This document shows, piece by piece, positions 1-64,000 of a DNA stretch of 64,000 nt. The translations under genes and the position numbers were made by a program. How positions within the stretch are numbered: the stretch's first letter is position 1; each line of letters opens with the position of its first letter. Below the pieces are notes generated by a model, which searched no databases, had not been told where the DNA came from, and was given only the letters and a program-made list of their open reading frames with translations. Source of the DNA: Candidatus Pyrohabitans jungbluthii (GTDB lineage Archaea > Hydrothermarchaeota > Hydrothermarchaeia > Hydrothermarchaeales > BMS3B); contig MTMD02000008.1 in assembly GCA_002010065.2 (NCBI GenBank), forward strand, positions 62,001 to 126,000, given 5' to 3'.

Positions 1-1
1 C

Positions 2-205
2 ATAGGTGTCCTGCTAACCGGGATGGGGCACGACGGCGCTGCTGGAATGAAAGCCATAAGGGATGCAGGAGGTTTTACAATAGCAGAGGACTCCTCCACA
101 TGCATTGTCTATGGAATGCCAAAAGCTGCTGCAGAACTCGGTGCCGTGAATAAGATTTTACCTCTCCATGACATATCAAAAGAGCTTACCAAGCAGGTGA
201 CGTAG
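2..205 (+). CDS. cheB: Protein-glutamate methylesterase CheB, C-terminal part (cut by window edge)
   Basis: The open frame enters from the left edge and gives 67 residues with the C-terminal signature of CheB: LLTGMGHDGAAGMKAIRDAGG, then a tail containing AEDSSTCIVYGMP. The GMGxDG segment carries the catalytic aspartate of the serine-hydrolase-like methylesterase that removes methyl groups from chemoreceptor glutamates (family knowledge). The stop is four bases before cheA, so the two are almost certainly co-transcribed. The receiver domain expected upstream lies outside the window. Confidence 0.9.
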   Translation: MGVLLTGMGHDGAAGMKAIRDAGGFTIAEDSSTCIVYGMPKAAAELGAVNKILPLHDISKELTKQVT

Positions 206-209
206 GAAA

Positions 210-2021
210 ATGAACACTCAGAAGTATATGGACCTCTTCCTCGAGGAAGCAGGAGAACACCTGCAAAACCTGAATCGCCTACTTATTGAGCTTGAGGCAG
301 ATCCAAGCGATGCAGAAGCAATTAATGAGATTTTCAGATCGGTACACACAATAAAGGGGCTCGCCGCAACTATGGGTTTTGAGAAAATCTCTACGCTCTC
401 CCACCAGCTTGAAAATCTGATAGAGAGTCTGAAAGAAGCTAAGCGAGCCGAGCCTGAGGTAACAGACCTGCTCTTTGAAGGCATTGACCTCCTGGAGGCT
501 ATGCTGAAATCTCCACAAGATGGGGAAGAGTTCACTGACCTGGAGTTTTTCCTTGAAAAGGTAAAAAGGGTCAAAAAGGAAGAAAAAATGGAAAGGAAAA
601 GCCCCTTCCTGGAGCTTATCTCCCCGGGGGCAGGAAAGGCTAACTACGAGCTGAAAATAAGGCTGGAAGAGAGCTGTGCACTGAAATCAGTGCGCGCCTT
701 CACTGTGCTGAAGAGCCTTGCAGAACTCGGTGACATAACTGCCACATTCCCTGACCCTGAAAAACTAGAAAATGAAGAATTTGGGAAAGGCTTTACGGTA
801 CGTCTGCGCTCACAGCGAGTTGAGGAAGAAATCAAGAACAAGGTATTAGCCTTGCCTGAAATAGAGGAGGTAGAGGTTAGAAAGCTTAAGGAAAAGGTGC
901 GAAAAAACCAGAGTATTAGGGTGGGCATAGACACCCTCGACACCCTGATGAATATCACCGGCGAGCTTATTATCAATCGCTCAGTTCTCGAGGAAATTGC
1001 AAAGAAGCATGAGCTGGAAGAACTTAAAGACGCTCTGGAGATGACAAAGAGGCTCACCACTGACCTGCAGTATGTGGTGATGCAGGCAAGGATGGTGCCT
1101 CTGAGCTATGTTTTTAGCACTTTTCCAAGGCTTATAAGAGATATCTCTAAAAAAGAGGGCAAAGAAGTGGATTTCAATATATATGGTGGGGATATCGAGT
1201 TGGACAGAGCTGTTATAGACGAGATCGTTGAGCCAATCGTCCACATTTTAAGAAATGCCGTCTCTCATGGAATTGAGTCTCCAGAAGAAAGGGAGAGGAA
1301 AGGAAAACCGAGGAGAGGCAGGGTGACCCTCTCTGCGGTTAAGGAGAAGGACCACGTTGTGATTTCAGTTGAGGACGACGGAAGTGGCATCGACTTGGAG
1401 AAGGTAAAGGAGACGGCAGTAAACAGAGGGCTTATATCCAGAGAAAAGGCTGCCACGTTGAAGCGCGAGGAGGTTTTAGACCTGCTGTTTCTGCCCGGCT
1501 TCAGCACCGCCAGCGAAGTAACAGAGATTTCTGGAAGAGGCGTTGGGCTGGATGCGGTTAAGAGTCAGATTGAATCCTTGGGCGGTCACATAGAGATTGA
1601 GACATATCAGGGAAAGGGCACAAAGGTTTCTCTGAGGCTGCCAATAACAATGGCAATACTTCAGGCTCTCCTCGTGAGAATAGGCGGCGTAACCTATGGC
1701 GTTCCAATATCCAACGTGCTTCGCGTGCTTGAAAGTACCAGCCTAAGGAAGCTGCACAACAAGCAAGTGATAAAGCTGGATGAGGAGATAATACCTGTGG
1801 TGCATCTGTTCAACGCTAATGAAGAGGGCAGATTTATTGTGGTGCTGGAAAAGGGAAACAAACGCACTGGCGTTACTGTTGATGAAATAGTGGGTATTCA
1901 GGAGGTGGTGCTAAAATCGCTCTCCGGCGCAGCGGCACGCCTTCATGAATTTGCAGGCGGTACCATACTAGGAAATGGAGATGTTGCCCTTATGTTGGAC
2001 GTAGGAAGTATCGTCGAATGA
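210..2021 (+). CDS. cheA: Chemotaxis histidine kinase CheA
   Basis: 603 residues in the normal CheA layout. An N-terminal HPt domain (about 1-105) carries the phospho-accepting His46 in SVHTIKG. A spacer/P2-like region runs from about 140 to 225. The dimerisation helices are at about 235-300. The ATPase domain has its N-box at HILRNAVSHG (Asn349), a G1 box DDGSGID near 389 and a G2 box GRGVGLDAV near 442. A CheW-like domain runs from about 482 to the end. It phosphorylates CheY and CheB in response to chemoreceptors. The ATG follows the cheB stop by four bases. Nothing looks degraded. Confidence 0.96.
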   Translation: MNTQKYMDLFLEEAGEHLQNLNRLLIELEADPSDAEAINEIFRSVHTIKGLAATMGFEKISTLSHQLENLIESLKEAKRAEPEVTDLLFEGIDLLEAMLKSPQDGEEFTDLEFFLEKVKRVKKEEKMERKSPFLELISPGAGKANYELKIRLEESCALKSVRAFTVLKSLAELGDITATFPDPEKLENEEFGKGFTVRLRSQRVEEEIKNKVLALPEIEEVEVRKLKEKVRKNQSIRVGIDTLDTLMNITGELIINRSVLEEIAKKHELEELKDALEMTKRLTTDLQYVVMQARMVPLSYVFSTFPRLIRDISKKEGKEVDFNIYGGDIELDRAVIDEIVEPIVHILRNAVSHGIESPEERERKGKPRRGRVTLSAVKEKDHVVISVEDDGSGIDLEKVKETAVNRGLISREKAATLKREEVLDLLFLPGFSTASEVTEISGRGVGLDAVKSQIESLGGHIEIETYQGKGTKVSLRLPITMAILQALLVRIGGVTYGVPISNVLRVLESTSLRKLHNKQVIKLDEEIIPVVHLFNANEEGRFIVVLEKGNKRTGVTVDEIVGIQEVVLKSLSGAAARLHEFAGGTILGNGDVALMLDVGSIVE

Positions 2022-2030
2022 GGTGGTATC

Positions 2031-2645
2031 TTGGAAATCTATGAGATGACAGAGGAGCAACAGGACGCTTTTAAGGAAATTGGTAACATAGGCGCCGGAC
2101 ATGCCTCTACTGCCCTCTCAGAGATGATAAACAAGAGGGTAACAATGGTCGTGCCCAGGGCATACGTAATCCCCATTCAGCGCGTACCAGAGGTTATAGG
2201 CGGCTATGAGATTCCAATTGTGGGGATATACCTGAGTGTATTTGGAGACATACCAGGAAAGATACTTATTACCCTACCTGAGGAGACCGCCCATTATCTC
2301 GCCTCGGAGCTTTTAGGGGAGGAGAGCTCAGATGGGCTGGTATCTCCTATGGAGCAGTCCGCTCTGGAAGAACTTGGGAATATAATTTCTGGCTCATACC
2401 TCTCTGCCCTTGCAGAATTTTTAGGAAAGCGGTTTATTCCCTCTACGCCTAGCATGGCATACGACATGGCAGGTGCAATAGTTGACCTTCTCATTATCGA
2501 GCTCGGTCAGAAGGTTGACTACGCAGTGACGATAGAGACTCAGTTTATAATATCCTCGCGAAGTCTCTCCGGACAGTTTTTCTTCCTTCTTGATGCTGAC
2601 TCCTACAGAAAAATCCTAGAAAGCATAGGGATGTACCCGAAATGA
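2031..2645 (+). CDS. cheC: CheY-P phosphatase CheC
   Basis: 204 residues with both copies of the CheC/FliY/CheX active-site signature: E16-x2-N19 in KEIGNIGAGHA and E114-x2-N117 in EELGNIISGSY. Having both suggests an active CheY-P phosphatase rather than a degenerate scaffold. The start is a TTG at 2031, chosen because GAGGTG at 2020-2025 lies five bases before it; an ATG at 2046 is the alternative. The reading frame overlaps cheD by the ATGA at 2642-2645, implying translational coupling and fitting the known CheC-CheD complex. Confidence 0.93.
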   Translation: MEIYEMTEEQQDAFKEIGNIGAGHASTALSEMINKRVTMVVPRAYVIPIQRVPEVIGGYEIPIVGIYLSVFGDIPGKILITLPEETAHYLASELLGEESSDGLVSPMEQSALEELGNIISGSYLSALAEFLGKRFIPSTPSMAYDMAGAIVDLLIIELGQKVDYAVTIETQFIISSRSLSGQFFFLLDADSYRKILESIGMYPK

Positions 2646-3109
2646 AGCACAGCGTGGGCATAGGGGAGTACAGGGTAGTTAGGCCGCCTGCGGTACTTGT
2701 AAGCTTGGGCTTAGGCTCCTGTGTGGGCGTGGCTCTTTACGACCCGGAGAGGAAGATCGGCGGTCTGGCTCACGTCATGCTCCCATCCAGCAATGGTACT
2801 GAGAAAATTACAAACCCTGGGAAGTACGCCGACCAGGCGATAAAGCTGATGCTGGAGGAGATGATTAAACGTGGCGCTTCCAAGAGCAGAATAGTAGCGA
2901 AAATCGCCGGCGGAGCGACGATGTTCAAAAACTCCAAAAACTCCATAGGCGAGAGAAACGTTGAAAGTGTTAGAGAAATACTGAAAAAAGAAGGTATAAA
3001 AATAGTAGGTGAAGATACAGGAAAAAATTATGGAAGGAGCGTTGAATTCGATACAGAAACTGGCTTATTACATGTCAGAAGCTTTAAATATGGTGAAACT
3101 GTCCTTTAA
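2642..3109 (+). CDS. cheD: Chemoreceptor glutamine deamidase CheD
   Basis: 155 residues. The catalytic Cys27 (GLGSCVGVAL) and His44 (GLAHVMLP) of the CheD deamidase fold are present, followed by the conserved GGATMF segment. CheD deamidates receptor glutamines and binds CheC, raising its phosphatase activity (family knowledge). The ATG overlaps the end of cheC by four bases, so the pair is coupled in translation. Length is normal for the family. Confidence 0.95.
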   Translation: MKHSVGIGEYRVVRPPAVLVSLGLGSCVGVALYDPERKIGGLAHVMLPSSNGTEKITNPGKYADQAIKLMLEEMIKRGASKSRIVAKIAGGATMFKNSKNSIGERNVESVREILKKEGIKIVGEDTGKNYGRSVEFDTETGLLHVRSFKYGETVL

Positions 3110-3126
3110 TCAGGAGATGATTTGGC

Positions 3127-3945
3127 TTGTCCGGACAGAATAGGTTTTTTGAGTATGCTGGCGACTTTAAAAAGCTTCTCGATGAGATATCAAGAAATAC
3201 TGGTCTGAACTTGGTGGGATACCGGGATTCCTATCTCAAGCGCAGAATCGGAGTGAGAATAAAAGCAAATCGCCTCAAGTCCTATGATGAATATATTGAG
3301 TTTCTCAGGAAAAATCCCTCAGAATATGACAAACTCCTTGACAGACTCACAGTAAACGTAACAGAGTTCTTTCGCAATCCCAGCACCTTCGAAGCTTTCA
3401 GGTCAAAGGTGCTACCTGAACTATCCTCCAAGAGGGAGATAAGGATATGGAGTGCCGGATGTGCCTCCGGGGAAGAGCCCTATTCCATCGCCATAACTGT
3501 TTCTGAGTTTTTTGGGAGAGAGCTTGAAAGGCGTTTTATAAGAATATATGCCACAGATATAGATGGTTTGAGCTTAAGAAGGGCTATTAAAGGAGAATAC
3601 GAAGCTAAGAAGGTGGCTAATGTTGATAGTGATATGTTAAATAAGTATTTTATTAAGACTGGTGAGAAATATATGGTTAAACCAGAAATAAAAAGGATGG
3701 TAATCTTTGAGAAGCAGGACATTCTGAAGAGAAGGTGGATTAATTTCTTTGATGTGGTCTTCTGCAGGAATGTAGCCATCTATTTTTCCCGTGATTCCTT
3801 AGAAATTCTCTACGGAAATTTGTACGATTCCCTGCGCAAAGGTGGCTATCTCATTACCGGAAAGGTGGAATCGCTTGCCGGCGATATAAAAAGCCACTTT
3901 GAGGTGGTGGATAACAGAGAGCACATCTACAGAGCCTTAAAGTGA
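3127..3945 (+). CDS. cheR: Chemotaxis protein methyltransferase CheR
   Basis: 272 residues. The N-terminal helical domain (about 1-75) is followed by VTEFFRNPSTF and the SAM-binding Rossmann fold, with WSAGCASGEEPYS near 112-124 and CRNVAIYF near 218. It methylates receptor glutamates, opposing CheB. The start is TTG 3127, nine bases after GGAGA at 3113-3117; no ATG lies nearby in frame. It is the last gene of the operon and ends 38 bases from the convergent thiDN. No chemoreceptor, CheY or archaellum gene lies in the window. Confidence 0.94.
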   Translation: MSGQNRFFEYAGDFKKLLDEISRNTGLNLVGYRDSYLKRRIGVRIKANRLKSYDEYIEFLRKNPSEYDKLLDRLTVNVTEFFRNPSTFEAFRSKVLPELSSKREIRIWSAGCASGEEPYSIAITVSEFFGRELERRFIRIYATDIDGLSLRRAIKGEYEAKKVANVDSDMLNKYFIKTGEKYMVKPEIKRMVIFEKQDILKRRWINFFDVVFCRNVAIYFSRDSLEILYGNLYDSLRKGGYLITGKVESLAGDIKSHFEVVDNREHIYRALK

Positions 3946-3983
3946 GCCGCTCTTTCCAAGCCGGAGAAAGGAGCATCTACACA

Positions 3984-5297
3984 TTATTTGGCCAGTTCTT
4001 TAAGTATCCTTCTAACCTTTAAAACTATATCCTGTGGATTTTTGCCGAGAAGCCTTATCATAGGTTCCTTCCCCACTGCACCTTCATCATAGATGGCGTC
4101 TGGAAGCTCACCGTGATCCTCTATCGCCTTAAGTGTGCCCCACTCCATGGTACTAACTCCAGGTGGCTCATCATCTCTTGAAAAACTGGCAACCTTAAGT
4201 CCTGTCTCTTCTACCGCCTTTAGCGTCTCAGGGGAATACCTTATGTTTATAGCCGACCTTACGCTTGGGTGTTTGCGTGAAGCTGCGAGCAGAACCCTTG
4301 AGACGTGCTGGGAGGCTGCAAAACCAACGCAACCCGCAATTACAGCTCTACCACCAGCCTTTACTATCCTTCCTCTTATCCCAGCTACATCCTCTGCACC
4401 TTTCGGATTCGGAAGAGAGTAAACAAAGTTTATCCCCACCTCAGGTATCAATCTTTGGAAACCCGGGAGATTCACTACCTCCTCCACAGCCGCTTCTAAA
4501 TCCACAAGCACAGCATGCCTCATCGCTTCCCTTTCTATATTGATGAGCTGATTAAGAATTCGTGCACCCTTTCCTGGAGAATAAGAATACCTTATTGCGT
4601 CTGCAATATATTCCTTAGCCTTCTCTACAGCTTCCTTCAGCTCAAGCCCCTTTGCAAGGTATGCAGTTATAGCTGCGGAATAGGTACACCCAGTCCCATG
4701 ATATCTACCCTTATAGTACTCTGATGAGAACTCGTAAAATTCGCCTTCATGATAGAGTACGTCTACACCCCTGAGATGCCCGCCCTTTACAAGCACAGCC
4801 TTAGTATTTTCTGCAATCCTCAAAGCCGCTTCCCTCGCATCCTCAAGAGAGCGAATTTTTATCCCTGAGAGCACCTCCGCCTCATGTATATTGGGGGTAA
4901 CCAGCGCAGCTTTAGGCAGAAGGTGCTTTTTAAGGGCTTCAACCGCACTGCTCTCCTGCAATTTATCTCCAGATGTGGCCACCATTACAGGGTCAACCAC
5001 AAGGGGGTAATCGCCCACGTTATTAGCCACGAGCTTTATTATTTCCTCTGTGGCGAGCATTCCAGTCTTCGCAGTAGCTATCTCAAAGTCAGCGTGCACA
5101 GCTTCCATTTGCCTTTTAATAAAGCTCTGTGGAAGGTTGTGCACGCCCTCTACGCCCTGTGTATTTTGTGCTGTTACAGAGGTTATTACACTGACCCCAT
5201 GCACCCCAAGAGCGGCGAAGGTTTTGAGGTCTGCCTGAATCCCTGCCCCACCGCCACTATCTGCGCCTGCAATTGTCAGACATGTAACCTTTTTCAT
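3984..5297 (-). CDS. thiDN: Bifunctional HMP-P kinase / thiamine-phosphate synthase ThiDN
   Basis: 437 residues. The first ~260 are ThiD (ribokinase-like hydroxymethylpyrimidine phosphate kinase), with GADSGGGAGIQADLKTF near the N-terminus and VLVKGGH and GTGCTYSAA in the anion-hole region. The last ~165 are ThiN, the archaeal thiamine-phosphate synthase that replaces ThiE, ending in VGKEPMIRLLGKNP. The fusion is a known archaeal arrangement. The ATG is preceded by GAGGTGGAGTT. It is transcribed divergently from the wHTH gene at 5449 and faces cheR convergently. Confidence 0.93.
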   Translation of the reverse strand: MKKVTCLTIAGADSGGGAGIQADLKTFAALGVHGVSVITSVTAQNTQGVEGVHNLPQSFIKRQMEAVHADFEIATAKTGMLATEEIIKLVANNVGDYPLVVDPVMVATSGDKLQESSAVEALKKHLLPKAALVTPNIHEAEVLSGIKIRSLEDAREAALRIAENTKAVLVKGGHLRGVDVLYHEGEFYEFSSEYYKGRYHGTGCTYSAAITAYLAKGLELKEAVEKAKEYIADAIRYSYSPGKGARILNQLINIEREAMRHAVLVDLEAAVEEVVNLPGFQRLIPEVGINFVYSLPNPKGAEDVAGIRGRIVKAGGRAVIAGCVGFAASQHVSRVLLAASRKHPSVRSAINIRYSPETLKAVEETGLKVASFSRDDEPPGVSTMEWGTLKAIEDHGELPDAIYDEGAVGKEPMIRLLGKNPQDIVLKVRRILKELAK

Positions 5298-5397
5298 AAC
5301 TCCACCTCTTAACCTGTTGCATTTTTAATTATTAAAACAATTTTGTAAATTTCAATTTTGTTTTATGGTATAAAAGATTATTGTAAAAGTAGAAAAG

Positions 5398-5405
5398 TTT
5401 ATATA
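5398..5405 (+). promoter_or_regulatory. TATA box of the wHTH regulator gene
   Basis: TTTATATA lies 44 bases before the ATG at 5449, giving a leader of about 20 bases that contains the GAGGTGG ribosome binding site (5436-5442). The surrounding 5330-5430 is very AT-rich and holds AACAATTTTGTAAA at 5336-5349, which recurs with one extra T at 7595-7609. Confidence 0.55.
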
Positions 5406-5448
5406 TCATGAAAAATATATAATACAAGGTATAATGAGGTGGTAAGAA

Positions 5449-5979
5449 ATGGAAGAATTGTTTTTACAAAAAAAGCCAAAAGAGATACTATTTTATCTTA
5501 AAAATCAGACCTCTGCAAATATATCGGAAATCGCGGTTAAAACGAACTCTACATATGCACATTCATTTAATTTGGTAAAGGAGCTAGAGGATCTTGGAAT
5601 AATAATAACAAAAAAGAGAGGGAGGTCAAAGGTTGTAACCCTCACAGAAAAAGGTAGAGAACTTGCTACTCTGCTGGAAGAATTCATCGAGGTGTTGAGA
5701 AGCAAGAAAACCACGTCGCGACGCAGAAAGAGGCATGAGTCAGCTAAAAAAACACCTATCAGTGCTTCGGATAGATTGACTAAATACTATGAAAATTTGA
5801 AGAAAATTTCGGAAAACATAAAAAGCGGTGATATCGACTCACAAAAGTCAAAAATTAAGAGGGTTGTTGGAAGATACCGGCAAATTATAAAGAAGATGAG
5901 GCCCAGAGATGAGAAAGGAAGACAGCTCAGGAAAGCTGCACTGATGGAAATAGAATCCATTTTAAAGAATTTGTCGTGA
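5449..5979 (+). CDS. Winged-helix regulator with basic coiled C-terminus
   Basis: 176 residues. Residues ~8-75 form a MarR/ArsR-like winged helix (PKEILFYLKNQTSANISEIA, then a recognition segment ending VKELEDLGIIITKKRGRSK and the wing VVTLTEKGREL). The remaining ~100 residues are helical and rich in Lys/Arg, without a recognisable ligand domain. GAGGTGG lies seven bases before the ATG. It is followed 48 bases later by the serine recombinase gene, whose promoter holds a perfect dyad, so it may control the recombinase (inference). The AT-rich codon use differs from the GC-richer housekeeping genes around it. Confidence 0.7.
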   Translation: MEELFLQKKPKEILFYLKNQTSANISEIAVKTNSTYAHSFNLVKELEDLGIIITKKRGRSKVVTLTEKGRELATLLEEFIEVLRSKKTTSRRRKRHESAKKTPISASDRLTKYYENLKKISENIKSGDIDSQKSKIKRVVGRYRQIIKKMRPRDEKGRQLRKAALMEIESILKNLS

Positions 5980-6008
5980 TTAACATAAGGGAAAGATATA
6001 TATCAGCA

Positions 6009-6023
6009 ATATTTTGAAAATAT
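6009..6023. promoter_or_regulatory. Palindromic operator at the recombinase start
   Basis: ATATTTT-G-AAAATAT is a perfect 15-base dyad between a TATA-like GATATATATC (5995-6004) and the ATG at 6028. With so short a distance the mRNA is probably leaderless, so the dyad would cover the transcription start and block initiation when bound. The adjacent wHTH protein is the natural candidate ligand; that link is inference. Confidence 0.5.
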
Positions 6024-6027
6024 AACC

Positions 6028-6888
6028 ATGGCCAGAGTGAAAAAGAGAAGCAAAGATGAAAATGTGAAAAAAGTTGCAATATATGTTAGAGTTTCCACTG
6101 AAGACCAAGCAAAAGAAGGTTTCTCGCTAAATGCGCAGCTTGAAAGGCTGCGCAGCTACTGCTCTGCGAGGGGGTGGAAAATTTACAAGGAGTACGTTGA
6201 TGACGGATATTCAGGCAGGTACACCAACAGACCTGCGTATCAGAAGATGCTTGAAGAGATGGACAACTGGGATGTGCTCCTCGTTTTGAAAATGGACAGA
6301 ATTCACAGGAATTCAAGAAATTTCATGGAGATGATGGAACTTCTTAATGAAAACAACAAAGAATTTGTGAGCATGACTGAAAGTCTTGACACCAGCACTG
6401 CAATGGGGCGTTTTGTTATGGACATTATACAGCGCATTGCCCAGCTGGAAAGTGAGCAGATTGGTGAGAGAGTGTACACCGGAATGGAGCAGAAGGCACG
6501 CACACCGGCGGAGCAGCTTGGCCAGGGGAGGCATCCCTACCTAGGGTTTGCCCATCCGTACGGCTACCATTATTCAAATGGAAAGCTCATAGTCAACCCA
6601 AAGGAGGCGAAGTACGTTAGGTTCATCTTTCACGAATATGTAAAGGGAAAGACTCTCGACGAGATATGCAGACAGCTCAATGAGATGGGAGTCCCTACAA
6701 AGAAAGGAGGAAAATGGGCAAAATATACGATTTCAAAGATTTTAAAAAATCCGATTTATGCAGGATATCTCGAATGGAACGGAATTATTAAAAAGAACAA
6801 CCACGAAGCGATAATTGACAAAGAAACATACAATAAAGCACAAAAGATAATTGAGAGTCGAGGGGGTACACCGGTATATATACCCTAG
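6028..6888 (+). CDS. Serine site-specific recombinase, C-terminally short
   Basis: 286 residues. Resolvase/invertase catalytic domain: AIYVRVSTEDQAKEGFS holds the nucleophilic serine, and KMDRIHRNSRNFMEM and SEQIGERV follow. The Recombinase domain (about 170-275) includes GFAHPYGYHY, VRFIFHEYVKGKTLDEI and ISKILKNPIYAGYLEWNG. Large serine recombinases normally continue with a zinc-ribbon and coiled coil (about 450-550 residues in total); here the frame ends just after KAQKIIESRGG, where that part would begin, and I see no zinc-ribbon in the downstream frames. It may be a truncated or a naturally short archaeal form. The catalytic part looks intact. Confidence 0.88.
   Translation: MARVKKRSKDENVKKVAIYVRVSTEDQAKEGFSLNAQLERLRSYCSARGWKIYKEYVDDGYSGRYTNRPAYQKMLEEMDNWDVLLVLKMDRIHRNSRNFMEMMELLNENNKEFVSMTESLDTSTAMGRFVMDIIQRIAQLESEQIGERVYTGMEQKARTPAEQLGQGRHPYLGFAHPYGYHYSNGKLIVNPKEAKYVRFIFHEYVKGKTLDEICRQLNEMGVPTKKGGKWAKYTISKILKNPIYAGYLEWNGIIKKNNHEAIIDKETYNKAQKIIESRGGTPVYIP
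6873..6884. repeat. Perfect 12-bp palindrome at the recombinase 3' end
   Basis: GGTATATATACC is self-complementary and overlaps the last codons of the recombinase, two bases before its TAG. It coincides with the point where similarity to larger recombinases should have continued, so it may mark a recombination or deletion junction. As a coding tail (TPVYIP) it is unlike the rest of the family. Confidence 0.4.
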
Positions 6889-6900
6889 CTCTTAGTCCCG

Positions 6901-6926
6901 GTAAACAACGGTAGACCGTCGTTTAC
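6901..6926. other. 26-bp dyad resembling a serine-recombinase crossover site
   Basis: Twelve-base arms GTAAACAACGGT and ACCGTCGTTTAC (one mismatch) surround a central AG, 12 bases after the recombinase stop. Serine recombinases act on 20-30 bp imperfect dyads with a non-palindromic central dinucleotide, often next to their own gene (established for Hin/Gin and phage integrases). No second copy was seen in the window, so its role as an att or inversion site is inference. Confidence 0.45.
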
Positions 6927-7364
6927 GTATATATAAATAAAACTGTACTGCACAAGCCCCGTATTATCCTACGAGTATTTCACCAAGTTTTGAGTGAAGT
7001 TTTAAACCCAGGATATAGGAACTCACAGTTAATGGAATAGAGAAGATCATGTTTCAAATGGTCCGTCATAACCTCAGCACAAATTTCGCAGAGGAATAAC
7101 TTGGCATAAGTTGGCGTCAAAACCTACAGTTTGTAAATTTTGTACTGTGAATCGAGAGACCCTAGTGACTGGCTGCTCTGGAGCGGTCCCGGAAGACCGC
7201 GTGATTTGCCCTGAGAGCGATTTTTTCACATCAGGGAAGGGTAACGTACCCGGAAAACTGCAGCAATTAAAAATTTTCCCTTTTAGGGTCAATATCCAGT
7301 GGCCTCTGTAGACTGTTTATATATAGTTTTTGTCTTGCTATATAGCAAGTATTGAGGGCGTACT
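6927..7364. other. Non-coding region with several short hairpins
   Basis: No gene with a credible start or family was seen. Hairpins visible are GCGGTC-N6-GACCGC (7183-7200), CCCTGA-N16-TCAGGG just after it, and GGGTA-ACG-TACCC. A TATA-like TATATATAAATA follows the 26-bp dyad. A small structured RNA is possible, but no C/D or H/ACA guide signature is convincing. Confidence 0.3.
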
Positions 7365-7560
7365 AGCTTGTTGTTAAAGAAGGAGCTGCTAGATTCAGTG
7401 CACAGGAAGCCAGATCTGCGATGCCAATAATGGGCAAGTAAAATCCACAGAGATATACCCGTGAAGTATGGGAGTGGGTTGAGAAGAACAGCGGTGAGGA
7501 GAGAGACAACCACAACGTAAGCGCTCTTCCGCAGCCTATCTCCAATGTCATACGCCTTAC
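7365..7560 (-). pseudogene. Decayed fragment of a UbiA-family prenyltransferase gene
   Basis: Read on the minus strand, this DNA matches the C-terminal part of the intact UbiA gene at 31863-32678. One frame gives RKSAYVVVVSLLTAVLLNPLPY (intact copy: RRSAYVASAFLLAAVLLSPLPY). A shifted frame gives GFYLPIIGIAD (intact: VFYLPIVGIAD). A second shift gives FLC..SSFFNNK opposite FLYSLAVLLKKR. Two frameshifts and the absence of the first ~190 codons make this a remnant, either of a second prenyltransferase gene or of a partial duplication. Confidence 0.75.
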
Positions 7561-7573
7561 ACCATCTTTTATT

Positions 7574-7873
7574 ACAATAATGTTTACAAAGTGAAACAAT
7601 TTTTGTAAAAGGTTTCTACCTAATTATATGTTATATAATATATTTTTTACAATATATTTTTAAGCTAAGAACGATGAAATGTTTTACAATAATGTTTGCA
7701 AAATAATGAATATACAGGGAAGAGGTAACAAAAAACTATTGCCTCGGTAAAGATTGGTGATTTAGAAACTCTGCCGGGGTAGCCTAGCCCGGAAAGGCGC
7801 CAGACTCGAGATCTGGTGCTCGCAAGAGCTCAGGGGTTCAAATCCCTTCCCCGGCGCTATAATAATGTTTGCA
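7574..7873 (+). repeat. Three copies of AATAATGTTTRCA around tRNA-Ser
   Basis: Copies lie at 7574-7590 (ACAATAATGTTTACAAA), 7686-7702 (ACAATAATGTTTGCAAA) and 7859-7873 (ATAATAATGTTTGCA). All are in the same orientation, two before and one directly after the tRNA gene. The intervening DNA is extremely AT-rich. They may be regulator binding sites or scars of integration. The AT-rich background makes partial matches easier, but the third copy, next to the GC-rich tRNA, is hard to dismiss. Confidence 0.45.
7773..7856 (+). tRNA. tRNA-Ser(CGA)
   Basis: Acceptor strands GCCGGGG (7773-7779) and CCCCGGC (7849-7855) pair fully, with discriminator G at 7856. The anticodon stem CCAGA/TCTGG encloses the loop CTCGAGA, giving anticodon CGA. 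A long variable arm (GCTC-GCAA-GAGC) marks a class II serine tRNA. The T-loop reads TTCAAAT. No CCA is encoded and there is no intron. It borders the recombinase island, and tRNA genes are common integration sites. Confidence 0.95.
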
Positions 7874-7941
7874 TTATACTCTAGGGTAATGTATGCACCA
7901 CTTTTTTATATTCCCTCACCTCAATAAGTAGCGGTGATTGT

Positions 7942-8961
7942 GTGCAGCTGTTAAGCTGGGGAAAGCGATTAATTCTAAACCCCATATACTGGCCTAGCGC
8001 TGCGTCGCTTGCGAGCTTTATAGCACTTATAATATCTGGAATAGCACTGGGCTTCTGGTATGAACCTCACCCAAGCGTCGCCTATGAGAGCATAATATAC
8101 ATTGGAGATTATGTCGCCTTTGGACAGCTAATGTTGAGTGTACATCACTACGCCACCGATGTGCTGATAGCCTCAACCCTCTTGCATCTTATAAGAGTTT
8201 TCTTCATGGGCACTTACAAGGGCAAACTTTACGCCTGGACTGAAGGAAGCTATCTCATCTCCAAGCTCCAGCGCATTCATACCGAGGTAACAGAATTAAA
8301 ACTCGGCAATGCCTGGATAAGTGGCGTGGTGCTTCTTCTGATAACCGTGCTATTCCTCTTCTCCGGCTACCTGCTGCGCTGGGATGAGATAGGCTACTAC
8401 AGTATCCAGATAACCACCTCAATAGTCGCTTACACTCCAGTCATCGGCGACACCCTTCGCAGCCTGATTCTCGGCGGTAGTGAGATAACATCGCGCAGCC
8501 TGGCTAGGTTTTACATCGCCCATGCCATACTTCTCCCCCTCCTCTACCTTCTCTTCCTCGGACTTCATTACTATTACATAAAAAAAGCACGCTTCTACTG
8601 GCTTGAGGTAGGGGTGGGTAGTGTAACTTTGGGCTTTCTTCTGCTGGTGAGTGTTCTTAGTCCCTTTGGACTCGCTGCAAAACCATCTGCAGAGCTTACC
8701 GTGAGCCTAAAGCCACCGTGGCTATTTTTATGGCTCTATGTAATAGAGCGCGGCGTTGGATACATCTCGCCCCGCTTCAACTTTGTGAACATCCTGCTCC
8801 TTCTGAGCATACTCACCCTCCTGTTCCTGGTACCTTACATAGACTCGGGTGAAGAAAAACCTGAAACTAAGAAGAAACGAACCATTGTAGGCATCGCCAG
8901 CCTGACCTTTTTCATACTTCTCTCCATCATCGGCTACCTCTGGGAGGCATCCTCACCCTGA
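7942..8961 (+). CDS. Cytochrome b (b6-like) membrane protein
   Basis: 339 residues, mostly hydrophobic with about eight membrane helices. Helix B carries His68 and His82 (13 residues between) and helix D carries His194 and His209 (14 between), the bis-histidine spacing that holds the two b haems of the cytochrome b/b6 family. A quinol-oxidising or quinone-reducing membrane subunit is the likely role. Starts at GTG 7942 after GCGGTGA; no Rieske protein gene is adjacent. It converges with a small membrane protein and a tri-haem lipoprotein, overlapping the former by 28 bases. Those may be its electron partners (inference). Confidence 0.85.
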   Translation: MQLLSWGKRLILNPIYWPSAASLASFIALIISGIALGFWYEPHPSVAYESIIYIGDYVAFGQLMLSVHHYATDVLIASTLLHLIRVFFMGTYKGKLYAWTEGSYLISKLQRIHTEVTELKLGNAWISGVVLLLITVLFLFSGYLLRWDEIGYYSIQITTSIVAYTPVIGDTLRSLILGGSEITSRSLARFYIAHAILLPLLYLLFLGLHYYYIKKARFYWLEVGVGSVTLGFLLLVSVLSPFGLAAKPSAELTVSLKPPWLFLWLYVIERGVGYISPRFNFVNILLLLSILTLLFLVPYIDSGEEKPETKKKRTIVGIASLTFFILLSIIGYLWEASSP

Positions 8962-9125
8962 AGATACTCTCTGATTATGGCGATGCCAATCCCAACCAGT
9001 ACAAGACCCAGAAAGAAAGCGAAATAGTCCTCCCAGGTGTAAACCTTAACCCCACCTTCATTCTCCATGGCAAATGCTAGAGGGAGTGAGAAAACAAAAG
9101 CCAGCAGCGACAGCGTATTTTTCAT
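8934..9125 (-). CDS. 63-residue membrane protein with signal peptide
   Basis: Starting at the ATG at 9123-9125, the product has a cleavable-looking signal (MKNTLSLLAFVFSLPLAFA), a short extracellular stretch with VYTWEDYF, one membrane helix (FFLGLVLVGIGIAIIREYL) and an acidic/basic tail. It lies 32 bases after the tri-haem cytochrome gene on the same strand and overlaps the cytochrome b gene tail to tail. No family is recognised; the setting suggests a small subunit of an electron-transfer complex. A longer start upstream would run into the cytochrome gene and lose the signal peptide. Confidence 0.6.
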   Translation of the reverse strand: MKNTLSLLAFVFSLPLAFAMENEGGVKVYTWEDYFAFFLGLVLVGIGIAIIREYLQGEDASQR

Positions 9126-9157
9126 AAAATAAAAAAAGAAAGCAGAGTTTTTAAATT

Positions 9158-9526
9158 TTACTGCATTATAGCAGGAAGCTCGTGGCACTTCGTGCAGGTC
9201 GTCTGGATATCGTGGCACTCACTGCAGAAGTTCTTGTGCCCTTCAAACTTCTCAAACGCCTGCTTGTGCAAGCCTGTGCGCATGTCCGCTAAGGCAGGAG
9301 CGTCGTGACACTGATCGCACTTGCCTTCGCCGTGAAGCGCTACCTCTTCATAACCAGGAGCAGCTTCCTCTACAGTCTCCTTGGGTGCCTCTGTTGCTGG
9401 AGGCTGTGTAGCGGCAGGAGCCTCTGTAGCAGGCGCAGGAGCCTTGGTCTCGCCTCCACCACCGGTGCAGCCAGCAAAGGCAAGCACCAACAGTAGTATC
9501 CCTGCAGCAATCACAAACCGTCTCAT
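9158..9526 (-). CDS. Tri-haem c-type cytochrome lipoprotein
   Basis: 122 residues. The N-terminus is a lipoprotein signal ending in the lipobox FAGC, followed by an Ala/Pro/Glu/Thr-rich linker (about 25-55). The C-terminal half has three CXXCH haem motifs: CDQCH, CSECH and CTKCH. The protein should sit outside the cell, lipid-anchored, passing electrons. CTTAAGGAGGAGA lies just before the ATG. It heads a two-gene unit with the 63-residue membrane protein, convergent with cytochrome b. Confidence 0.93.
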   Translation of the reverse strand: MRRFVIAAGILLLVLAFAGCTGGGGETKAPAPATEAPAATQPPATEAPKETVEEAAPGYEEVALHGEGKCDQCHDAPALADMRTGLHKQAFEKFEGHKNFCSECHDIQTTCTKCHELPAIMQ

Positions 9527-9663
9527 GTTTTCTCCTCCTTAAGTTTCCGTTCCATCATGACTACTTTCAATATAAATAAGTTTCGTGTAGATTCCGTATC
9601 TGTAGAGAACGAATATTTTTCGCTAGGCGCGTGTTGTACCACAAGCCATACCTATCCACAAAC

Positions 9664-9718
9664 TTTATATAGAAGTTCAAAAACATAGGTAAAGGAAAAA
9701 GTTACTTAATGTAACTTT
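9664..9718 (+). promoter_or_regulatory. Thermosome promoter with GTTAC-N5-GTAAC operator
   Basis: A TATA box TTTATATA (9664-9671) is followed at 9698-9718 by the perfect inverted repeat AAAGTTAC-TTAAT-GTAACTTT, placed where transcription should begin. The layout recalls the CTAAC-N5-GTTAG operator reported for the heat-shock regulator HSR1 of Archaeoglobus fulgidus (from memory), but the half-site differs. Heat-shock repression of the chaperonin is the likely purpose (inference). Confidence 0.6.
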
Positions 9719-9744
9719 AACCCTTTGAAAATGGAGGTGAATAA

Positions 9745-11397
9745 ATGGTAGCACAGCTAGGTGGACAGCCAGTTTTAATACTCTCTGACAAGGCGCAGAG
9801 AACCTATGGCAGAGATGCGCAGCGCAGCAATATACTTGCGGCGCGCATAATCGCCGAGATAGTGAAATCAACGCTGGGTCCAAGAGGAATGGACAAGATG
9901 CTCGTGGACAGCATAGGCGACGTCGTGGTTACCAACGATGGTGTAACCATACTCAAAGAGATGGAGGTCGAGCATCCCGCTGCGAAGATGATGGTCGAAG
10001 TGGCGAAGACGCAGGAGGATGAGGTTGGCGACGGCACTACCACGAGCGTTGTAATTGCCGGCGAGCTTCTCAAAAAGGCTGAGGAGCTTTTAGACCAGGA
10101 TGTTCATCCCACAGTTATCGCCAAGGGCTACCGCATGGCGGCTGAGAAGGCAGAGGAAATCCTGAATAGCATGGCTGTGGATATCGACATAAGCGATGAC
10201 GAACTTTTGAAGAAGGTTGCATCCACGGCGATGACCGGCAAGGGTGCCGAGAAGGCTAAGGATTACCTGGCAGAGCTGGTTGTTAAGGCAGTTAAAGCTG
10301 TTGCCGAAGAGATGAATGGTGAGATAAGCATCGACGCGGACCACATTAAGATTGAGAAGAAGGTCGGCGGAGGAATAGAGGATACCCAGCTGATACAGGG
10401 CGTTATTATCGACAAGGAACGCGTACATCCAGGAATGCCGCGCAAAGTTAAAGATGCCAAGATAGCACTCATAAATGCTCCGATTGAGATTGAGAAGACA
10501 GAGTTCGACGCAGAGATACGCATAACCGATCCGAACCAGCTTCAGGCTTTTCTCGACGAGGAGGAGCGCATGCTCCGCGATATGGTGGAGAAGGTTAAAG
10601 CGAGCGGAGCCAATGTGCTCTTCTGCCAGAAGGGTATAGACGACCTGGCGCAGCACTTCCTTGCCAAAGAGGGGATCTTTGCTGTGCGCAGGGTGAAGAA
10701 GAGCGACATGGAGAAGCTCTCCCGCGCCACAGGGGCGAGGATAGTGACCAGCATAGACGACCTCAGCAGCGACGACCTTGGCTATGCAGGCGTAGTGGAA
10801 GAGGTTAAGATCGGCGACGACGAGATGGTGTTTGTGCGCGAGTGCCGCGATCCTAAGTCGGTGAGCATCCTCATCCGCGGTGGCAGTGAGCACATAACCA
10901 GTGAGGTTGAGCGCGCCATAGAGGACTGCCTTGGCGTTGTGCCGGCTGCGATTAGGGACAAGAAGATAGTGCCCGGCGGAGGCGCGCCAGAGATAGAGGT
11001 GGCGAGCAAGCTGCGCGACTACGCTAAAACTGTAGGCGGGAGAGAGCAGCTCGCAATAGAAGCCTTTGCCGATGCTCTTGAAGTCATACCACGCGCCCTC
11101 GCTGAGAACGCTGGCCTTGACCCAATAGACATGCTGGTCGACCTGCGCTCAAGACATGAGAAGGAAGGGCCAAACTACGGACTCAATGTTTACAAGGGCG
11201 AGGCTGTGGACATGTTAAAGGAGGGCGTGGTTGAGCCTCTCCGCGTCAAAACCCAGGCGATTGCCAGCGCCAGCGAGGTTGCTGTGATGATTCTGCGCAT
11301 CGATGACGTCATCGCTGCCAAGGGGCTGAGCAAAGAAGAGGCAGGCGGAGAAGGCGGAGAGATGGGTGGCATGGGCGGCGGCATGCCCATGATGTAA
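9745..11397 (+). CDS. ths: Thermosome (group II chaperonin) subunit
   Basis: 550 residues. Signature stretches are [13 protein letters not shown], the ATP-binding [15 protein letters not shown], the apical domain in the middle third, and [10 protein letters not shown] near the C-terminus. The chain ends in a Gly/Met-rich tail ([10 protein letters not shown]), as is usual for thermosomes. It forms the double-ring chaperonin of archaea. GGAGGTGAATAA precedes the ATG. It is the only chaperonin gene in the window. Its promoter carries a strong inverted repeat. Confidence 0.98.
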
Positions 11398-12069
11398 TCA
11401 CAGCATGCCTTGATGCAGAGCAGTGCCAATTAATGCGCCGCTTACGCCTAGGCTTTCAAGCCTGGGCAGGTCTTCCTTTTTTATCCCCCCAGCGGCATAC
11501 AGCCGCGTCTTTTCTTTTTTCTGTTTATTTATCTTTTTGAGTGTTTTCCAGGGGACACTGTTGAGCGTGCCCACGCGTGAGAGGTCAAGGTAGATTATCC
11601 TCGTCACACCGACTTTTTCGAGCACTTTAAAGGCATCTATTGGCGAAGCTGGCAGAAAGGGCGAAAGTACCTCACCATCCTTAACATCCAGGCTTGCGAA
11701 TAGCTCATCTCCCCACCTCGCAACGCTCGCCTCAAAAACCTCTACGCTCTGCGCTGTCTCTGTGCCTATCACAGGGATGCATCCCAGCTGAGAAGCAAGC
11801 TCCAGCTCATCCTCGCTTCTTACGCCGTAGTCGAGAAGCACCTTTTTCAGTGAGGCAAGCTTTTCAAGGATCTCAAGGTTAGGCGAACGGCGCATTATCG
11901 CGTCGAGGTCTGCGACGTAAAGCTCTGGGTAGGGCAGGTTCCGGGCTATCTCAACAGGAGAGCTGCTCTTCGCGAAGACGCTTTTAAGCTCCCTGTAGCG
12001 ATGGCGTTCCCCACGAACTGCGTGCACAGCCTTGCCGTGCATTATGTCGAGGACAGGGATTATTTTCAT
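11398..12069 (-). CDS. HisA/HisF-related (beta/alpha)8-barrel protein
   Basis: 223 residues from the ATG at 12067-12069 (a TTG at 12099 would add ten). It starts MKIIPVLDIMHGKAVHAVRG, as HisA does, and ends with AAGGIKKEDLPRLESLGVSGALIGTALH, the phosphate-binding end of the barrel. It is shorter and more divergent than true HisA and resembles the hisA/hisF-related family known from methanogens and Archaeoglobus, whose substrate is unproven. It is convergent with the thermosome gene, touching its stop, and divergent from hel308. Confidence 0.75.
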   Translation of the reverse strand: MKIIPVLDIMHGKAVHAVRGERHRYRELKSVFAKSSSPVEIARNLPYPELYVADLDAIMRRSPNLEILEKLASLKKVLLDYGVRSEDELELASQLGCIPVIGTETAQSVEVFEASVARWGDELFASLDVKDGEVLSPFLPASPIDAFKVLEKVGVTRIIYLDLSRVGTLNSVPWKTLKKINKQKKEKTRLYAAGGIKKEDLPRLESLGVSGALIGTALHQGML

Positions 12070-12130
12070 CTTATCGTAAATCAGTAGTAGCCTGCGCAAG
12101 GGTTTTTATCTCAGAAAATAAAACCAGTGT

Positions 12131-14359
12131 ATGCGCATCGAGCAGCTCCTTGAGCAGGGACTTCCGAGGCAGGTGGTTGAGCTTCTGCGCGAGCAGGGCA
12201 TAGAAAAGCTATTTCCGCCGCAGGAGGAGTCAATAAAGCGGGGGCTGCTCAGCTTGAAGAAAAATTTCGTCGTGGCTGTGCCCACCGCCAGCGGAAAGAC
12301 GTTAATCGCCGAACTTCTAATGCTGCGGAGCCTTCTGGAGCGAGGGGGGAAGTGCCTCTACATCGTCCCGTTAAAAGCTCTCGCTTCGGAAAAGCTTGAG
12401 GAGTTCAGGAAGTACGAAAAGCTTGGGGTAAAGGTGGGCGTCACCACAGGCGACTACGACGCCAGCGACGAGTGGCTGGGAAGCTACGATATAATTGTCA
12501 CCACAAGTGAGAAGGCAGACTCGCTGATACGCCACCGTACCTCGTGGCTAAGCGAGGTTAATGTCGTGGTCGCCGACGAGGTGCACCTGATCCACGACTC
12601 CTCTCGCGGCCCAACGCTTGAGGTAACCCTCGCCAGGCTGCGCCACCTCTCAGAGAATTTAATAATCCTAGCGCTGAGCGCTACGATAAGCAACGCTAAC
12701 GAGATCGCCTCGTGGCTAAACGCAGAGCTTGTAGAAAGCGAGTGGCGTCCTGTTAAGCTGCGCGAAGGGGTTTACCACGCGGGCGAAATTCTCTTTACTG
12801 ACTCCTCCAGGCGAGGTATCGACGCAAGCTATGCGAACGAGGCGCTCAACCTTGCGCTGGATACTGTAAAAGAAGGCGGTCAAAGCCTGGTGTTTGTGAA
12901 TACTCGCCGTGGTGCTGAGCGCTTTGCTACCGAGGCTGCGCCGAAGGTGAAGAGGCTGCTCAGCGAGGCGGAGAAGGAGGAGCTTAAGGAAATCGCCCAG
13001 CGTGTGCTTCATGTGCTCGCTGAGCCAACGCGGATTTGCAGGCGGCTGAGCAAAGCCGTGGCAGGAGGCGCGGCGTTTCATCACGCAGGCTTAGCTCCGG
13101 AGCAGCGCAGGCTGATTGAGCATGCGTTCAGGCGGAATTTAATTAAGGTGCTCGCAGCTACGCCAACTCTGGCTGCGGGTGTAAACCTCCCTGCAAGGCG
13201 GGTGGTAATCCGCGACTATCGCCGCTATGATTCTTCGCTTGGCTACGTGGAGATACCTGTGATGGAGATAAAGCAGATGGCTGGGAGAGCGGGCAGGCCG
13301 CGCTACGACAGGTACGGCGAGGCTATACTCGTAGCGAGGGCCGAGGAGGAGCGGGATTTTCTGCTTGAGCGCTACCTCTTGGCTGAGCCAGAGCGTGTTT
13401 ACTCTAAGCTAGCGGCGCTGCCAGCGCTTAGAATGCACATCTTAGCAAGCATTGCCACCGGCTACGCGAGCAGCTTCTCAGGCTTGGTGGACTTCTTCTC
13501 AAAAACCTTCTACGGGCATCAGCAGGAGGCGTACACCCTGGAAAGCTCCCTGCTCAGCGTGCTCGAGTTTCTTGAGCACGAGGGTTTTCTGCAGGAGGAA
13601 GAGGAGAAAATTGTGGCAACCCCCTTCGGAAAGCGGGTGAGCGAGCTTTACATAGACCCCCTGAGCGCTGTCACCCTGCGCAATGCACTTGAGAGAGCAG
13701 AGAGCGTAGCTACAGAGGCGATTTCCTATCTTCATGCGATTGCGAGATGCTCAGAACTTGGCACCCTGTACCTGAGGAAGGGCGAGTATGAGGAGTATCT
13801 CCCAAAGCTTCTGGAGCAGGAGAGGTACCTGCTCTTTCCGCTGCCCTCGCAGTATTACGAGGCTTACGCCTTCGAGCACTTCCTTGCAGAATTCAAAACA
13901 GCGCTCTTCCTGCACGACTGGATTGAAGAGCGGAGTGAGGAATACCTGCTGGAGAGGTACAACCTAGCCCCTGGCGATATTCACAGCAGGGTGGAGATAG
14001 CCGAGTGGCTGCTCTACGCTATGGAGGAGATAGCCAGGCTCTTTAATTTTAAAAAGAGGGAGGAGATCTCAAGGTTGAGGCTAAGAGTGAAGCACGGCAT
14101 TCGCGAAGAGCTTCTGGAGCTGGTGAGCCTCAAGGGCATAGGCAGGGCAAGGGCGAGGAAGCTTTACACCAGATTTAAAACTCTGGAGGAGCTCAGAAAG
14201 GCGAGCTTGAAGGATATAGCCTCTGTGCCCCTGATTGGAGAAAAGCTCGCTGCCAGCATAAAGGCACAGCTTGGCGAGAAGGTTACCCGAAGTCCCGCTT
14301 CAGGTAACGAAGTTAAGGCCACAAAGACGACGAAGCAGAGCACCCTCACAGGCTTCTGA
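12131..14359 (+). CDS. hel308: Ski2-type DNA helicase Hel308 (Hjm)
   Basis: 742 residues. Motif I is PTASGKT (51-57), motif II DEVH (149-152), motif III SATIS and motif VI QMAGRAGRP. A winged helix, ratchet domain and C-terminal helix-hairpin-helix (SLKGIGRARARKLY and VPLIGEKLA) follow, as in Hel308. It unwinds lagging strands at stalled forks. The last seven residues, QSTLTGF, look like a PCNA-binding PIP box, consistent with replication-fork loading (inference from the motif). Its 3' end overlaps the convergent deacetylase/epimerase gene by 14 bases. Confidence 0.95.
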   Translation: MRIEQLLEQGLPRQVVELLREQGIEKLFPPQEESIKRGLLSLKKNFVVAVPTASGKTLIAELLMLRSLLERGGKCLYIVPLKALASEKLEEFRKYEKLGVKVGVTTGDYDASDEWLGSYDIIVTTSEKADSLIRHRTSWLSEVNVVVADEVHLIHDSSRGPTLEVTLARLRHLSENLIILALSATISNANEIASWLNAELVESEWRPVKLREGVYHAGEILFTDSSRRGIDASYANEALNLALDTVKEGGQSLVFVNTRRGAERFATEAAPKVKRLLSEAEKEELKEIAQRVLHVLAEPTRICRRLSKAVAGGAAFHHAGLAPEQRRLIEHAFRRNLIKVLAATPTLAAGVNLPARRVVIRDYRRYDSSLGYVEIPVMEIKQMAGRAGRPRYDRYGEAILVARAEEERDFLLERYLLAEPERVYSKLAALPALRMHILASIATGYASSFSGLVDFFSKTFYGHQQEAYTLESSLLSVLEFLEHEGFLQEEEEKIVATPFGKRVSELYIDPLSAVTLRNALERAESVATEAISYLHAIARCSELGTLYLRKGEYEEYLPKLLEQERYLLFPLPSQYYEAYAFEHFLAEFKTALFLHDWIEERSEEYLLERYNLAPGDIHSRVEIAEWLLYAMEEIARLFNFKKREEISRLRLRVKHGIREELLELVSLKGIGRARARKLYTRFKTLEELRKASLKDIASVPLIGEKLAASIKAQLGEKVTRSPASGNEVKATKTTKQSTLTGF

Positions 14360-16457
14360 GCCAGCGCTCGTGGTACTCCTGGAATATCTCTTCCCCGGTC
14401 AGGTTGTACATAACCTGCATCTGCCACACGTGCATCTTATGGTAGTGCCGGTTTGCTTTATTTCCAAGGGCGTCGTAGTAGCTCCAGCCCCCGGCGTCGT
14501 ACTCGGGAAGAAATTTTATAAGTGCCTCAACTCCGCGCTGGTAAAGCTTCTCAGCCTCGCTGCTGTTGAAGTAGTCTGCATACTCCTTAAGCCAGAGGAG
14601 GGTGGTAATGAAGCCATTGAGAACATAGGGCGGCTCCTCTTTCACATACTCCGGATACCAGTAGTAGCCATCTCTGAGCTTTAGAAGACCTCCTTTCTCC
14701 ACTGGCACTGAAAACGCCTTAAGAGCCTTCTCTGAAGCCACCCTGTACTTCTCTTCCCCAGTGTACTTATAAGCCAGCATCAGTGCCTTGAGTATCCCTG
14801 CCTGACATAAGCTACCCCGCCAGCCTCTTTCAAGGTCGTAACCTGGCCAGGGGAAGGGGTACTCCCATATCAGGTAATCGCCTTTATCCACCGAGGTGTT
14901 CAGAAGGTAGTCCACAAGAAAAAGCGCCCTGGAGAGGTTCTCCTCGCTGCCCGTCTTTTCATACGCATAGAAAGCCTCTCTTGCAGCCTGGGCTATGCCA
15001 TGGGGAGCAGGCTGATAGCCGAGGTAAACACCGTCCACTGTGCCGTAGTAAATTAGGGGAATTTCACCTTCAACCAGGCTGTACTTTTTAACCTTTGAAG
15101 GCGAGGTAACGCCGATCTGAAGGGCGTATTCCCTGGAGAGGTAGGCAAACCTTAGCCTCTCGCAGGCGTCTTTAGCATTGAGGGCTTTTTTCAGGTAGGG
15201 CGTCTCTCCCAGAGCTTTTGCATCCTCTAAAGCCATGAAGGAGAACTCTTCAAGGTTTACCAATGCGTTAAGAAGTTCGCAGCGAAGCTTCGCCGGTGCC
15301 GTGCCCTTGCTATGCCTGGGATCGAGCAGGGCTTCAGGGGTTATCCCAGAAAGTCTGCCACGGTTGAGCACAACCACCTTACTAAAACCCTCCTCGGGCT
15401 CTCTGCCAATGGGAGAATAGTACACCACCACATCGTAGCTCTCCAGCTCAGAGAGGTTTGCTCTCTCCACCTTTAGCCCATAGCTCCTCAGAGCATAGAG
15501 GAGAAAACTTTCGTCGTTGAAGCTCTCCTTATTCGGGTTGTAATCCTCTCTTGGTTCAACAACTATGCCAACCTTGGGAGAGAACTCAAAGGGATTCTTT
15601 CCCAGCACGGGCACATAGCTGGCGATTTCACTGGCAGTTATAAACCTCACACCGGGCTTTGATTTAATGTACCTGATATTTTCTCTGAGAATTTTTATGG
15701 ACTCGTGATTCCAGTTTGTGGTGTGCAGCAGAGCAACAGCCACCACGGGGCCTTCCTCTTTCGCTGCTTGGTAAATATAATCAAAGCTTTTCATGTAGTG
15801 TTTGTTTATCTTCCTGGCCTTATACATGGGGTACTCAGGAAACCCACCTGTTATTATTAAACTCGTGGGCAGTAAGCTAAGGTTCTCCCTTATCAAAACT
15901 GGAAAGAAGGCTTTAGTTCTTGGGCTGGCGTAAATCTGGGGTGTGAGGTCGTAGCTTATGCCAGCCTCGCTCAGCACATCCCTCGTGGTCTCTCCTTCCA
16001 TGAGAGTTGGTGCTCTGAAAACTTTCCCTGAGTAATTGAAGTGCTGTTTAATCCAGGATATTGAGGAGAAAATTCTTTTCCTCTGCTGCTCTCTTTCCTG
16101 GAAGGTAAACTTCGCATGTCTGTCGCAGTGCAGCGATATGGGGTACTCGTTAACCCTCCCCACAACACTCAGGTTGTTTTTTACCGCCTCCCGCCAGTCA
16201 TCCACGGGCATTAAAATCTCCACCTTCCCCTTCAGTCCCTCCTCTTCAAAGATATCAAGCATTGCATCAAGAATGCCTCCGTGTATCCCGAGCAGGTCGT
16301 CCTTCTCCTCGGCGTCAACAGTTAAAACTAGGTAGAGCACAGGCGTGTGCACTGAGGTTTCGTCTTCATAAGAGGTTGTTTCAGGTGTTTCTAATTCTTC
16401 TCTGGCAGAGATTAAAATTATTAGAATAATCAGGATAATCAGCAATTTTTTTCTCAT
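14346..16457 (-). CDS. Exported polysaccharide deacetylase / glucuronyl C5-epimerase fusion
   Basis: 703 residues with an N-terminal signal or anchor (MRKKLLIILIILIILIS). Residues ~40-260 form a NodB-type deacetylase: LVLTVDAEE, the metal motif HCDRH, FRAP and LLHTTNW. A Rossmann-like middle part (~280-380) is unassigned. The C-terminal ~230 residues match the D-glucuronyl C5-epimerase alpha-toroid: GYQPAPHGIAQAA, GDYLIWEYPFPWPGY, YVLNGFITTLLWLKEY and GGWSYYDALGNKANRHYHKM. De-N-acetylation followed by uronic-acid epimerisation of a surface glycan is implied (inference). A hairpin covers the ribosome binding site. Confidence 0.8.
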   Translation of the reverse strand: MRKKLLIILIILIILISAREELETPETTSYEDETSVHTPVLYLVLTVDAEEKDDLLGIHGGILDAMLDIFEEEGLKGKVEILMPVDDWREAVKNNLSVVGRVNEYPISLHCDRHAKFTFQEREQQRKRIFSSISWIKQHFNYSGKVFRAPTLMEGETTRDVLSEAGISYDLTPQIYASPRTKAFFPVLIRENLSLLPTSLIITGGFPEYPMYKARKINKHYMKSFDYIYQAAKEEGPVVAVALLHTTNWNHESIKILRENIRYIKSKPGVRFITASEIASYVPVLGKNPFEFSPKVGIVVEPREDYNPNKESFNDESFLLYALRSYGLKVERANLSELESYDVVVYYSPIGREPEEGFSKVVVLNRGRLSGITPEALLDPRHSKGTAPAKLRCELLNALVNLEEFSFMALEDAKALGETPYLKKALNAKDACERLRFAYLSREYALQIGVTSPSKVKKYSLVEGEIPLIYYGTVDGVYLGYQPAPHGIAQAAREAFYAYEKTGSEENLSRALFLVDYLLNTSVDKGDYLIWEYPFPWPGYDLERGWRGSLCQAGILKALMLAYKYTGEEKYRVASEKALKAFSVPVEKGGLLKLRDGYYWYPEYVKEEPPYVLNGFITTLLWLKEYADYFNSSEAEKLYQRGVEALIKFLPEYDAGGWSYYDALGNKANRHYHKMHVWQMQVMYNLTGEEIFQEYHERWLRSL

Positions 16458-16460
16458 AAC

Positions 16461-16478
16461 CCTCCTTCAAAAAGGAGG
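16461..16478 (-). promoter_or_regulatory. Hairpin occluding the ribosome binding site
   Basis: In the minus-strand transcript CCTCCTT-TTTG-AAGGAGG folds perfectly, and its 3' arm is the Shine-Dalgarno sequence, ending three bases before the ATG of the deacetylase/epimerase gene. Seven base pairs around a four-base loop would hide the ribosome site until melted, which could act as a thermosensor or limit expression. Related sequence occurs at 33137 and 35525. Confidence 0.45.
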
Positions 16479-16493
16479 CGACTATAAACCTTT

Positions 16494-18077
16494 CTATCTG
16501 GAATTTCTTACCTGCCTGCTCAGCCACCTCACAAAGCGACGCATCTTCTTCTCCCGGGCGAGCTCAGCGTAAAGGTAAGCCTCATCCTTTGTACCCTCTG
16601 CAATCAATATAACCACCCTGCCCACGTCGCTCCTCCCGGTTCTCCCACGGCGCTGAATCGCCCGAATCTCGCTGGGCACGGGCTCATAAAAAATTACCAG
16701 GTCAACGCTGGGTATGTCCAACCCTTCCTCTGCAACGCTGCTGGCGACGAGAACGTTGGCTTCGCCCCGCCTGAAGCGTTCTAGCGCCTCGCTCTGGGTG
16801 CGCTGGTTCATCCCCCGTTCTTCGCCCCGGCTCGCCTGCCCTACGAAGCGTATGGCTTTTATGCCTTCGCCACGAAGCCTGTCCACGACTGTAGCGATAG
16901 TGTCGCGATACTGCACAAAAATTATGATAAGTGAGTCCGGCTTCTCCCGCAGCTGGCGCTTAACCAGATCCACCAGCGCTTCCAGCTTAACATGACTCTC
17001 CTCTGTGCTCTGAAGCTTTTCCAGCGCTTCGCTCAATCTCGAGTCTGAGAGGAAAAGCCTCTCGCCCCGCGAAGGCTTGGACTTATTCTTAAGCCTCTCA
17101 ACATATGCAAGCGCTGGCTTTGCTCCCTGAGTCTCTATTAACTCAAGAAGGTTGAAGGCATGCAGCGCGGCGGTCTGCATCAACAGCGCTGAGAAGAGAT
17201 AACCCTTATTTTTACTCCTACCCAGCCTCCCCCTTATCTCGTTGCCCAGCTCTATTATATCCTTCTTCGAAACGTAGCGCGCCTTTTTATAGCTCAGGAA
17301 TCCCATCCGCTGAAGCTTTGTGACATTATCCTCCAAAAACGCTTTCACGAGTTGCGCCGCTTCCTTTAACTCCTCAGGCAGTTTTACTTTATGCCAGTGG
17401 ATTTTCACCTCCTTGACATAGCTGCGCACATCGCCATCGCTGGGTAAGCGTGCTTCAACCTGTGCGATTTTGAGATTTTTCAACACCTCCTCTATCTTCT
17501 CTTTGTCTCCCCCAGGAGAAGCGGTAAGCCCCAGAATTAAGCCATCGTAACGCTGCGCAATTTTAACATAGGCGTAGTCGCCCACGCTTCTGTGCGCCTC
17601 ATCAAAGATAACCAGCGCCACATCGCTGAGGTCGTAGAGCTTTGACTCCAGGTCGTTAAACACCGTCTGAGGGGTGGCGAAGACCACACGGCTGTGCCTC
17701 CACGCATGGGCGCGCTTCTTCGCAGGTTGCTCGCCCGTAAAGACTGCCATCTCATCTTCGCGAAGCTTCATAAAGCGCCTGAAGCTCTCGTGGTGCTGCT
17801 TCACCAGCGGCTTTGTGGGCGCGAGGAATAGCACCTTTCCCCTGGAGAGCGCATCTAAAGCCACGAGCAGTGCAATCACAGTTTTACCAAGCCCTGTGGG
17901 AAGCACCACTAGGGTGTTGCCCTTCTTTGCGCTCTCTGCTATGACAAGCTGATACTCCCTCGCCTGGAGAGTGCGTTCTTTAAGCAATGGGTGCTCTACA
18001 TAGCCTTCTTCCGCTTCCTCTTCAGCTCTTTTCTCCTTAGCTTTGGCTGCAAACTCATCCAGGCGAAGCTGGTGCAT
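16494..18077 (-). CDS. hef: Hef-type (FANCM/Mph1) DNA helicase without nuclease domain
   Basis: 527 residues from the ATG at 18075-18077. A longer frame exists, but it would read through the RNase P RNA gene on the opposite strand. Motifs: VLPTGLGKTVIALLV, DEAHR, LTASPGG, FVQYRDTIATVVDRL, VASSVAEEGLDIPSVDLVIFYEPVPS and QRRGRTGR, all characteristic of the Hef/FANCM helicase and its fork-remodelling role. Classical euryarchaeal Hef continues with an XPF-type nuclease and HhH; here the chain stops after the helicase (RWLSRQVRNSR), so the nuclease is absent or encoded elsewhere. The deacetylase/epimerase gene follows 36 bases on. Confidence 0.88.
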   Translation of the reverse strand: MHQLRLDEFAAKAKEKRAEEEAEEGYVEHPLLKERTLQAREYQLVIAESAKKGNTLVVLPTGLGKTVIALLVALDALSRGKVLFLAPTKPLVKQHHESFRRFMKLREDEMAVFTGEQPAKKRAHAWRHSRVVFATPQTVFNDLESKLYDLSDVALVIFDEAHRSVGDYAYVKIAQRYDGLILGLTASPGGDKEKIEEVLKNLKIAQVEARLPSDGDVRSYVKEVKIHWHKVKLPEELKEAAQLVKAFLEDNVTKLQRMGFLSYKKARYVSKKDIIELGNEIRGRLGRSKNKGYLFSALLMQTAALHAFNLLELIETQGAKPALAYVERLKNKSKPSRGERLFLSDSRLSEALEKLQSTEESHVKLEALVDLVKRQLREKPDSLIIIFVQYRDTIATVVDRLRGEGIKAIRFVGQASRGEERGMNQRTQSEALERFRRGEANVLVASSVAEEGLDIPSVDLVIFYEPVPSEIRAIQRRGRTGRSDVGRVVILIAEGTKDEAYLYAELAREKKMRRFVRWLSRQVRNSR

Positions 18078-18097
18078 GGCATTACTTTGGCTGCGGT

Positions 18098-18105
18098 AAA
18101 TATAG
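18098..18105 (+). promoter_or_regulatory. Probable TATA box of the RNase P RNA gene
   Basis: AAATATAG lies about 28-35 bases before the first paired base of the RNA at 18133. It sits just inside the 5' untranslated region of the divergent helicase gene. A second AT-rich stretch, TTTATAAAT, abuts the RNA start and would be too close. Confidence 0.4.
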
Positions 18106-18132
18106 CCCTTGTTAGTCTTTCTCTTTATAAAT

Positions 18133-18491
18133 GCCGAGCCGGAGGGCAGCTTACGCTCCTCCTTGGGAGGAGTGAGGAAACTCCGCCCATCTCCGCGGGA
18201 CCCGGGGGGCGCAAGCCCCGCGCCGAGAGGCGCAGCTCTGGAGCAGAAACGATACGCCGCGCAGGTGCGCCATGAGGCTGAAAAGCCGAGCTTGCCCTGC
18301 GATGGCGGTGAAACGGCCATCTCCGGGGATGCAAGCCCAAAAGGAGGCGTAACGCGACCCGCGGCGTGCCTCGGGTAGGGCGCTCAGACGAATGCTGCCG
18401 TAGGAACCACCCCTTAGATATGGGGGTGTAGAGAGGGGGCAGAGCCCCCTTCTGGTTCCTATAACAGAAGGCGGGTTACTCCCGGCACGGC
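18133..18491 (+). ncRNA. rnpB: RNase P RNA
   Basis: Conserved CR-I sequence GAGGAAACTCCGCCC follows P2/P3 near the 5' end, and the CR-V sequence ACAGAAGGCGGGTTACT closes the 3' end, the classical pair of RNase P landmarks. The termini pair as helix P1: GCCGAGCCGGAG at 18133 with CTCCCGGCACGGC ending at 18491. Internal GC-rich hairpins fit an archaeal type A-like RNA of about 359 bases. It is the catalytic RNA that trims tRNA 5' ends. Ends are placed from the P1 helix and could shift by a few bases. Confidence 0.93.
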
Positions 18492-18542
18492 ACCTTTCTT
18501 TCTCACGGCAACTTTTTATTTAACCGCGCCAAAATTACTCCC

Positions 18543-19160
18543 ATGGATATAAAGACCCTGAGGGAGGCTCTGCGAAGGGAGAAGATGTCTCCCTACCTTC
18601 AGGAGCTTGGCAGGGACTTCTACCGCGAGGCTCAGAAGCTTTTTGAAAGGATGCTGGAAGATTATAAGGCTGCAAAGGACTCTGACCTGACGCAGCTATC
18701 TCTAAAGCTGGCGGAGCTGGAGAATCTCAAAAACATGATAAACGACCTTTATGAAACAAGGGAGCGCAAGATTGTGTCCAGTGCTCTGTACTATGTAAAG
18801 TCTGGCGAAGAGGTTGAGTTTGACAACCTTACCGAAGAAGAGGAAGCTCTACTCAGGGAGATTATACGTGTTATCAAAGCGAGCAGAGAAAAAGTGCTCA
18901 CTGGATTTGTAAAAGGGAGAACTGGGGAGAGAGTCGAGGAAAGAAGGGAAGAGGGTAGAAAAGAAATAAGAGAAGAGAAGCGCGGAGAGATACCATTTAT
19001 CACAGTGAGGATTCTCAAGGACTTACCCTCGCTGGTTGGGGTGGATGGGAAAATTTACGGAGACTTCAAGGCTGAGGATGTGGTAACTCTCCCTGAGCCG
19101 AACGCAAAGATTCTTGTTAAGCGTGGAGACGCTGAGCTGATCTCAGTCGGAGACTCATGA
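18543..19160 (+). CDS. gins51: DNA replication GINS complex subunit (Gins51/Gins15)
   Basis: 205 residues. A helical A-domain (~1-115) with MSPYLQELGRDFYREAQKLF is joined by a charged Arg/Glu-rich linker (~125-150) to a small B-domain (FITVRILKDLPSLVGVDGKIYGDFKAEDVVTLPEPNAKIL), the layout of archaeal Gins51. GINS joins MCM and the Cdc45-like protein in the replicative helicase. A TATA-like CTTTTTATTTAA at 18512-18523 lies so close to the ATG that the mRNA is probably leaderless. It is the first gene after rnpB. Confidence 0.88.
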   Translation: MDIKTLREALRREKMSPYLQELGRDFYREAQKLFERMLEDYKAAKDSDLTQLSLKLAELENLKNMINDLYETRERKIVSSALYYVKSGEEVEFDNLTEEEEALLREIIRVIKASREKVLTGFVKGRTGERVEERREEGRKEIREEKRGEIPFITVRILKDLPSLVGVDGKIYGDFKAEDVVTLPEPNAKILVKRGDAELISVGDS

Positions 19161-19207
19161 GATTCTTTTTTGTTTCGCAGAATAACAGCCACGCTAAAAC
19201 CGATAAC

Positions 19208-19215
19208 TTTATATT
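19208..19215 (+). promoter_or_regulatory. TATA box of the fwd operon
   Basis: TTTATATT lies 19-26 bases before the ATG at 19234, implying a leaderless or nearly leaderless transcript for the six-gene fwd unit. No other strong promoter-like sequence was seen before the downstream genes, which are packed with overlaps or gaps of a few bases. Confidence 0.55.
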
Positions 19216-19233
19216 TATCCCACATGAAAAATC

Positions 19234-20118
19234 ATGACAAATGTTAATGTAAACTTAGGCTATACCGGCTGCGGTGGTATCATGCAGGACGACGAGCTTG
19301 GTTATTTCCTCAAGGTGAGAGAAAAAGAGACCTTCTTCAGGCGTGAATCTGCCCGGGAGACGAGGGAGCTCAGGTACAACGCTGAGGCGTGCGTAGGCTG
19401 TGGGCTGTGTTATGAAGCCTGCCCCGTAAAGGCTATAAAGCTTGGCCCCACGGGTGCAATAGCAAGGGGTTTAATTGATGCGCCACCTATTGAGATAGAT
19501 GCGGAGCGCTGCGTTCTCTGTGGAGTGTGCAGCGCCGTTTGCATGTTCAACGCCATCGATGTGAGCGTTAATGGTACCTCTGTGAGAGGAAACCCCGAGT
19601 ATCCAAACTTCCTTCGCGCCTTCGTGTTCAACCAAGATAAATGCAAAATGAAGGACGAGAGCAAGGGCGAAGCCTGCGACGAGTGCAAGCGTGCCTGCCC
19701 CAGAGAGGCGATAACCTTCGCCGGCATTATTGAGAGAGGTGGGAAGAAAATAAACACCATAGAGCGGGACGAGGCGAAGTGCGTTTTCTGCTCTTCCTGC
19801 AGCGAAGCGTGTCCCACTCAAGCGATAGCTGTGGAGAAAGTGTTCGAGGGCGAGGTGAGGGTGGACCACGACACCTGCACCGGCTGCGCTTCCTGCGTTG
19901 AGATATGCCCCACTCGGGCAATGCATATGCCACGAGGTGCTCCCTGGGAAAAATCACCCAAGGTGGAGGTTCGCGAGCAGGTGTGCATCTACTGCGGCGC
20001 GTGCGAGCATGTTTGCCCTGTGAACGCGATTGAAGTGGAGCGCACCAAGGTGAACTACTCGCGAGGTGAGGAGCGCTCCTGGACAAAGAAGTGGGAAAAG
20101 ATATTCCGCGAGCTGTGA
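19234..20118 (+). CDS. Polyferredoxin (FwdF-like), six [4Fe-4S] motifs
   Basis: 294 residues. Cysteine clusters are CVGCGLCYEACPV, CVLCGVCSAVCMF, a spread motif ending CDECKRACPR, CVFCSSCSEACPT, CTGCASCVEICPT and CIYCGACEHVCPV, enough for about six [4Fe-4S] centres. It begins the formylmethanofuran dehydrogenase operon and probably carries low-potential electrons to the FwdB active site, as FwdF does in methanogens. It is followed four bases later by a second ferredoxin gene. Confidence 0.88.
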   Translation: MTNVNVNLGYTGCGGIMQDDELGYFLKVREKETFFRRESARETRELRYNAEACVGCGLCYEACPVKAIKLGPTGAIARGLIDAPPIEIDAERCVLCGVCSAVCMFNAIDVSVNGTSVRGNPEYPNFLRAFVFNQDKCKMKDESKGEACDECKRACPREAITFAGIIERGGKKINTIERDEAKCVFCSSCSEACPTQAIAVEKVFEGEVRVDHDTCTGCASCVEICPTRAMHMPRGAPWEKSPKVEVREQVCIYCGACEHVCPVNAIEVERTKVNYSRGEERSWTKKWEKIFREL

Positions 20119-20122
20119 TAGT

Positions 20123-20806
20123 ATGAGCTTCAAGCTTGAGATTGACCCGGAAGCCTGCCAGGGCTGTGGGAATTGCATCGTCGTGTGCCCTGTTAATGCA
20201 CTTAGCGATAGCGTAGCTGGTGGACGAGGAGACAGTGAGGATCGAAACTTTGGCGTTAAGGTAGGTGCTGTGCAGATATACGACCCGGAGTTCTGCACAG
20301 GCTGCGGAACCTGCGTGAATACCTGCGGCTATGAGGCGATAACGCTGAAGGCTGAGGTTGCGGAAGAGAGCAGGAAGGAGAAGGTGAAGATAGACGCCTT
20401 GCCTGCGACGGGTGACAAAGCGGAGGTTCTTAAGCTCATTGAGCGTGAGGGACCCCTCAGCATAGCTGAGATTGCTGAGAGGCTGGGTATTCCGCCGGCG
20501 AAGGCCGCAAGTGCTGTTTTTGCTCTGAAGAATGAGAACAAGGTATTCGAGTATGAAAAGCAGAGCGACGGACTAAGAGAGTGGTACACATACTCCACAA
20601 AGCCGCCGGCGAAAAAGGAAGAGGAGAAGAAGGAAGAGGCAGCTGCAGTTGTAAAAGTTGATCCGGCTAAGGCAAGGCGTGTGAGGCAGAGTCTTGCTAC
20701 TACGCTCGAGTCCTTCGATGTGGTTAAGATAAGGTTTCTGATAGAGACGGGCAAGCTGGACAAGGCTATTGAGGAGCTGGTGAGCCGGGTAAAGGAGGAG
20801 GCGTAA
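20123..20806 (+). CDS. Two-cluster ferredoxin fused to a winged helix (FwdG-like)
   Basis: 227 residues from ATG 20123. Residues 12-24 (CQGCGNCIVVCPV) and 58-70 (CTGCGTCVNTCGY) are two [4Fe-4S] motifs; the second lacks the proline. Residues ~98-158 look like a winged helix (VLKLIEREGPLSIAEIAERL, VFALKNENKVFEYEKQSDG). A Lys/Glu/Ala-rich linker and a helical tail (~190-227) follow. A DNA-binding-like or protein-docking domain on an fwd ferredoxin is unusual. It could be a redox-sensing regulator or simply a tethering module. It sits between the polyferredoxin and fwdD genes with gaps of four and one bases. Confidence 0.75.
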   Translation: MSFKLEIDPEACQGCGNCIVVCPVNALSDSVAGGRGDSEDRNFGVKVGAVQIYDPEFCTGCGTCVNTCGYEAITLKAEVAEESRKEKVKIDALPATGDKAEVLKLIEREGPLSIAEIAERLGIPPAKAASAVFALKNENKVFEYEKQSDGLREWYTYSTKPPAKKEEEKKEEAAAVVKVDPAKARRVRQSLATTLESFDVVKIRFLIETGKLDKAIEELVSRVKEEA

Positions 20807-20807
20807 C

Positions 20808-21203
20808 ATGGAGATCACGCTAATAACCGGTAGAACTGTGGCGCAAGGCGAGGCCATGGAGAAGGGGAAAATCGGAGAGGGCTTTACGAAAGCATGCGCT
20901 GTTATCGAGCTTGACCCTGAGGACATGAGCAAGCTTGGAGCATACGAGGGCGACGAGGTAAGGGTGAAAACCGACTCGGGTGAGGTTGTGGTGGTGGCGA
21001 AGAAATCCAGCTCAGCCCCTCATCCCGGGGTTGCATTTATACCTATGGGGCCCTGGGCGAATGTAATCGTGGGCGGCGATACAGAGAGCACAGGTATGCC
21101 ACCCTTCAAGGGCACAAAAGCGGAGATTACCCTCGCTAAAGGGGAGCGTGTGCTGAGCGCAGCCGAGCTGGTGGCCCAGATTTACACCAAGGATAAGGAG
21201 TGA
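20808..21203 (+). CDS. fwdD: Formylmethanofuran dehydrogenase subunit D
   Basis: 131 residues matching the molybdopterin-dinucleotide-binding domain that forms subunit D: LITGRTVAQGEAMEKGK near the start, YEGDEVRVKTDSGEVVV in the beta-barrel core and GVAFIPMGPWANVIV. It pairs with FwdB to hold the tungsto- or molybdopterin cofactor; sequence alone does not tell which metal is used. It starts one base after the previous stop, and fwdB begins almost at its own stop codon. Confidence 0.93.
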   Translation: MEITLITGRTVAQGEAMEKGKIGEGFTKACAVIELDPEDMSKLGAYEGDEVRVKTDSGEVVVVAKKSSSAPHPGVAFIPMGPWANVIVGGDTESTGMPPFKGTKAEITLAKGERVLSAAELVAQIYTKDKE

Positions 21204-21208
21204 GGCTC

Positions 21209-22540
21209 ATGCAAAGATATACCGACGTGATATGCAGCTTTTGCGGCACCCTCTGCGATGATATAGAGGTTGTGGTGGAGGATAATAAGATCGTCGATGT
21301 GAAGCACGCGTGCAGAATAGGCACGGCGAAGTTCCTGGCGAGTAACGACTATGAGCACCGCCTTCTTAAGCCTATGGTGAGGAAGAATGGCAAGCTCGTG
21401 GAAGTGAGCCTTGACGAAGCCATTGAGGAAGCTGCCAGGATTCTTAAAGACGCAACCAAGCCCCTGCTCTACGGGTGGAGTAGCACCAGCTGTGAGGCTC
21501 ATTCTGTTGGTGTAGAGCTTGCGGAGGAGTTAGGTGGAGTTATAGACAACACCACTACGGTATGCCACGGTCCCAGTGTGCTGGCTATACATGACGCTGG
21601 TTACATAAGCTGCACTCTGGGTGAGGTTAAGAATCGTGCTGATTTGATAATCTACTGGGGCGCCAACCCAATGCACGGGCATCCGCGCCACCTCTCGCGC
21701 TATTCCATATTTCCGCGCGGCTACTTCCGCGAGCGCGGACAGCAAGATCGCGAGCTTATTGTTATAGATGTGCGCAAAACCGACACAGCGAAGATAGCCA
21801 ACAAGTTCATAAAGGTGAACTACGGCGAGGACTACGAACTGATCTCGGCGCTGCGCAAGGTTGTTAATGGCGGCGAGCTTCGCGAAGAGAGCGTTGCAGG
21901 CGTCCCCAGAGAGGAGATAATCGCCCTGGCGGAGAAGATGAAGAATGCGCAGTTCGGCGTACTCTTCTTCGGCATGGGGCTTACGCAGAGCTACGGCAGG
22001 CACCGCAACATAGACAATGCGATTAACCTCGTGCGTGACCTGAATGCTCACACAAAGTTTGTGATTATGGCGATGCGCGGGCATTACAACGTTACAGGCT
22101 TCAACGAGGTGCTCAGCTGGCAGGCAGGTTTCCCATATGCTGTGGATTTCGGCAGGGGCTATGCGTGGTACAACCCCGGCGAGACCACAGCCAACGACGT
22201 GCTGCAGCGCGGCGAATGCGACGCCGCGCTGATCATCGCCAGCGACCCTGTCTCACACTTCCCGAGGAAGAGTATAGAACACCTTGCTAGAATACCCTTC
22301 ATAGCCATAGATATACACCCCACGCCGACGACGCAGCTTGCGGATGTAGTTATTCCAAGCGCCATCGCGGGCATAGAGGTGGAAGGTACCGCTTACCGTA
22401 TGGACGCCGTGCCCCTGAGGCTTAGAAAGGTTAAGGAGCCTCCCGAAGGTGTGCTCAGCGACGTTGAAATACTCCGCCGCATCCTTGCCAGAGTGAGGGG
22501 CGAGGAGGCGCTCACGGCGAAGGCGGAGGTGGCAAAATGA
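21209..22540 (+). CDS. fwdB: Formylmethanofuran dehydrogenase catalytic subunit B
   Basis: 443 residues from ATG 21209, chosen because GGAG (21197-21200) lies eight bases upstream; a GTG at 21200 is possible. The N-terminal cluster CSFCGTLCDD with a later HAC binds [4Fe-4S]. The metal-ligating residue is the cysteine of TTVCHGPSV (Cys119), so this is a Cys rather than a selenocysteine enzyme. It reduces CO2 to formate at the W/Mo centre, or the reverse, for methanofuran formylation. The 3' end overlaps fwdA by ATGA. Confidence 0.95.
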   Translation: MQRYTDVICSFCGTLCDDIEVVVEDNKIVDVKHACRIGTAKFLASNDYEHRLLKPMVRKNGKLVEVSLDEAIEEAARILKDATKPLLYGWSSTSCEAHSVGVELAEELGGVIDNTTTVCHGPSVLAIHDAGYISCTLGEVKNRADLIIYWGANPMHGHPRHLSRYSIFPRGYFRERGQQDRELIVIDVRKTDTAKIANKFIKVNYGEDYELISALRKVVNGGELREESVAGVPREEIIALAEKMKNAQFGVLFFGMGLTQSYGRHRNIDNAINLVRDLNAHTKFVIMAMRGHYNVTGFNEVLSWQAGFPYAVDFGRGYAWYNPGETTANDVLQRGECDAALIIASDPVSHFPRKSIEHLARIPFIAIDIHPTPTTQLADVVIPSAIAGIEVEGTAYRMDAVPLRLRKVKEPPEGVLSDVEILRRILARVRGEEALTAKAEVAK

Positions 22541-24243
22541 GTGGGCTCATCTTGAAGAACGGTTACGTTTACGACCCCCTCAACGGCATTAAGGGGGAGA
22601 AGATGGACATCTGCATAGAGAACGGGAAGATTGTGGAAGAGGTTAGCGATGCAAAGGTTATCGACTGCTCGGGTAAGGTGGTAATGCCTGGCGGAGTGGA
22701 GATACACAGCCACCTAGCGGGGGGCAAGGTGAACGTCGGTAGGATGCTTCGTCCTGAGGACCACCTCAAGAATGTTTACCCCAAGACGAAGCTCACCCGT
22801 GCGGCGAACGGCTATTCCACGCCGTCAACCTTCCTCACAGGCTACCTCTATGCGAAGCTGGGCTATACCACCGCCTTTACCGCGGCTCTACCCCCGCTCA
22901 TGGCAAGGCATACCCACGAGGAGCTTCACGACATACCTATGCTGGACAAGGGCGCGCTTACGCTGATGGGCAACAACTGGTTTATAATGCGCTACCTGAA
23001 GCGTGGTGATGTTGAGCTTGCCGCCGCCTTCGTTGCGTGGCTGCTCAAGGCAGTAAAGGGCTACGCGATAAAGGTTGTGAACCCGGGTGGAGGAGAAGCC
23101 TGGGGCTGGGGTAGAGACGTTCGCAGCCTAGACGACCCAGTGCCCCACTTCGATATAACACCCAGGGAAATAATCTCCGGTCTTGTTAAAGTTAATGAGA
23201 TGCTCGCCCTGCCGCACAGCATCCATCTGCACGCGAATAACCTGGGCAGAGTGGGCAATTTCGCCACGACGCTTGAAACAATGCAGGTGCCCAATGGCAC
23301 AAAACCTGCTCGCGAGAGACAGGTACTCCAGCTTACCCATGCCCAGTTCCACTCCTATGGTGGTGATTCGTGGAAGAACTTCGCCTCCGAGGCGGAGAGC
23401 ATAGCTAAGGCGGTGAACAGCAACGAGAATGTTATAATAGACATTGGACAGGTGGTCTTCGGCGACACAACGACGATGACCGCCGACGGGCCGATGGAGT
23501 ATTACCTTTCTTCCCTTACCGGCTTGAAGTGGGCAAACAAGAATATAGAGCTTGAGACATCGCCAGGGGTTACACCCTTCGTGTACTCAAAGCGCAGCCC
23601 GGTCTCGGCGGTGCAGTGGGCGGTAGGTTTAGAACTGGCGCTCCATATCAACGACGCCTGGAAGGTTCTGCTTACCACCGACCACCCCAATGGTGCGCCC
23701 TTCTTCAAGTACCCGACGATTATAGCGTGGCTTATGAGCAGCAAGTATAGGGAAGAGACGATGAAGGAAGTGCACAGCGCTGCACAGAAGAACACCACCC
23801 TCGCGACCATCGACAGAGAGTACGACTTCTATGAGATTGCGACGATAACCCGCGCGGGGCAGGCGAAGAGCCTCGGGATACAGGAGACGAAGGGACATCT
23901 TGGCGTGGGTGCTGATGCGGATGTAGCTGTGTATGACATTAATCCTGAGGAGATCGACCCAAGCAGGGACTACAAGCTCATTGAGGAGAAATTCGCCCGC
24001 ACCAGCTACACCATAAAGGGTGGCGAGATTGTTGTGAAAGATGGCGAGATAGTTAAGGTGGTACAGGGTAAAACGCTGTACATCGACGCCCGCGTGGATG
24101 AGAGCCTCGAGCGGGAGGTCATGCGGGATATAGACTACTACTTCAAGCGCTTCTACAGCGTTAACTTGGCCAACTACCCGGTGCAGGAGGTTTACCTTAC
24201 CAACCCCACACCTGTGCAGATAGACGCCACTAATGTAAGGTGA
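22537..24243 (+). CDS. fwdA: Formylmethanofuran dehydrogenase subunit A (amidohydrolase)
   Basis: 568 residues of the amidohydrolase fold. The binuclear metal site is seen as H57-x-H59 in EIHSHLAGG, a probable carboxylated lysine at about 179 (YAIKVVNPGG), later HLHANN and LTHAQFHSYGG histidines and the terminal aspartate in TTDHPNGAP. It condenses formate from FwdB with methanofuran. It is coupled to fwdB by a four-base overlap and followed after four bases by fwdC. Confidence 0.96.
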   Translation: MSGLILKNGYVYDPLNGIKGEKMDICIENGKIVEEVSDAKVIDCSGKVVMPGGVEIHSHLAGGKVNVGRMLRPEDHLKNVYPKTKLTRAANGYSTPSTFLTGYLYAKLGYTTAFTAALPPLMARHTHEELHDIPMLDKGALTLMGNNWFIMRYLKRGDVELAAAFVAWLLKAVKGYAIKVVNPGGGEAWGWGRDVRSLDDPVPHFDITPREIISGLVKVNEMLALPHSIHLHANNLGRVGNFATTLETMQVPNGTKPARERQVLQLTHAQFHSYGGDSWKNFASEAESIAKAVNSNENVIIDIGQVVFGDTTTMTADGPMEYYLSSLTGLKWANKNIELETSPGVTPFVYSKRSPVSAVQWAVGLELALHINDAWKVLLTTDHPNGAPFFKYPTIIAWLMSSKYREETMKEVHSAAQKNTTLATIDREYDFYEIATITRAGQAKSLGIQETKGHLGVGADADVAVYDINPEEIDPSRDYKLIEEKFARTSYTIKGGEIVVKDGEIVKVVQGKTLYIDARVDESLEREVMRDIDYYFKRFYSVNLANYPVQEVYLTNPTPVQIDATNVR

Positions 24244-24247
24244 TAGG

Positions 24248-25036
24248 ATGAAGGAGGTTGTGCTTACCCCAAAGGAGCAGCCGAGCTATGGCTTAATCGC
24301 CGAGTGCATAAGTTGCGATGTGTTTGCCGGAAAAAGCATCGACGAGATTAAGGCTCTGCCCGTGTATTACGGCAATAAGCAGGGCGAGCTGGGAGACTTC
24401 TTTGAGATTAGTGGGGAGGTGGCGAGCAGCGCTGAGGAGCAGCGCATAGTTATAGCAGGGGACGTGCCCAAGACGCGCTGGATAGGTAAGGAGATGAGCG
24501 CCGGCGAGATTGTGGTTAAGGGCAGCGCAGAGATGTACGTCGGTGCCTGGATGCGCGGAGGTAAGATTATCGTGGAAGGCAATGTTGGCGCCTTCTCTGG
24601 CATGCTGATGCAGGGCGGCGAGCTTTACGTTAAGGGCAACGCTGGGGATTATCTGGGCTGCTCCTACCGCGGTGAGTGGCGCGGCATGCGGGGCGGCACG
24701 ATAATTGTCGAGGGCAATGCAGGCATGGAGGTAGGGCAGAACCTCAATGGAGGCAGAATTTTCGTAAAGGGTAGTGTGGAGAGCTTCGCCGGCGTGAGGA
24801 TGAAGAAGGGTCTGCTCGTGGTCGGCTCCGCTACTGATCGCGTGGGAGCGCAAATGGTGGGAGGCACCATAGTGGTACTGGGAAACGTTTTAAGGCTGCT
24901 CCCAAGCTTTGACCCCGCTGGCGAGGTGGAGAATCCAAGCGTCGCTGACGAGAGCTTTGAAGGTGTGTTTAACAAGTACACCGGCGACCACGCTGAGAGG
25001 CACGCGAAGGGCGTGCTTTACGTGAGGAAGGAGTAG
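24248..25036 (+). CDS. fwdC: Formylmethanofuran dehydrogenase subunit C
   Basis: 262 residues of the glutamate-synthase alpha-C-like beta-helix, visible as repeating G-x-x-x-G units: MYVGAWMRGGKIIVEGNVGAFSG, LMQGGELYVKGNAGDYLG, MRGGTIIVEGNAG and LNGGRIFVKGSVESF. FwdC is the structural platform bridging FwdA and FwdB. It is the last gene of the operon and is followed by a hairpin terminator. Confidence 0.94.
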   Translation: MKEVVLTPKEQPSYGLIAECISCDVFAGKSIDEIKALPVYYGNKQGELGDFFEISGEVASSAEEQRIVIAGDVPKTRWIGKEMSAGEIVVKGSAEMYVGAWMRGGKIIVEGNVGAFSGMLMQGGELYVKGNAGDYLGCSYRGEWRGMRGGTIIVEGNAGMEVGQNLNGGRIFVKGSVESFAGVRMKKGLLVVGSATDRVGAQMVGGTIVVLGNVLRLLPSFDPAGEVENPSVADESFEGVFNKYTGDHAERHAKGVLYVRKE

Positions 25037-25061
25037 TTGAGAATCAGGCGAAGCTGTATCA

Positions 25062-25081
25062 AAAAGGTCTGAATACCTTTT
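25062..25081 (+). terminator. Hairpin terminator after fwdC
   Basis: AAAAGGT-CTGAAT-ACCTTTT is a perfect seven-base stem, followed by GCCCGCCTTTTTC with a T run. It lies 26 bases after the fwdC stop and about 47 bases before the convergent reverse gyrase stop, so it could serve both strands. Confidence 0.55.
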
Positions 25082-25127
25082 GCCCGCCTTTTTCATTTAT
25101 TTCCTTATTTGATTTTTACAAATTTAG

Positions 25128-28100
25128 CTACCCAATCCCCCTAATCTCCTCATAAAGCTCCCGTAGCGCCTCCTCATAATTCATCTCTCCCCTCTCAATG
25201 GCGTCCATCTTTTCCTCGAGTAGCTTTGTCCTCTCCTCTGATACGAAGTTACCATACCTGCGCGAAAGGTAGGTGTAGACCTCCTTCCCTAGCCTTGTGG
25301 GCAGGACTCTGCCGTTGCGCTCAACCACATACCTGCGCAGGAAAAGGCGGTCGAGTATTGTGGCGTAGGTGGAAGGTCTGCCTATGCCGCGAGCCTTCAT
25401 AAGCTGAATAATCTCAGCCTGGGTGAGAAGCTTCGCTTTTGGCAGGAGGAGCACCTTTGCCCTAGCTCTGATTCTGCCAAGAGGTAATGCCTTTCTCACA
25501 GGTGCAGCCCATCGGTAGAGCTCAACTGCTCTCCCCCTCGCCTCCAAAATGCGCTCCTCCTCGATGCTTTCCTCATCCCAGGCGACACGGTAGCGCGCCA
25601 CCTTAGCCACGAATGGCTTTGCCTGGCTTGCCATGAAGCGCCTGAATATTAAGTCGTAAAGCGCCAGGTGGCGCCAGGTTAATGCTTCTGCGTAAACCAC
25701 GCCCTCGCTTATCAATCGCTGCAGCGTCTCCTTGGGCACTGCCCTTGTCGGGCGAATGCACTCGTGCGCACCCTCGGCACGCCACTCTCTGCCGGCGAAA
25801 TCCTCGCCTAAGAATTCCCTCGCCAGCCTCAGTCCAACGTCGCTAACCCTAGTTGAGTCTGTGCGGTGGTAGGTTATAAGTCCGCTTTCGAAGAGTTCCT
25901 GCGCCAGCTTCATGGCATCCTTTGCAGGTATCTTGAGGATAGCGTAGGCGTCCCTGAGAAGGGTGTCTGTCGTGTAGGGTGGCAGAGGGGTGCGTTCTTC
26001 CTCCTTCTCCTCAATCAGAGAGATTTCCAGCTCCAGCTCTTCTCTGTCCACGCCCTCCAGGCTCAGCCCCAGCTCCTTGATCACAGCGACGCGCCTCTTC
26101 TGCTTGTGCTCTTCCGCGCGCCTGATAACCCAGCCCAGCACAGGTGTCTGAGCTCTGCCTGCGGAGAGGTTGGTTCTTGAGAAAACCTGCCACAGCTTCT
26201 GACTCAGGGTGAAGCCTATCCAGCGGTCCTCTATCCTTCGCACAATCTGCGCCTTCACAAGCCTCTCGTCTATGTCGCGGAGGTTGCTTAACGCCTCGCT
26301 TACCGCTCGTCTGGTAACCTCGTGGAACTCCGCCCGCTTAACACGACCGCAGCCCGCGAGAAGATTAGCTAGGTCCCATGCTATCTTCTCCCCTTCTGCA
26401 TCTGGGTCTGTGCCGATTATCACCTCGCCTGCGTCTTTTGCAAGCTTGCGAAGCGTCTCCACTCTGCGAGAAGCGTCGTCTATTGCAATGCTTCCGCATT
26501 TGGGGCAAGCCTCCGCAGTGAAGGTGAACTGGTAGCCGCAGTTTCGGCAGCGCTTTATGCTGGCATAGACCGGCACAAAACTGGAGTTGAGCTCTACTCC
26601 ATGAAAGCCTCGATCGGTTACCAGGTCCACCACATGACCTAAGCATGCGGTGACCAGAAGCACCCGTGTGGAGGTGGGCACCTCATACGCAATAAGCTCA
26701 GCTTCCTCGCCCCTTCGGAGCACGCGAACGCTGGGTTTGCCGAAGAATCGCGAGATCTGCCTTGCCTTTGTTGGACTTTCTACGATAAAAAGCGCAGGAG
26801 TTATCATTTCACTGAGCTTAGCTCTGCGTTTATACTGCACCCTGCTCTCATCAATCTCCCTTGCAAGCTTGGCGAAATCCACCTCCTCGAGGCTTTTAAA
26901 CTCTATATCGTAGTAGCTCGCACGCTGGATAAAGGCGTTGAGAAGTGCCTTATCGTTTTCAAGGAGGAATGAAGCACCCTTGGTAAGCCCTCCTGCGAAT
27001 AACCGTGAGGTTCTCCCAGAGCCCTGAATGTAGGTCCTGACGTCAGGGAATATCACCTCGCCCTCGCGGACAACCACGTCCTTCTCTTCCGTTTTTCCCT
27101 CCTTTACAAGCCTGCCAAGCACCTCACGAAGCCTCTTTTGAAGCTCTGCATCCCTCTCCAGTGTGGAAAGCTTTGGCAGAAACTCTTTAATCTCATCACG
27201 GTTCCTGAAAATAAGCGCAAGCACCCTGAGCATTCCGGGGCTCAAGCTATCTATTTCAGCGAGGCACAGCCTTATCGCGGGTGCGCCCACAAATATCGCG
27301 AAGCGTATGCGCTCCGGCAGGTCTAACCCTCGAACCAAGGTACCGTAGTAGTAGGAGGTGCCTATCAGGTGCTCGAGTTCGCCACGCTCAAAGGCTGCGA
27401 AGTCCCTTTTATCCCCAGAGCTTACAATGCCAACCTTGAGACCATTAAGGGCTTCATGCAGCCTCTCCGCCTCCTCAGCGCTCCTCGCGAAAATCAGCCC
27501 TCCAGAGCCCATTTTCCTGAGGATTTTCTTAATTATGCCAATGTTCTCATCGCTGACTGCGAAGTCCTCGACGTTGCGAAGCGCGTAGCTGGTTGCCCCC
27601 ACGTCAAAGTTCAGAAGCTCCCTGAAAAGCCTCGTCTGCTTCCCGGGCTTAGCCGTAGCCGTGGAAACCATGAGCGCACCCTTGGGTGAGCCCTTCCACT
27701 TTCCACCCTCGCGGGAGAAGCCCAGGAGAAGGAGAATCTTCTCCACATTTCTCGAGCCCTTAAGCACTGCATCCACGTCGTCCACGAAGATGAAGTTGAA
27801 ACTCCTGCCTCTGAGCAGGTCAAACCTCCTGGCAAGGAAGCTTGTTGTGGTAACAAGAATGCTGCATTTTCCCTGAGAAAGAAACTCAAAGAACCTTTCC
27901 TTCTCGTTCTTCTTGAGCTCCGAGTGGTAGTAGAGGACCCCTATGCCCTCACCATCGCCGTTGAAGGACGCGCTTAGCTCTGCTCTACCGGCATAGCTCC
28001 TTAAGCTCGCCACCACCTGATTCACGAGTAGCGTGGTGGGGAGCAGGATGTAGCTTCTTTTATTGTGCAGCGCAAGGAAGAGTGCCATCACAGCACCAAA

Positions 28101-28358
28101 GGACGTCTTCCCCACGCCAGTGGGCGCGACAGCCGCAAAGCTCTCGCCGCGAAGCACGCGCCGCGCCCAAAGCTGTTGGAGTGCCCTCGGTTCAGCAATG
28201 GTTTTCCTGAAAAAGCTCAGAAACTCCTCAACCAGTGCCTCCTCTTTTGTGAGGCACAGCAGCTTTCCCCGCAGCCTACATATCCCCTGCCCGGCTTCGT
28301 CTACGCTTAAATCACCGCCGCATTCGCTGCAGAGAGCCTCGTAAATAGCCTCGAGCAT
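25128..28358 (-). CDS. rgy: Reverse gyrase
   Basis: 1076 residues from ATG 28356-28358 (a GTG directly before it is possible). The N-terminal zinc finger has C11, C14, C28 and C36. The SF2 helicase-like half has APTGVGKTSFG and FVDDVDAVLK. The topoisomerase IA half begins near ALFIVESPTKARQISRFFGKP, contains a second zinc motif (CRNCGYQFTFTAEACPKCG) and carries the active tyrosine in LITYHRTDSTR. The order and length match reverse gyrase, which introduces positive supercoils and is a hallmark of (hyper)thermophiles. No truncation or split is seen. Confidence 0.97.
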   Translation of the reverse strand: MLEAIYEALCSECGGDLSVDEAGQGICRLRGKLLCLTKEEALVEEFLSFFRKTIAEPRALQQLWARRVLRGESFAAVAPTGVGKTSFGAVMALFLALHNKRSYILLPTTLLVNQVVASLRSYAGRAELSASFNGDGEGIGVLYYHSELKKNEKERFFEFLSQGKCSILVTTTSFLARRFDLLRGRSFNFIFVDDVDAVLKGSRNVEKILLLLGFSREGGKWKGSPKGALMVSTATAKPGKQTRLFRELLNFDVGATSYALRNVEDFAVSDENIGIIKKILRKMGSGGLIFARSAEEAERLHEALNGLKVGIVSSGDKRDFAAFERGELEHLIGTSYYYGTLVRGLDLPERIRFAIFVGAPAIRLCLAEIDSLSPGMLRVLALIFRNRDEIKEFLPKLSTLERDAELQKRLREVLGRLVKEGKTEEKDVVVREGEVIFPDVRTYIQGSGRTSRLFAGGLTKGASFLLENDKALLNAFIQRASYYDIEFKSLEEVDFAKLAREIDESRVQYKRRAKLSEMITPALFIVESPTKARQISRFFGKPSVRVLRRGEEAELIAYEVPTSTRVLLVTACLGHVVDLVTDRGFHGVELNSSFVPVYASIKRCRNCGYQFTFTAEACPKCGSIAIDDASRRVETLRKLAKDAGEVIIGTDPDAEGEKIAWDLANLLAGCGRVKRAEFHEVTRRAVSEALSNLRDIDERLVKAQIVRRIEDRWIGFTLSQKLWQVFSRTNLSAGRAQTPVLGWVIRRAEEHKQKRRVAVIKELGLSLEGVDREELELEISLIEEKEEERTPLPPYTTDTLLRDAYAILKIPAKDAMKLAQELFESGLITYHRTDSTRVSDVGLRLAREFLGEDFAGREWRAEGAHECIRPTRAVPKETLQRLISEGVVYAEALTWRHLALYDLIFRRFMASQAKPFVAKVARYRVAWDEESIEEERILEARGRAVELYRWAAPVRKALPLGRIRARAKVLLLPKAKLLTQAEIIQLMKARGIGRPSTYATILDRLFLRRYVVERNGRVLPTRLGKEVYTYLSRRYGNFVSEERTKLLEEKMDAIERGEMNYEEALRELYEEIRGIG

Positions 28359-28399
28359 CACTCAAAAAAGCGGCGCCACCAGAGATAAATACTTTCCCA

Positions 28400-30313
28400 T
28401 CACTTTACCCTGAATACATCCAGGTTCTGCACCGCCCGCGTCTCGCTGTAGGTGCGCTTGTAGAGCGAGGATGCAAGTTCTATGCACTTGCTCTCCTCGC
28501 CATGGCAGGTGATTATGCGCTCTGGCTTTGGATTCAGTCTGCGCACGTAGTTGATTAACTGGTTGCGGTCGCTGTGCCCTGAGAAGCCCTCTATGGTGTG
28601 AACCTCCATGTTTATCGTCACAACCTTGGTCTTGCCGTTCTCCTTCATGGGGATCTCCTTCCATCCCTTCTGGATGCGCCTGCCAAGGCTGCCCTCTGCT
28701 TGGTAGCCCACGAAGATCAGCGAGTTCTTCTCGTCGTCGGCGAGGTGGCGCAGGTACTCAATGCTTGGCCCACCTGTAAGCATACCGGAGGTTGCCAGAA
28801 TAACGCTGGGTTCGCCGTCAATTACCTCCTTCCGCTTCGCTGTGCCAGTGACGCGCTTGAATATGTCGCTGAGGAACGGGTTATGCCCGCGGTGGAATAT
28901 CTCTGTTCGCAGCATCCGGTTGAGGTATTCAGGGTAGGTGGTGTGTATCGCTGTTGCTTCCCATATCATGCCGTCCAAGTAGACTGGTATCTCCTCAAGA
29001 ACGCCATTGTTAACGTAGTCCTCCAGTGTGAGCATAAGCTCCTGCGCTCTGCCAACGCTGAACACAGGCACGAGAACCTTACCCTTGCGCTCTATCGTGC
29101 GCCTTATTATCTTAATAAGCTCCTCCTCGGCGCGTCTTCGACTCGGGAGAATGTCGCGCTTGCCGCCGTAGGTGCTCTCGATTATTAGCGTCTCCAAGCG
29201 GGGAAAGCGGAAGTTCGCGGGCTCAAGCAAGCGGGAGCGCTCAAACTTTATGTCTCCTGTATATGCCAGGTTGTAGAGCCCATCGCCGATATGGAAGTGT
29301 GCTATGGAAGAGCCCAGAATGTGCCCTGCGTTGTGAAGGGTTAAGCGAACATCTGGCGCAATGTCTGTGACATCTCCATACTCAAGGGGAATGACGTACT
29401 TGAGCATCTCCTTTATGAACTTTCGCGGGTAGGGTGGCTGCCTGCCTTCGCGCTCCACAACGTCGAGGTAATCCCACTGGAGCAGAAACATCAGGTCGCG
29501 AGTGGGAGGTGTGCAGTACACTGGACCCTCGTAGCCCATATAGTAGAGAAAAGGCACAAAGCCGCAGTGGTCAAGATGGGCATGGGTAATCACCACCGCA
29601 TCAAGCTGCTGGATGTCAAACTCAGGTATGTTCAGGTAGGGGTATGCCTTCTCAGAATCGCCGGCAGCAACGTTAACACCGCAGTCTATTAAAATCCTGC
29701 TCTCAGGTGTGTGGAGGTACATGCAGGTTCGCCCTACCTCGCGGAAGCCACCTAAAGCGGAGACACGTATCCAGTATGTATCCCTCGGGCGGGTGGAGCG
29801 GTGTATCCTTCGCCCTATCTTGAGAAGAATCTCCTTGCGCTTGTCGCTGCTCGCAAGGAGCTGATGGCGAATGCTCTTAACTATCTTTGACTCAATGGGC
29901 GGCGCACGTCTCACGCGGGGGAGCCAGCCTATAGCGACACGAATATCATTTAGCGTTTTCCCAGCCTTGCCTATAACCAAACCCGGCTTTATAGCCTCTA
30001 TGATAACCTCACCGAAGACAGGGTCGAACTTTATGTCTGTTATTCCCGCTTCCTCAGGTACAATCTCCTTTATCTTCTTTATTGCTGTCTCCTCGTCGCT
30101 TAGTACGCTGGAATCTGGGCGTATAATTATGCGTTTGCGTATTATCTTTGCAAGTTCTTTAATTATGTTGCTGTCCGCTGCAAGCACCGCTGGGTTTTTA
30201 GAGTACAGTACAAGCTCACTACCTTCAAAGTCCACCTTGGTAATCAACGCAGAGGCTGGAACGTTTTCCTTTACTATGCTTTTAATCTCCTCCAGTGTGT
30301 CTCTGGCTCTCAT
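28400..30313 (-). CDS. fttA: KH/beta-CASP ribonuclease aCPSF1 (FttA)
   Basis: 637 residues from ATG 30311-30313, five bases after GAGGAAG. The KH-type N-terminal domains (~1-170, including PGLVIGKAGKTLNDIR) precede a metallo-beta-lactamase core (VITHAHLDHCGFVPFL; GDIKFER) and a beta-CASP insertion (ESTYGGKRDILPSR, ATSGMLTGGPSIEYL), with the terminal histidine region (GFSGHSDRNQLINYV, TCHGE). In archaea this enzyme cuts nascent RNA at U-rich sites and terminates transcription. It lies between the proteasome beta and reverse gyrase genes, all on the minus strand. Confidence 0.95.
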   Translation of the reverse strand: MRARDTLEEIKSIVKENVPASALITKVDFEGSELVLYSKNPAVLAADSNIIKELAKIIRKRIIIRPDSSVLSDEETAIKKIKEIVPEEAGITDIKFDPVFGEVIIEAIKPGLVIGKAGKTLNDIRVAIGWLPRVRRAPPIESKIVKSIRHQLLASSDKRKEILLKIGRRIHRSTRPRDTYWIRVSALGGFREVGRTCMYLHTPESRILIDCGVNVAAGDSEKAYPYLNIPEFDIQQLDAVVITHAHLDHCGFVPFLYYMGYEGPVYCTPPTRDLMFLLQWDYLDVVEREGRQPPYPRKFIKEMLKYVIPLEYGDVTDIAPDVRLTLHNAGHILGSSIAHFHIGDGLYNLAYTGDIKFERSRLLEPANFRFPRLETLIIESTYGGKRDILPSRRRAEEELIKIIRRTIERKGKVLVPVFSVGRAQELMLTLEDYVNNGVLEEIPVYLDGMIWEATAIHTTYPEYLNRMLRTEIFHRGHNPFLSDIFKRVTGTAKRKEVIDGEPSVILATSGMLTGGPSIEYLRHLADDEKNSLIFVGYQAEGSLGRRIQKGWKEIPMKENGKTKVVTINMEVHTIEGFSGHSDRNQLINYVRRLNPKPERIITCHGEESKCIELASSLYKRTYSETRAVQNLDVFRVK

Positions 30314-30393
30314 AAGCACTTCCTCTTTTTAATTGAAATAAAATAATGAGAGATAATTGAGATTCTAAAGAAGGGAGAAGGGATAAAATCCCT

Positions 30394-31032
30394 TCAGAGG
30401 GTTTCTATTATCTCGTTTACTTCCTCTTCAGAAAGCTTTGTAGCTTTTTCCTTCGTTATTTTAATCACGTCTATTCCATTTCCTGTCATTGCATCGCGCT
30501 CCAGAGCGGCACGTATTGCGCGAATCGCAACCTTTGTTGCTGCATCTATATCCATGTCCTCCTTGTAAGCGTCCTCCAGCACGCCGTAAGCGTAGGGCGA
30601 GCCAGAGCCGGTGGCGATTACCCTGTCCTCAATGGCGCTGCCAAGTGGATCCAGAGAGTAGAGCTTAGCTCCGGTCTTGTCCACACCGCCTATTATAAGC
30701 TGCACTATAAGCGGGAAGTAGCGCGATGAGAATAGCACATTACCCATGAGGGTGGATATAGCCTGGACGCCTATCTCCTCACCCTTTCGCATCCTGTAAA
30801 GCCTTGCCTCGGCGCGCATCCACCTTATGAGTGCCTGAGCGTCGCCCACTGCCCCAGCCACTGTCGCAGCCAGGTGCTTGTCTATTATAAAGCTCTTCTG
30901 CACCACCTTGTGGGCTATCAGCGTACCCATTGTAGCACGCTTATCGCTGACAAGCACCACACCATCGCTTGTGGCTAGCCCCACTGTGGTGGTTCCCTTC
31001 ATGTATTCCTTTACCCTTTCCACGGCCTCCAT
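30394..31032 (-). CDS. psmB: Proteasome beta subunit
   Basis: 212 residues. A 13-residue propeptide ending in KG precedes the autocatalytic Thr14 (TTTVGLATSDGVVL). In mature numbering Asp17 and Lys33, needed for catalysis, are present. SGSGSPYAYGVLE is the usual substrate-side loop. It forms the proteolytic rings of the archaeal 20S proteasome; no alpha subunit gene is in the window. GGAGGT precedes the ATG by seven bases, and a TATA box TTTATATATG lies at about 31093-31102 on the minus strand. Confidence 0.97.
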   Translation of the reverse strand: MEAVERVKEYMKGTTTVGLATSDGVVLVSDKRATMGTLIAHKVVQKSFIIDKHLAATVAGAVGDAQALIRWMRAEARLYRMRKGEEIGVQAISTLMGNVLFSSRYFPLIVQLIIGGVDKTGAKLYSLDPLGSAIEDRVIATGSGSPYAYGVLEDAYKEDMDIDAATKVAIRAIRAALERDAMTGNGIDVIKITKEKATKLSEEEVNEIIETL

Positions 31033-31146
31033 TAATTAACCTCCAAGAAAAAGGGAGTAAAACCAGTTTGTTACTACTATTGAGGGTTTTCCCATATATA
31101 AATATTACTATAAAAATGCGAGAAGTTAAGCGCAAATCTGAAAAAC

Positions 31147-31866
31147 ATGAAAAAAATCTTCGGTGAGGCAGCTTGCATAATCGGGGATGCTCTAGTAGTG
31201 GCTGATCTCCACATGGGGGTGGAGAATGAACTACGAAGCCAGGGTTTAAGGGTGCCCTCCCAGAGGGTAAATATGGAAAGAAGGCTGCTTGACCTCATCG
31301 AGAAAACGAATGTCAAGAGGGTTGTGATCCTAGGCGACCTGAAGCACAGTATACCAAAAGCGAGCTGGCAGGAGTACGCCGAGGTTCCGCAGCTTATTCA
31401 TGCTCTTGAAGCTAGGGCAGAGTTGGTTGTGGTGAAGGGGAACCACGACGCCAGCATAGAGAGGCTGCTCCCCTCCACTGAGGTGGTGGACAGCCTTGTG
31501 ATAGGCGACGTGCTGCTGGTGCACGGGCACATGCGTGCGAAGAGCTTGGACTTCACGCGAATAGTGCTGGCACACAATCACCCGGCGGTGGAGTTTGTGG
31601 ACGAGCTTGGTGGAAGGATGCGTGAAAAGGTCTGGCTGGAGCTGGAGTTCAGAGAGGAGGCGCTACTAAAGCTTGGTTTGGAAAGGAGTCCCCGCATAAC
31701 TGTGATGCCCGCCTTTAATGAGCTTATTGAGGGCGTGCCATTTAACAACGTGACTCAGGGTCAAGGACCGCTGCTGAGGGAAGAGCTGGTGGACTTAGGG
31801 GAGGCGAGAGCTTACCTCCTGGACGGCACGGAGCTTGGCAAACTGAAGGAGCTTGCACAACTTTAG
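31147..31866 (+). CDS. Calcineurin-type metallophosphoesterase
   Basis: 239 residues with the phosphoesterase motifs ADLHMG, GDLKH, GNHD and HGHM, followed by a histidine in LAHNHP. It belongs to the small archaeal family distantly related to SbcD/Mre11 and to the bacterial ligase-associated phosphoesterases; the substrate is unknown. The promoter region is shared with the divergent proteasome gene. The last four bases overlap the convergent prenyltransferase gene. Confidence 0.85.
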   Translation: MKKIFGEAACIIGDALVVADLHMGVENELRSQGLRVPSQRVNMERRLLDLIEKTNVKRVVILGDLKHSIPKASWQEYAEVPQLIHALEARAELVVVKGNHDASIERLLPSTEVVDSLVIGDVLLVHGHMRAKSLDFTRIVLAHNHPAVEFVDELGGRMREKVWLELEFREEALLKLGLERSPRITVMPAFNELIEGVPFNNVTQGQGPLLREELVDLGEARAYLLDGTELGKLKELAQL

Positions 31867-32678
31867 TGCACCGCACCAGCGAGGAAGGAGAGCAGGGCGA
31901 TAAACATCGCCACCTTTATATATCTGGCGCTTTTGGCAGGGTCGCGTTTTTTTAATAGTACTGCGAGAGAGTAGAGGAAGATCGCATCTGCGATGCCCAC
32001 AATAGGTAGGTAGAAGACGCCAAGAATATTCATGTGGTAGGGAAGGGGGCTAAGAAGCACAGCAGCTAGTAGGAACGCAGACGCGACGTAAGCGCTCCTC
32101 CGCGTGCCTATCCTCACCGGTAAGGTTCTACACTCACCCCGGTCGCCTCTCAGGTCTGCGATGTCCTTTACAATTTCTCGGGAGGTGTTGGCAAGCGCTG
32201 CGAGAGCGACGAAGATGAGCGTCGCCTTAGGTTGAGACGTGGCAATGCCGCCATAAAGAAAGGGCGAGGCTACGAGGTAGCTAACTGTAAGGTTCTTGCT
32301 CAGCCCGCCAGCGCGCTTTATTCTCCATGCATACGAGTAGAGTAGCGCAGAGTTGAAGGCTGCCAGGAAGAAAGCAGCAGGGCTTATTAGTAGCGCAAGC
32401 GCAATGCCTGAAGCAAAGAGAAGTAACGCGTAGTTCCTCGCCACCCACCTCTGCAGCGCACCTCGAGGGAGCACCCTGTGAGGGGCGTTTATCTTATCTA
32501 TATCATAATCGTAGTAGTCGTTTATCACATTGCCAGCGCCGCACACCATGAAGGCAATAACGCACGCGAGAGCCACGTCAGCGCTGAAGTTGCCAGAGGC
32601 TATGCTTGCCCCGAGAAACACCGCAAAGGCTGCCATTGCACAGTTCACAGGTCTGAGGATTTCTAGATAGGCGCGCAT
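31863..32678 (-). CDS. Digeranylgeranylglyceryl phosphate synthase (UbiA family)
   Basis: 271 residues from ATG 32676-32678 (GTG 32690 would add four). The prenyl-diphosphate sites are NDYYDYDIDKINAPHR and DIADLRGDRGECRTLP, with about eight membrane helices. It resembles the archaeal enzyme adding the second geranylgeranyl chain to make the ether-lipid core. GGCGGTG lies about nine bases before the ATG and a minus-strand TATA (GATTTATATTC) at 32725-32735. A decayed relative of its C-terminal part lies at 7365-7560. Confidence 0.88.
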   Translation of the reverse strand: MRAYLEILRPVNCAMAAFAVFLGASIASGNFSADVALACVIAFMVCGAGNVINDYYDYDIDKINAPHRVLPRGALQRWVARNYALLLFASGIALALLISPAAFFLAAFNSALLYSYAWRIKRAGGLSKNLTVSYLVASPFLYGGIATSQPKATLIFVALAALANTSREIVKDIADLRGDRGECRTLPVRIGTRRSAYVASAFLLAAVLLSPLPYHMNILGVFYLPIVGIADAIFLYSLAVLLKKRDPAKSARYIKVAMFIALLSFLAGAVH

Positions 32679-32782
32679 ACCACATAACACCGCCTTGCAG
32701 AGGTGCTATATAGGTGCAGCCATGAATATAAATCCCTTTCTATAATGGTTATTGGTCGTTAAAGGTGGAAATAAAAACTGAC

Positions 32783-32855
32783 AGCCCCGTGGTGTAGCGG
32801 TCAATCATGCGGGACTCTGGATCCTGCGACGGCGGTTCGAATCCGCCCGGGGCTA
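32783..32855 (+). tRNA. tRNA-Gln(CTG)
   Basis: AGCCCCG (32783-32789) pairs with CGGGGCT (32848-32854), discriminator A at 32855. The anticodon loop CTCTGGA gives anticodon CTG. The T arm is GGCGG-TTCGAAT-CCGCC. No CCA is encoded and no intron is visible. The last 17 bases, including the discriminator, are repeated exactly at 32998-33014. Confidence 0.95.
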
Positions 32856-33014
32856 TCCAGGGGAGGGGAATGCCCCTCCCCTTCGGTATACCCCTCCCCG
32901 ACAGGGATACGAGGGAAAATACTATGGAAACATAGCGGTATTTAGCGTTAGCGAAAATACTGCAATATGATGATGCAACTGTCTGCAGTTGCGTTCTGAA
33001 TCCGCCCGGGGCTA
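32839..33014 (+). repeat. 17-bp duplication of the tRNA-Gln 3' end (att-like)
   Basis: GAATCCGCCCGGGGCTA occurs at 32839-32855 inside tRNA-Gln and again, identically and in the same orientation, at 32998-33014. A tRNA 3' end duplicated downstream is the usual signature of integration into a tRNA gene (attL/attR). Here only 142 bases separate the copies and hold no gene, so this is a tiny element, a deletion scar, or the tail of an RNA that reuses the tRNA 3' half. Confidence 0.7.
32860..32992 (+). ncRNA. Chain of hairpins behind tRNA-Gln, possible structured RNA
   Basis: Stems in order: GGGGAGGGG-AATG-CCCCTCCCC (32860-32881), possibly acting as the tRNA terminator; GTATACCC paired with GGGATAC (about 32886-32910, one bulge); CTATG-GAAA-CATAG (32922-32935), a GNRA-type tetraloop; GCGGTATTT paired with AAATACTGC (32935-32963), which shares one base with the previous stem; and GCAACTG-TCTG-CAGTTGC (32975-32992). 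Such a density of near-perfect stems is unusual for intergenic DNA. No known RNA family is recognised. Confidence 0.4.
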
Positions 33015-33136
33015 CTTACACTTTTTGATTTCAGTAAAATGATAGTTGCATGCCTGTTATATCAACACGGGAAGGTAATAACTGACAGACAATTATATAC
33101 ACAGGTCTTTTTAAAAAAATCAACAAAAAATATTAT

Positions 33137-33181
33137 CCTTTCCAATCAAAAAAGGAGGGGAACATGCGGCAAAGCCGCATG
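33137..33181 (-). repeat. Hairpin repeat copy A, also a likely terminator after NosL
   Basis: The plus strand reads GGAGGGGAACATGCGGC, then AAA and GCCGCATG, an eight-base perfect stem at 33163-33181. On the minus strand, after the NosL stop at 33188, this gives a hairpin followed by a CCTCCTTTTTTG run, as in an intrinsic terminator. A second copy with a compensating base-pair change lies at 35525-35569. Confidence 0.55.
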
Positions 33182-33187
33182 CTCTCT

Positions 33188-33757
33188 TTACATCTTCATT
33201 TCGCCTTCGCTACCCATATCCATGCCTTGCATGCCGCCCATCATCATTCCAAGGCTCTTTATAAGCTCTGGGGTAATGTCCTCGTAGGTTATCACCTCAC
33301 CGCCATGCTGCGAGGCAAAGGCATGGGCGTCTTCGCTCTTGGCAAAGGGCACAACATCATCACCCATAGGCCCCTGCACGTCGCTGCCCTTCACGTAGTA
33401 CGCCTTCGTCGCGTCGGTGTACTGCTTAGTAGCATAGTCGGTCACAAAAATCGCGGCTATGTCATTCTTGTTAATCCACTGCTTCGGCTCGTTTTTGTTG
33501 CTCAGGCCAAGCACAAACTTGAACATATCCTTGGGGGAGTCGAAGTGGTAGCGCTCGCCGTTCTTGAGCACCACCTGCGCACGCCACTCTGGATACTTCG
33601 CAGGCATCATACCGCACACCGGGCATTTGTCATTCATCGTTGGCTCAACAGGGGTAACCGCGGCGGGCTGTGCCTTCTCCGCAGGCGCCTTGGTGCATCC
33701 AGCAAATAAAAGCATGGCCATGGCGCTTATGAGGATTATCGTTCGCATCAACCTCAA
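33188..33757 (-). CDS. NosL-family lipoprotein with Met/Gly-rich tail
   Basis: 189 residues. The start chosen is TTG 33757, six bases after GGAGGTG; ATG 33748 also works. A lipoprotein signal ends at LLFAGC. The mature part has the NosL copper motif CPVCGMM and the fold seen in PEWRAQVVLKNGERYHFDSPKDMFKF and TDATKAYYVKG. The C-terminus is exceptionally methionine-rich (GMMMGGMQGMDMGSEGEMKM), an extra potential Cu(I)-binding tail. NosL delivers Cu(I) to nitrous oxide reductase in bacteria; no nosZ is present here. A role in metal supply to, or sensing for, the nearby cytochromes is inference. Confidence 0.85.
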   Translation of the reverse strand: MRLMRTIILISAMAMLLFAGCTKAPAEKAQPAAVTPVEPTMNDKCPVCGMMPAKYPEWRAQVVLKNGERYHFDSPKDMFKFVLGLSNKNEPKQWINKNDIAAIFVTDYATKQYTDATKAYYVKGSDVQGPMGDDVVPFAKSEDAHAFASQHGGEVITYEDITPELIKSLGMMMGGMQGMDMGSEGEMKM

Positions 33758-33889
33758 ATTATCCACCTCCTTATTTTTTAGTGATTTTTCTATTTAAAAA
33801 TGTTATATTTATAATTAATCATTGAAAGCGTTCCATGGTGAAAAATGCCTAGTACCCCCAAATGCAATATTGCCATATATGCGTAATAT

Positions 33890-33903
33890 CGCGTTTAAAC
33901 GCG
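33890..33903. promoter_or_regulatory. Perfect 14-bp palindrome upstream of NosL
   Basis: CGCGTTTAAACGCG lies between the 50-residue gene (stop 33938) and the NosL start, flanked by GCGTAATAT and GCGTAAATA. It could be an operator for nosL or a read-through control. A TATA-like TTATAAATATAAC on the minus strand lies closer to NosL (about 33808-33820). Confidence 0.35.
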
Positions 33904-33937
33904 TAAATAAAATAAAAATTAAAAATTTATGGAGACA

Positions 33938-34090
33938 TCATCCACATCCGAGCTTGTGCGGCGGAACGGTGGTTATCACTGGAGTTTTTGATGCTGCATC
34001 AGGAGCAGAGCCGCCGAGTGCCAGCCACGCTACAATCACAGCAACAATTGCCACACCTACGCCAATGTAGATTAACGTGTTCCTGTCCAT
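33938..34090 (-). CDS. 50-residue single-pass membrane protein
   Basis: The ATG at 34088-34090 follows AGAGGTGAT. The product has one membrane helix (TLIYIGVGVAIVAVIVAWLA) near its N-terminus and a short extracellular or lumenal tail ending in HKLGCG, with a single cysteine and histidine. It begins 43 bases after the pentahaem cytochrome on the same strand, so it is probably in that operon. No family is recognised. It might anchor or metallate the cytochrome or NosL (inference). Confidence 0.65.
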   Translation of the reverse strand: MDRNTLIYIGVGVAIVAVIVAWLALGGSAPDAASKTPVITTVPPHKLGCG

Positions 34091-34133
34091 AGCCTATCAC
34101 CTCTAAAAAGTGAAGGTAGGGGCAAATAACCCC

Positions 34134-35492
34134 TTACAACAGCTCCACTTCAGCTACAGCCTCGTTGCTCATCCTCAGGGTTGCGCTGGGTACTGGGTCA
34201 ATGGGTCTGCTCTCCTTCTTCTTGCTGTCGTGGTACATCATCACCGCTTTCACTGTGACCTTCTTTGCGCTGCCATAGGGTATCTTGTACTCGAAGTTGT
34301 ACCACCTGCCTGGGTTGAACATCACACTGGTGTCATACTCCCACACTTTCCACACGCTGCCTGTGAACTTGCCCTGATAGTCGTAGCTTCCAACTTTCCA
34401 TGTCTCATTGGTATAGAATATCTGGTTCCCCTTCTCATCGTAGGCATACACGTGCAGCACTGGCTTGGCTGCGAGGATGCATCCATCTGGTAGAATGTGC
34501 TCTGCAAGGTTCTTGACCTCAACTTTGACGTGCACCACGTCTCCCATCTTGTGGGCGTCCAGATTCACCCTCGCTGCTTGTACCATCATCGCAGGCGAAT
34601 TTGGACCTGGGAAGTCGTGCCTGTGCCTTATGCGCATTTCGCCTCCCTTAGCGGCTGGCTCGTCAACTGTCTGCATGTGGCAGTACTGGCACTCTTTTTC
34701 TCTTCTCACATCGCTCTGAGCCCAGGCGTCGTAGTTTAAGCCACAGCGCACGTAGTCACCCATCTTGAGTGCCTCTTTTACATCTTGACTAACGAAGTCT
34801 ATCTTCAGCTTGCTATGACACGGTTTGCAGAACTCGCTTGTCGACATGTCCCTTGAGAACTTTGCGGCATGCGGCGCATTGGGGTCTTTGATTGTTCCGT
34901 AGTAGGTGTTCCCAAGCTCCCCTTCAACCATCATTGAATGACATGCTATGCATCCAACACGTATGCCGCGGAGATTCACCACGTCATCGCTGAGGAAGGC
35001 TTCATAAAGCCTATCTTTGACTTTATCGCTGGCATACTTCATCGTCGGCCCATGGCAGGCTCTGAAGCAGGCGTCCCACTCCTTGGATTTCGGGAACCTG
35101 TCTAGGTTCTTCTTGAAGTCAGAGGCGTAGCTCTGGAAGGCAAAGTAGCTGAAAACCACTGGGTTGTAGTGCTTCGACTTTGTCCACTCGTAGAAGTGCT
35201 GCGGGTGACAGGTGGCGCACTGGGAATCGTCCGGCAGAATCTTCTTAATTTCCTCATCCGTTGCGCCCAGTTTCTTCAGAAGCTTCGCTGTTGCCTCGTT
35301 CTCCTCTTTGTACTTCTTAACCAAGTCTGAGATGTCTACTGAGACCACCTTTGTCTCTACAGTAACTGGTGTGCTCTTTTTCTCTGCTGACTCAGCCGCC
35401 GCTGCAGGTGCTGAAGCCTCCTTCTTTGCGCACCCGCTGAATAGGCTCAACGCCAGCAGCACAGCTAAGGCTATGCCCACCCATTTCTTCAT
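34134..35492 (-). CDS. Pentahaem c-type cytochrome lipoprotein
   Basis: 452 residues from ATG 35490-35492, preceded by GAGGTGATAAGAG. A lipoprotein signal ends at LFSGC. Haem motifs are CATCH, CIACH, CKPCH and CQYCH, plus one CX3CH (CFRACH), so five haems are possible. A histidine pair in RIRHRHDFPGP may be a distal ligand. The C-terminal ~170 residues are beta-rich with no haem motif (DAHKMGDVVHVKVEVKNLAEH). The arrangement recalls cytochrome c554/NrfA-like electron carriers, but I cannot assign a substrate. It lies upstream of the 50-residue protein and NosL. Confidence 0.88.
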   Translation of the reverse strand: MKKWVGIALAVLLALSLFSGCAKKEASAPAAAAESAEKKSTPVTVETKVVSVDISDLVKKYKEENEATAKLLKKLGATDEEIKKILPDDSQCATCHPQHFYEWTKSKHYNPVVFSYFAFQSYASDFKKNLDRFPKSKEWDACFRACHGPTMKYASDKVKDRLYEAFLSDDVVNLRGIRVGCIACHSMMVEGELGNTYYGTIKDPNAPHAAKFSRDMSTSEFCKPCHSKLKIDFVSQDVKEALKMGDYVRCGLNYDAWAQSDVRREKECQYCHMQTVDEPAAKGGEMRIRHRHDFPGPNSPAMMVQAARVNLDAHKMGDVVHVKVEVKNLAEHILPDGCILAAKPVLHVYAYDEKGNQIFYTNETWKVGSYDYQGKFTGSVWKVWEYDTSVMFNPGRWYNFEYKIPYGSAKKVTVKAVMMYHDSKKKESRPIDPVPSATLRMSNEAVAEVELL

Positions 35493-35524
35493 TCTCTTAT
35501 CACCTCTCAAAACTCTTCAGGCGA

Positions 35525-35569
35525 CCTCCTTTCAAAGAGGGAGGTGAACATGTGGCATAAGCCACACGT
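35525..35569. repeat. Hairpin repeat copy B upstream of the pentahaem cytochrome
   Basis: Plus strand: CCTCCTTTCAAAGAGGGAGG followed by TGAACATGTGGC-ATAA-GCCACACGT. It shares GGAGGkGAACATGyGGC and AAGCCrCAyG with copy A at 33137-33181, and the C-G pair in the A stem is replaced by T-A in B, so pairing is kept. On the minus strand it falls in the leader of the cytochrome gene, before the GAGGTGA ribosome site. Confidence 0.5.
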
Positions 35570-35698
35570 TCCGACAAGAAATTCCGTTTATCCAATAATA
35601 AAACACATATATTTATAATTTTTCGCTGAAATCTGAAAAATTATGAAATTTTACTATTTTGATTCACTTTCTGAAATGTCATAACGTGAAAAAATGCA

Positions 35699-36574
35699 TC
35701 ACAATACGTTTTTATCTGTTATGTAGATTCTATATGTCCTTTTAAAAGGTTCTCGCCTTATTATTCCCATGTTTTCTAGTTTAGCAAGTATCTGACTCAC
35801 CTTTGGACGTGAAAAGGTTATACATTCTGCTTTCCAAATCTCCTCCTGTAAGGCCACACCTCCTTTTGCCTTAATAAGGGAAAGAATTAGCTCTTCGTCA
35901 TCGGTGAGCTCATTCTTCCTTTCTTTTGAGAAAGAGACTACAATTTCTTTGATACGTTCCCAGTTCATCTTCAGAAAATAGATTAGCAGAAGAAGAGCGA
36001 AGATTAATCCCATGGCAGGAATCACAAAACCCATGGACTTCTTAGCAAGGGGATAAAAAACACCCACATGAAAAGACTCATACTCTCTCAGGGTTCTGTT
36101 CCAGACGAGGATGACATGATTATCTTCAATGTTTATGTAATCCGGCATAACTGTCAAATCTCCCGAAGCTTTAAAAGGGAAATTCGCTGACATAACCTCC
36201 GGAAAAGAGTTTTCCGGCAATTTGATAGTGATCAGAAAGTTTTCCACGAAATAGGGGAAGCTGATGTCCTTATAGTAAAAGTACTCCTCCCCCGCCAACC
36301 TGCTCTCTGTCCCGGTTAAAGCCTTTATTTCATGCCTTCCCGGAGGAATGACAATGCCCTCCTCACTTCTCACTAAGTCAATCTCGTCCCCGAGCACCTC
36401 CACATCGCCCACATTAATGGGGAGGAACACCTCCTCATCTGAGATCACCTCAATGAATACCTTCTCTTCGCCCCTCTCCAAGTCAACATGGATTTCTACC
36501 TTCTTTACCACAACTTCTCCATGCGCCGGAGGCATCGACAGGGCAAATAGCAGGACAAACCAGATTAGTCTCAT
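35699..36574 (-). CDS. Membrane-anchored winged-helix regulator (paralogue 1)
   Basis: 291 residues from ATG 36572-36574, probably leaderless because GATATAAATA lies about 20-30 bases upstream. A signal peptide (~1-20) precedes an extracellular beta-rich domain (~20-190), one membrane helix (MGFVIPAMGLIFALLLLIYFL) and a cytoplasmic winged helix (ELTDDEELILSLIKAKGGV, SRPKVSQILAKLENMG). It would sense something outside and regulate DNA directly without phosphotransfer. The next gene is a paralogue in the same order. Confidence 0.75.
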   Translation of the reverse strand: MRLIWFVLLFALSMPPAHGEVVVKKVEIHVDLERGEEKVFIEVISDEEVFLPINVGDVEVLGDEIDLVRSEEGIVIPPGRHEIKALTGTESRLAGEEYFYYKDISFPYFVENFLITIKLPENSFPEVMSANFPFKASGDLTVMPDYINIEDNHVILVWNRTLREYESFHVGVFYPLAKKSMGFVIPAMGLIFALLLLIYFLKMNWERIKEIVVSFSKERKNELTDDEELILSLIKAKGGVALQEEIWKAECITFSRPKVSQILAKLENMGIIRREPFKRTYRIYITDKNVL

Positions 36575-36689
36575 ATCTAAAAGAGCATCTGAGGGGGTAT
36601 TTATATCTATCAATTGAAAATGTATCACTCAAAAATAAAACCACCTTAATTACTGAATAAAATTAGATAATTATTCAAAAAATACGTCA

Positions 36690-37616
36690 TTAAACGTTAA
36701 GCTTCACCTTGAATGTCTTTTTATAAGGTTCGCGCACTATTAATCCACGAGACTCAAGTTCTGAGATTATTCTGCTTACCTTGGGTCTCGAGAATGGCAG
36801 AATCTCACTCTTCCAGATAGTCTCCTGTAGAACCTCTCCACCCTGGCTGCGGATGAACTCCACTATGGCGCGCTCCTCCTCATTGAGGAAGACGTTGGCA
36901 ACTTCCACGCGTCGCCTGCGTTTTGCATAGTGGAATCCCACAAGGAATGTGAGAGAAGCTATGAAAAGCGTTGATATCAAAAAATAATTCGGGCCTTCTT
37001 TTTCTGGGAGATGTATACCCACCTCAAAGCTCTCTCCAGCCTTGAGGGAGCGCTCCCACATCAGTGTTACCCTGTCGCCCCGAATGGCGACGCCATCAGG
37101 AGGTATGCTGGTGCTCCTCTGGAAAGTGTCTGCCGAGCAGCAGTTAGGCAGACTGCGGTTGAATGTCCTTATCTCGGGAAAGACCCCCTCTGGAAATATC
37201 ACCAGAAGGCGGAAGGTATCCACATCATAGGGGGTGGTGAACCCCTTGTAAAAATATGTACCTTCATTGATATCAACCTTTTCAACCGCCCTCATGGTGA
37301 AGGCGATGTTTTCTCCCGCTTTCAAAGGCTGCGGGAAGTACACTCTCTTTTTTATTCCCAGTTCCTCAACCCTCATAGGCTCTCCGCTTGCTGAGACTGC
37401 ACTCAGAGGCAAGTGAAAGGCGAAATCAAAGAATCGCAGGTCATTAACCTCAGAGGTGAGGTCCACGTAAAACTCTTCCTTTCCTGTCTGCAGGTCTATG
37501 GTCACAGTTATATGGTTTATATGGTAATCACCACTCTCGCTGGCAATGGCAAGGGGAAGCATGAGAAGAAAGATGCCAAGACAAGCTATCTGGGCATACA
37601 ACGGTGGTGTTTTCAT
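36690..37616 (-). CDS. Membrane-anchored winged-helix regulator (paralogue 2)
   Basis: 308 residues from ATG 37614-37616, with AAAGGTGGTG just before it. The layout matches the neighbouring gene: signal peptide, beta-rich outer domain with a CC pair (SLPNCCSADTF), one membrane helix (FLISTLFIASLTFLVGFHY), then a winged helix with SRPKVSRIISELESRGLIVREPYKKTFKV. The shared SRPKVS recognition helix suggests that both read similar operators. It is divergent from the beta-propeller lipoprotein, whose start region carries a perfect palindrome. Confidence 0.75.
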   Translation of the reverse strand: MKTPPLYAQIACLGIFLLMLPLAIASESGDYHINHITVTIDLQTGKEEFYVDLTSEVNDLRFFDFAFHLPLSAVSASGEPMRVEELGIKKRVYFPQPLKAGENIAFTMRAVEKVDINEGTYFYKGFTTPYDVDTFRLLVIFPEGVFPEIRTFNRSLPNCCSADTFQRSTSIPPDGVAIRGDRVTLMWERSLKAGESFEVGIHLPEKEGPNYFLISTLFIASLTFLVGFHYAKRRRRVEVANVFLNEEERAIVEFIRSQGGEVLQETIWKSEILPFSRPKVSRIISELESRGLIVREPYKKTFKVKLNV

Positions 37617-37704
37617 CACCACCTTTAATGTTATCTAACATCTGAACATCTGTTGTAAGTTTTTGTTAGCCCTGCGAAATCAGCGAAAATTTTAATACGT
37701 ATAA

Positions 37705-37718
37705 GAAAGCATGCTTTC
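37705..37718. promoter_or_regulatory. Perfect 14-bp palindrome before the propeller lipoprotein
   Basis: GAAAGCATGCTTTC ends two bases before the ATG at 37721 and follows a TATA-like TTTAATACGTATA (37691-37703). It would cover the transcription start of a leaderless message and is a good operator candidate, possibly for one of the adjacent membrane-bound winged-helix proteins. Confidence 0.45.
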
Positions 37719-37720
37719 AC

Positions 37721-38854
37721 ATGCGTTCGCTCCTCGTGGTTCTGCTTTTGCTCGCCATTATCGCGGGATGCACATCCAGCGAGCCCCTGAAGGACATTAG
37801 CAGCGAGGGCGCTGGCTGGGTGATGTTTCAGCATGACCTCGCCCACAGTGGCGTTGCGCAAGAAGAGGTGGCGCCACCTCTGAAGCTGCTCTGGCAGGCA
37901 GGCACGCAGGCGCAGATTGGCTACTCCTCGCCTGTGGTGGCAGATAATCTCGTGCTTATAGGCAGCACCGACTGGAATCTCTATGCCTTTGACGCAGCTA
38001 CGGGTAAGGTGGTGTGGAAGTTCCCCACCGGGGGCGAGGTTCACTCCACTCCAGCGGTGGCTGAGGGCAAGGTATACATCGGCAGCTACGACGGCTCTCT
38101 CTACGCCCTCGACCTCGCCACTGGAAAGAAGCTGTGGAGGTATAAGACAAAAGGAGAGATTTTAACCTCGCCGGCTGTAGCTGGGGGTATAGTCTACTTT
38201 GGCTCCTTCGATGGTTCGATAATCGCCCTCAATGCTGAGAATGGTAAGAAGCTGTGGGAAAAGAAGACCAAAGGGCAGGTGCACTCTTCGCCAGCGGTAG
38301 CTAATGGCAAGGTATTCACAACTTCCTACCACGAGTACAGGGTCTATGCGCTGGACGCAAAGACTGGAAAAACGCTCTGGAGCTATGAGACCCGGGGCTT
38401 TATCCATGCTTCGCCGGCGGTTTATAATGGCAGGGTTTACATCCCCTCGAAGGACTCCTTCCTCTACTGCTTGGACGCCGATAGCGGCAGTGAGTTATGG
38501 AGATTTGAAACCGGCGCACCAATAGATTCCACACCTGCCATTGCGAAGGGCATGGTGTACTTCGGAAGCTATGACGGCTATGTGTATGCAGTAGACGCTG
38601 AAACCGGCGAAGAGGTGTGGAAGACAGAGATAGGGGCGCAATTTATAGGCTCGCCGATAGTATCAGGAGATGTGGTGTACATCGGCGCGCTGGATGGCAA
38701 GCTCTACGCCCTCAGCGCTGAGAGCGGCGAAATACTGTGGAACTACCGCATCGGCAACATGATATACTCCTCGCCGGCTGTAGCCAAAGGCCTGGTCTTT
38801 GTCTCAAGCCTAGACGGCATTCTCTATGCCTTTGCTCCTGAGAGCGAGAAATGA
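37721..38854 (+). CDS. PQQ-type beta-propeller lipoprotein
   Basis: 377 residues with a lipobox (AIIAGC) and repeated blades of the form G-K-x-Y-x-G-S-x-D-G-x-L-Y-A-L-D-x-x-T-G-K-x-x-W, about seven or eight in number (for example VYIGSYDGSLYALDLATGKK). It resembles BamB and PQQ-dehydrogenase propellers but lacks catalytic dehydrogenase residues that I can identify. It is likely an extracellular scaffold. Its stop overlaps the JAMM protease start by four bases. Confidence 0.88.
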   Translation: MRSLLVVLLLLAIIAGCTSSEPLKDISSEGAGWVMFQHDLAHSGVAQEEVAPPLKLLWQAGTQAQIGYSSPVVADNLVLIGSTDWNLYAFDAATGKVVWKFPTGGEVHSTPAVAEGKVYIGSYDGSLYALDLATGKKLWRYKTKGEILTSPAVAGGIVYFGSFDGSIIALNAENGKKLWEKKTKGQVHSSPAVANGKVFTTSYHEYRVYALDAKTGKTLWSYETRGFIHASPAVYNGRVYIPSKDSFLYCLDADSGSELWRFETGAPIDSTPAIAKGMVYFGSYDGYVYAVDAETGEEVWKTEIGAQFIGSPIVSGDVVYIGALDGKLYALSAESGEILWNYRIGNMIYSSPAVAKGLVFVSSLDGILYAFAPESEK

Positions 38855-39267
38855 CGGTACTCGTTCTGCCCAGGAAGCTGGTGGAGGAGATTCTCAGCGA
38901 CGCAAAGAGAAGGGCTCCTCAGGAAGCGTGCGGGGTGATTGCTGGAGAGGTTAAAGGAGAGCGCAAGCTTGCTCTTGCGGTTTATCCCTGCAGGAATGTA
39001 TCTCGCAACCCCTTAGTGAGGTATACTATAGCTCCTGAAGACTTGGTAAAGGCGCTGAGCGATATAGAGGGTCGTGGAATGGAGGTTCTGGGCTTCTACC
39101 ACTCCCACCCCATGGGAAGTGTTGCACCTTCTGGAATAGACCATGCTAAGGCAAGCTGGGATGGCGCGAGCTACGTTATCGTCAACCTCAAGGGAGAGGT
39201 TGCATCGTGGGTGTGGGAGGAGGAGGCAAAGAGGTTCAGGCGGGAGAAGGTGGTGGTTGAGGACTAG
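38851..39267 (+). CDS. JAMM/MPN metalloprotease
   Basis: 138 residues. The JAMM zinc motif is complete: Glu in EACGVIAG, then HSHPMGSVAPSGID (HxH, Sx2D). Archaeal JAMM proteins remove ubiquitin-like SAMPs or act with sulfur-carrier proteins. No SAMP gene is in view. It overlaps the upstream propeller gene by ATGA, and its end overlaps the convergent membrane protein by four bases. Confidence 0.9.
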   Translation: MTVLVLPRKLVEEILSDAKRRAPQEACGVIAGEVKGERKLALAVYPCRNVSRNPLVRYTIAPEDLVKALSDIEGRGMEVLGFYHSHPMGSVAPSGIDHAKASWDGASYVIVNLKGEVASWVWEEEAKRFRREKVVVED

Positions 39268-40289
39268 TGGTAAAACACCGTACCCACCATGGAATAAAAG
39301 AGGAGCATAAATGCAAGGGATATAAGAAGAAAGCCGCCGAAGCCCAGAAGAGCGAGCTTTGCAAGTTGCACCTGAAGCTTTGCAGCGCTATTACGAAGCG
39401 AGGGCTTTGCCTTCAGAGGTTCAACCACTGCAACAAGAACCCCAGCAATGCCACCAAGGAAGAGGAGGGCATAAAACGGGTAGCCTATTGCCGGGGCGCG
39501 AAGAACCTCAAAGGGGCAGCGATGCTGCGTGGGTAAGCCGAATAGTACGACGTTGAAGTAGGGGCTAAGGAAGGTGAACATCGCCAGGAGAGAGACGGCA
39601 AAGGCAGCGAGGCTGGCTATACCTGAAGCGAGGGCGAGGCGTCGCTGCCTTCTTCGCAGGTAGGTGTAGAGCAGCCCCAGCGTCAGAGCGTATGCGATGA
39701 AGAACGCAAGCATTGCCACGTTGGTGGGGAATTTCATAGCCACAAAGCCGTAGGGGTTGGTCTCGGTGCGCAGAGCAGAGCCACAGCAAGAGGTTATCAC
39801 ATTGGGCGATATGCTTGTGTAGTAGCGAATTTCAAGGTAGGCATCCGCTATGAGCAATGGCAGGAAGAGCAGGAGAAGCGCGTACTTGAGCTTCACCAAC
39901 GGGTAGTCCTCAGCCTGGGTGTCGAGGTGGTTAATCACAAGCCACGAGGAGTAGACAAATATGGCGAAAATTTTAACCCAGAGGGTGGCGAAGCCGTAGC
40001 TGTTTGCGTTAAGCGAACCAAAGGCACACATTGCGCCTCGAATAAAGCTCGCCAAGTAGTCGGCAGTGGCTGCGAATAGTAGCAATGAAAGCACCTGAAA
40101 GGCAAGGGCGTACTGCATCAGCGTTGAGATTAAATAGGTGCGCTTCTCCAGCTCAAGCTGCTCTTCGCTTGCGCTCTCAAGCTGCCAGCGCAGGAGTATG
40201 CGCACACCTTGCGATGCCGCATATATGCAGAGGAGGAGCACAATAACTGTGCCCACAATCTGGGAGATAACCCAGAAGTTGAGTATCAT
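39264..40289 (-). CDS. Polytopic membrane protein of the NosL/ABC operon
   Basis: 341 residues with about eight membrane helices and two soluble loops: one holds TSCCGSALRTETNPYGF and the other GLPTQHRCPFEVLRAPAIG. Conserved-looking Cys and His residues in the loops could bind a metal. No family is recognised with confidence. It is the last gene of the operon that starts with NosL at 42893 and overlaps the ABC ATPase gene by four bases, so its product probably works with the transporter. Confidence 0.7.
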   Translation of the reverse strand: MILNFWVISQIVGTVIVLLLCIYAASQGVRILLRWQLESASEEQLELEKRTYLISTLMQYALAFQVLSLLLFAATADYLASFIRGAMCAFGSLNANSYGFATLWVKIFAIFVYSSWLVINHLDTQAEDYPLVKLKYALLLLFLPLLIADAYLEIRYYTSISPNVITSCCGSALRTETNPYGFVAMKFPTNVAMLAFFIAYALTLGLLYTYLRRRQRRLALASGIASLAAFAVSLLAMFTFLSPYFNVVLFGLPTQHRCPFEVLRAPAIGYPFYALLFLGGIAGVLVAVVEPLKAKPSLRNSAAKLQVQLAKLALLGFGGFLLISLAFMLLFYSMVGTVFYH

Positions 40290-40966
40290 CTCACTACCTC
40301 TACAAGCCTGCCATCGCGCATGTCGAAGATAACGTCGACCATCTCATGCTGAAACACGAGAGGGTCATGTGTGGCTATAACTATCGTCCTGCCCTCCCGC
40401 TTGAGGTTGTGCATTATCCTGAGAAACTCCTCCGCAAGGGCAGTGTCGAGATGAGCTGTGGGTTCATCCGCCACTATTATTCTCGGGTTGTTTACAAGCG
40501 CCCTCGCAATAGCTACGCGCTGCTGCTCTCCGCCGCTCAGCTCGCGAACCTTGAAGTCGCTTCGCCTCTCCATTCCCAGATTCTTGAGCAGAGCTAAAGC
40601 ACGCTTCCTGCTCTCATTCGCAGGCAACGGTGTTGGAATTAGAGGCACAACCACGTTGTCAACCACGCTCAGTTCTGGAATGAGGTTGAACTGCTGGAAG
40701 ATTATACCCACGTGCTCCCGCCTGAAGAGGGTGAGAAACCTCTCAGGAAGCTTGGACACCTCTTTACCAGCGACAAAAACGCGCCCAGAGGTTGGCTTGG
40801 CAACGCAGGCGATTAGACTCAAGAGTGTGGTCTTGCCTGAGCCGCTGGGACCGCGAAGCACAGCAACCTCGCCCTCATTAACCTCGATGCTTACATCCCT
40901 AACTGCTACCACCTCATTTGGCTTACCTCTGTTAAACACCTTTGTCACGTGCTCGCAGCGTATCAC
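40286..40966 (-). CDS. ABC transporter ATPase, MacB/LolD type
   Basis: 226 residues. Walker A GPSGSGKTT, Q-loop in FQQFNLIPELSV, signature LSGGEQQR, Walker B IIVADEPTAHLD and switch His in IATHDP. This class powers FtsX-like permeases that extrude lipoproteins, peptides or metal-linked cargo. It starts at GTG 40966, immediately after the permease stop, and overlaps the downstream membrane protein gene. Confidence 0.95.
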   Translation of the reverse strand: MIRCEHVTKVFNRGKPNEVVAVRDVSIEVNEGEVAVLRGPSGSGKTTLLSLIACVAKPTSGRVFVAGKEVSKLPERFLTLFRREHVGIIFQQFNLIPELSVVDNVVVPLIPTPLPANESRKRALALLKNLGMERRSDFKVRELSGGEQQRVAIARALVNNPRIIVADEPTAHLDTALAEEFLRIMHNLKREGRTIVIATHDPLVFQHEMVDVIFDMRDGRLVEVVR

Positions 40967-42133
40967 CTATATCCCCCGCATGGCTTCGTCCGGGTCAATG
41001 GTGCTCGCGCGCCAGGAGGGCACCACCACCGCCGCAAGGAATGGTACAACGCTTATGAAGAATATGAGCAGGAGGTCCTCTAGGGTAACCACAGGCATGA
41101 GCTCAAAGCTGGGGTAAAGGGTGGACCAGCCAAGCAGCACAGGTTTGAGCAGAGGGGCGCCGAGGTAGAACACGTGGAGGTAGGCGAGGATAACGCCCAA
41201 GAGGTAAGAGTTCAGCGCCAGCACAACGCCCTCGAAGGTTCGCATCTCAAGCACATCGCCGGTGCTCCAGCCAAGGGCTTTTAGGATGCCTATCTCGCGC
41301 TTCTCCTCAGCGGTTAAGCCAGAGGCACGGTCCCATACAAGTATGGCGAAGGCGAGCAGCGCACCCAGAAGGCTGGCGAGGAAGACGCCAGAGCGCCAAC
41401 CGAAGATTGCGTCGTAGGTCTCGCGTATCTGCTCCCTGGTTAATACCCGCGTGTCAGGAAGCTTTTGAGCGATTTTTATAGCTATGTTCGGAAGCTCCGC
41501 AGGATTGGCTACGTATACAGCAATGTCGTTGGAGTACCCGCTTGGGATACCGAAGAAGTCTCTCGCCTTATCCTGAGGCATGACTATTAAATCTGCGCTC
41601 TGCAGTGCTGAAGAAGAGGAGAATACCCCAGCCACAACAAACTTTACGTACTCCCCCCGGTGGTCGCGCAGCAGTAGCTTATCGCCAACGTTAAGGCGCT
41701 TTGCCCTTGCAAGAGCTTCGCCTACCAGCACAGCGCTCTCTCCAGAGAAGCCTCCCTCAGAAATAGCGAGGGGAAGACTTTCAAGGCTTTGAACCCCTAT
41801 AATGGTGTAGGTAGCATCCTCATCGGCGTCGTAGTAGTAGCCCCACACCCTAGGCTCAGCCCTGCTCACGCCGCGAATGCTCTGAATGGTTGAGATATAC
41901 TCCAATGGGACAAGCCCCTGCCTCCCGGCGATGATCTTCTGAACGGTTATGTCGGGCGCCAGCGAGAGCGTCTCCCGCGCTTCATGGTTCAGGGAGTTCA
42001 TCATCATGACAACACTTGCAAGCATGAAAACCACAAGGGTAAACACGAGTATTGTTGCCAGGTTTTTGCCCTTCCTGCGGAGCAGGAAGTTAACTGAATA
42101 ATCCAGGATGTTGCGGTGCTTCTCGAAACTCAT
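40967..42133 (-). CDS. FtsX/MacB-like ABC permease
   Basis: 388 residues: one N-terminal helix, a large extracytoplasmic domain (~50-240) and three C-terminal helices ending in the coupling stretch WRASTIDPDEAMRGI. That is the MacB_PCD/FtsX layout. It is coupled by ATGA to the upstream 100-residue gene and abuts its ATPase gene. A similar permease/ATPase pair lies head to head at 43071-44957. Confidence 0.92.
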   Translation of the reverse strand: MSFEKHRNILDYSVNFLLRRKGKNLATILVFTLVVFMLASVVMMMNSLNHEARETLSLAPDITVQKIIAGRQGLVPLEYISTIQSIRGVSRAEPRVWGYYYDADEDATYTIIGVQSLESLPLAISEGGFSGESAVLVGEALARAKRLNVGDKLLLRDHRGEYVKFVVAGVFSSSSALQSADLIVMPQDKARDFFGIPSGYSNDIAVYVANPAELPNIAIKIAQKLPDTRVLTREQIRETYDAIFGWRSGVFLASLLGALLAFAILVWDRASGLTAEEKREIGILKALGWSTGDVLEMRTFEGVVLALNSYLLGVILAYLHVFYLGAPLLKPVLLGWSTLYPSFELMPVVTLEDLLLIFFISVVPFLAAVVVPSWRASTIDPDEAMRGI

Positions 42134-42432
42134 CTCTCCACCTCAATGCGCGTATCGAAGCCCGCGAACTTCGGTCTGCCAAAGCCCGTGCAGGAGGCAT
42201 GGTAGCACAATTGCGCGGGGAGGTCGCGGAAGCAACCAGAGAAATCGACTACACTTGGATTGCGTGTGGAGTAGCAGTCCGTGGCTATTACCAGGTCGCT
42301 CAGCTCGAGACTCTTAGCCAGAGAGCGCTTCTCCTCAAGCTTCGCCACCCTGCTTTGTGCATGAGCCGTAAGAGCTGCCAAGCTGAGAAGCTGGAGTACA
42401 AGGATGAGGGCCACGCTTGTGGAATGCCTCAT
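42130..42432 (-). CDS. 100-residue exported protein with four cysteines
   Basis: A signal peptide (MRHSTSVALILVLQLLSLAA) is followed by a soluble part containing ATDCYS, SGCFRD, LCYHASC and a C-terminal IEVER. Four or five cysteines and a histidine in ~50 residues suggest metal binding or disulfides. It is coupled by four-base overlaps to NosL upstream and the permease downstream, which marks it as part of the same machine. No family recognised. Confidence 0.65.
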   Translation of the reverse strand: MRHSTSVALILVLQLLSLAALTAHAQSRVAKLEEKRSLAKSLELSDLVIATDCYSTRNPSVVDFSGCFRDLPAQLCYHASCTGFGRPKFAGFDTRIEVER

Positions 42433-42893
42433 CGCGGCTTAACACCTCGCGCTGCAAGTTCTGAGAAGCTGAGGATATCGCCAGAAGGATAATCATTGCG
42501 GAAGCTCTCTGCATCCTCCAGACGGGCGAACACCACTATGCCAAAGCCCATGGGTGTTGGTATAGCAGCATCTGTAACATAATAAGCGTTCTCTGCATCC
42601 ACCCATTCTTGGGTGTAGTAGTCCCTGCAGTATATCTTAGCGATAGCCTCGCGGTGCTTGGTGTAGTAGAGGAACATATCGCCCGGGTCGTCGAAGAACT
42701 TCACCTCGTGGCTTTTGAGGATGACCTCACACGCCCAGTTTTCGTAGTCTTTGACAAACATCCCACACTCTGGGCAGCGAGCCTCCGCAGGTATTGGCAC
42801 CGGCTCAAGCTTGGGGGAGGTGACACTCTCGTCGCCCTTCTGAGCACAGCCTCCAATCACCAGAAGTGCAACCAGAAGCACTGTTGCGCGCAT
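42429..42893 (-). CDS. NosL-family lipoprotein (second copy)
   Basis: 154 residues with lipobox VIGGC, the metal motif CPECGMF, and the NosL core (WACEVILKSHEVKFFDDPGDMF, DAENAYYVTDAAIPTPMGFG). It lacks the Met-rich tail of the copy at 33188. It opens an operon of five genes overlapping by four bases or directly abutting. A minus-strand TATA (AAATTTTTATATACTC) lies about 15-35 bases before the ATG. A role in Cu(I) or haem-related handling is inferred from the family and the neighbouring cytochrome genes. Confidence 0.85.
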   Translation of the reverse strand: MRATVLLVALLVIGGCAQKGDESVTSPKLEPVPIPAEARCPECGMFVKDYENWACEVILKSHEVKFFDDPGDMFLYYTKHREAIAKIYCRDYYTQEWVDAENAYYVTDAAIPTPMGFGIVVFARLEDAESFRNDYPSGDILSFSELAARGVKPR

Positions 42894-43070
42894 AAGATAA
42901 TTTGCTCCCCGGGAGTATATAAAAATTTAATCCCTGAAAATGTGATGAAAAAATAGCTTAGGTGATGTTTTTCTGGTGAGCTGAGAAGAAAACGCGTCAA
43001 AACGTGAAAAGAGTCTTCGCTAAGCAGGGCAAAATATTTATTAACTCCACCGTCCTAAAACACGATACCC

Positions 43071-44273
43071 ATGAAGATAGACATAATCTACCTCGCGCTA
43101 CAGAATATCAAGAAAAGGAAGTTCCGCACCATTGGCGTGGTCATAGCTATAGCCATAGCCTCGGCTACGCTCTTCTCCTCGATTATACTAATGAAGAGCA
43201 TGTCCTCCTCCCTCGAGCTGGGCATAGCTCAGCTTGGCGCAGACATAATGGTGGTGCCTCGCGAGGCAGAAGAGCCATTGAGCGCCATCCTTCTGGGCAG
43301 CGCCCCCTCGAAGCACTACCTGAGTAGGAAGTACGAGGAGCGCATCGCAGGCATAGAGGGAGTGGAGAAAGTTGCGCCTCTCGTATTTCTTGAAACCTCA
43401 GAGCAGGGGTGCTGCTTCAAGCCGGGCATTTTTATCATTGGCTTCGACCCTGAGAAGGACTTCATAGTAAAGCCATGGGTGGAGAAGCAGCTTGGCAGCC
43501 TAGCTGCCTTTGAGACTATCGCTGGCTCAGGTTATGACTGGATGCCGGGCTTCAAGGTCTACCTGTACGGCTTCCCCTTCACCATAGCTGCGAAGATGCC
43601 AAGCACCGGCGTAGCCTACTTTGATAAAGGTATCTTCATGCCTCTCGACAGGCTCTACTGGTTGGCGAAGCGCTCTCGAGAGTATGAGGACATCGCCGAT
43701 CTCACGTTGCGCTCTGGGCAAGTGTCTGCGATTATGATACAGGTTGCCCCAGGGGAGGAGGCGGAGCGCATCGCAAAGGCAATTGAGTTCTACTTCCCAG
43801 AGCTTAAGGCAGTGGTTGCTCAAAAAGCTCTGGGCAACGTAAAGAAGCAGATGCTAATGCTGCTGCGCAGCCTCTTTGCCCTAAGCGCCTTTACCTGGCT
43901 AACAGCCGTGATTCTTGTCTCTGTAATACTCTCAATGAGCGTCAATGAGCGCCGCCGGGAATTTGGAATCCTGCGCGCCCTGGGAGCGACAAAGCGGTTC
44001 ATCTTCGGGGAGGTTATCGCAGAGGCTTACATCCTCGCCACCCTTGGAAGCGTGCTCGGCATGCTCGCGGGCTACGCCTTTCTCACAGGCTTCCAAGACT
44101 TCGTCATAAACTACCTGAACATGCCTTACCTCATACCCAACAAGTTCTATGTTGCTCTCATAAGTCTTGTAATAATCGACGTTTCCCTCTTGCTGAGCAC
44201 CGTAGCCAGCTTTTACCCCGCCTACAGAAGCGCAGAGCTTGAGCCCTACGAAGCTATAAGGTCGGGTGAGTAG
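43071..44273 (+). CDS. FtsX/MacB-like ABC permease (second system)
   Basis: 400 residues of the same layout as the permease at 40967: N-terminal helix (TIGVVIAIAIASATLF), large outer domain with EQGCCFKPG, and three C-terminal helices with RREFGILRALGATKRFIFGE and a final YPAYRSAELEPYEAIRSGE. It is followed directly by its ATPase gene. It is divergent from the NosL operon, with a 177-base region holding promoters for both. The two permeases are paralogues by layout but clearly diverged in sequence. Confidence 0.92.
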   Translation: MKIDIIYLALQNIKKRKFRTIGVVIAIAIASATLFSSIILMKSMSSSLELGIAQLGADIMVVPREAEEPLSAILLGSAPSKHYLSRKYEERIAGIEGVEKVAPLVFLETSEQGCCFKPGIFIIGFDPEKDFIVKPWVEKQLGSLAAFETIAGSGYDWMPGFKVYLYGFPFTIAAKMPSTGVAYFDKGIFMPLDRLYWLAKRSREYEDIADLTLRSGQVSAIMIQVAPGEEAERIAKAIEFYFPELKAVVAQKALGNVKKQMLMLLRSLFALSAFTWLTAVILVSVILSMSVNERRREFGILRALGATKRFIFGEVIAEAYILATLGSVLGMLAGYAFLTGFQDFVINYLNMPYLIPNKFYVALISLVIIDVSLLLSTVASFYPAYRSAELEPYEAIRSGE

Positions 44274-44957
44274 ATGCTCATTGAAACGCAGAACCTAACA
44301 AAGGTATACAGGCTGAAGGAGTATGAGGTTGAAGCGGTTCGCGATGTGAATCTCGCCGTAGCTGAAGGTGAGTTTATCTCAATAGTGGGGCACTCGGGCA
44401 GCGGAAAAACAACACTTTTATCCCTCATTGGTGGGCTCACAAAGCCAACCTATGGTAGGGTTCTCATCGACGGCATAGATATATGGAGCCTGAGCGATGA
44501 GGAGCTTTCACGCATGAGGAATAGAAAGATAGGGTTCATGTTCCAGTTCTCAAGCCTAATACCCACCCTCACGGTGAGGGACAACATGCTCTTACCTGCG
44601 GCGCTCTCTGGAAAGGTGGGAAGCGCTGAAATGAAGCGAGCGCGGGAACTTCTGGAGCTTGTGGGTCTGGCAGATAAGATAAACGCTTACCCCACGCAGC
44701 TCTCCGGCGGCCAGCAGCGGCGAGTTGCAATTGCCAGAGCATTCATGAACAGCCCGAAGATTATCCTCGCCGACGAGCCCACTGGCGACCTAGACGAGAA
44801 GTCAGAGATGCATGTAATGAAGCTGCTCAAAGCTATGAATGAAGTTGAGGGAACAACCATAATCCTCGTTACACACAGCCGCGAGCTTGCAGCGCAGACG
44901 CAGCGCAGGCTTGTGATGAAAAACGGGCGACTTTTTGAAAAAAAGAATTTTCTATAG
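44274..44957 (+). CDS. ABC transporter ATPase (second system)
   Basis: 227 residues: Walker [10 protein letters not shown], signature LSGGQQRR, Walker [13 protein letters not shown], switch His in LVTHSRE. Same LolD/MacB class as the ATPase at 40286. The ATG begins directly after the stop of the permease gene, so the pair is a unit. No substrate-binding lipoprotein is encoded with it; it may share NosL and the small Cys-rich protein with the facing operon (inference). Confidence 0.95.
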
Positions 44958-45064
44958 TATAAAAAGGATTTTAGTAAGCCCGAGATTATTTATAACGCTC
45001 TTTTTATAATAATTTCGAAAACTCTTAAAGTGGTTATCAGAATAATAAAAAAAGGTGCTGTAAG

Positions 45065-45988
45065 GTGAAGCTCAGGCTGGATTATCTTGAGACTTTTAAG
45101 GAGGTTGTTGAAGAGGGAAGCTTTCTCGGCGCCTCGAAAGCGCTGGGTATGAGTGTGAGCACAATAAGCCTGCATATCGATGCTGTGGAGAAGTTTTTTG
45201 AGGCAAGGCTTCTTGAGCGCAACGTCAGCGGGGTAAAGCTCACAAGAGAGGGGGAGATTGCCTACAACGGCATAAAGGAGCTTTTCACACTCCTTGAAAA
45301 GACAAAGAAGGGGATAAAGAACCTGAGCACCAAGATTGTAAACATAGGCATAGGCTGCGTGGGAGTGCCCATAATCGCGGAGATTCAGATGGGTTACAAG
45401 GAGGTTCGTCCTGACGTAGACGTCAGGGTGAAGCTCACCGGAGAGTACACGTGCTTAGAGCTGCTGGAGCATGGCGAGGTCAGCATTGTGCTCGCTGGTT
45501 ATCCGACGCCGCTCAAGCTGGGCGACGGCTACCGCGTTGAGGAGATAGGCTACGACCGCTTTGTTTTAATAGTGCCTCCCAACCACGAGCTGGCGAAGAA
45601 GAAAGAGGTCACCGTGGAGGATGTGCTCTCATATCCCATGGTTACCCTGAACAAGGGGTACAGCAGCACCGCCATTGAGGATACCCTGCGAGAACTCAGG
45701 AACGTAGAGAAGGAGCAGAAGATTGAGTGCAGCGTGAACGACATCTTTTCTCAAATTTACGGCGTCTCCTCAGGGCTGGGCACGGCAATCGCAAGTTACG
45801 TGCTTTCAAAGCGCTACGAGGAAGGGGGTCTGGTGGTAATTAAGGAGATAAAAGACTTTACCGATGAAAGACCAATATATGCGATAACCACAGATAAAGC
45901 GCTTGAAAATCCAGTTATAGCAGATTTCTACACCTACCTTGTTGAGAAGGGAACTGAACTTCTTGAAAAGTACAAGGTGGTTAAATGA
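45065..45988 (+). CDS. LysR-family transcriptional regulator
   Basis: 307 residues. The N-terminal winged helix (YLETFKEVVEEGSFLGASKALGMSVSTISLHID) is followed by a two-lobed substrate-binding domain (IGIGCVGVPIIAEIQMGYKEV, LIVPPNHELAKKKEVTVEDV). Starts at GTG 45065, eight bases after AAGGTG. It overlaps the next gene by ATGA and heads a cluster of sulfur-trafficking genes, so a sulfur compound is a plausible inducer (inference). LysR proteins are uncommon but known in euryarchaea. Confidence 0.92.
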   Translation: MKLRLDYLETFKEVVEEGSFLGASKALGMSVSTISLHIDAVEKFFEARLLERNVSGVKLTREGEIAYNGIKELFTLLEKTKKGIKNLSTKIVNIGIGCVGVPIIAEIQMGYKEVRPDVDVRVKLTGEYTCLELLEHGEVSIVLAGYPTPLKLGDGYRVEEIGYDRFVLIVPPNHELAKKKEVTVEDVLSYPMVTLNKGYSSTAIEDTLRELRNVEKEQKIECSVNDIFSQIYGVSSGLGTAIASYVLSKRYEEGGLVVIKEIKDFTDERPIYAITTDKALENPVIADFYTYLVEKGTELLEKYKVVK

Positions 45989-46512
45989 AGGAGAACACAA
46001 AAAAGTACATCCCCTACATCTGGCTGGACGACGAAACGGGGCATCCCCTGATGATGAACGAGAGGTGTACAATAATCTTTAGCGAGACCCTCAGTACGCT
46101 GAGGCTTAGCCTCTACAAAATAATCGGCGAGGGCTCAGAGATGCTTCTCCGCCTGATAGGCAGAGATATGGGGAAGAAGTATGCGCAGCTTGTTCTAAAG
46201 CAGTACCCAGAGTTGAACGAGGTAAGCAAGCACACGCAGATTTACGAGCTATGCTCAATAATACTCAGAAATACAGGCTTTGGGAAGATAAAGATTCTCG
46301 AGCTCGACGTGACCAAGCCAGAGATGAGGGCGATAATCAAGGACGCACCTTCTGGGCTGGGAATCAAGTCTCTCCCTCCCATCTATAACCTCGAAGCAGG
46401 GATGCTGTGCGGCATCCTGGAGGAGATCTTCGATAGGGAGATGGTAGTCTCAGGCTACAGGTTCAATGAAAGCGAGGATAATTATGAGTTAACAATAACG
46501 AAGGTGGAGTGA
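45985..46512 (+). CDS. V4R-like small-ligand-binding protein
   Basis: 175 residues. The second half (PPIYNLEAGMLCGILEEIFDREMVVSGYRFNESEDNYELTITKVE, read in parts) has the shape of the V4R/4-vinyl-reductase fold, with conserved helices before it (LRLSLYKIIGEGSEMLLRLIGRDMGKK). V4R proteins bind small molecules or metals. It lies between, and is coupled to, the LysR gene and tusA, suggesting a sensor or carrier in the same pathway. Confidence 0.6.
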   Translation: MKENTKKYIPYIWLDDETGHPLMMNERCTIIFSETLSTLRLSLYKIIGEGSEMLLRLIGRDMGKKYAQLVLKQYPELNEVSKHTQIYELCSIILRNTGFGKIKILELDVTKPEMRAIIKDAPSGLGIKSLPPIYNLEAGMLCGILEEIFDREMVVSGYRFNESEDNYELTITKVE

Positions 46513-46734
46513 ATGCGGGTGTTGGACGTTAGAGGTGAGATATGCCCCGTTCCCCTCGTGCGCTGCGTGAATGAAATAAAGAACATGAAGCCCGGAGAGG
46601 TGCTGAAGGTTATCTCAGATCACCCCCCCGCGAAGAAGAGCATACCAATGGAGATGGAGGCACAGGGACACGAGTACACCATTGAGGAAGACGGCGCTGA
46701 GTTTACAATAACCATAGTCGTCAAGGGTAAGTAG
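46513..46734 (+). CDS. tusA: TusA-family sulfur carrier
   Basis: 73 residues with the sulfur-accepting CPVP motif near the N-terminus (VRGEICPVPLVRCVNEI) and the TusA fold (PGEVLKVISDHPPAKKSIPMEMEAQGHEY). It begins directly after the previous stop and is followed after one base by a YeeE/YedE gene. TusA passes persulfide sulfur between enzymes; with YeeE it forms the thiosulfate/sulfur import pair known from bacteria. Confidence 0.93.
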   Translation: MRVLDVRGEICPVPLVRCVNEIKNMKPGEVLKVISDHPPAKKSIPMEMEAQGHEYTIEEDGAEFTITIVVKGK

Positions 46735-46735
46735 T

Positions 46736-47206
46736 ATGCGCTACCTTTCCCCTACAACAGCAGCGATTCTTCTTGCCCTGCTGAACCTCTCGCTGTACAT
46801 TACCCTCGACAGACCCTGGAGTATAACCACCGGCGAGAGCCATTTTGTTGCCTATGTGGAAAACCTATTTTTTCCAGAGCACGTGGCTAACAATGCCTAC
46901 TTCCAGCGGTATATACCTGAGCTCAACTGGCGGGTGTATCTGAACTTCGGGATAATCTTCGGCGCTTTTATTGGTGCATACCTTGGAGGCGACTTTAAGG
47001 TGCGCATCCCCAGGGTTAAGATGCGCTTTCTTCAGGTTTTCATAGGCGGGCTACTTATGGGTTATGGTGCTCGCCTCGCCATAGGGTGCAACATTGGTCA
47101 CATAATGTCTGGCGTACCTCAGCTGGCCATCTCCAGCATAATCGCCTTCATAGCAATAGCTGCCGGTGCTTACATCGGCGGGAAGATTCTAATGCGGGTG
47201 GTGTGA
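46736..47206 (+). CDS. YeeE/YedE sulfur transporter, half 1
   Basis: 156 residues with about four helices and the transporter signature MGYGARLAIGCNIGHIMSGVPQLA, whose cysteine is the conserved thiosulfate-relay residue in TsuA. In many bacteria both halves are one protein; here they are two adjacent genes (stop at 47204-47206, next ATG at 47207). An extracellular segment (~25-65) separates the first helix from the rest. Confidence 0.88.
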   Translation: MRYLSPTTAAILLALLNLSLYITLDRPWSITTGESHFVAYVENLFFPEHVANNAYFQRYIPELNWRVYLNFGIIFGAFIGAYLGGDFKVRIPRVKMRFLQVFIGGLLMGYGARLAIGCNIGHIMSGVPQLAISSIIAFIAIAAGAYIGGKILMRVV

Positions 47207-47737
47207 ATGGACGCTCTATTGGGATTCCTCTTCGGCGTTGCAATAGGCTTTGTGCTTGAGCGCGGACAATTTTGCATGGCCTCCGCCTTTAGAGATTTCT
47301 TCCTATTCCGCCACACCCATATTCTACGCGCTGTGATGCTCTATCTTGCTCTGCTTACCCCAGCCTTCTTCCTGTTTCACAGCGCAGGCTTGATTGAGAC
47401 CTACCCTTACATAAAGGATGCAGGGTTATTCACCGCCGTGGGTGGAGTAATCTTCGGCATAGGCATGGTGCTTGCCGGAGGCTGTGCCTCTGGCACACTT
47501 TATAGAATAGGCGAAGGTTACGTCACCTCGCTCGTGGCACTTGTGGGAATGCTTATTGGTATTGGCGCCTTTGGTGAGAGTTACTCCTGGGTAAAAGAGG
47601 TTTTAATTGACACCACGAGCATGGGTAAGCTGACGCTTGCCGAGGTTGCAGGTATTTCGCAGAGCGTAGCTGTACTCTTTGGTACTGCTAGTTTTGCAGC
47701 GCTTTATCTGTGGATGAAGAGGAATTTTAAAAATTAA
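47207..47737 (+). CDS. YeeE/YedE sulfur transporter, half 2
   Basis: 176 residues with about five helices. Conserved stretches are LERGQFCMASAFRDFFLFR (early cysteine) and GIGMVLAGGCASGTLYRIGEGY (central cysteine), matching the second half of YeeE. Together with half 1 and TusA it should import thiosulfate or reduced sulfur and hand it to TusA. Confidence 0.88.
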   Translation: MDALLGFLFGVAIGFVLERGQFCMASAFRDFFLFRHTHILRAVMLYLALLTPAFFLFHSAGLIETYPYIKDAGLFTAVGGVIFGIGMVLAGGCASGTLYRIGEGYVTSLVALVGMLIGIGAFGESYSWVKEVLIDTTSMGKLTLAEVAGISQSVAVLFGTASFAALYLWMKRNFKN

Positions 47738-47936
47738 CAAAAGGCACTGTCTCCCCGCTCAACGGTGATTTCGAATTTAGTGTAAGGGCTCTCACTCTAT
47801 TTTCGTTATTACTGTAAAAGCTTTCGAAAAATTTAAATACATGTTCCTATACCTAATAAATCAAAATGTTTAATGTAAAACCTGCATGACATCATAGGCA
47901 TTAAAAAATAATTTAACAAAAGAGGAGGTGAAAGTG

Positions 47937-47981
47937 TTGGAAACCTGCCAACCCGCTAAAATAAGGAGGTGGAGGGCATGA
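47937..47981 (+). CDS. Possible 14-residue leader peptide before the rhodanese
   Basis: GAGGAGGTGA is followed by a TTG at 47937 that opens a 14-codon frame (METCQPAKIRRWRA) whose TGA overlaps the rhodanese ATG as ATGA at 47978-47981. The rhodanese SD (GGAGGTG) lies inside it. Two strong ribosome sites in series suggest translational coupling. A GTG at 47934 is too close to the SD. Confidence 0.35.
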   Translation: METCQPAKIRRWRA

Positions 47982-49138
47982 ACAAAGGTTTACTGGCGCT
48001 GCTTGTAGGCGTGCTGTTTTTTGCCAGTGCCTCGCTGGTAAGTGCAGCAGAGTATCCCGGCCCACTGGTTTCCATGGACTGGGTTGAGGAGCACCTGGAC
48101 ACCATAAAGAACCCTGACCAGACAGAGATTCGCCTTGTCGAGGTGAGCAAGTCTGGTTATGATAAGGGGCACATCCCCGGAGCGGTGCACATCAAGTGGG
48201 GAAGTGAGGTATTTGGTCCCGGAACAGACCACATGCTTCCTGATTATGCAGCGATGTCTGCAGTGATGAAGAAACTCGGAGTTACCCCGGACACCCACAT
48301 AGTTATATACGCCGACAAGCTTGACCAGGCAACCCGCTTCTACTGGACGCTCAAGTACTGGAATGTGGAAAAGATAAGCATAATGAACGGCGAGAAGAAG
48401 GAGTGGAAGGAAGAAGGTCGCCCCATGACCACAGAGGTGCCGGATGTTAAGCCACTCGACTACCCGCTCAAGTATCCACCCAACTCAAAGGTAAACGCAC
48501 TGCTTCACCCCGACGTCATGGAGGGTCTTGCAACTGGAAAAGTACTCTTCGTAGATGCCAGACCCGCCGCCTACTTCGAGGGCAAGAAGTTCTCCCTCAG
48601 CAAGTGGGTGAGAAGCGGTCACATACCTGGTGCAGTTAACGTAGCCTCCCCGGAAGAGGTCGTGAAGGATGGCAAGATACTGCCCATCGAAGAGCTCAAG
48701 AAGATTTACGAGAGTAAGGGAGTGACCCCCGACAAGAACATCATAGTGTACTGCAACACTGGCGTCAGGTCTTCGCTGGCATGGTTCATACTCCACGAGC
48801 TTCTGGGGTATCCAAATGTCAAAAACTACGACGGCTCTATGAGAGAGTATGCCAACAGCTTCTACCTGCCGATGGAGCCTGACTCCTTCAATGTGTACAA
48901 GGACTTCCCCAAGGTCCCAATGCAGGAAGTTAAGGACATAGCCACAGAAGCAAAAAGCGCAGCAGACAGCAACGCTGCAAAGATCGCCGAGCTGGAGAAG
49001 CAGCTTGCAGAGACAAGACAGATAGCTGAGGCAGCAAAAGCCGAAGGTAAGGGCTTGTGCGGACCCACAAGCGTCGCACTACTCGCTGCGCTTCCGCTCG
49101 CAGGGTATGCCCTGCGCAGGAGGTACATGAAGAACTAA
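47978..49138 (+). CDS. Exported double rhodanese with CGP-type C-terminal anchor
   Basis: 386 residues from ATG 47978, six bases after GGAGGTG. Signal peptide (~1-24), then two rhodanese domains. The first lacks the active cysteine (IYADKLDQATRF), while the second has it (VYCNTGVRSS). A coiled stretch (~315-350) leads to CGPTSVALLAALPLAGYALRRRYMKN, which resembles the CGP-CTERM sorting/anchor signal described in Thermococcales: a Cys-Gly-Pro, a helix and a basic end. It would act on thiosulfate or persulfide outside the membrane, feeding the YeeE/TusA genes upstream. Confidence 0.88.
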   Translation: MNKGLLALLVGVLFFASASLVSAAEYPGPLVSMDWVEEHLDTIKNPDQTEIRLVEVSKSGYDKGHIPGAVHIKWGSEVFGPGTDHMLPDYAAMSAVMKKLGVTPDTHIVIYADKLDQATRFYWTLKYWNVEKISIMNGEKKEWKEEGRPMTTEVPDVKPLDYPLKYPPNSKVNALLHPDVMEGLATGKVLFVDARPAAYFEGKKFSLSKWVRSGHIPGAVNVASPEEVVKDGKILPIEELKKIYESKGVTPDKNIIVYCNTGVRSSLAWFILHELLGYPNVKNYDGSMREYANSFYLPMEPDSFNVYKDFPKVPMQEVKDIATEAKSAADSNAAKIAELEKQLAETRQIAEAAKAEGKGLCGPTSVALLAALPLAGYALRRRYMKN

Positions 49139-49351
49139 ACCCCTCCTCTCTTTCTTTTTTATTGTTAGGTTGCTCCATTATGGTTAAAACAATGAGGAAG
49201 ATATTGTGCGTTTTCTTTTAACCATGATGAAGATGCTTCCTACGCCGCTTTGGATTAACCAAGTAAAGAGGTGTAGGAGGCTGACGTTAGCCTCAGGCTC
49301 TTTGATGAGAATCAATGTGAAAAGAAATATTGACCGGAGGTAGCCTGAAAG

Positions 49352-50758
49352 TTGAATGGAAAATTTGGAACCGCCGTGCTGGGCGCTGGCTTGGCTGGCC
49401 TAGCGTCGGCGTATACCCTGGCAAAAGCAAAGAAACGCGTGGTTGTAGTTGAGAAAGACTCTCAGGTGGGCGGACTTTCGCGTACAGTGGTGCATAACGG
49501 CTTTCGCTTTGATCTCGGTGGGCACCGCTTTTTCACAAAGAACCCCGAGATTGAAGAACTGGTGAAAAACCTGCTCAGCGATGAGCTGGTTGTGGCGAGA
49601 AGAAGCAGTAAGATTTTTATGCGGGGAAAGTACTTCGATTACCCCCTTAAGCCTTTCAACGCCCTTTTAGGACTTGGAATGAGAGAGAGCGCAAAGATAG
49701 TTATAGACTATTCCCTGGAGAGGCTGCGCTCGAGAAAAAGCATAATATCCCTAGAGGACTGGGTAGTGGCAAACTTCGGCAGGGAGCTTTTTAATATCTT
49801 CTTTAAAGAGTACAGCGAGAAGGTGTGGGGAATAAGCTGCGACAGGATCAGTGCTGAGTGGGTGGCACAGAGAATTCGCGGGCTCTCGCTCGGTGTAGCA
49901 CTTAAGGATGCGTTGCTTAGAATTAACCACCGCAAGCCAGCGACGTTGATTAGGGAGTTTCTTTACTCGGCGAAGGGCATCGGGAGGCTGGCTGAAAGGC
50001 TCAGGGAAGAAGTGGCACCAAACCCTGTGCTTCTCGGATGCAGGGTGAAGAGGGTAGACCATGCCCGAGGAAGAATTCTCAATATTACTGCGCAGAACTG
50101 CGATAGCGAAATCACCATTGAGGCTTCCAACTATATCTCCAGCATCCCCATCACCAGCCTGGTTAAAATGCTTTCACCTGAACCGCCTGAGGAGGTGCTC
50201 CAAGCCGCTTCCAAGCTCAGGTTCAGGGATACGGTAATAGTTGCGATTATGGTGAATAAGCCCAGGGTAACCTCGCTGAGCTGGATATACATCCCTGAGA
50301 AGAAGATACCCTTTGGCAGGATACACGAGCCCAACAACTGGAGCGAGGCGATGTCTCCCAGGGGTAAGACTTCGCTCGTGACCGAGTACTTCTGCTTCTC
50401 CGGTGAAAAGCTGTGGAACATGAGCGACGAGGAGCTTGCCCAGGTTACTGTAGAGCACCTGGAAGAGCTTGGGTTCATAAAAGAGAAAGATGTGATAGAC
50501 TCTCGCGTGGTGCGCGTGCGCAACGCCTACCCCCTGCTGGAGGTGGGCTACCGTAGGCACTATGAAATGATACTGGACTACCTCTCAGGCTTTGAGAACC
50601 TGCAGCTGGTTGGCAGAACAGGGATGTTCCGCTACCACAACATGGACCATGCCATGGAAACAGGGATAAAGGCAGCAAGAAACATTCTGGGAGAGAAGCA
50701 TGACCTGCTCACAGTGAACTGCGCCACTGAGTACATAGAGGAGGTACACCCGCGGTGA
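49352..50758 (+). CDS. FAD-dependent oxidoreductase, UDP-galactopyranose-mutase-like
   Basis: 468 residues. The FAD-binding start is VLGAGLAGLASAYTLAKA with the acidic strand end VVVVEKDSQVGGLSRT. FDLGGHRFFTKNPEIEELV and a C-terminal GRTGMFRYHNMDHAMETG are typical of NAD(P)-binding proteins related to UDP-galactopyranose mutase and protoporphyrinogen oxidase. Sugar-nucleotide chemistry is plausible but unproven. Starts at TTG 49352, about nine bases after GGAGGT. It overlaps the radical SAM gene by four bases. Confidence 0.8.
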   Translation: MNGKFGTAVLGAGLAGLASAYTLAKAKKRVVVVEKDSQVGGLSRTVVHNGFRFDLGGHRFFTKNPEIEELVKNLLSDELVVARRSSKIFMRGKYFDYPLKPFNALLGLGMRESAKIVIDYSLERLRSRKSIISLEDWVVANFGRELFNIFFKEYSEKVWGISCDRISAEWVAQRIRGLSLGVALKDALLRINHRKPATLIREFLYSAKGIGRLAERLREEVAPNPVLLGCRVKRVDHARGRILNITAQNCDSEITIEASNYISSIPITSLVKMLSPEPPEEVLQAASKLRFRDTVIVAIMVNKPRVTSLSWIYIPEKKIPFGRIHEPNNWSEAMSPRGKTSLVTEYFCFSGEKLWNMSDEELAQVTVEHLEELGFIKEKDVIDSRVVRVRNAYPLLEVGYRRHYEMILDYLSGFENLQLVGRTGMFRYHNMDHAMETGIKAARNILGEKHDLLTVNCATEYIEEVHPR

Positions 50759-52176
50759 GGGCGGCGCTGATAATGCCCTCCTGGTTGCCCGAAGACATCT
50801 TCCCCACAAAAACCGCCAAAGCTCAGGTGAACTACTGGCAACCCCTGGGTTTGCTATACCTCGCTGCCTCCCTCCGCGAGGCGGGGCATGAAGTGAAGTT
50901 TTTTGATGGCTCCTTCCTGAACCATGATGAGGTTATACAACGCGTTAAGGAGTTTTACCCCGACTTTGTGGGGATATATGCAAACACCCCACTCTGGAAA
51001 AAGGCAGTTAAGACCGCGGAGGATGTTAAGAAGATAACCGATGCCTTCACCTGCGCAGGCGGCCCTTACCCATCGGCAATGCAGGAGAAGGCACTGGCAG
51101 ATGCTCCTGCTCTAGACGCCATCGTAGTTGGGGAAGGTGAGCTTACCCTCTGCGAGGCTCTGGAAAGGCTGGAGAAGGGCAGGAGTTTGGTGGACGTAAA
51201 GGGGGTGATTTACAGAGAGAATGGAAGAATAATCAAGAATCCTCCACGACCACCAATTGAAAACCTGGACGCGCTGCCATTCCCTGCAAGAGACCTGCTG
51301 GAGGACAAGAACCTGTACGTACCCCCTGCGGGCACCTACCGGCGAAAGCCAGTGGCGATAGTCATGACTTCTCGCGGTTGTAATGCTCGCTGCATATACT
51401 GCTACCAGCTCACCGGCGAGCGAAGGATACGCTACAGAAGTGTTGAGAATGTGCTCGAGGAGATTGAGCTTTGCCTGGAGCAGGGATACCGCGAGATACG
51501 CTTCCTGGACGACACCTTCGCTGGCGATTACTCTCGCGCCATGAAGATAGCTGAGGAAATTAAGCGCAGGGGTCTGGACTTCACATGGTTCGTTTCAGCA
51601 CGTGTTAATCAGGTGGATAAAAAGCTGCTCAGGGCTTTTCGAAGGGCGGGCTGCTGGGCAATATTCTTCGGCGCAGAGAGCGGGGTGCAGAAGAACCTCA
51701 ATGCCTTGAAGAAAGGCATAACCTTGGAGCAAACGAGGCGTGCTGTGAAGGCTGCGAAGAAGGCTGGACTTAGAGTTGTTACTGCCTTCATCTTCGGGAT
51801 ACCCGGCGAGACCTACGAGGAGGCATTGAAAACAATAGACTTTGCGATTGAGCTTGACCCTGACTTTGTGAACTTCCACACGCTTACGCCCTTCCCTGGA
51901 ACTGAGCTTTACGACCGTGTCTCTGAGCTGGGGCAGATGTCTCCGCGATGGGAGGACTTCACCTTTGAAGGCGCCGCCTTTATCCCCCACACAATGACGA
52001 AGGAGCAGATTGAAGAGCTCCGCAGGATGGCATTTAAGCGCTTCTATTCCAGACCGCGCTACATCCTCAGGAGACTCCTCGGAATACGCACTCTGGACGA
52101 TTTGAAGCTTGTAACCCGAGGTTTGAGGAGCCTCTTCTGGATTTGGGTCAGGAAGGATGTTTTTAAGGTGAAGTAG
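50755..52176 (+). CDS. B12-binding radical SAM enzyme
   Basis: 473 residues. N-terminal cobalamin-type Rossmann domain (~1-150: QPLGLLYLAASLREAGHEV, VVGEGELTLCEALE), then the radical SAM core with CNARCIYCYQ and GAESGVQKNLNALKKG. Members methylate unactivated carbons or rearrange lipids and hopanoids; the partner FAD oxidoreductase upstream (GTGA overlap) suggests joint action on a lipid or glycan. The DxHxxG B12 motif is absent, so whether B12 is bound base-off is unclear. Confidence 0.88.
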   Translation: MRAALIMPSWLPEDIFPTKTAKAQVNYWQPLGLLYLAASLREAGHEVKFFDGSFLNHDEVIQRVKEFYPDFVGIYANTPLWKKAVKTAEDVKKITDAFTCAGGPYPSAMQEKALADAPALDAIVVGEGELTLCEALERLEKGRSLVDVKGVIYRENGRIIKNPPRPPIENLDALPFPARDLLEDKNLYVPPAGTYRRKPVAIVMTSRGCNARCIYCYQLTGERRIRYRSVENVLEEIELCLEQGYREIRFLDDTFAGDYSRAMKIAEEIKRRGLDFTWFVSARVNQVDKKLLRAFRRAGCWAIFFGAESGVQKNLNALKKGITLEQTRRAVKAAKKAGLRVVTAFIFGIPGETYEEALKTIDFAIELDPDFVNFHTLTPFPGTELYDRVSELGQMSPRWEDFTFEGAAFIPHTMTKEQIEELRRMAFKRFYSRPRYILRRLLGIRTLDDLKLVTRGLRSLFWIWVRKDVFKVK

Positions 52177-52529
52177 CCAGCATATCAGTAATATTATTGT
52201 AGAACACATACCTGAAGAAATCTTCAACCATATTCTCCTCAGGCGTATTAGCTGGCTACTAAATCAGGATTTTATACGTGGAAATCGACGAGAAATATGT
52301 AAACGCCTTTAAGGATCGCGAAGCCTTTACCCAGCAGGCAGGCGAAATAGCAAGGTGGATCTGGTATTTAACAGGATATTTCCGGGGCGGTTAAAGAATG
52401 AAAAACACGCAATAAAATAATACGCTTCACTTCGTCCAAACGCAACAAAGCCCTGCAAAAAGAAAACTTTATATATCTCTATACCGATTAGGACTTGGCT
52501 ACTAATGTACCAAGGAGGAGGAAGTAGGG
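52177..52529. other. Intergenic region with dyad and possible short frame
   Basis: TAGCCAGC directly after the radical SAM stop pairs with GCTGGCTA about 75 bases later. A GTG frame at 52278-52394 (38 codons, coding-like composition, no ribosome site) could be a gene relic. TTTATATA at 52468-52475 is a promoter for the 42-residue gene that follows. Confidence 0.3.
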
Positions 52530-52658
52530 GTGAAAATAGACATAAACAGTGAAGAATTTGAGAAACTCCCACTGTTGCAGAAGCTACTGCTGATAGAAGA
52601 GAGGAAGAAGGAAATATACAGAGAAATTGAGAATATTTTTCAGAACAATCGCCTCTAA
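52530..52658 (+). CDS. 42-residue charged small protein
   Basis: GTG 52530 lies eight bases after AAGGAGGAGGA, and a TATA box (52468-52475) sits about 60 bases upstream, so the frame has its own complete expression signals. The product, mostly helical (LLIEERKKEIYREIENIFQNN), has an amphipathic LPLLQKLLLIEE stretch. No family is recognised. The stop is just before the convergent AmrS-like gene. Confidence 0.55.
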   Translation: MKIDINSEEFEKLPLLQKLLLIEERKKEIYREIENIFQNNRL

Positions 52659-52659
52659 G

Positions 52660-53670
52660 CTACTCACGCACTCCGTGAATTTTCACCCCGCACTTGGGGC
52701 ACTTCCCTTTTTCTATCCTGTATTTGAGGATATCAAAACCATGGCGCTCAATCAGAAGTTCGCCACAGTTGTAGCAGTAGGTATTTTCCCCCTCATCACC
52801 CAGTACGTTGCCAGTATAAACGTACAGCAACCCCTCCTCTTTCCCTATATCCCTTGCGCGCCTAAGCGTATCTAAAGGCGTATGAGAAACGCCCATAAGC
52901 TTGTACTCAGGATGAAAGCGTGTGACATGCCACGGAATCTCTTCGCCGACGCTCTTTATAAACTTCGCTATGCCCCTGAGCTGCTCCTCATCGTCGTTGT
53001 AGCCAGGAATTATAAGGGTGGTTATCTCTATCCACACACCCAGCTTTTTATAAAGCTTTATGCTCTCCAGCACCGGCTTGAGCTTTGCTCCGCAGACCTC
53101 GCGGTAGAACTCCTCTGTAAAGCCTTTAAGGTCAATATTTGCAGCGTCTATATAGGAGGCGATCTCCTTGAGGGCCTCCGGGGTGATGTAGCCATTTGTG
53201 ACAAAAACATTTTTAATGCCTTTCTTTTGCGCAAGTTTTGCACAGTCCACTGCGTACTCTGCAAAAATTGTAGGTTCTGTATAGGTGTAAGAGATGCTGG
53301 CGCAGTCGTACTGCGCAGCTTGCCTCACCACCTCTTCCGGTGGAAGGTCCAGGCCCGCGATCTCGCCATCCCTCTCACGGGGCATCTGGGAAATCTCCCA
53401 GTTCTGACAGTGAAGGCAGCGGAAGTTGCACCCCACGGTGGCTATGGAGTAGCTCCTTGTGCCCGGAAGGAAGTGATATAGGGGCTTTTTTTCAATCGGG
53501 TCGATGTTGTAGGATATAGCCCTGCCGTAAACAAGCGTATAGAGCTTCCCATCTTTATTCTCCCTCACGCCGCAAATACCGCGCTTTCCGGGAGAGATGA
53601 CACAGCGATGGCTGCATAGGTAACACTTAACCTTCCCCTCCTCCGCCGGCGTGTAAAACCTCGCCTCCAT
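52660..53670 (-). CDS. amrS: AmmeMemoRadiSam-type radical SAM enzyme (AmrS-like)
   Basis: 336 residues. An N-terminal cysteine motif (CYLCSHRCVISPGKRGICGVRE) is followed by the radical SAM cluster CNFRCLHCQNWEIS and ends with a zinc-ribbon-like pair (YCYNCGELL ... KCPKCGVKI). This matches the AmmeMemoRadiSam family, linked to AMMECR1 and Memo homologues; neither partner gene is in the window. The biological reaction is not established for most archaea. Confidence 0.88.
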   Translation of the reverse strand: MEARFYTPAEEGKVKCYLCSHRCVISPGKRGICGVRENKDGKLYTLVYGRAISYNIDPIEKKPLYHFLPGTRSYSIATVGCNFRCLHCQNWEISQMPRERDGEIAGLDLPPEEVVRQAAQYDCASISYTYTEPTIFAEYAVDCAKLAQKKGIKNVFVTNGYITPEALKEIASYIDAANIDLKGFTEEFYREVCGAKLKPVLESIKLYKKLGVWIEITTLIIPGYNDDEEQLRGIAKFIKSVGEEIPWHVTRFHPEYKLMGVSHTPLDTLRRARDIGKEEGLLYVYTGNVLGDEGENTYCYNCGELLIERHGFDILKYRIEKGKCPKCGVKIHGVRE

Positions 53671-53758
53671 GAAATAAGGTTGTCGCCCGCAGTATTAAAC
53701 TTTTCCTATGTGTCCTTCCATTATTTCAACAGAAAAATAAGAATAAAAGAGCGAAATC

Positions 53759-54241
53759 TTAAACAAAGAGGGTCACATCAGCGTCGCTGGCGATGTCCAG
53801 GAAGCCCGCCGCACCAAGGCAAGCGTCCACCACTGGCAGGAGGTCACTCTCAGGGCAGCCCATCACATCCATGGTCATCTGGCAAGCGTAGAACTTGACA
53901 CCCATCTCCTTGCAAATGTTTATCAGCTCTTCAATGCTGGGCACATTGTGCTTTTTCATCATGTTCTTCATCATCATCGTTGCCATGGCTGTCATCCCAG
54001 GAAGCATGCCTATTATGTTGGGCACTGGCATGGGCATCGCCGGGTTAGCTATGGGGGCAACCTTCAGGCTCTTGTACTTCTTCTTGTTGATTATGTCCAG
54101 GCCATAGAAGGTGAAGAACAGGTGCGCCTCCCAGTCCATGCCCGCAGCGGTGCTCGCGAGTATGAGGGGTGGGTAAGCAGCATCAAGGGTACCTTTGGTT
54201 ACAATTATACATATCTTCTTTTTCTTCTTCTCTTCTGCCAT
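53759..54241 (-). CDS. DsrE/F-like sulfur-relay protein (DsrE2 type)
   Basis: 160 residues from ATG 54239-54241, with AGGTGG five bases upstream. The chain starts with a Lys-rich stretch, then IVTKGTLDAAYPPLILASTAAGMDWEAHLFFTFYG, a Met-rich central segment (PGMTAMATMMMKNMMKKHN) and two C-terminal cysteine sites (YACQMTMDVMGCPES). That is the DsrE2 subgroup, which exchanges persulfide with TusA. It follows the second tusA gene by nine bases. Confidence 0.88.
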   Translation of the reverse strand: MAEEKKKKKICIIVTKGTLDAAYPPLILASTAAGMDWEAHLFFTFYGLDIINKKKYKSLKVAPIANPAMPMPVPNIIGMLPGMTAMATMMMKNMMKKHNVPSIEELINICKEMGVKFYACQMTMDVMGCPESDLLPVVDACLGAAGFLDIASDADVTLFV

Positions 54242-54250
54242 TTTAACCAC

Positions 54251-54484
54251 CTATGCGGGCTTCTTAACGTAGAATATGAACTTCCCGTCCTCCTCACTCA
54301 TCTCCAGGAGCTCAAAGCCCATCTGCTTTGCCCATGCAGGTATATCGTTCTTTGAGCCCTTGTCCGTGGATATTATCTTCAGCACCTTTCCGGGAGCGAG
54401 CTTCTGCATAGCCTGCTTGGACTTGAGCACAGGCATGGGACAAACAAGACCGCTGCAATCGAGAACCTCATCAGCCTCAACCAC
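54251..54484 (-). CDS. tusA: TusA-family sulfur carrier (second copy)
   Basis: 77 residues from GTG 54482-54484, placed six to seven bases after GAGGAGGT; the GTG at 54493 falls inside the ribosome site. The sulfur-accepting motif is CPMP (LDCSGLVCPMPVLKSKQAM). It forms a two-gene unit with DsrE2 and is divergent from the TrmB-type regulator. It is diverged from the TusA at 46513. Confidence 0.92.
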   Translation of the reverse strand: MVEADEVLDCSGLVCPMPVLKSKQAMQKLAPGKVLKIISTDKGSKNDIPAWAKQMGFELLEMSEEDGKFIFYVKKPA

Positions 54485-54502
54485 AATACACACCTCCTCT
54501 TT

Positions 54503-54522
54503 TTTACTTGATTTTAAGTAAA
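54503..54522. promoter_or_regulatory. Inverted repeat between tusA-dsrE2 and the TrmB-type gene
   Basis: TTTACTT-GATTTT-AAGTAAA is perfect and lies between the tusA ribosome site and a near-palindromic TATA (CTTTATATATAAAT on the minus strand, about 54526-54539). In that position it would block transcription of tusA-dsrE2. The divergent TrmB-type regulator is the likely ligand (inference). Confidence 0.55.
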
Positions 54523-54573
54523 TAATTTATATATAAAGTTTTCCTATTTATACCTGCTGAGCGAGGTCTGGAG

Positions 54574-55386
54574 ATGCTGGATGAAAGGCTGATAGAGAAC
54601 CTCAAGCTGATGAATCTAACAGAGTACGAGTCGAGGACTTACCTGGCGCTCGTAGTGAAGGGCACTGCAACAGTTAAAGAGATTCGTGAGCTTGCCCAGA
54701 TTCCATACTCACGGGAGTATGACATCCTTGAGAACCTGGAGCAGCGGGGCTACGTGGTGGTTCAGCCAGGGAGACCAAGGAGATACCGCGCCGTTGATCC
54801 TCGCGAGATCCTCTCAAAGGAGCTTAAGCTTCGCGTAAAGGCGGTGGAGGAGCTGATAGCCAAGCTAACACCGCTGTATCAGAAGCATATGAATGAGGTT
54901 TCCTTTGATGAGGTCATCTGGATGCTCAAGGGCAGGGACAACATCCACGACAGGCTGATTAGCATGCTGGAGAGCGCCAAGAAGGAAGTGCTCATCGTCG
55001 GAATAAAGCCTGTTACCAGCGAGGCTATCGCCAGAGCGTTAGAGGAGGCGAAGAGGCGTGGCGTAAGCATCAAAGCCCTTGGAGAGTTCGGCAAGAACAC
55101 CACAGAACTTTTTGAGAGGATCGGTGTGGAATACAGGATGTACCCCCACGACCACTCGCGCTTCGTTGTTGTTGATGAAAGGGAGCTTATTCTTGCGAGC
55201 GAAGACCCTGCAAACTACGTCTTCGCGCTTTACAATCGCAACCCGGGGTGCATAAAGCTGTACAGGAACTACTTCCACCACATATGGGAGGAAACCCCGG
55301 CACAAGATTTAAAACCTCAAGGAGAGATTCACAAGTATGGAGAGAATAAGCATCTCACTACCGGAAAAACTTCTGGAAGAGTTTGA
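54574..55386 (+). CDS. TrmB-family transcriptional regulator
   Basis: 270 residues. N-terminal winged helix (LNLTEYESRTYLAL-like start: MNLTEYESRTYLALVVKG, then IPYSREYDILENLEQRGYVVVQPGRPRRYRA), a coiled linker (~85-110) and a PLD-like C-terminal domain (VLIVGIKPVTSEAIARALEE, HDHSRFVVVDERELILASE). TrmB proteins usually sense sugars, but redox or sulfur sensing is possible given the divergent tusA-dsrE2. The last 50 bases overlap nikR, an unusually long overlap in another frame. Confidence 0.85.
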   Translation: MLDERLIENLKLMNLTEYESRTYLALVVKGTATVKEIRELAQIPYSREYDILENLEQRGYVVVQPGRPRRYRAVDPREILSKELKLRVKAVEELIAKLTPLYQKHMNEVSFDEVIWMLKGRDNIHDRLISMLESAKKEVLIVGIKPVTSEAIARALEEAKRRGVSIKALGEFGKNTTELFERIGVEYRMYPHDHSRFVVVDERELILASEDPANYVFALYNRNPGCIKLYRNYFHHIWEETPAQDLKPQGEIHKYGENKHLTTGKTSGRV

Positions 55387-55747
55387 CAGAATTCTTAAAG
55401 AGAAAGGATACGTGTCGAGGAGTGAGGGGATTCGCGACGCCATAAGGAACTACATAATAGAACATGGGATTATAAGTCAGGTTTCCGGCGAAATCGCAGG
55501 TACCATCTCCATAATATACGATCACGATGAGAGCAATGTGCTTGACAAGCTTACAGATGCTCAGCACGACTTCGCCGAGGTTATTGATTCGTCGCTTCAC
55601 ATTCACCTAGACAAGCACCACTGCCTTGAGGTTATTGTGGTGCGCGGAGACAGCAACGCGATAAAGCAGCTTTTGAATCGCCTTACGGCAATTAAGGGTG
55701 TGAAGTACGCCAAGCTCACAACCAACGTGGCGGAGATTCCGGAATAG
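55337..55747 (+). CDS. nikR: Nickel-responsive regulator NikR
   Basis: 136 residues. A ribbon-helix-helix (RISISLPEKLLEEFDRILKEKGY) precedes the ACT-like metal domain, with nickel ligands visible as the His in DAQHDF and the HxH...C of LHIHLDKHHCLEV. It represses nickel uptake or Ni-enzyme genes; no such gene is adjacent, so the target lies elsewhere. The ATG is inside the 3' end of the TrmB-type gene, so the two are co-transcribed. Confidence 0.93.
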   Translation: MERISISLPEKLLEEFDRILKEKGYVSRSEGIRDAIRNYIIEHGIISQVSGEIAGTISIIYDHDESNVLDKLTDAQHDFAEVIDSSLHIHLDKHHCLEVIVVRGDSNAIKQLLNRLTAIKGVKYAKLTTNVAEIPE

Positions 55748-55795
55748 CACCGGAAACTTTTATATCGCACGAGTCAGGTTATTTTATATAAGGAT

Positions 55796-56716
55796 ATGAA
55801 TAAAATGAATAAAGCCCAGCTATTTACGGTAGACCTTCTTATCGCACTTGTGCCTATTACAATTGCGTTAGGTCTTTCAGCAAATGCTCTCTCCGGTCTT
55901 GCAGGACAGGTGCAGGACTACGCTTACTATTATGACATGAAACGCGTTGTAGACGACGCAGCGGACATTCTTGTAAAAACCCCCGGAGAACCCCCTGACT
56001 GGAATTTCACAAATCCCCCCTCAAAGCTTGGGCTTGCAAAGTACAGTAGTAAGGGGAGAGGTTTTAACAACATAGACTATGAAAAGGTGCAGGCGCTGAA
56101 TGTGAGCTACATAGGCGAGCTCTTGGGCTGGCGCTATCCTTACTTTAGGCTCACCATCTCGGCCATAGGCGGGACCTCAGTCAAGAGCTGGACTTACGGT
56201 TCGCGTGATTCCGTGAGAGAAATCTTCGCCACCGAGAGAATTGCATCCATGGTCCCAAACCAGCTCTGGAGCATTGTTAACGTGACATACAGGGGCACAC
56301 CCCTGAGGTGCGACTATACTTGCAAATTCAATAACTCCCGCTACTACATAGAATTCGAGGCCAGGGATTTATCTATTTACGATTACTGGCTGCTTGTGGA
56401 AAGGACTGGCGAGTCAAGCTACGATGACCAGTACATCATAAATAATACCTTCTTTTCTCCGGCGTATCCTCATTGTTGTGAGGAATTTCCTTCTGATGCC
56501 ATAAATATAAACAAATCCAGACTCGTGAAGCTTAAACTCAGTGAAAGCGGAAAATACAGTGTCCAGCAGGGCACCAATTACCTCTTCCTTAACGTCTTTG
56601 CAGATGTGCTCTCCTCCTACTACGTTATCCAGGTACCGGAAGGAACCAACGAAAGTGAAGTTTCACCTGACTTAAGTGGTACTGCAACGCTTGTTGTTTT
56701 GGAGGTGGGGCGGTGA
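55796..56716 (+). CDS. Pilin-like exported protein 1
   Basis: 306 residues. A short basic start (MNKMNKAQLFTVD) leads to one hydrophobic helix (LLIALVPITIALGLSANAL) and a long extracellular domain with many N-x-S/T sequons and the pair CCEE. The layout matches archaeal minor pilins or pseudopilins. DLSIYDYWLLVE and SSYYVIQVPEGTNE are shared with the next gene. A TATA (TTTTATATA, about 55783-55791) precedes the start closely. No PilB or PilC homologue is in the window. Confidence 0.6.
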   Translation: MNKMNKAQLFTVDLLIALVPITIALGLSANALSGLAGQVQDYAYYYDMKRVVDDAADILVKTPGEPPDWNFTNPPSKLGLAKYSSKGRGFNNIDYEKVQALNVSYIGELLGWRYPYFRLTISAIGGTSVKSWTYGSRDSVREIFATERIASMVPNQLWSIVNVTYRGTPLRCDYTCKFNNSRYYIEFEARDLSIYDYWLLVERTGESSYDDQYIINNTFFSPAYPHCCEEFPSDAININKSRLVKLKLSESGKYSVQQGTNYLFLNVFADVLSSYYVIQVPEGTNESEVSPDLSGTATLVVLEVGR

Positions 56717-57624
56717 ACTCGAAGCTGCACTTGCGTAAAGCGGAAAAAGCTGCTTTCCTATTCACAATGGATGCCGTCCTTGCATTGATACCTGTCTTCA
56801 TAATACTTGCGACGGTTTCTCAGATAAACCCTATTTCTGCGAGTTTAGATTTGCAGAGCAGAGTCCTAGATAAGGAGAAGAGGGCAAACGACATCCTTGA
56901 GAGCCTCTACTATGCCGGCCTCTTTGAGGAGGAAAATATTTCCTATATAGAGGAGGTGCTGGAGGAGGTGGTTACTCCTCACTACAACTATTCTTACACT
57001 GTAGAGTACAACAACTCCGTAATCATCAATTTTTCCCGGGGTAATATCTCCAGAGCCAGAGATGTAGCACTAGCAAAAAAGACTGTCTCCATCTATGTTG
57101 AGAAGATAGTTGGGCAGATTCGCGCTATCTCCAGAACCAGCAAGGCTGCGGAGCCGTGTTATCAGACCAGTGTAAAAGGTAGGGGCATTGGGGGGCAGGT
57201 TTTTACCTTTTCCTTCAACACCTCCGAACTAAGCATTTACGATTACTGGTTTGTTGCAGAGCTTGACGAAGATGCCCAAGGGCAGCCCCATAAGGTAATG
57301 ACGCTCACGCAAAATATATCCTGTGAGGATGCTTACAATCTAATAACAAGCTGGGGAACGAAAATATGCCAAAATGACTGGATAATAGAAGGTGAAATAT
57401 GCAAAAAACAGTTTCCATTTGATGGTAATCCCGTAAACAGTTCCGATTGGGATTCATTCACAACATATTACACCTATATAAGACTCTCAGGTATTCCGCC
57501 AGCTGAGGCAAGCTTTTACGTAATAGAGGCACCTAAGGAAACAGAAGAAGACGCGATAGCCCCTGAGACAGCAGCAAAGAAAAAGCAGGTTATAATCACC
57601 CTCAAGCTCTGGGAGGAGGAATGA
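56713..57624 (+). CDS. Pilin-like exported protein 2
   Basis: 303 residues, a paralogue of protein 1: basic start (LHLRKAEKAAFLFTMD), one helix (AVLALIPVFIILATVSQI), then an extracellular domain with ELSIYDYWFVAE and EASFYVIEAPKETEE. Four cysteines and many sequons suggest a glycosylated surface protein. It begins at GTG 56713, overlapping protein 1 by four bases. Confidence 0.6.
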   Translation: MNSKLHLRKAEKAAFLFTMDAVLALIPVFIILATVSQINPISASLDLQSRVLDKEKRANDILESLYYAGLFEEENISYIEEVLEEVVTPHYNYSYTVEYNNSVIINFSRGNISRARDVALAKKTVSIYVEKIVGQIRAISRTSKAAEPCYQTSVKGRGIGGQVFTFSFNTSELSIYDYWFVAELDEDAQGQPHKVMTLTQNISCEDAYNLITSWGTKICQNDWIIEGEICKKQFPFDGNPVNSSDWDSFTTYYTYIRLSGIPPAEASFYVIEAPKETEEDAIAPETAAKKKQVIITLKLWEEE

Positions 57625-58790
57625 TGCGAGCCTTCGTATTTACAGGCATGGCATTTCTCATGGCGATACCTGCGCTTATTTTGGCCGCTTCTCTGGTAAA
57701 CATGGCTAAAATAGGAGATACTACTACAATACTTGTAATGAAATCTGATAAGGCCGCCTACTCTTTTAACAGCATTGCTCAGAGCTTTCAGGATGCTGCA
57801 GAGAATCTTGTAAACGTGTATGGAAAAAATGTAACCAAAATTCAGGACGAACTTGTCAACTGGGCAATTTTTATAGAGCAGAACTTTTCGAAGGAAGCGG
57901 GACTTAATGTTTCCATTCTCGAAGAGAGGATAAACGTAACCTATGACAACTCAACAGGTGTGCAGTACGTTTATGTGGGGGATGTAAGTGACCCCAAAAC
58001 TAAAGGAATTGAGATTAATGTCTCTCTGCTGAGCGACAGCAGCTTTGCTGTTAAGACCGTTCTGGGCCCTCTGGAGATAATTATACCTCCAGAGAATATT
58101 CCACCTGAGGTTAACATAACAGAAATTGTTTATACACAAAATGGCACTTCAATAACGCAAAATATCAACAACTCAAATCTGAGCTGCACAGTTAACTACA
58201 CATTTAAAGGCTATGCATGGGATGAAGACGGGGGGATAAAGAATGTTTTTGTTCTAATTGACGCTGTTCAGTATAACGCTAATTTCTCTTCCCTAGAGGG
58301 CATATACCATAACTGGAGTTATATATGGCATCCTGAGGAGCAGAAGCAATACGAATTCTGTGCTCAGTCTCAAGACGACGAGAACATTTACTCAAACGAA
58401 TACTGCATCATCGTATATGGAGATGCCTCCTGTGGCGTGGCATGCTCTCTCATCTATGTATTAGGGTCGGGATATGTAACCGGAAAGTCAGTTTATTTCA
58501 GCATTGAAAATGTAAATTCGAGCGATGTTACTGTAGAAAATATGACAGTAAGCTGGGAACCCACAGAAGACAACAAATTAACACGTATAAAATTTGATAA
58601 TCAGCAAAAATGGAGCGGTAGTGCTGATAGCGGCAAAACAGTAGACATCGACGATACATTGATTTCAAGCGGTGCTACCCCAGAGGTGCGGCTGGATTTC
58701 TCAGGAAAGGAAAATATGGACAATAGAAAAATCACCGTCATCTTCCACCTAAATACCAACGAAAACTGCACCATTAACTTCACCACCTGA
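57621..58790 (+). CDS. Pilin-like exported protein 3
   Basis: 389 residues. The N-terminus (MMRAFVFTGMAFLMAIPALILAASLVNM) is again one hydrophobic helix, followed by a longer, sequon-rich domain with cysteines (SCTVNYTFKG, EFCAQSQDDENI, ASCGVACSL) and a beta-sandwich-like end. It overlaps protein 2 by ATGA. The trio probably forms one surface filament or adhesin; the function is unknown. Confidence 0.6.
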   Translation: MMRAFVFTGMAFLMAIPALILAASLVNMAKIGDTTTILVMKSDKAAYSFNSIAQSFQDAAENLVNVYGKNVTKIQDELVNWAIFIEQNFSKEAGLNVSILEERINVTYDNSTGVQYVYVGDVSDPKTKGIEINVSLLSDSSFAVKTVLGPLEIIIPPENIPPEVNITEIVYTQNGTSITQNINNSNLSCTVNYTFKGYAWDEDGGIKNVFVLIDAVQYNANFSSLEGIYHNWSYIWHPEEQKQYEFCAQSQDDENIYSNEYCIIVYGDASCGVACSLIYVLGSGYVTGKSVYFSIENVNSSDVTVENMTVSWEPTEDNKLTRIKFDNQQKWSGSADSGKTVDIDDTLISSGATPEVRLDFSGKENMDNRKITVIFHLNTNENCTINFTT

Positions 58791-58945
58791 GATAACCTTC
58801 CGGCTTGAGCTATTGCTGCTTTGGGCATATTGGATGTGTTTTCATTCTCTATTTCTTGACACCCTTTACTACCCTTCACAATATATTCACAACAAAGATT
58901 GAATAAGATAGGGAATAACACATCCCTGTTAACAGGTGCAAGGCG

Positions 58946-59851
58946 ATGATAACCATCCTATCAGGCGGCACGGGCACGCCTAAATTGCTTCAGGGTTTCA
59001 TGCAGCTCCTCAAGCAGGAGGAGATCGCAGTTATCGTAAATACCGCTGAGGATATATGGCTGCCTCATGGCTACCTTTCGCCAGATATAGACACCGTGAT
59101 TTATACTCTAGCAGGCATAGTGAATGAGGAGACTTGGTACGGGATTCGCGGCGATAGCTTCGTAACGCATAGGCGACTTCTGGAGCTGGGCTTTGATGAG
59201 TTCATGAACATTGGCGACTTAGACAGGGCGACTCACATCTTCAGAGGAGAGCTTCTAAGGCAGGGGCTGAGCTTAGAGGAGGCAACGTTCAGGCTGTGCA
59301 GAGCTCTCGGAGTAAAAGCAAAGGTGCTACCCATGAGCAATCAGCGCCTTGAGACGGTGGTGGTCACCTCCCGCGGGGAGATGAATCTCCACGAGTACCT
59401 AATAAAGCACAGAAGCGAACCAGAGATAAAGCAGGTGCGCTTTGAAGGTGAAGCTGAGCCATGCGAGGCTTGCATTAGCGCCATCAAGGAGGCGGAGTTT
59501 GTTGTAATAGGGCCAAGCAATCCTGTTACAAGCATACTTCCCATTCTTTCCCTTGAGAAGCTGAAGAAGGCTGTTGCAAGCCGGCGAGAAAGCGTTGTAG
59601 CGGTGTCGCCCATAGTTGGGGGCAAACCTGTAAGTGGACCTGCGGATAAATTTTTGAAAGCTGCTGGGATAGAACCCACTTCGCGGGGGGTTGCGCAGTT
59701 CTACAGCGATGTGGCTGCGAATTTCGTGGTTGATAAGAGCGATGAGAAGTTTGTGGTTGAAGGGGTGAATATATATAAAACCAATACGATAATGAAGACC
59801 CTCGAAGATAAGAAGGCACTTGCCAGATTTTTACTTGAAATAATGAGGTAG
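58946..59851 (+). CDS. cofD: 2-phospho-L-lactate transferase CofD
   Basis: 301 residues. Starts ILSGGTGTPKLLQGF, then VNTAEDIWLPHGYLSPDIDTVIYTLAG and IGPSNPVTSILPILSL, the sequence pattern of CofD. It joins the phosphoenolpyruvyl/lactyl moiety to Fo in coenzyme F420 synthesis, confirming an F420-dependent metabolism that fits the fwd operon. AGGTG lies seven bases before the ATG. The exchanger gene follows after four bases. Confidence 0.95.
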   Translation: MITILSGGTGTPKLLQGFMQLLKQEEIAVIVNTAEDIWLPHGYLSPDIDTVIYTLAGIVNEETWYGIRGDSFVTHRRLLELGFDEFMNIGDLDRATHIFRGELLRQGLSLEEATFRLCRALGVKAKVLPMSNQRLETVVVTSRGEMNLHEYLIKHRSEPEIKQVRFEGEAEPCEACISAIKEAEFVVIGPSNPVTSILPILSLEKLKKAVASRRESVVAVSPIVGGKPVSGPADKFLKAAGIEPTSRGVAQFYSDVAANFVVDKSDEKFVVEGVNIYKTNTIMKTLEDKKALARFLLEIMR

Positions 59852-59855
59852 ACTT

Positions 59856-60818
59856 ATGGTAATACTCGAGACCCTTTTGCTCTTCCTGATTATAGTCTTC
59901 GCAGCCTCGCTGCTCAGTTACGGCGCAGAGATGATAGCAGAAAAGTATGGGCCCAACTTTGCGGGAAGCATTATTTTGGCCTTTGTAACTACATTGCCAG
60001 AGTACATGTTTGTGTTCTGGGCGAGTGTAAAGGGCGCATACGACGTCGCCCTGGGCAGTGCAGTGGGTGCTGCTACGATGCTGGTAACTTTGGGCTATGG
60101 CATGGTGATCCTCACTGCCACCACAAAGGTGAGTCGCAAACCTGTGAAGGTGATCAAGCTTTCCCGCGCCACACGCATAGATGCCATTTACCTGGCTGCC
60201 ACCGCTGTTGTGGCGTACATTCTTGCCTACATTGGCGACGGCTTCAGCCTCGAGGATGGACTGATACTCTTCGCCATCTTCTTTGCATACGTTGGACACC
60301 TCGGCCTTGCCGCGAGGGAGTTTGGAAAAAAGCACAGCGTTAAGATACCAAGGGAGAGGTTTATTAAGGGTATGGGCTACTTAATATTAGGCGGGATTAT
60401 AACAATCACCGTAGCTGAGCGTTTCGTTGAGGCGATGATTTCATTAGCCAAGTCCTTTGGAGTTAGTCCTGTCACCATAGCCATAATAATAGGTCCCCTT
60501 GCCAGTGAGCTTCCTGAAAAGCTAACCGCCTTCCTCACAGTAATGAGAAATGCAAAACTGGCAGAGATAAGCGTGGCAAACTTTATTGGCTCCAAGGTCA
60601 ACCACAACTCTGTGCTTCTGGGTACGATGCCCATAATCGCCTACGCAACGGGCAACGGGAGCGTTACAGGCGTCATCTCGCCCCAGTTTACGGCGATGAC
60701 CCTCTTAACCTTCATCGCAGGCATAAGCGTGGCCAGGCGCAGGCTCGATAAATGGCAGGGGTTCTTCTTCACAGCGCTTTACGCGGTGCCCCTCTACATC
60801 GCCTACTCAATAAGGTGA
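59856..60818 (+). CDS. Sodium/calcium exchanger-family membrane protein
   Basis: 320 residues, about ten helices, with two alpha repeats: TTLPEYMFVFWASVKGAYDVALGSAVGAATML and PLASELPEKLTAFLTVMRNAKLAEISVANFIGSKVNHN (quoted in part for each). Acidic residues in both (Glu in LPE and SELPE) match the cation sites of CaCA exchangers. It probably exports Ca2+ or another cation against Na+/H+. It is co-transcribed with cofD. Confidence 0.88.
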   Translation: MVILETLLLFLIIVFAASLLSYGAEMIAEKYGPNFAGSIILAFVTTLPEYMFVFWASVKGAYDVALGSAVGAATMLVTLGYGMVILTATTKVSRKPVKVIKLSRATRIDAIYLAATAVVAYILAYIGDGFSLEDGLILFAIFFAYVGHLGLAAREFGKKHSVKIPRERFIKGMGYLILGGIITITVAERFVEAMISLAKSFGVSPVTIAIIIGPLASELPEKLTAFLTVMRNAKLAEISVANFIGSKVNHNSVLLGTMPIIAYATGNGSVTGVISPQFTAMTLLTFIAGISVARRRLDKWQGFFFTALYAVPLYIAYSIR

Positions 60819-60891
60819 GGGTGCTGCGTTGTGGAGGGTAAATTCAAATATAATGTGAAGTTAGATTATTAAGTTTGAAAGGGTGAAAAAC

Positions 60892-61200
60892 ATGGGAGAG
60901 TTTAATAGAGAAAGAATACTAAAGATTTTAAAGGAACATAGAGAAGAATTGAAAAAATTTGGTGTTAAGAAAATAGGGTTATTCGGGTCATATATCAGAG
61001 GAGAACAGAAAAGAGAAAGCGATATTGATATACTTGTAGAATTTGAAAAAGGAAAAAAGAATTTTAATAATTTTATAGAATTAGCATTTTTTTTAGAAGA
61101 TTTGTTTGGAACAAAGGTTGATTTACTTACAGAAGAATCCATGAGTCCTTATTTGAAGCCTTATATAATGAGGGAAGTGGTCTATGAAAGTATACCTTGA
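60892..61200 (+). CDS. mntA: MNT-type nucleotidyltransferase antitoxin
   Basis: 102 residues from ATG 60892, six bases after GGGTGA (GTG 60883 is possible). The catalytic motif [20 protein letters not shown] is the GSx10DxD signature of minimal nucleotidyltransferases. It pairs with the following HEPN gene, overlapping it by 17 bases. In the HepT/MntA system the MNT protein adds AMP to the toxin to neutralise it. The AT-rich base use differs from flanking genes, suggesting transfer. Confidence 0.9.
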
Positions 61201-61531
61201 GTATTTAAGGCATATCATACAGGAGACTGAATATTTAATCGCAGCATCAGAAGGTTTGACTGTAGAGCAGTTTATAGAGGATGAGAACTTGAAAAGGGCA
61301 TTTGTTAGAAGTTTGGAGATTATAGGGGAAGCTGTTAAAAAACTTCCGCTTGAATTTAGAGAAAAACATAAGGATATCGAGTGGAAGAAAATAGCTGGTA
61401 TGAGGGATAAACTTATACATGAATACTTCGGAGTTGATTATTATTTGGTCTGGGACGTAGTAAGGAACCATATCCCGTTTTTGAGAGATCAGATAAAAGA
61501 TGTATTGAAACAGGAAGAGAAACAATGTTAG
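61184..61531 (+). CDS. hepT: HEPN toxin HepT
   Basis: 115 residues, all-helical. The RNase motif is R-x4-H-x-Y: RDKLIHEY, with the tyrosine that MntA-type partners AMPylate in characterised pairs. [16 protein letters not shown] is typical of the family. It starts inside the MNT gene. As a type VII toxin-antitoxin pair it is likely a mobile defence or stress module (inference). Confidence 0.9.
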
Positions 61532-61603
61532 ATTTGAAAAACATCCTTTTCTTTATTCTCATAGCAGTCCAGCTGCTTCAATGCCCACAAAATGGTGAAT
61601 GAA

Positions 61604-62518
61604 ATGCGAATAAAGGATATAGCTACGGCGGCGCAGCTTGCAATTCTTATCGAGGTCTCCGCACCCAAGCCGGGAAATGTAACCTGTGGCAGGGACTTTG
61701 AGGACACGCGTTATGAGCACTTCTTAGCAAGCGCTGCCGCCTTTGCTCCAGTTGCTGGAGAAGCTGCGCAGCGAGGCTACAGCGCGGCTACGGGAAGGCT
61801 GCTCATTGAAAAGATAGGCATAGGGAGGCTGATTAAGAAGGCTGTTATAGAGGCGAAGCACTGGCACCGCGGGGGAAACACCATTCTGGGCGAGGCGATG
61901 CTCCTCCTGCCCTTGTGCGCAGGCGCAGGCTATGCGCTCGGCAGCGAGGGAGAGGTAAAGCTTAACGCTCTGAGGGAGTGTGCTCTCAGCGTTGTTAAAG
62001 CGGCAACGTATAAAGATACTATAGAATTATATAAAGGGATAGGTATAGCCTCGCCACGACTGCGGAGCGCAGAGAGCTTAGACGTTTTTGATCCGCGCAG
62101 CCTTGCAGAGATTGCAGAGCGCAGGATAACTTTCTACCAAGTAATGGAAATGAGCGAAGGTGATTCTATCGCCAGGGAGCTTGTTCAAGGCTATCCCGTC
62201 ACCTTTGAGCTGGGCTACCCTGCGCTGAGGCGGGCGTATGAGAGCTCTGGGGACCTGCGACGCGCCACTGTGGAGTGCTTCCTCTCTATACTTTCAGCGG
62301 TACCAGATTCCCTGATAATAAAGAAGGCTGGCAAGCGCATAGCAGAAGATGTTTCAAAGCGCGCTCGCCGCGTACTTGAGGAGGGAGTTACAGAGCGAGC
62401 GCTGGAAGAGCTGGACGAATACCTGCGCAGCGAGGGAAATTTGCTAAACCCGGGCACAACAGCCGACCTAGTTGCAGCGTCGCTATTTGTTGGGCTTATC
62501 AGCGGGATTAGACCATAG
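61604..62518 (+). CDS. CitG/MdcB-like triphosphoribosyl-dephospho-CoA synthase family
   Basis: 304 residues from ATG 61604, with GGTGA five bases upstream (ATG 61592 would add four). Motifs: EVSAPKPGNVTCGRDFEDTRYEHFL, HWHRGGNTILGEAMLLLPL and NPGTTADLVAAS. In archaea this family occurs without citrate lyase, next to DUF447 as here. Homologues sit among H4MPT-linked genes in methylotrophs (from memory), so a pterin or cofactor role is likelier than citrate lyase maturation. Confidence 0.82.
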   Translation: MRIKDIATAAQLAILIEVSAPKPGNVTCGRDFEDTRYEHFLASAAAFAPVAGEAAQRGYSAATGRLLIEKIGIGRLIKKAVIEAKHWHRGGNTILGEAMLLLPLCAGAGYALGSEGEVKLNALRECALSVVKAATYKDTIELYKGIGIASPRLRSAESLDVFDPRSLAEIAERRITFYQVMEMSEGDSIARELVQGYPVTFELGYPALRRAYESSGDLRRATVECFLSILSAVPDSLIIKKAGKRIAEDVSKRARRVLEEGVTERALEELDEYLRSEGNLLNPGTTADLVAASLFVGLISGIRP

Positions 62519-62526
62519 GTGATGGC

Positions 62527-63120
62527 ATGCTTAGCGAGCTTGGATTTAAAAAGGGCAGCGTGGTGGAATGTATAGTTACGACATACAACAGCGACGGCTC
62601 GCCAAACGCGGCGCCCATGGGGGTTTACACGCTGGGCGACGCCGAGGTGGTGCTAAAGCTGCATAGAGGCAGCGACACCCTCGCAAACATCTCCCGCGAG
62701 GGGTGTGCGGTGCTGAATATTACCTACGATGCGCTGCTTTTTCTCAAGTCGGCGCTTTTAAAGTACTCGCCGGAGGTTAGCCATAGCGAGGTTTCGCGTT
62801 CGAAGCTCAACGCACCTTATTTAAAAGCCGCCCATGCGTATGCAGCAATAGAGGCAAAGGCTGTGAAGAGCTATTCGCTCAGTGATTCTCTTGGCGAAAG
62901 CCACATTAGCGTTTTGAAGGGCATGGTAAAAGAGGTCAAGGTGCTCAAGCCTTTCCCGCAGGCGCCCTGTCGTGGCTTCTTCGCTGCTGTGGAGCTGGCG
63001 ATAGACCTCAGCAGGGGGAAGAGGGAAAGGGAAGAGCAGCTTAAGAGAATAATGCGTCGCACCCTGCCAGCGCGAGAATATAGAGAAATAGAAGAATTTT
63101 TGAGGAGTCTAAACATTTAG
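62527..63120 (+). CDS. DUF447-family protein
   Basis: 197 residues with the split-barrel flavin-binding look: YNSDGSPNAAPMGVYTLGD, RGSDTLANISREGCAVLNI, then a helical C-terminus (LKRIMRRTLPAREYREIEEFL). The family is almost confined to methanogens, Archaeoglobi and H4MPT-using bacteria. AGGTGAT lies just before the ATG, and it starts eight bases after the CitG-like gene, forming a two-gene unit. Overlaps the next convergent gene by 12 bases. Confidence 0.82.
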   Translation: MLSELGFKKGSVVECIVTTYNSDGSPNAAPMGVYTLGDAEVVLKLHRGSDTLANISREGCAVLNITYDALLFLKSALLKYSPEVSHSEVSRSKLNAPYLKAAHAYAAIEAKAVKSYSLSDSLGESHISVLKGMVKEVKVLKPFPQAPCRGFFAAVELAIDLSRGKREREEQLKRIMRRTLPAREYREIEEFLRSLNI

Positions 63121-63669
63121 CTGCGCAGCCTCAGGCAAGCGGTACTCCCACTGCGCTCGAGAGCCGCGCCTCTGCAGCACACCTGACTCATAGAACCTGG
63201 CGAGGTAGGTGGAGAGGCTGCTGAGCTTTATCCTCTCACCGAAGAGTATCTCATACTCCTCCTGTATATCCTGGGAGCGAACCCATTCGCCGGCGTGATT
63301 GTGCCTGAGCAGAAGCAGGAGCTTCTCCTTCTGCGTCATCTTCTCTATGTCATACCTGCCCAGCCAGTTCTCAGCAGCGGGAGCAAAGTCTTCGGTGATT
63401 TCCAGCTCCTCCACACCATACACATAGCTTAGAAAGTCCAGCACCTTCTCCAGAGCAACGCGGTGGCTGAGCTTTTTAAACTCCCTCTCTACCTCCTTGT
63501 CCTCACTCTTCGCCGAAACCTTTATCCCCACGAACCTCTCAGTGCGAAAGATGTAATTGAGGTGCTCTTTAATCTTTTCTTTTGCCTCGCTGTATTCTAA
63601 CCCCTCCAGCTTGAGGCGTGAAGTACCACTGCTCTCCCGTGTCTCCAGAATTATTTCAAGGTACTCCAT
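63109..63669 (-). CDS. Hypothetical protein with C-terminal winged helix
   Basis: 186 residues from ATG 63667-63669; ATG 63676-63678 is equally possible. The N-terminal ~105 residues are alpha/beta and unassigned (SRLKLEGLEYSEAKEKIKEHL). The C-terminal part is a winged helix (KLLLLLRHNHAGEWVRSQDIQEEY, LSSLSTYLARFYESGVLQRRG). It is divergent from the partial gene at 63908, and both promoters share GTGAAT repeats, which suggests autoregulation and a joint regulon. Confidence 0.65.
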   Translation of the reverse strand: MEYLEIILETRESSGTSRLKLEGLEYSEAKEKIKEHLNYIFRTERFVGIKVSAKSEDKEVEREFKKLSHRVALEKVLDFLSYVYGVEELEITEDFAPAAENWLGRYDIEKMTQKEKLLLLLRHNHAGEWVRSQDIQEEYEILFGERIKLSSLSTYLARFYESGVLQRRGSRAQWEYRLPEAAQLNV

Positions 63670-63679
63670 CTTCACCATC

Positions 63680-63890
63680 TATTCACATTCACAGAAGTTA
63701 ACATTATTCAGTGAATACCTGCATATATAAAGCTTGTGCATATCCTTTAAATATGAGCAATGGCAACAGATATTAGCGACATTAATAAGACAGAATATAT
63801 CTACAGCTATTTTTGTTGAATGATGTTTCGAAAATTAAATCGAAAGATTTATATATGTATACTGTGAATGAGTGAATACTAATGAATACC
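63680..63890. promoter_or_regulatory. Divergent promoter region with shared GTGAAT repeats
   Basis: Left promoter (minus): TATA CTTTATATAT (about 63722-63731), then TATTCA-G-TGAATA (63705-63717, a dyad) and CTGTGAATGTGAATA (63680-63694). Right promoter (plus): TATA TTTATATA (63848-63855), then CTGTGAATGAGTGAATAC and AATGAATACC (63862-63890). The common core TGTGAATG followed by TGAATA lies downstream of each TATA, in the repressor position. Confidence 0.6.
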
Positions 63891-63907
63891 TGGGGGGTAA
63901 GAAAAAG

Positions 63908-64000
63908 ATGAGAAACCTCGTACAAAAAGCGAAGGAAAATACCGAAAAGATGCAGCCGATAGGAGATGCTCTTGATAAGGAGATAGGTGAAGCCAAGATC
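63908..64000 (+). CDS. Partial gene running off the right edge
   Basis: ATG 63908 follows GGGGGGTAAG; 31 codons are visible (start MRNLVQKAKENTEKMQPIGD, charged and probably helical). No family can be assigned from this short part. A strong TATA and three GTGAAT-like repeats upstream suggest a regulated gene. Confidence 0.6.
   Translation, partial: MRNLVQKAKENTEKMQPIGDALDKEIGEAKI

Follow-up and report, generated by a model that had tools for sequence, protein, structure and literature searches.

The segment at positions 32856-32998 of the window, the 64,000-nucleotide stretch of Candidatus Pyrohabitans jungbluthii DNA that was analyzed here, belongs to a family of short, dispersed, non-coding elements, of which it is one copy. 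This family is probably a non-autonomous mobile element, moved by an enzyme that acts in trans and cuts tRNA genes with a stagger. What looked like a curiosity of one locus is a member of a dispersed family of miniature elements that target tRNA ends. Mobile DNA of archaea lands most often in tRNA genes, and the known users of these sites are large and carry integrases or casposases. The present element is tiny and non-coding, targets many tRNA identities without damage to the tRNA and is found across several families of archaea, which implies an integration activity that has gone unrecognised.

The last 17 nt of tRNA-Gln(CTG), GAATCCGCCCGGGGCTA at 32839-32855, recur as an exact second copy at 32998-33014. 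The two copies lie 159 bases apart, precisely where the sequence-only reading had placed them, and are separated by a spacer of 142 nt that is rich in hairpins. At 88% identity the similarity reaches 24 nt (GCGGTTCGAATCC.. versus GCGTTCTGAATCC..), and the longest match in 60 shuffles of the downstream flank was 11 nt versus the 17 observed. The hairpins that had been described between the copies, the GAAA tetraloop included, were found as well. The spacer holds a perfect 10-bp stem (AGGGGAGGGG/CCCCTCCCCT), a CTATG-GAAA-CATAG tetraloop hairpin and two more hairpins, and folding of the spacer together with the downstream copy gave z = -4.35, with none of 200 shuffles as good. The covariance model of the right module (R3) has a single match within the 64-kb window, at 32935-32993 with 60.4 bits. 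The features of the window are the following.

7773-7857, + strand: tRNA-Ser (CGA), an unoccupied site in the window genome (alignment with sister genome G001)
32783-32855, + strand: tRNA-Gln (CTG), the target gene, intact (ARAGORN; Rfam RF00005, 58.8 bits)
32840-32855, + strand: upstream copy of the 16-bp target duplication AATCCGCCCGGGGCTA, which is tRNA nt 58-73 (17 bp with G57)
32856-32998, + strand: miniature element of 143 nt, from TCCAGGGG to GTTCTG (repeat search, multi-copy alignment, covariance model R1 with 167 bits)
32859-32882, + strand: left hairpin AGGGGAGGGG-AATG-CCCCTCCCCT, genus-specific
32922-32935, + strand: CTATG-GAAA-CATAG tetraloop hairpin, whose sequence other copies keep only in part
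32935-32963, + strand: R-module hairpin 1, GCGGTATT..AATACTGC, of variable loop length (covariance model R3, pair counts)
32964-32973, + strand: conserved linker AATATGATGA (consensus RATMTGNNGR)
32974-32993, + strand: R-module hairpin 2, TGCAACTG-TCTG-CAGTTGCG, with strong covariation among copies
32993-32998, + strand: GTTCTG, the element-borne right border, T-loop-like, its first G being the last base of hairpin 2
32999-33014, + strand: downstream copy of the 16-bp target duplication

The locus also contains a 13-nt near-repeat, TAAwAACTGACAG, at 32772-32784 across the 5' edge of tRNA-Gln and, 304 bases further downstream, at 33076-33088, which is possibly a remnant of an older duplication.

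The window genome (G000) is an archaeal genome of 2.0 Mb in 15 contigs and is 99.95% complete. Searching it with the DNA of positions 32783-33020 gave matches at about nine other places beyond plain tRNA matches. It harbors about a dozen family copies, and related copies occur in several archaeal families. A covariance search for the hairpins, which the sequence-only reading had recommended, was run with models R1 and R3 and recovered further copies; R1 found the alignment set and weaker members. Copies in the window genome stand directly 3' of the tRNAs Gln(CTG), Val(TAC), Leu(GAG), Leu(CAG), Lys(TTT), Pro(CGG) and Arg(TCT), and another, where contigs C5 and C13 meet, follows a tRNA that was identified by eye as Glu(TTC). 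Both of these contigs (loci L018 on C13 and L009 on C5) end in the same tRNA-Glu(TTC), and the assembly break falls at the hairpin repeat. One copy (C15) comes after the stop codon of an ORF resembling MacB and some are intergenic. Across the family the adjoining tRNAs are those for Gln, Glu, Val, Leu, Lys, Ser, Pro, Arg, Gly and Asp. A chance repeat is ruled out by the dispersed copies and the shuffled-flank controls, and the earlier suggestion of a deletion scar was discarded, as the interior is a conserved repeat.

In a pattern scan of named genomes, matches were confined to Hydrothermarchaeota MAGs (Ca. Pyrohabitans sp. JdFR-17 and relatives) and one MAG labelled Euryarchaeota (G015), which belongs to the same order as the window genome. 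A right-end pattern with 18 fixed bases gave 22 matches in 14 of 394 archaeal genomes, and its reversed control none. Together with the R3 model, this pattern located the element also in the archaeal families f21, f27, f48 and f102. Many of the matches touch tRNA genes; in G080 the element follows tRNA-Asp with a duplication of AAATCCCGGGCTCCGCGA. Viral contigs contained no exact match to two right-end patterns and one match to a degenerate pattern; this match has no duplication, and chance alone would give about as many in a collection of this size. Plasmids gave weak bacterial matches only. No Rfam 15 family scored above its gathering threshold for the element. The family appears to be undescribed as far as a limited literature search reached, in which no publication on it was found.

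A duplication of the adjoining gene's end scored above 60 downstream-flank shuffles at 31 of 41 loci; the other 10 copies show no duplication above the shuffled control. Most duplications at tRNA 3' ends begin at nt 53-58 and stop at or just beyond nt 73. The usual block starts in the T-loop (nt 57/58) and ends with the discriminator base (nt 73) of whichever tRNA is adjacent. Where a tRNA-adjacent copy has kept its right end intact, the tRNA's own end in most cases follows GTTCTG: AATCCGCCCGGGGCTA behind Gln, AATCCCTTCCCCCGCA behind Leu(CAG) and AATCCGCCCCGGCCCA behind Val. GTTCTG stands ahead of the duplication at the tRNAs for Gln, Glu, Val, Leu, Lys and Ser. In tRNAs that read GTTCAAATCC (Leu, Lys and Ser), the downstream junction is still GTTCTGAATCC, and at tRNAs with A57 the downstream copy keeps GTTCTG|AATCC, which fixes the 58-73 register. 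GTTCTG thus belongs to the element, and the duplication proper comprises nt 58-73. In G011 the GTTCTG border is kept alongside an unrelated core. At one locus of this genome, from another family of the order, the synteny of a UbiA-like gene, a metallophosphoesterase gene and tRNA-Gln is kept (G011:C100:3362-5132, L296), and the tRNA-Gln carries an element with an unrelated core and the same GTTCTGAATCC junction.

The duplications measure 16-17 bp in the main class and 13-57 bp overall. tRNA 5' ends are duplicated in G011 and G017 (14-16 and 21 nt) and once in G060 (13 nt). Some copies duplicate the 3' end of a protein gene. At histidine-kinase genes of G015 the duplications measure 49-57 bp, and further duplications outside tRNAs measure 43 bp in G151 and 26 bp in G288. 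Tandem insertions that each re-duplicated the same end occur in G004C95 and G011C111. The element of G354 lies in reverse orientation to a tRNA end, which was recognized by its T-arm, and the duplicated segment, TGGGACCGCTGAGATTT, is the reverse complement of nt 57-73. The same block is thus duplicated whatever the orientation, as a staggered cut predicts.

Empty and filled sites were found among related genomes. The sequence-only reading had called for relatives with an empty tRNA-Gln site, and behind tRNA-Gln(CTG) the segment proved to be absent in the two congeners G002 and G003, with the site filled in the window genome and in G001; this comparison is imperfect, as the filled genomes contain about 100 nt of extra spacer. 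A region unfolded and unconserved in close relatives had been named as evidence against the idea; the segment is missing behind tRNA-Gln(CTG) in the two congeners, but relatives carry it, with its structure, behind other tRNAs. The tRNA-Gln(TTG) site is empty in the window genome and G003, filled in G002 and occupied by two tandem elements in G004, which have a tRNA end between them. The cleanest case is tRNA-Ser(CGA). This gene runs unbroken into its downstream flank in the window, and the orthologous locus of G001 contains about 96 extra nt, composed of an 80-nt element ending in GTTCTG and a second AATCCCTTCCCCGGCG, an exact duplication of 16 nt. As G004 also carries an element copy beside this flank, the state of the window genome could be an original empty site or a precise loss via the direct repeat. 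Under either history, the unit at tRNA-Ser is the element plus the duplicated target. The proposal of a miniature integrated element has therefore held up, as dispersed copies, target duplications and both empty and filled sites were found.

Across the family the elements are about 60-170 nt long and non-coding. The aligned copies have in common CCAGGGGAGGGG...GCGGTATT..AATACCGC AATATGATGA TGCAACTG..CAGTTGC GTTCTG. The right end is conserved and consists of two covarying hairpins joined by RATMTGNNGR. Among seven copies that were gathered by sequence similarity alone, seven pairs had changed on both sides. In 28 right modules this applied to 10 of 16 pairs, and shifting the pairing abolished the signal; the percentage paired in this set is inflated and is not independent evidence, since most modules were picked by a script that required pairing, and loops were trimmed. 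Hairpin 2 retains a U-G closing pair on the sense strand in the 28-module alignment. The left end is variable: a GGGGAGGGG hairpin forms this part in the window's genus and other sequences do so elsewhere, and it differs even among the orthologous tRNA-Lys loci of G000, G001 and G004. No terminal inverted repeats link the ends of the window copy, whose inverted repeats are internal hairpins, and visual inspection of further copies whose ends are defined revealed none. A DDE-type MITE was rejected for the missing terminal inverted repeats, a box C/D sRNA (TGATGA..CTGA) is not supported, as its motifs decay between copies, and a hammerhead or group II ribozyme was rejected because the core motifs misfit by inspection.

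We infer mobility, staggered cutting and recognition of the right hairpins by an enzyme supplied in trans. Such an enzyme would nick the tRNA gene at the T-loop on one strand and at the gene end on the other. The element would then be inserted and the gap filled, which would keep the tRNA complete and put a second copy of its last 16-17 bp beyond the element. What the enzyme likely recognizes is the conserved pair of hairpins at the right end, joined by RATMTGNNGR, in the form of RNA or of folded single-stranded DNA, and GTTCTG would serve as the right border of the element within the window's genus. By landing at tRNA ends, the element would gain entry into an essential and highly conserved site and leave the host unharmed. 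Several points speak against mobility: the duplication length is variable, which is unusual for one transposase; 10 of the 41 copies lack a duplication above the control; deletion across the direct repeat could also produce a precise empty site; and the searches, which covered reverse transcriptase, Cas1, Y1 transposase, TnpB and tyrosine recombinases, gave no autonomous partner or enzyme. The first four of these proteins are missing from the window genome and do not follow the distribution of the element. At 20 loci no transposase-like ORF was recognized beside the right ends, and at most loci no distant duplication was present up to 18 kb upstream of them. One candidate for an autonomous copy (G010 C93, with a duplication 1.5 kb away) was rejected, as it encloses an acylphosphatase-like ORF and resembles a repeated gene end.

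One alternative is a SINE-like retroposon, in which target-primed reverse transcription would copy a structured RNA into the tRNA gene. The 3' tail of this RNA, GUUCUGAAUCC, would anneal to the nicked strand of the T-stem, and a cut of the second strand would create the duplication. Terminal inverted repeats that were not seen, variable duplication lengths and a conserved 3' end are shared with eukaryotic SINE-type retroposons. A 5' end that varies even at one locus (tRNA-Lys), the U-G pair conserved on the sense strand of hairpin 2 and an element tail that matches the universal T-stem sequence are likewise consistent with this model. However, reverse transcriptase (PF00078) was found in none of the 16 Hydrothermarchaeales genomes G000-G015, which include the nearly complete window genome; it was found only in G016 and G021, both of which lack the element. 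The elements also differ from eukaryotic SINEs in having no poly-A or simple tail and in their strong targeting of tRNA ends, and the opposite-orientation copy of G354 is a poorer fit. Retroposition is thus considered unlikely.

The elements could also be remnants or miniatures of integrative elements, with the tRNA ends representing attL and attR of a tyrosine recombinase. tRNA 3' ends, sometimes 5' ends, and protein-gene 3' ends are classic targets of archaeal integrases (PMC6563490), and integrative elements of Thaumarchaeota use integrases on the same kinds of target (PMC6563490). A provirus with an integrase of such type occupies tRNA-His of the window genome; it extends over G000:C6:66000-79132 (L197), with tail/baseplate-like genes and a tyrosine recombinase next to the tRNA. 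Elements of the SSV/pNOB8 type and the Thaumarchaeota iMGEs resemble the present family in their kinds of target and in partial tRNA copies, but carry an integrase and element-borne att sites, with examples of about 9-23 kb. The 143-nt interior at tRNA-Gln is non-coding and contains no integrase gene, and it is a conserved repeat rather than a decayed element. Furthermore, one lineage with the GTTCTG border occurs in at least six different tRNAs with each tRNA's own 3' end on both sides, so that the element would need to carry the matching tRNA end each time. Tyrosine recombinases are common in the searched genomes, but PF00589 was not found in the element-bearing G006 and G011. An origin from att sites is therefore very unlikely.

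It had further been suggested that the hairpins form a structured RNA linked to the tRNA. As a functional domain in tRNA trailers, it would act in processing, stability or regulation, with the duplicated end as a competitor or pairing partner. In favor of this suggestion, the hairpins covary strongly and the fold has z = -4.35. Within the order the copies are placed behind tRNAs on the same strand, and the downstream tRNA-end copies are intact while the elements diverge. A trailer RNA alone explains neither the duplication particular to each locus nor the inverted copy of G354 nor those at protein-gene ends, and the intergenic copies, the empty tRNA-Gln and tRNA-Ser sites in close relatives and the missing Rfam match also disagree with it, which renders this function highly improbable. 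An RNA-guided (TnpB/CAST-like) element can hardly be maintained: tRNA genes are known homing sites of CRISPR-associated transposons, and hairpins that resemble a guide-RNA scaffold have 16-17 nt of target sequence right behind them, of which 16 would be the guide, but TnpB is missing from the window genome and nearly all other element-bearing genomes and abundant in the element-free G005 and G007, a nearly anticorrelated occurrence, no motif is conserved 5' of the target (GTTC, AACCG, GAAGA, GTGT), and duplications of 43-57 bp exceed a guide's length.

As a non-autonomous mobile element, the family is comparable to several known systems. Casposons insert at tRNA 3' ends and protein-gene 3' ends, with tandem insertion possible (PMC6977970, PMC6563490), and produce duplications of 14-15 bp at tRNA 3' ends (PMC6977970). 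The present elements share these kinds of target and tandem insertion, and their duplications measure 16-17 bp in the main class. However, casposons are multigene elements with terminal inverted repeats and Cas1, whereas the elements described here measure 60-170 nt and show neither. Cas1 (PF01867) was found neither in the window genome nor in the element-bearing G002, G004, G006, G009, G015 and G017. The duplication of the M. mazei casposon includes no more than the final 4 bp of the tRNA, in contrast to nt 57/58-73 here. A 1.8-kb element is known from Caldiarchaeum, where it has been associated with tRNA gene disruption (PMC3293823). The PATEs of Haloquadratum are too short to encode a transposase, lack terminal inverted repeats, have palindromes near their termini and produce no duplications (PMC3119063). 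Short length, palindromic ends and the absence of terminal inverted repeats are common to PATEs or IS200-IS605 derivatives and the present family, but PATEs lack the target duplications found here, and the Y1 transposase is missing in 21 of 22 element-bearing genomes tested. REP and REPIN sequences are similar in their hairpin module with a conserved single-stranded tag and in the occurrence of inverted pairs. Target-site duplication is not known for REP-type repeats, and the present family differs in having it; in addition, no Y1/RAYT-type protein was found in the window genome. REPIN-like inverted pairs of right modules, intergenic and with no obvious target duplication, are present at G000:C2:254124-254239, G000:C2:104112-104296 and G004:C36:36642-36793.

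Taken conservatively, the element is of a kind already known, a non-autonomous mobile element, and the mobilizer leaves room for something newer. We tentatively consider that the family may represent an unrecognised class of archaeal mobile elements, present in several families, with an undescribed enzyme or route that would cut at the T-loop and the mature tRNA end and produce variable target-site duplications without terminal inverted repeats, reverse transcriptase, Cas1 or Y1. With its register (nt 57/58-73) defined and its right end conserved, the element opens the mechanism to direct test. The family also supplies a concrete origin for partial tRNA copies, which are a cause of confusion in annotation. 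Another short palindromic repeat, CCGGAAGCTnnGCTTCCGGgtaac with GTGACGAAGTTACCC, is scattered in the genus; it is inserted in one element copy (L010, G000:C14) and was also noted in the flanks of loci L011 and L012.
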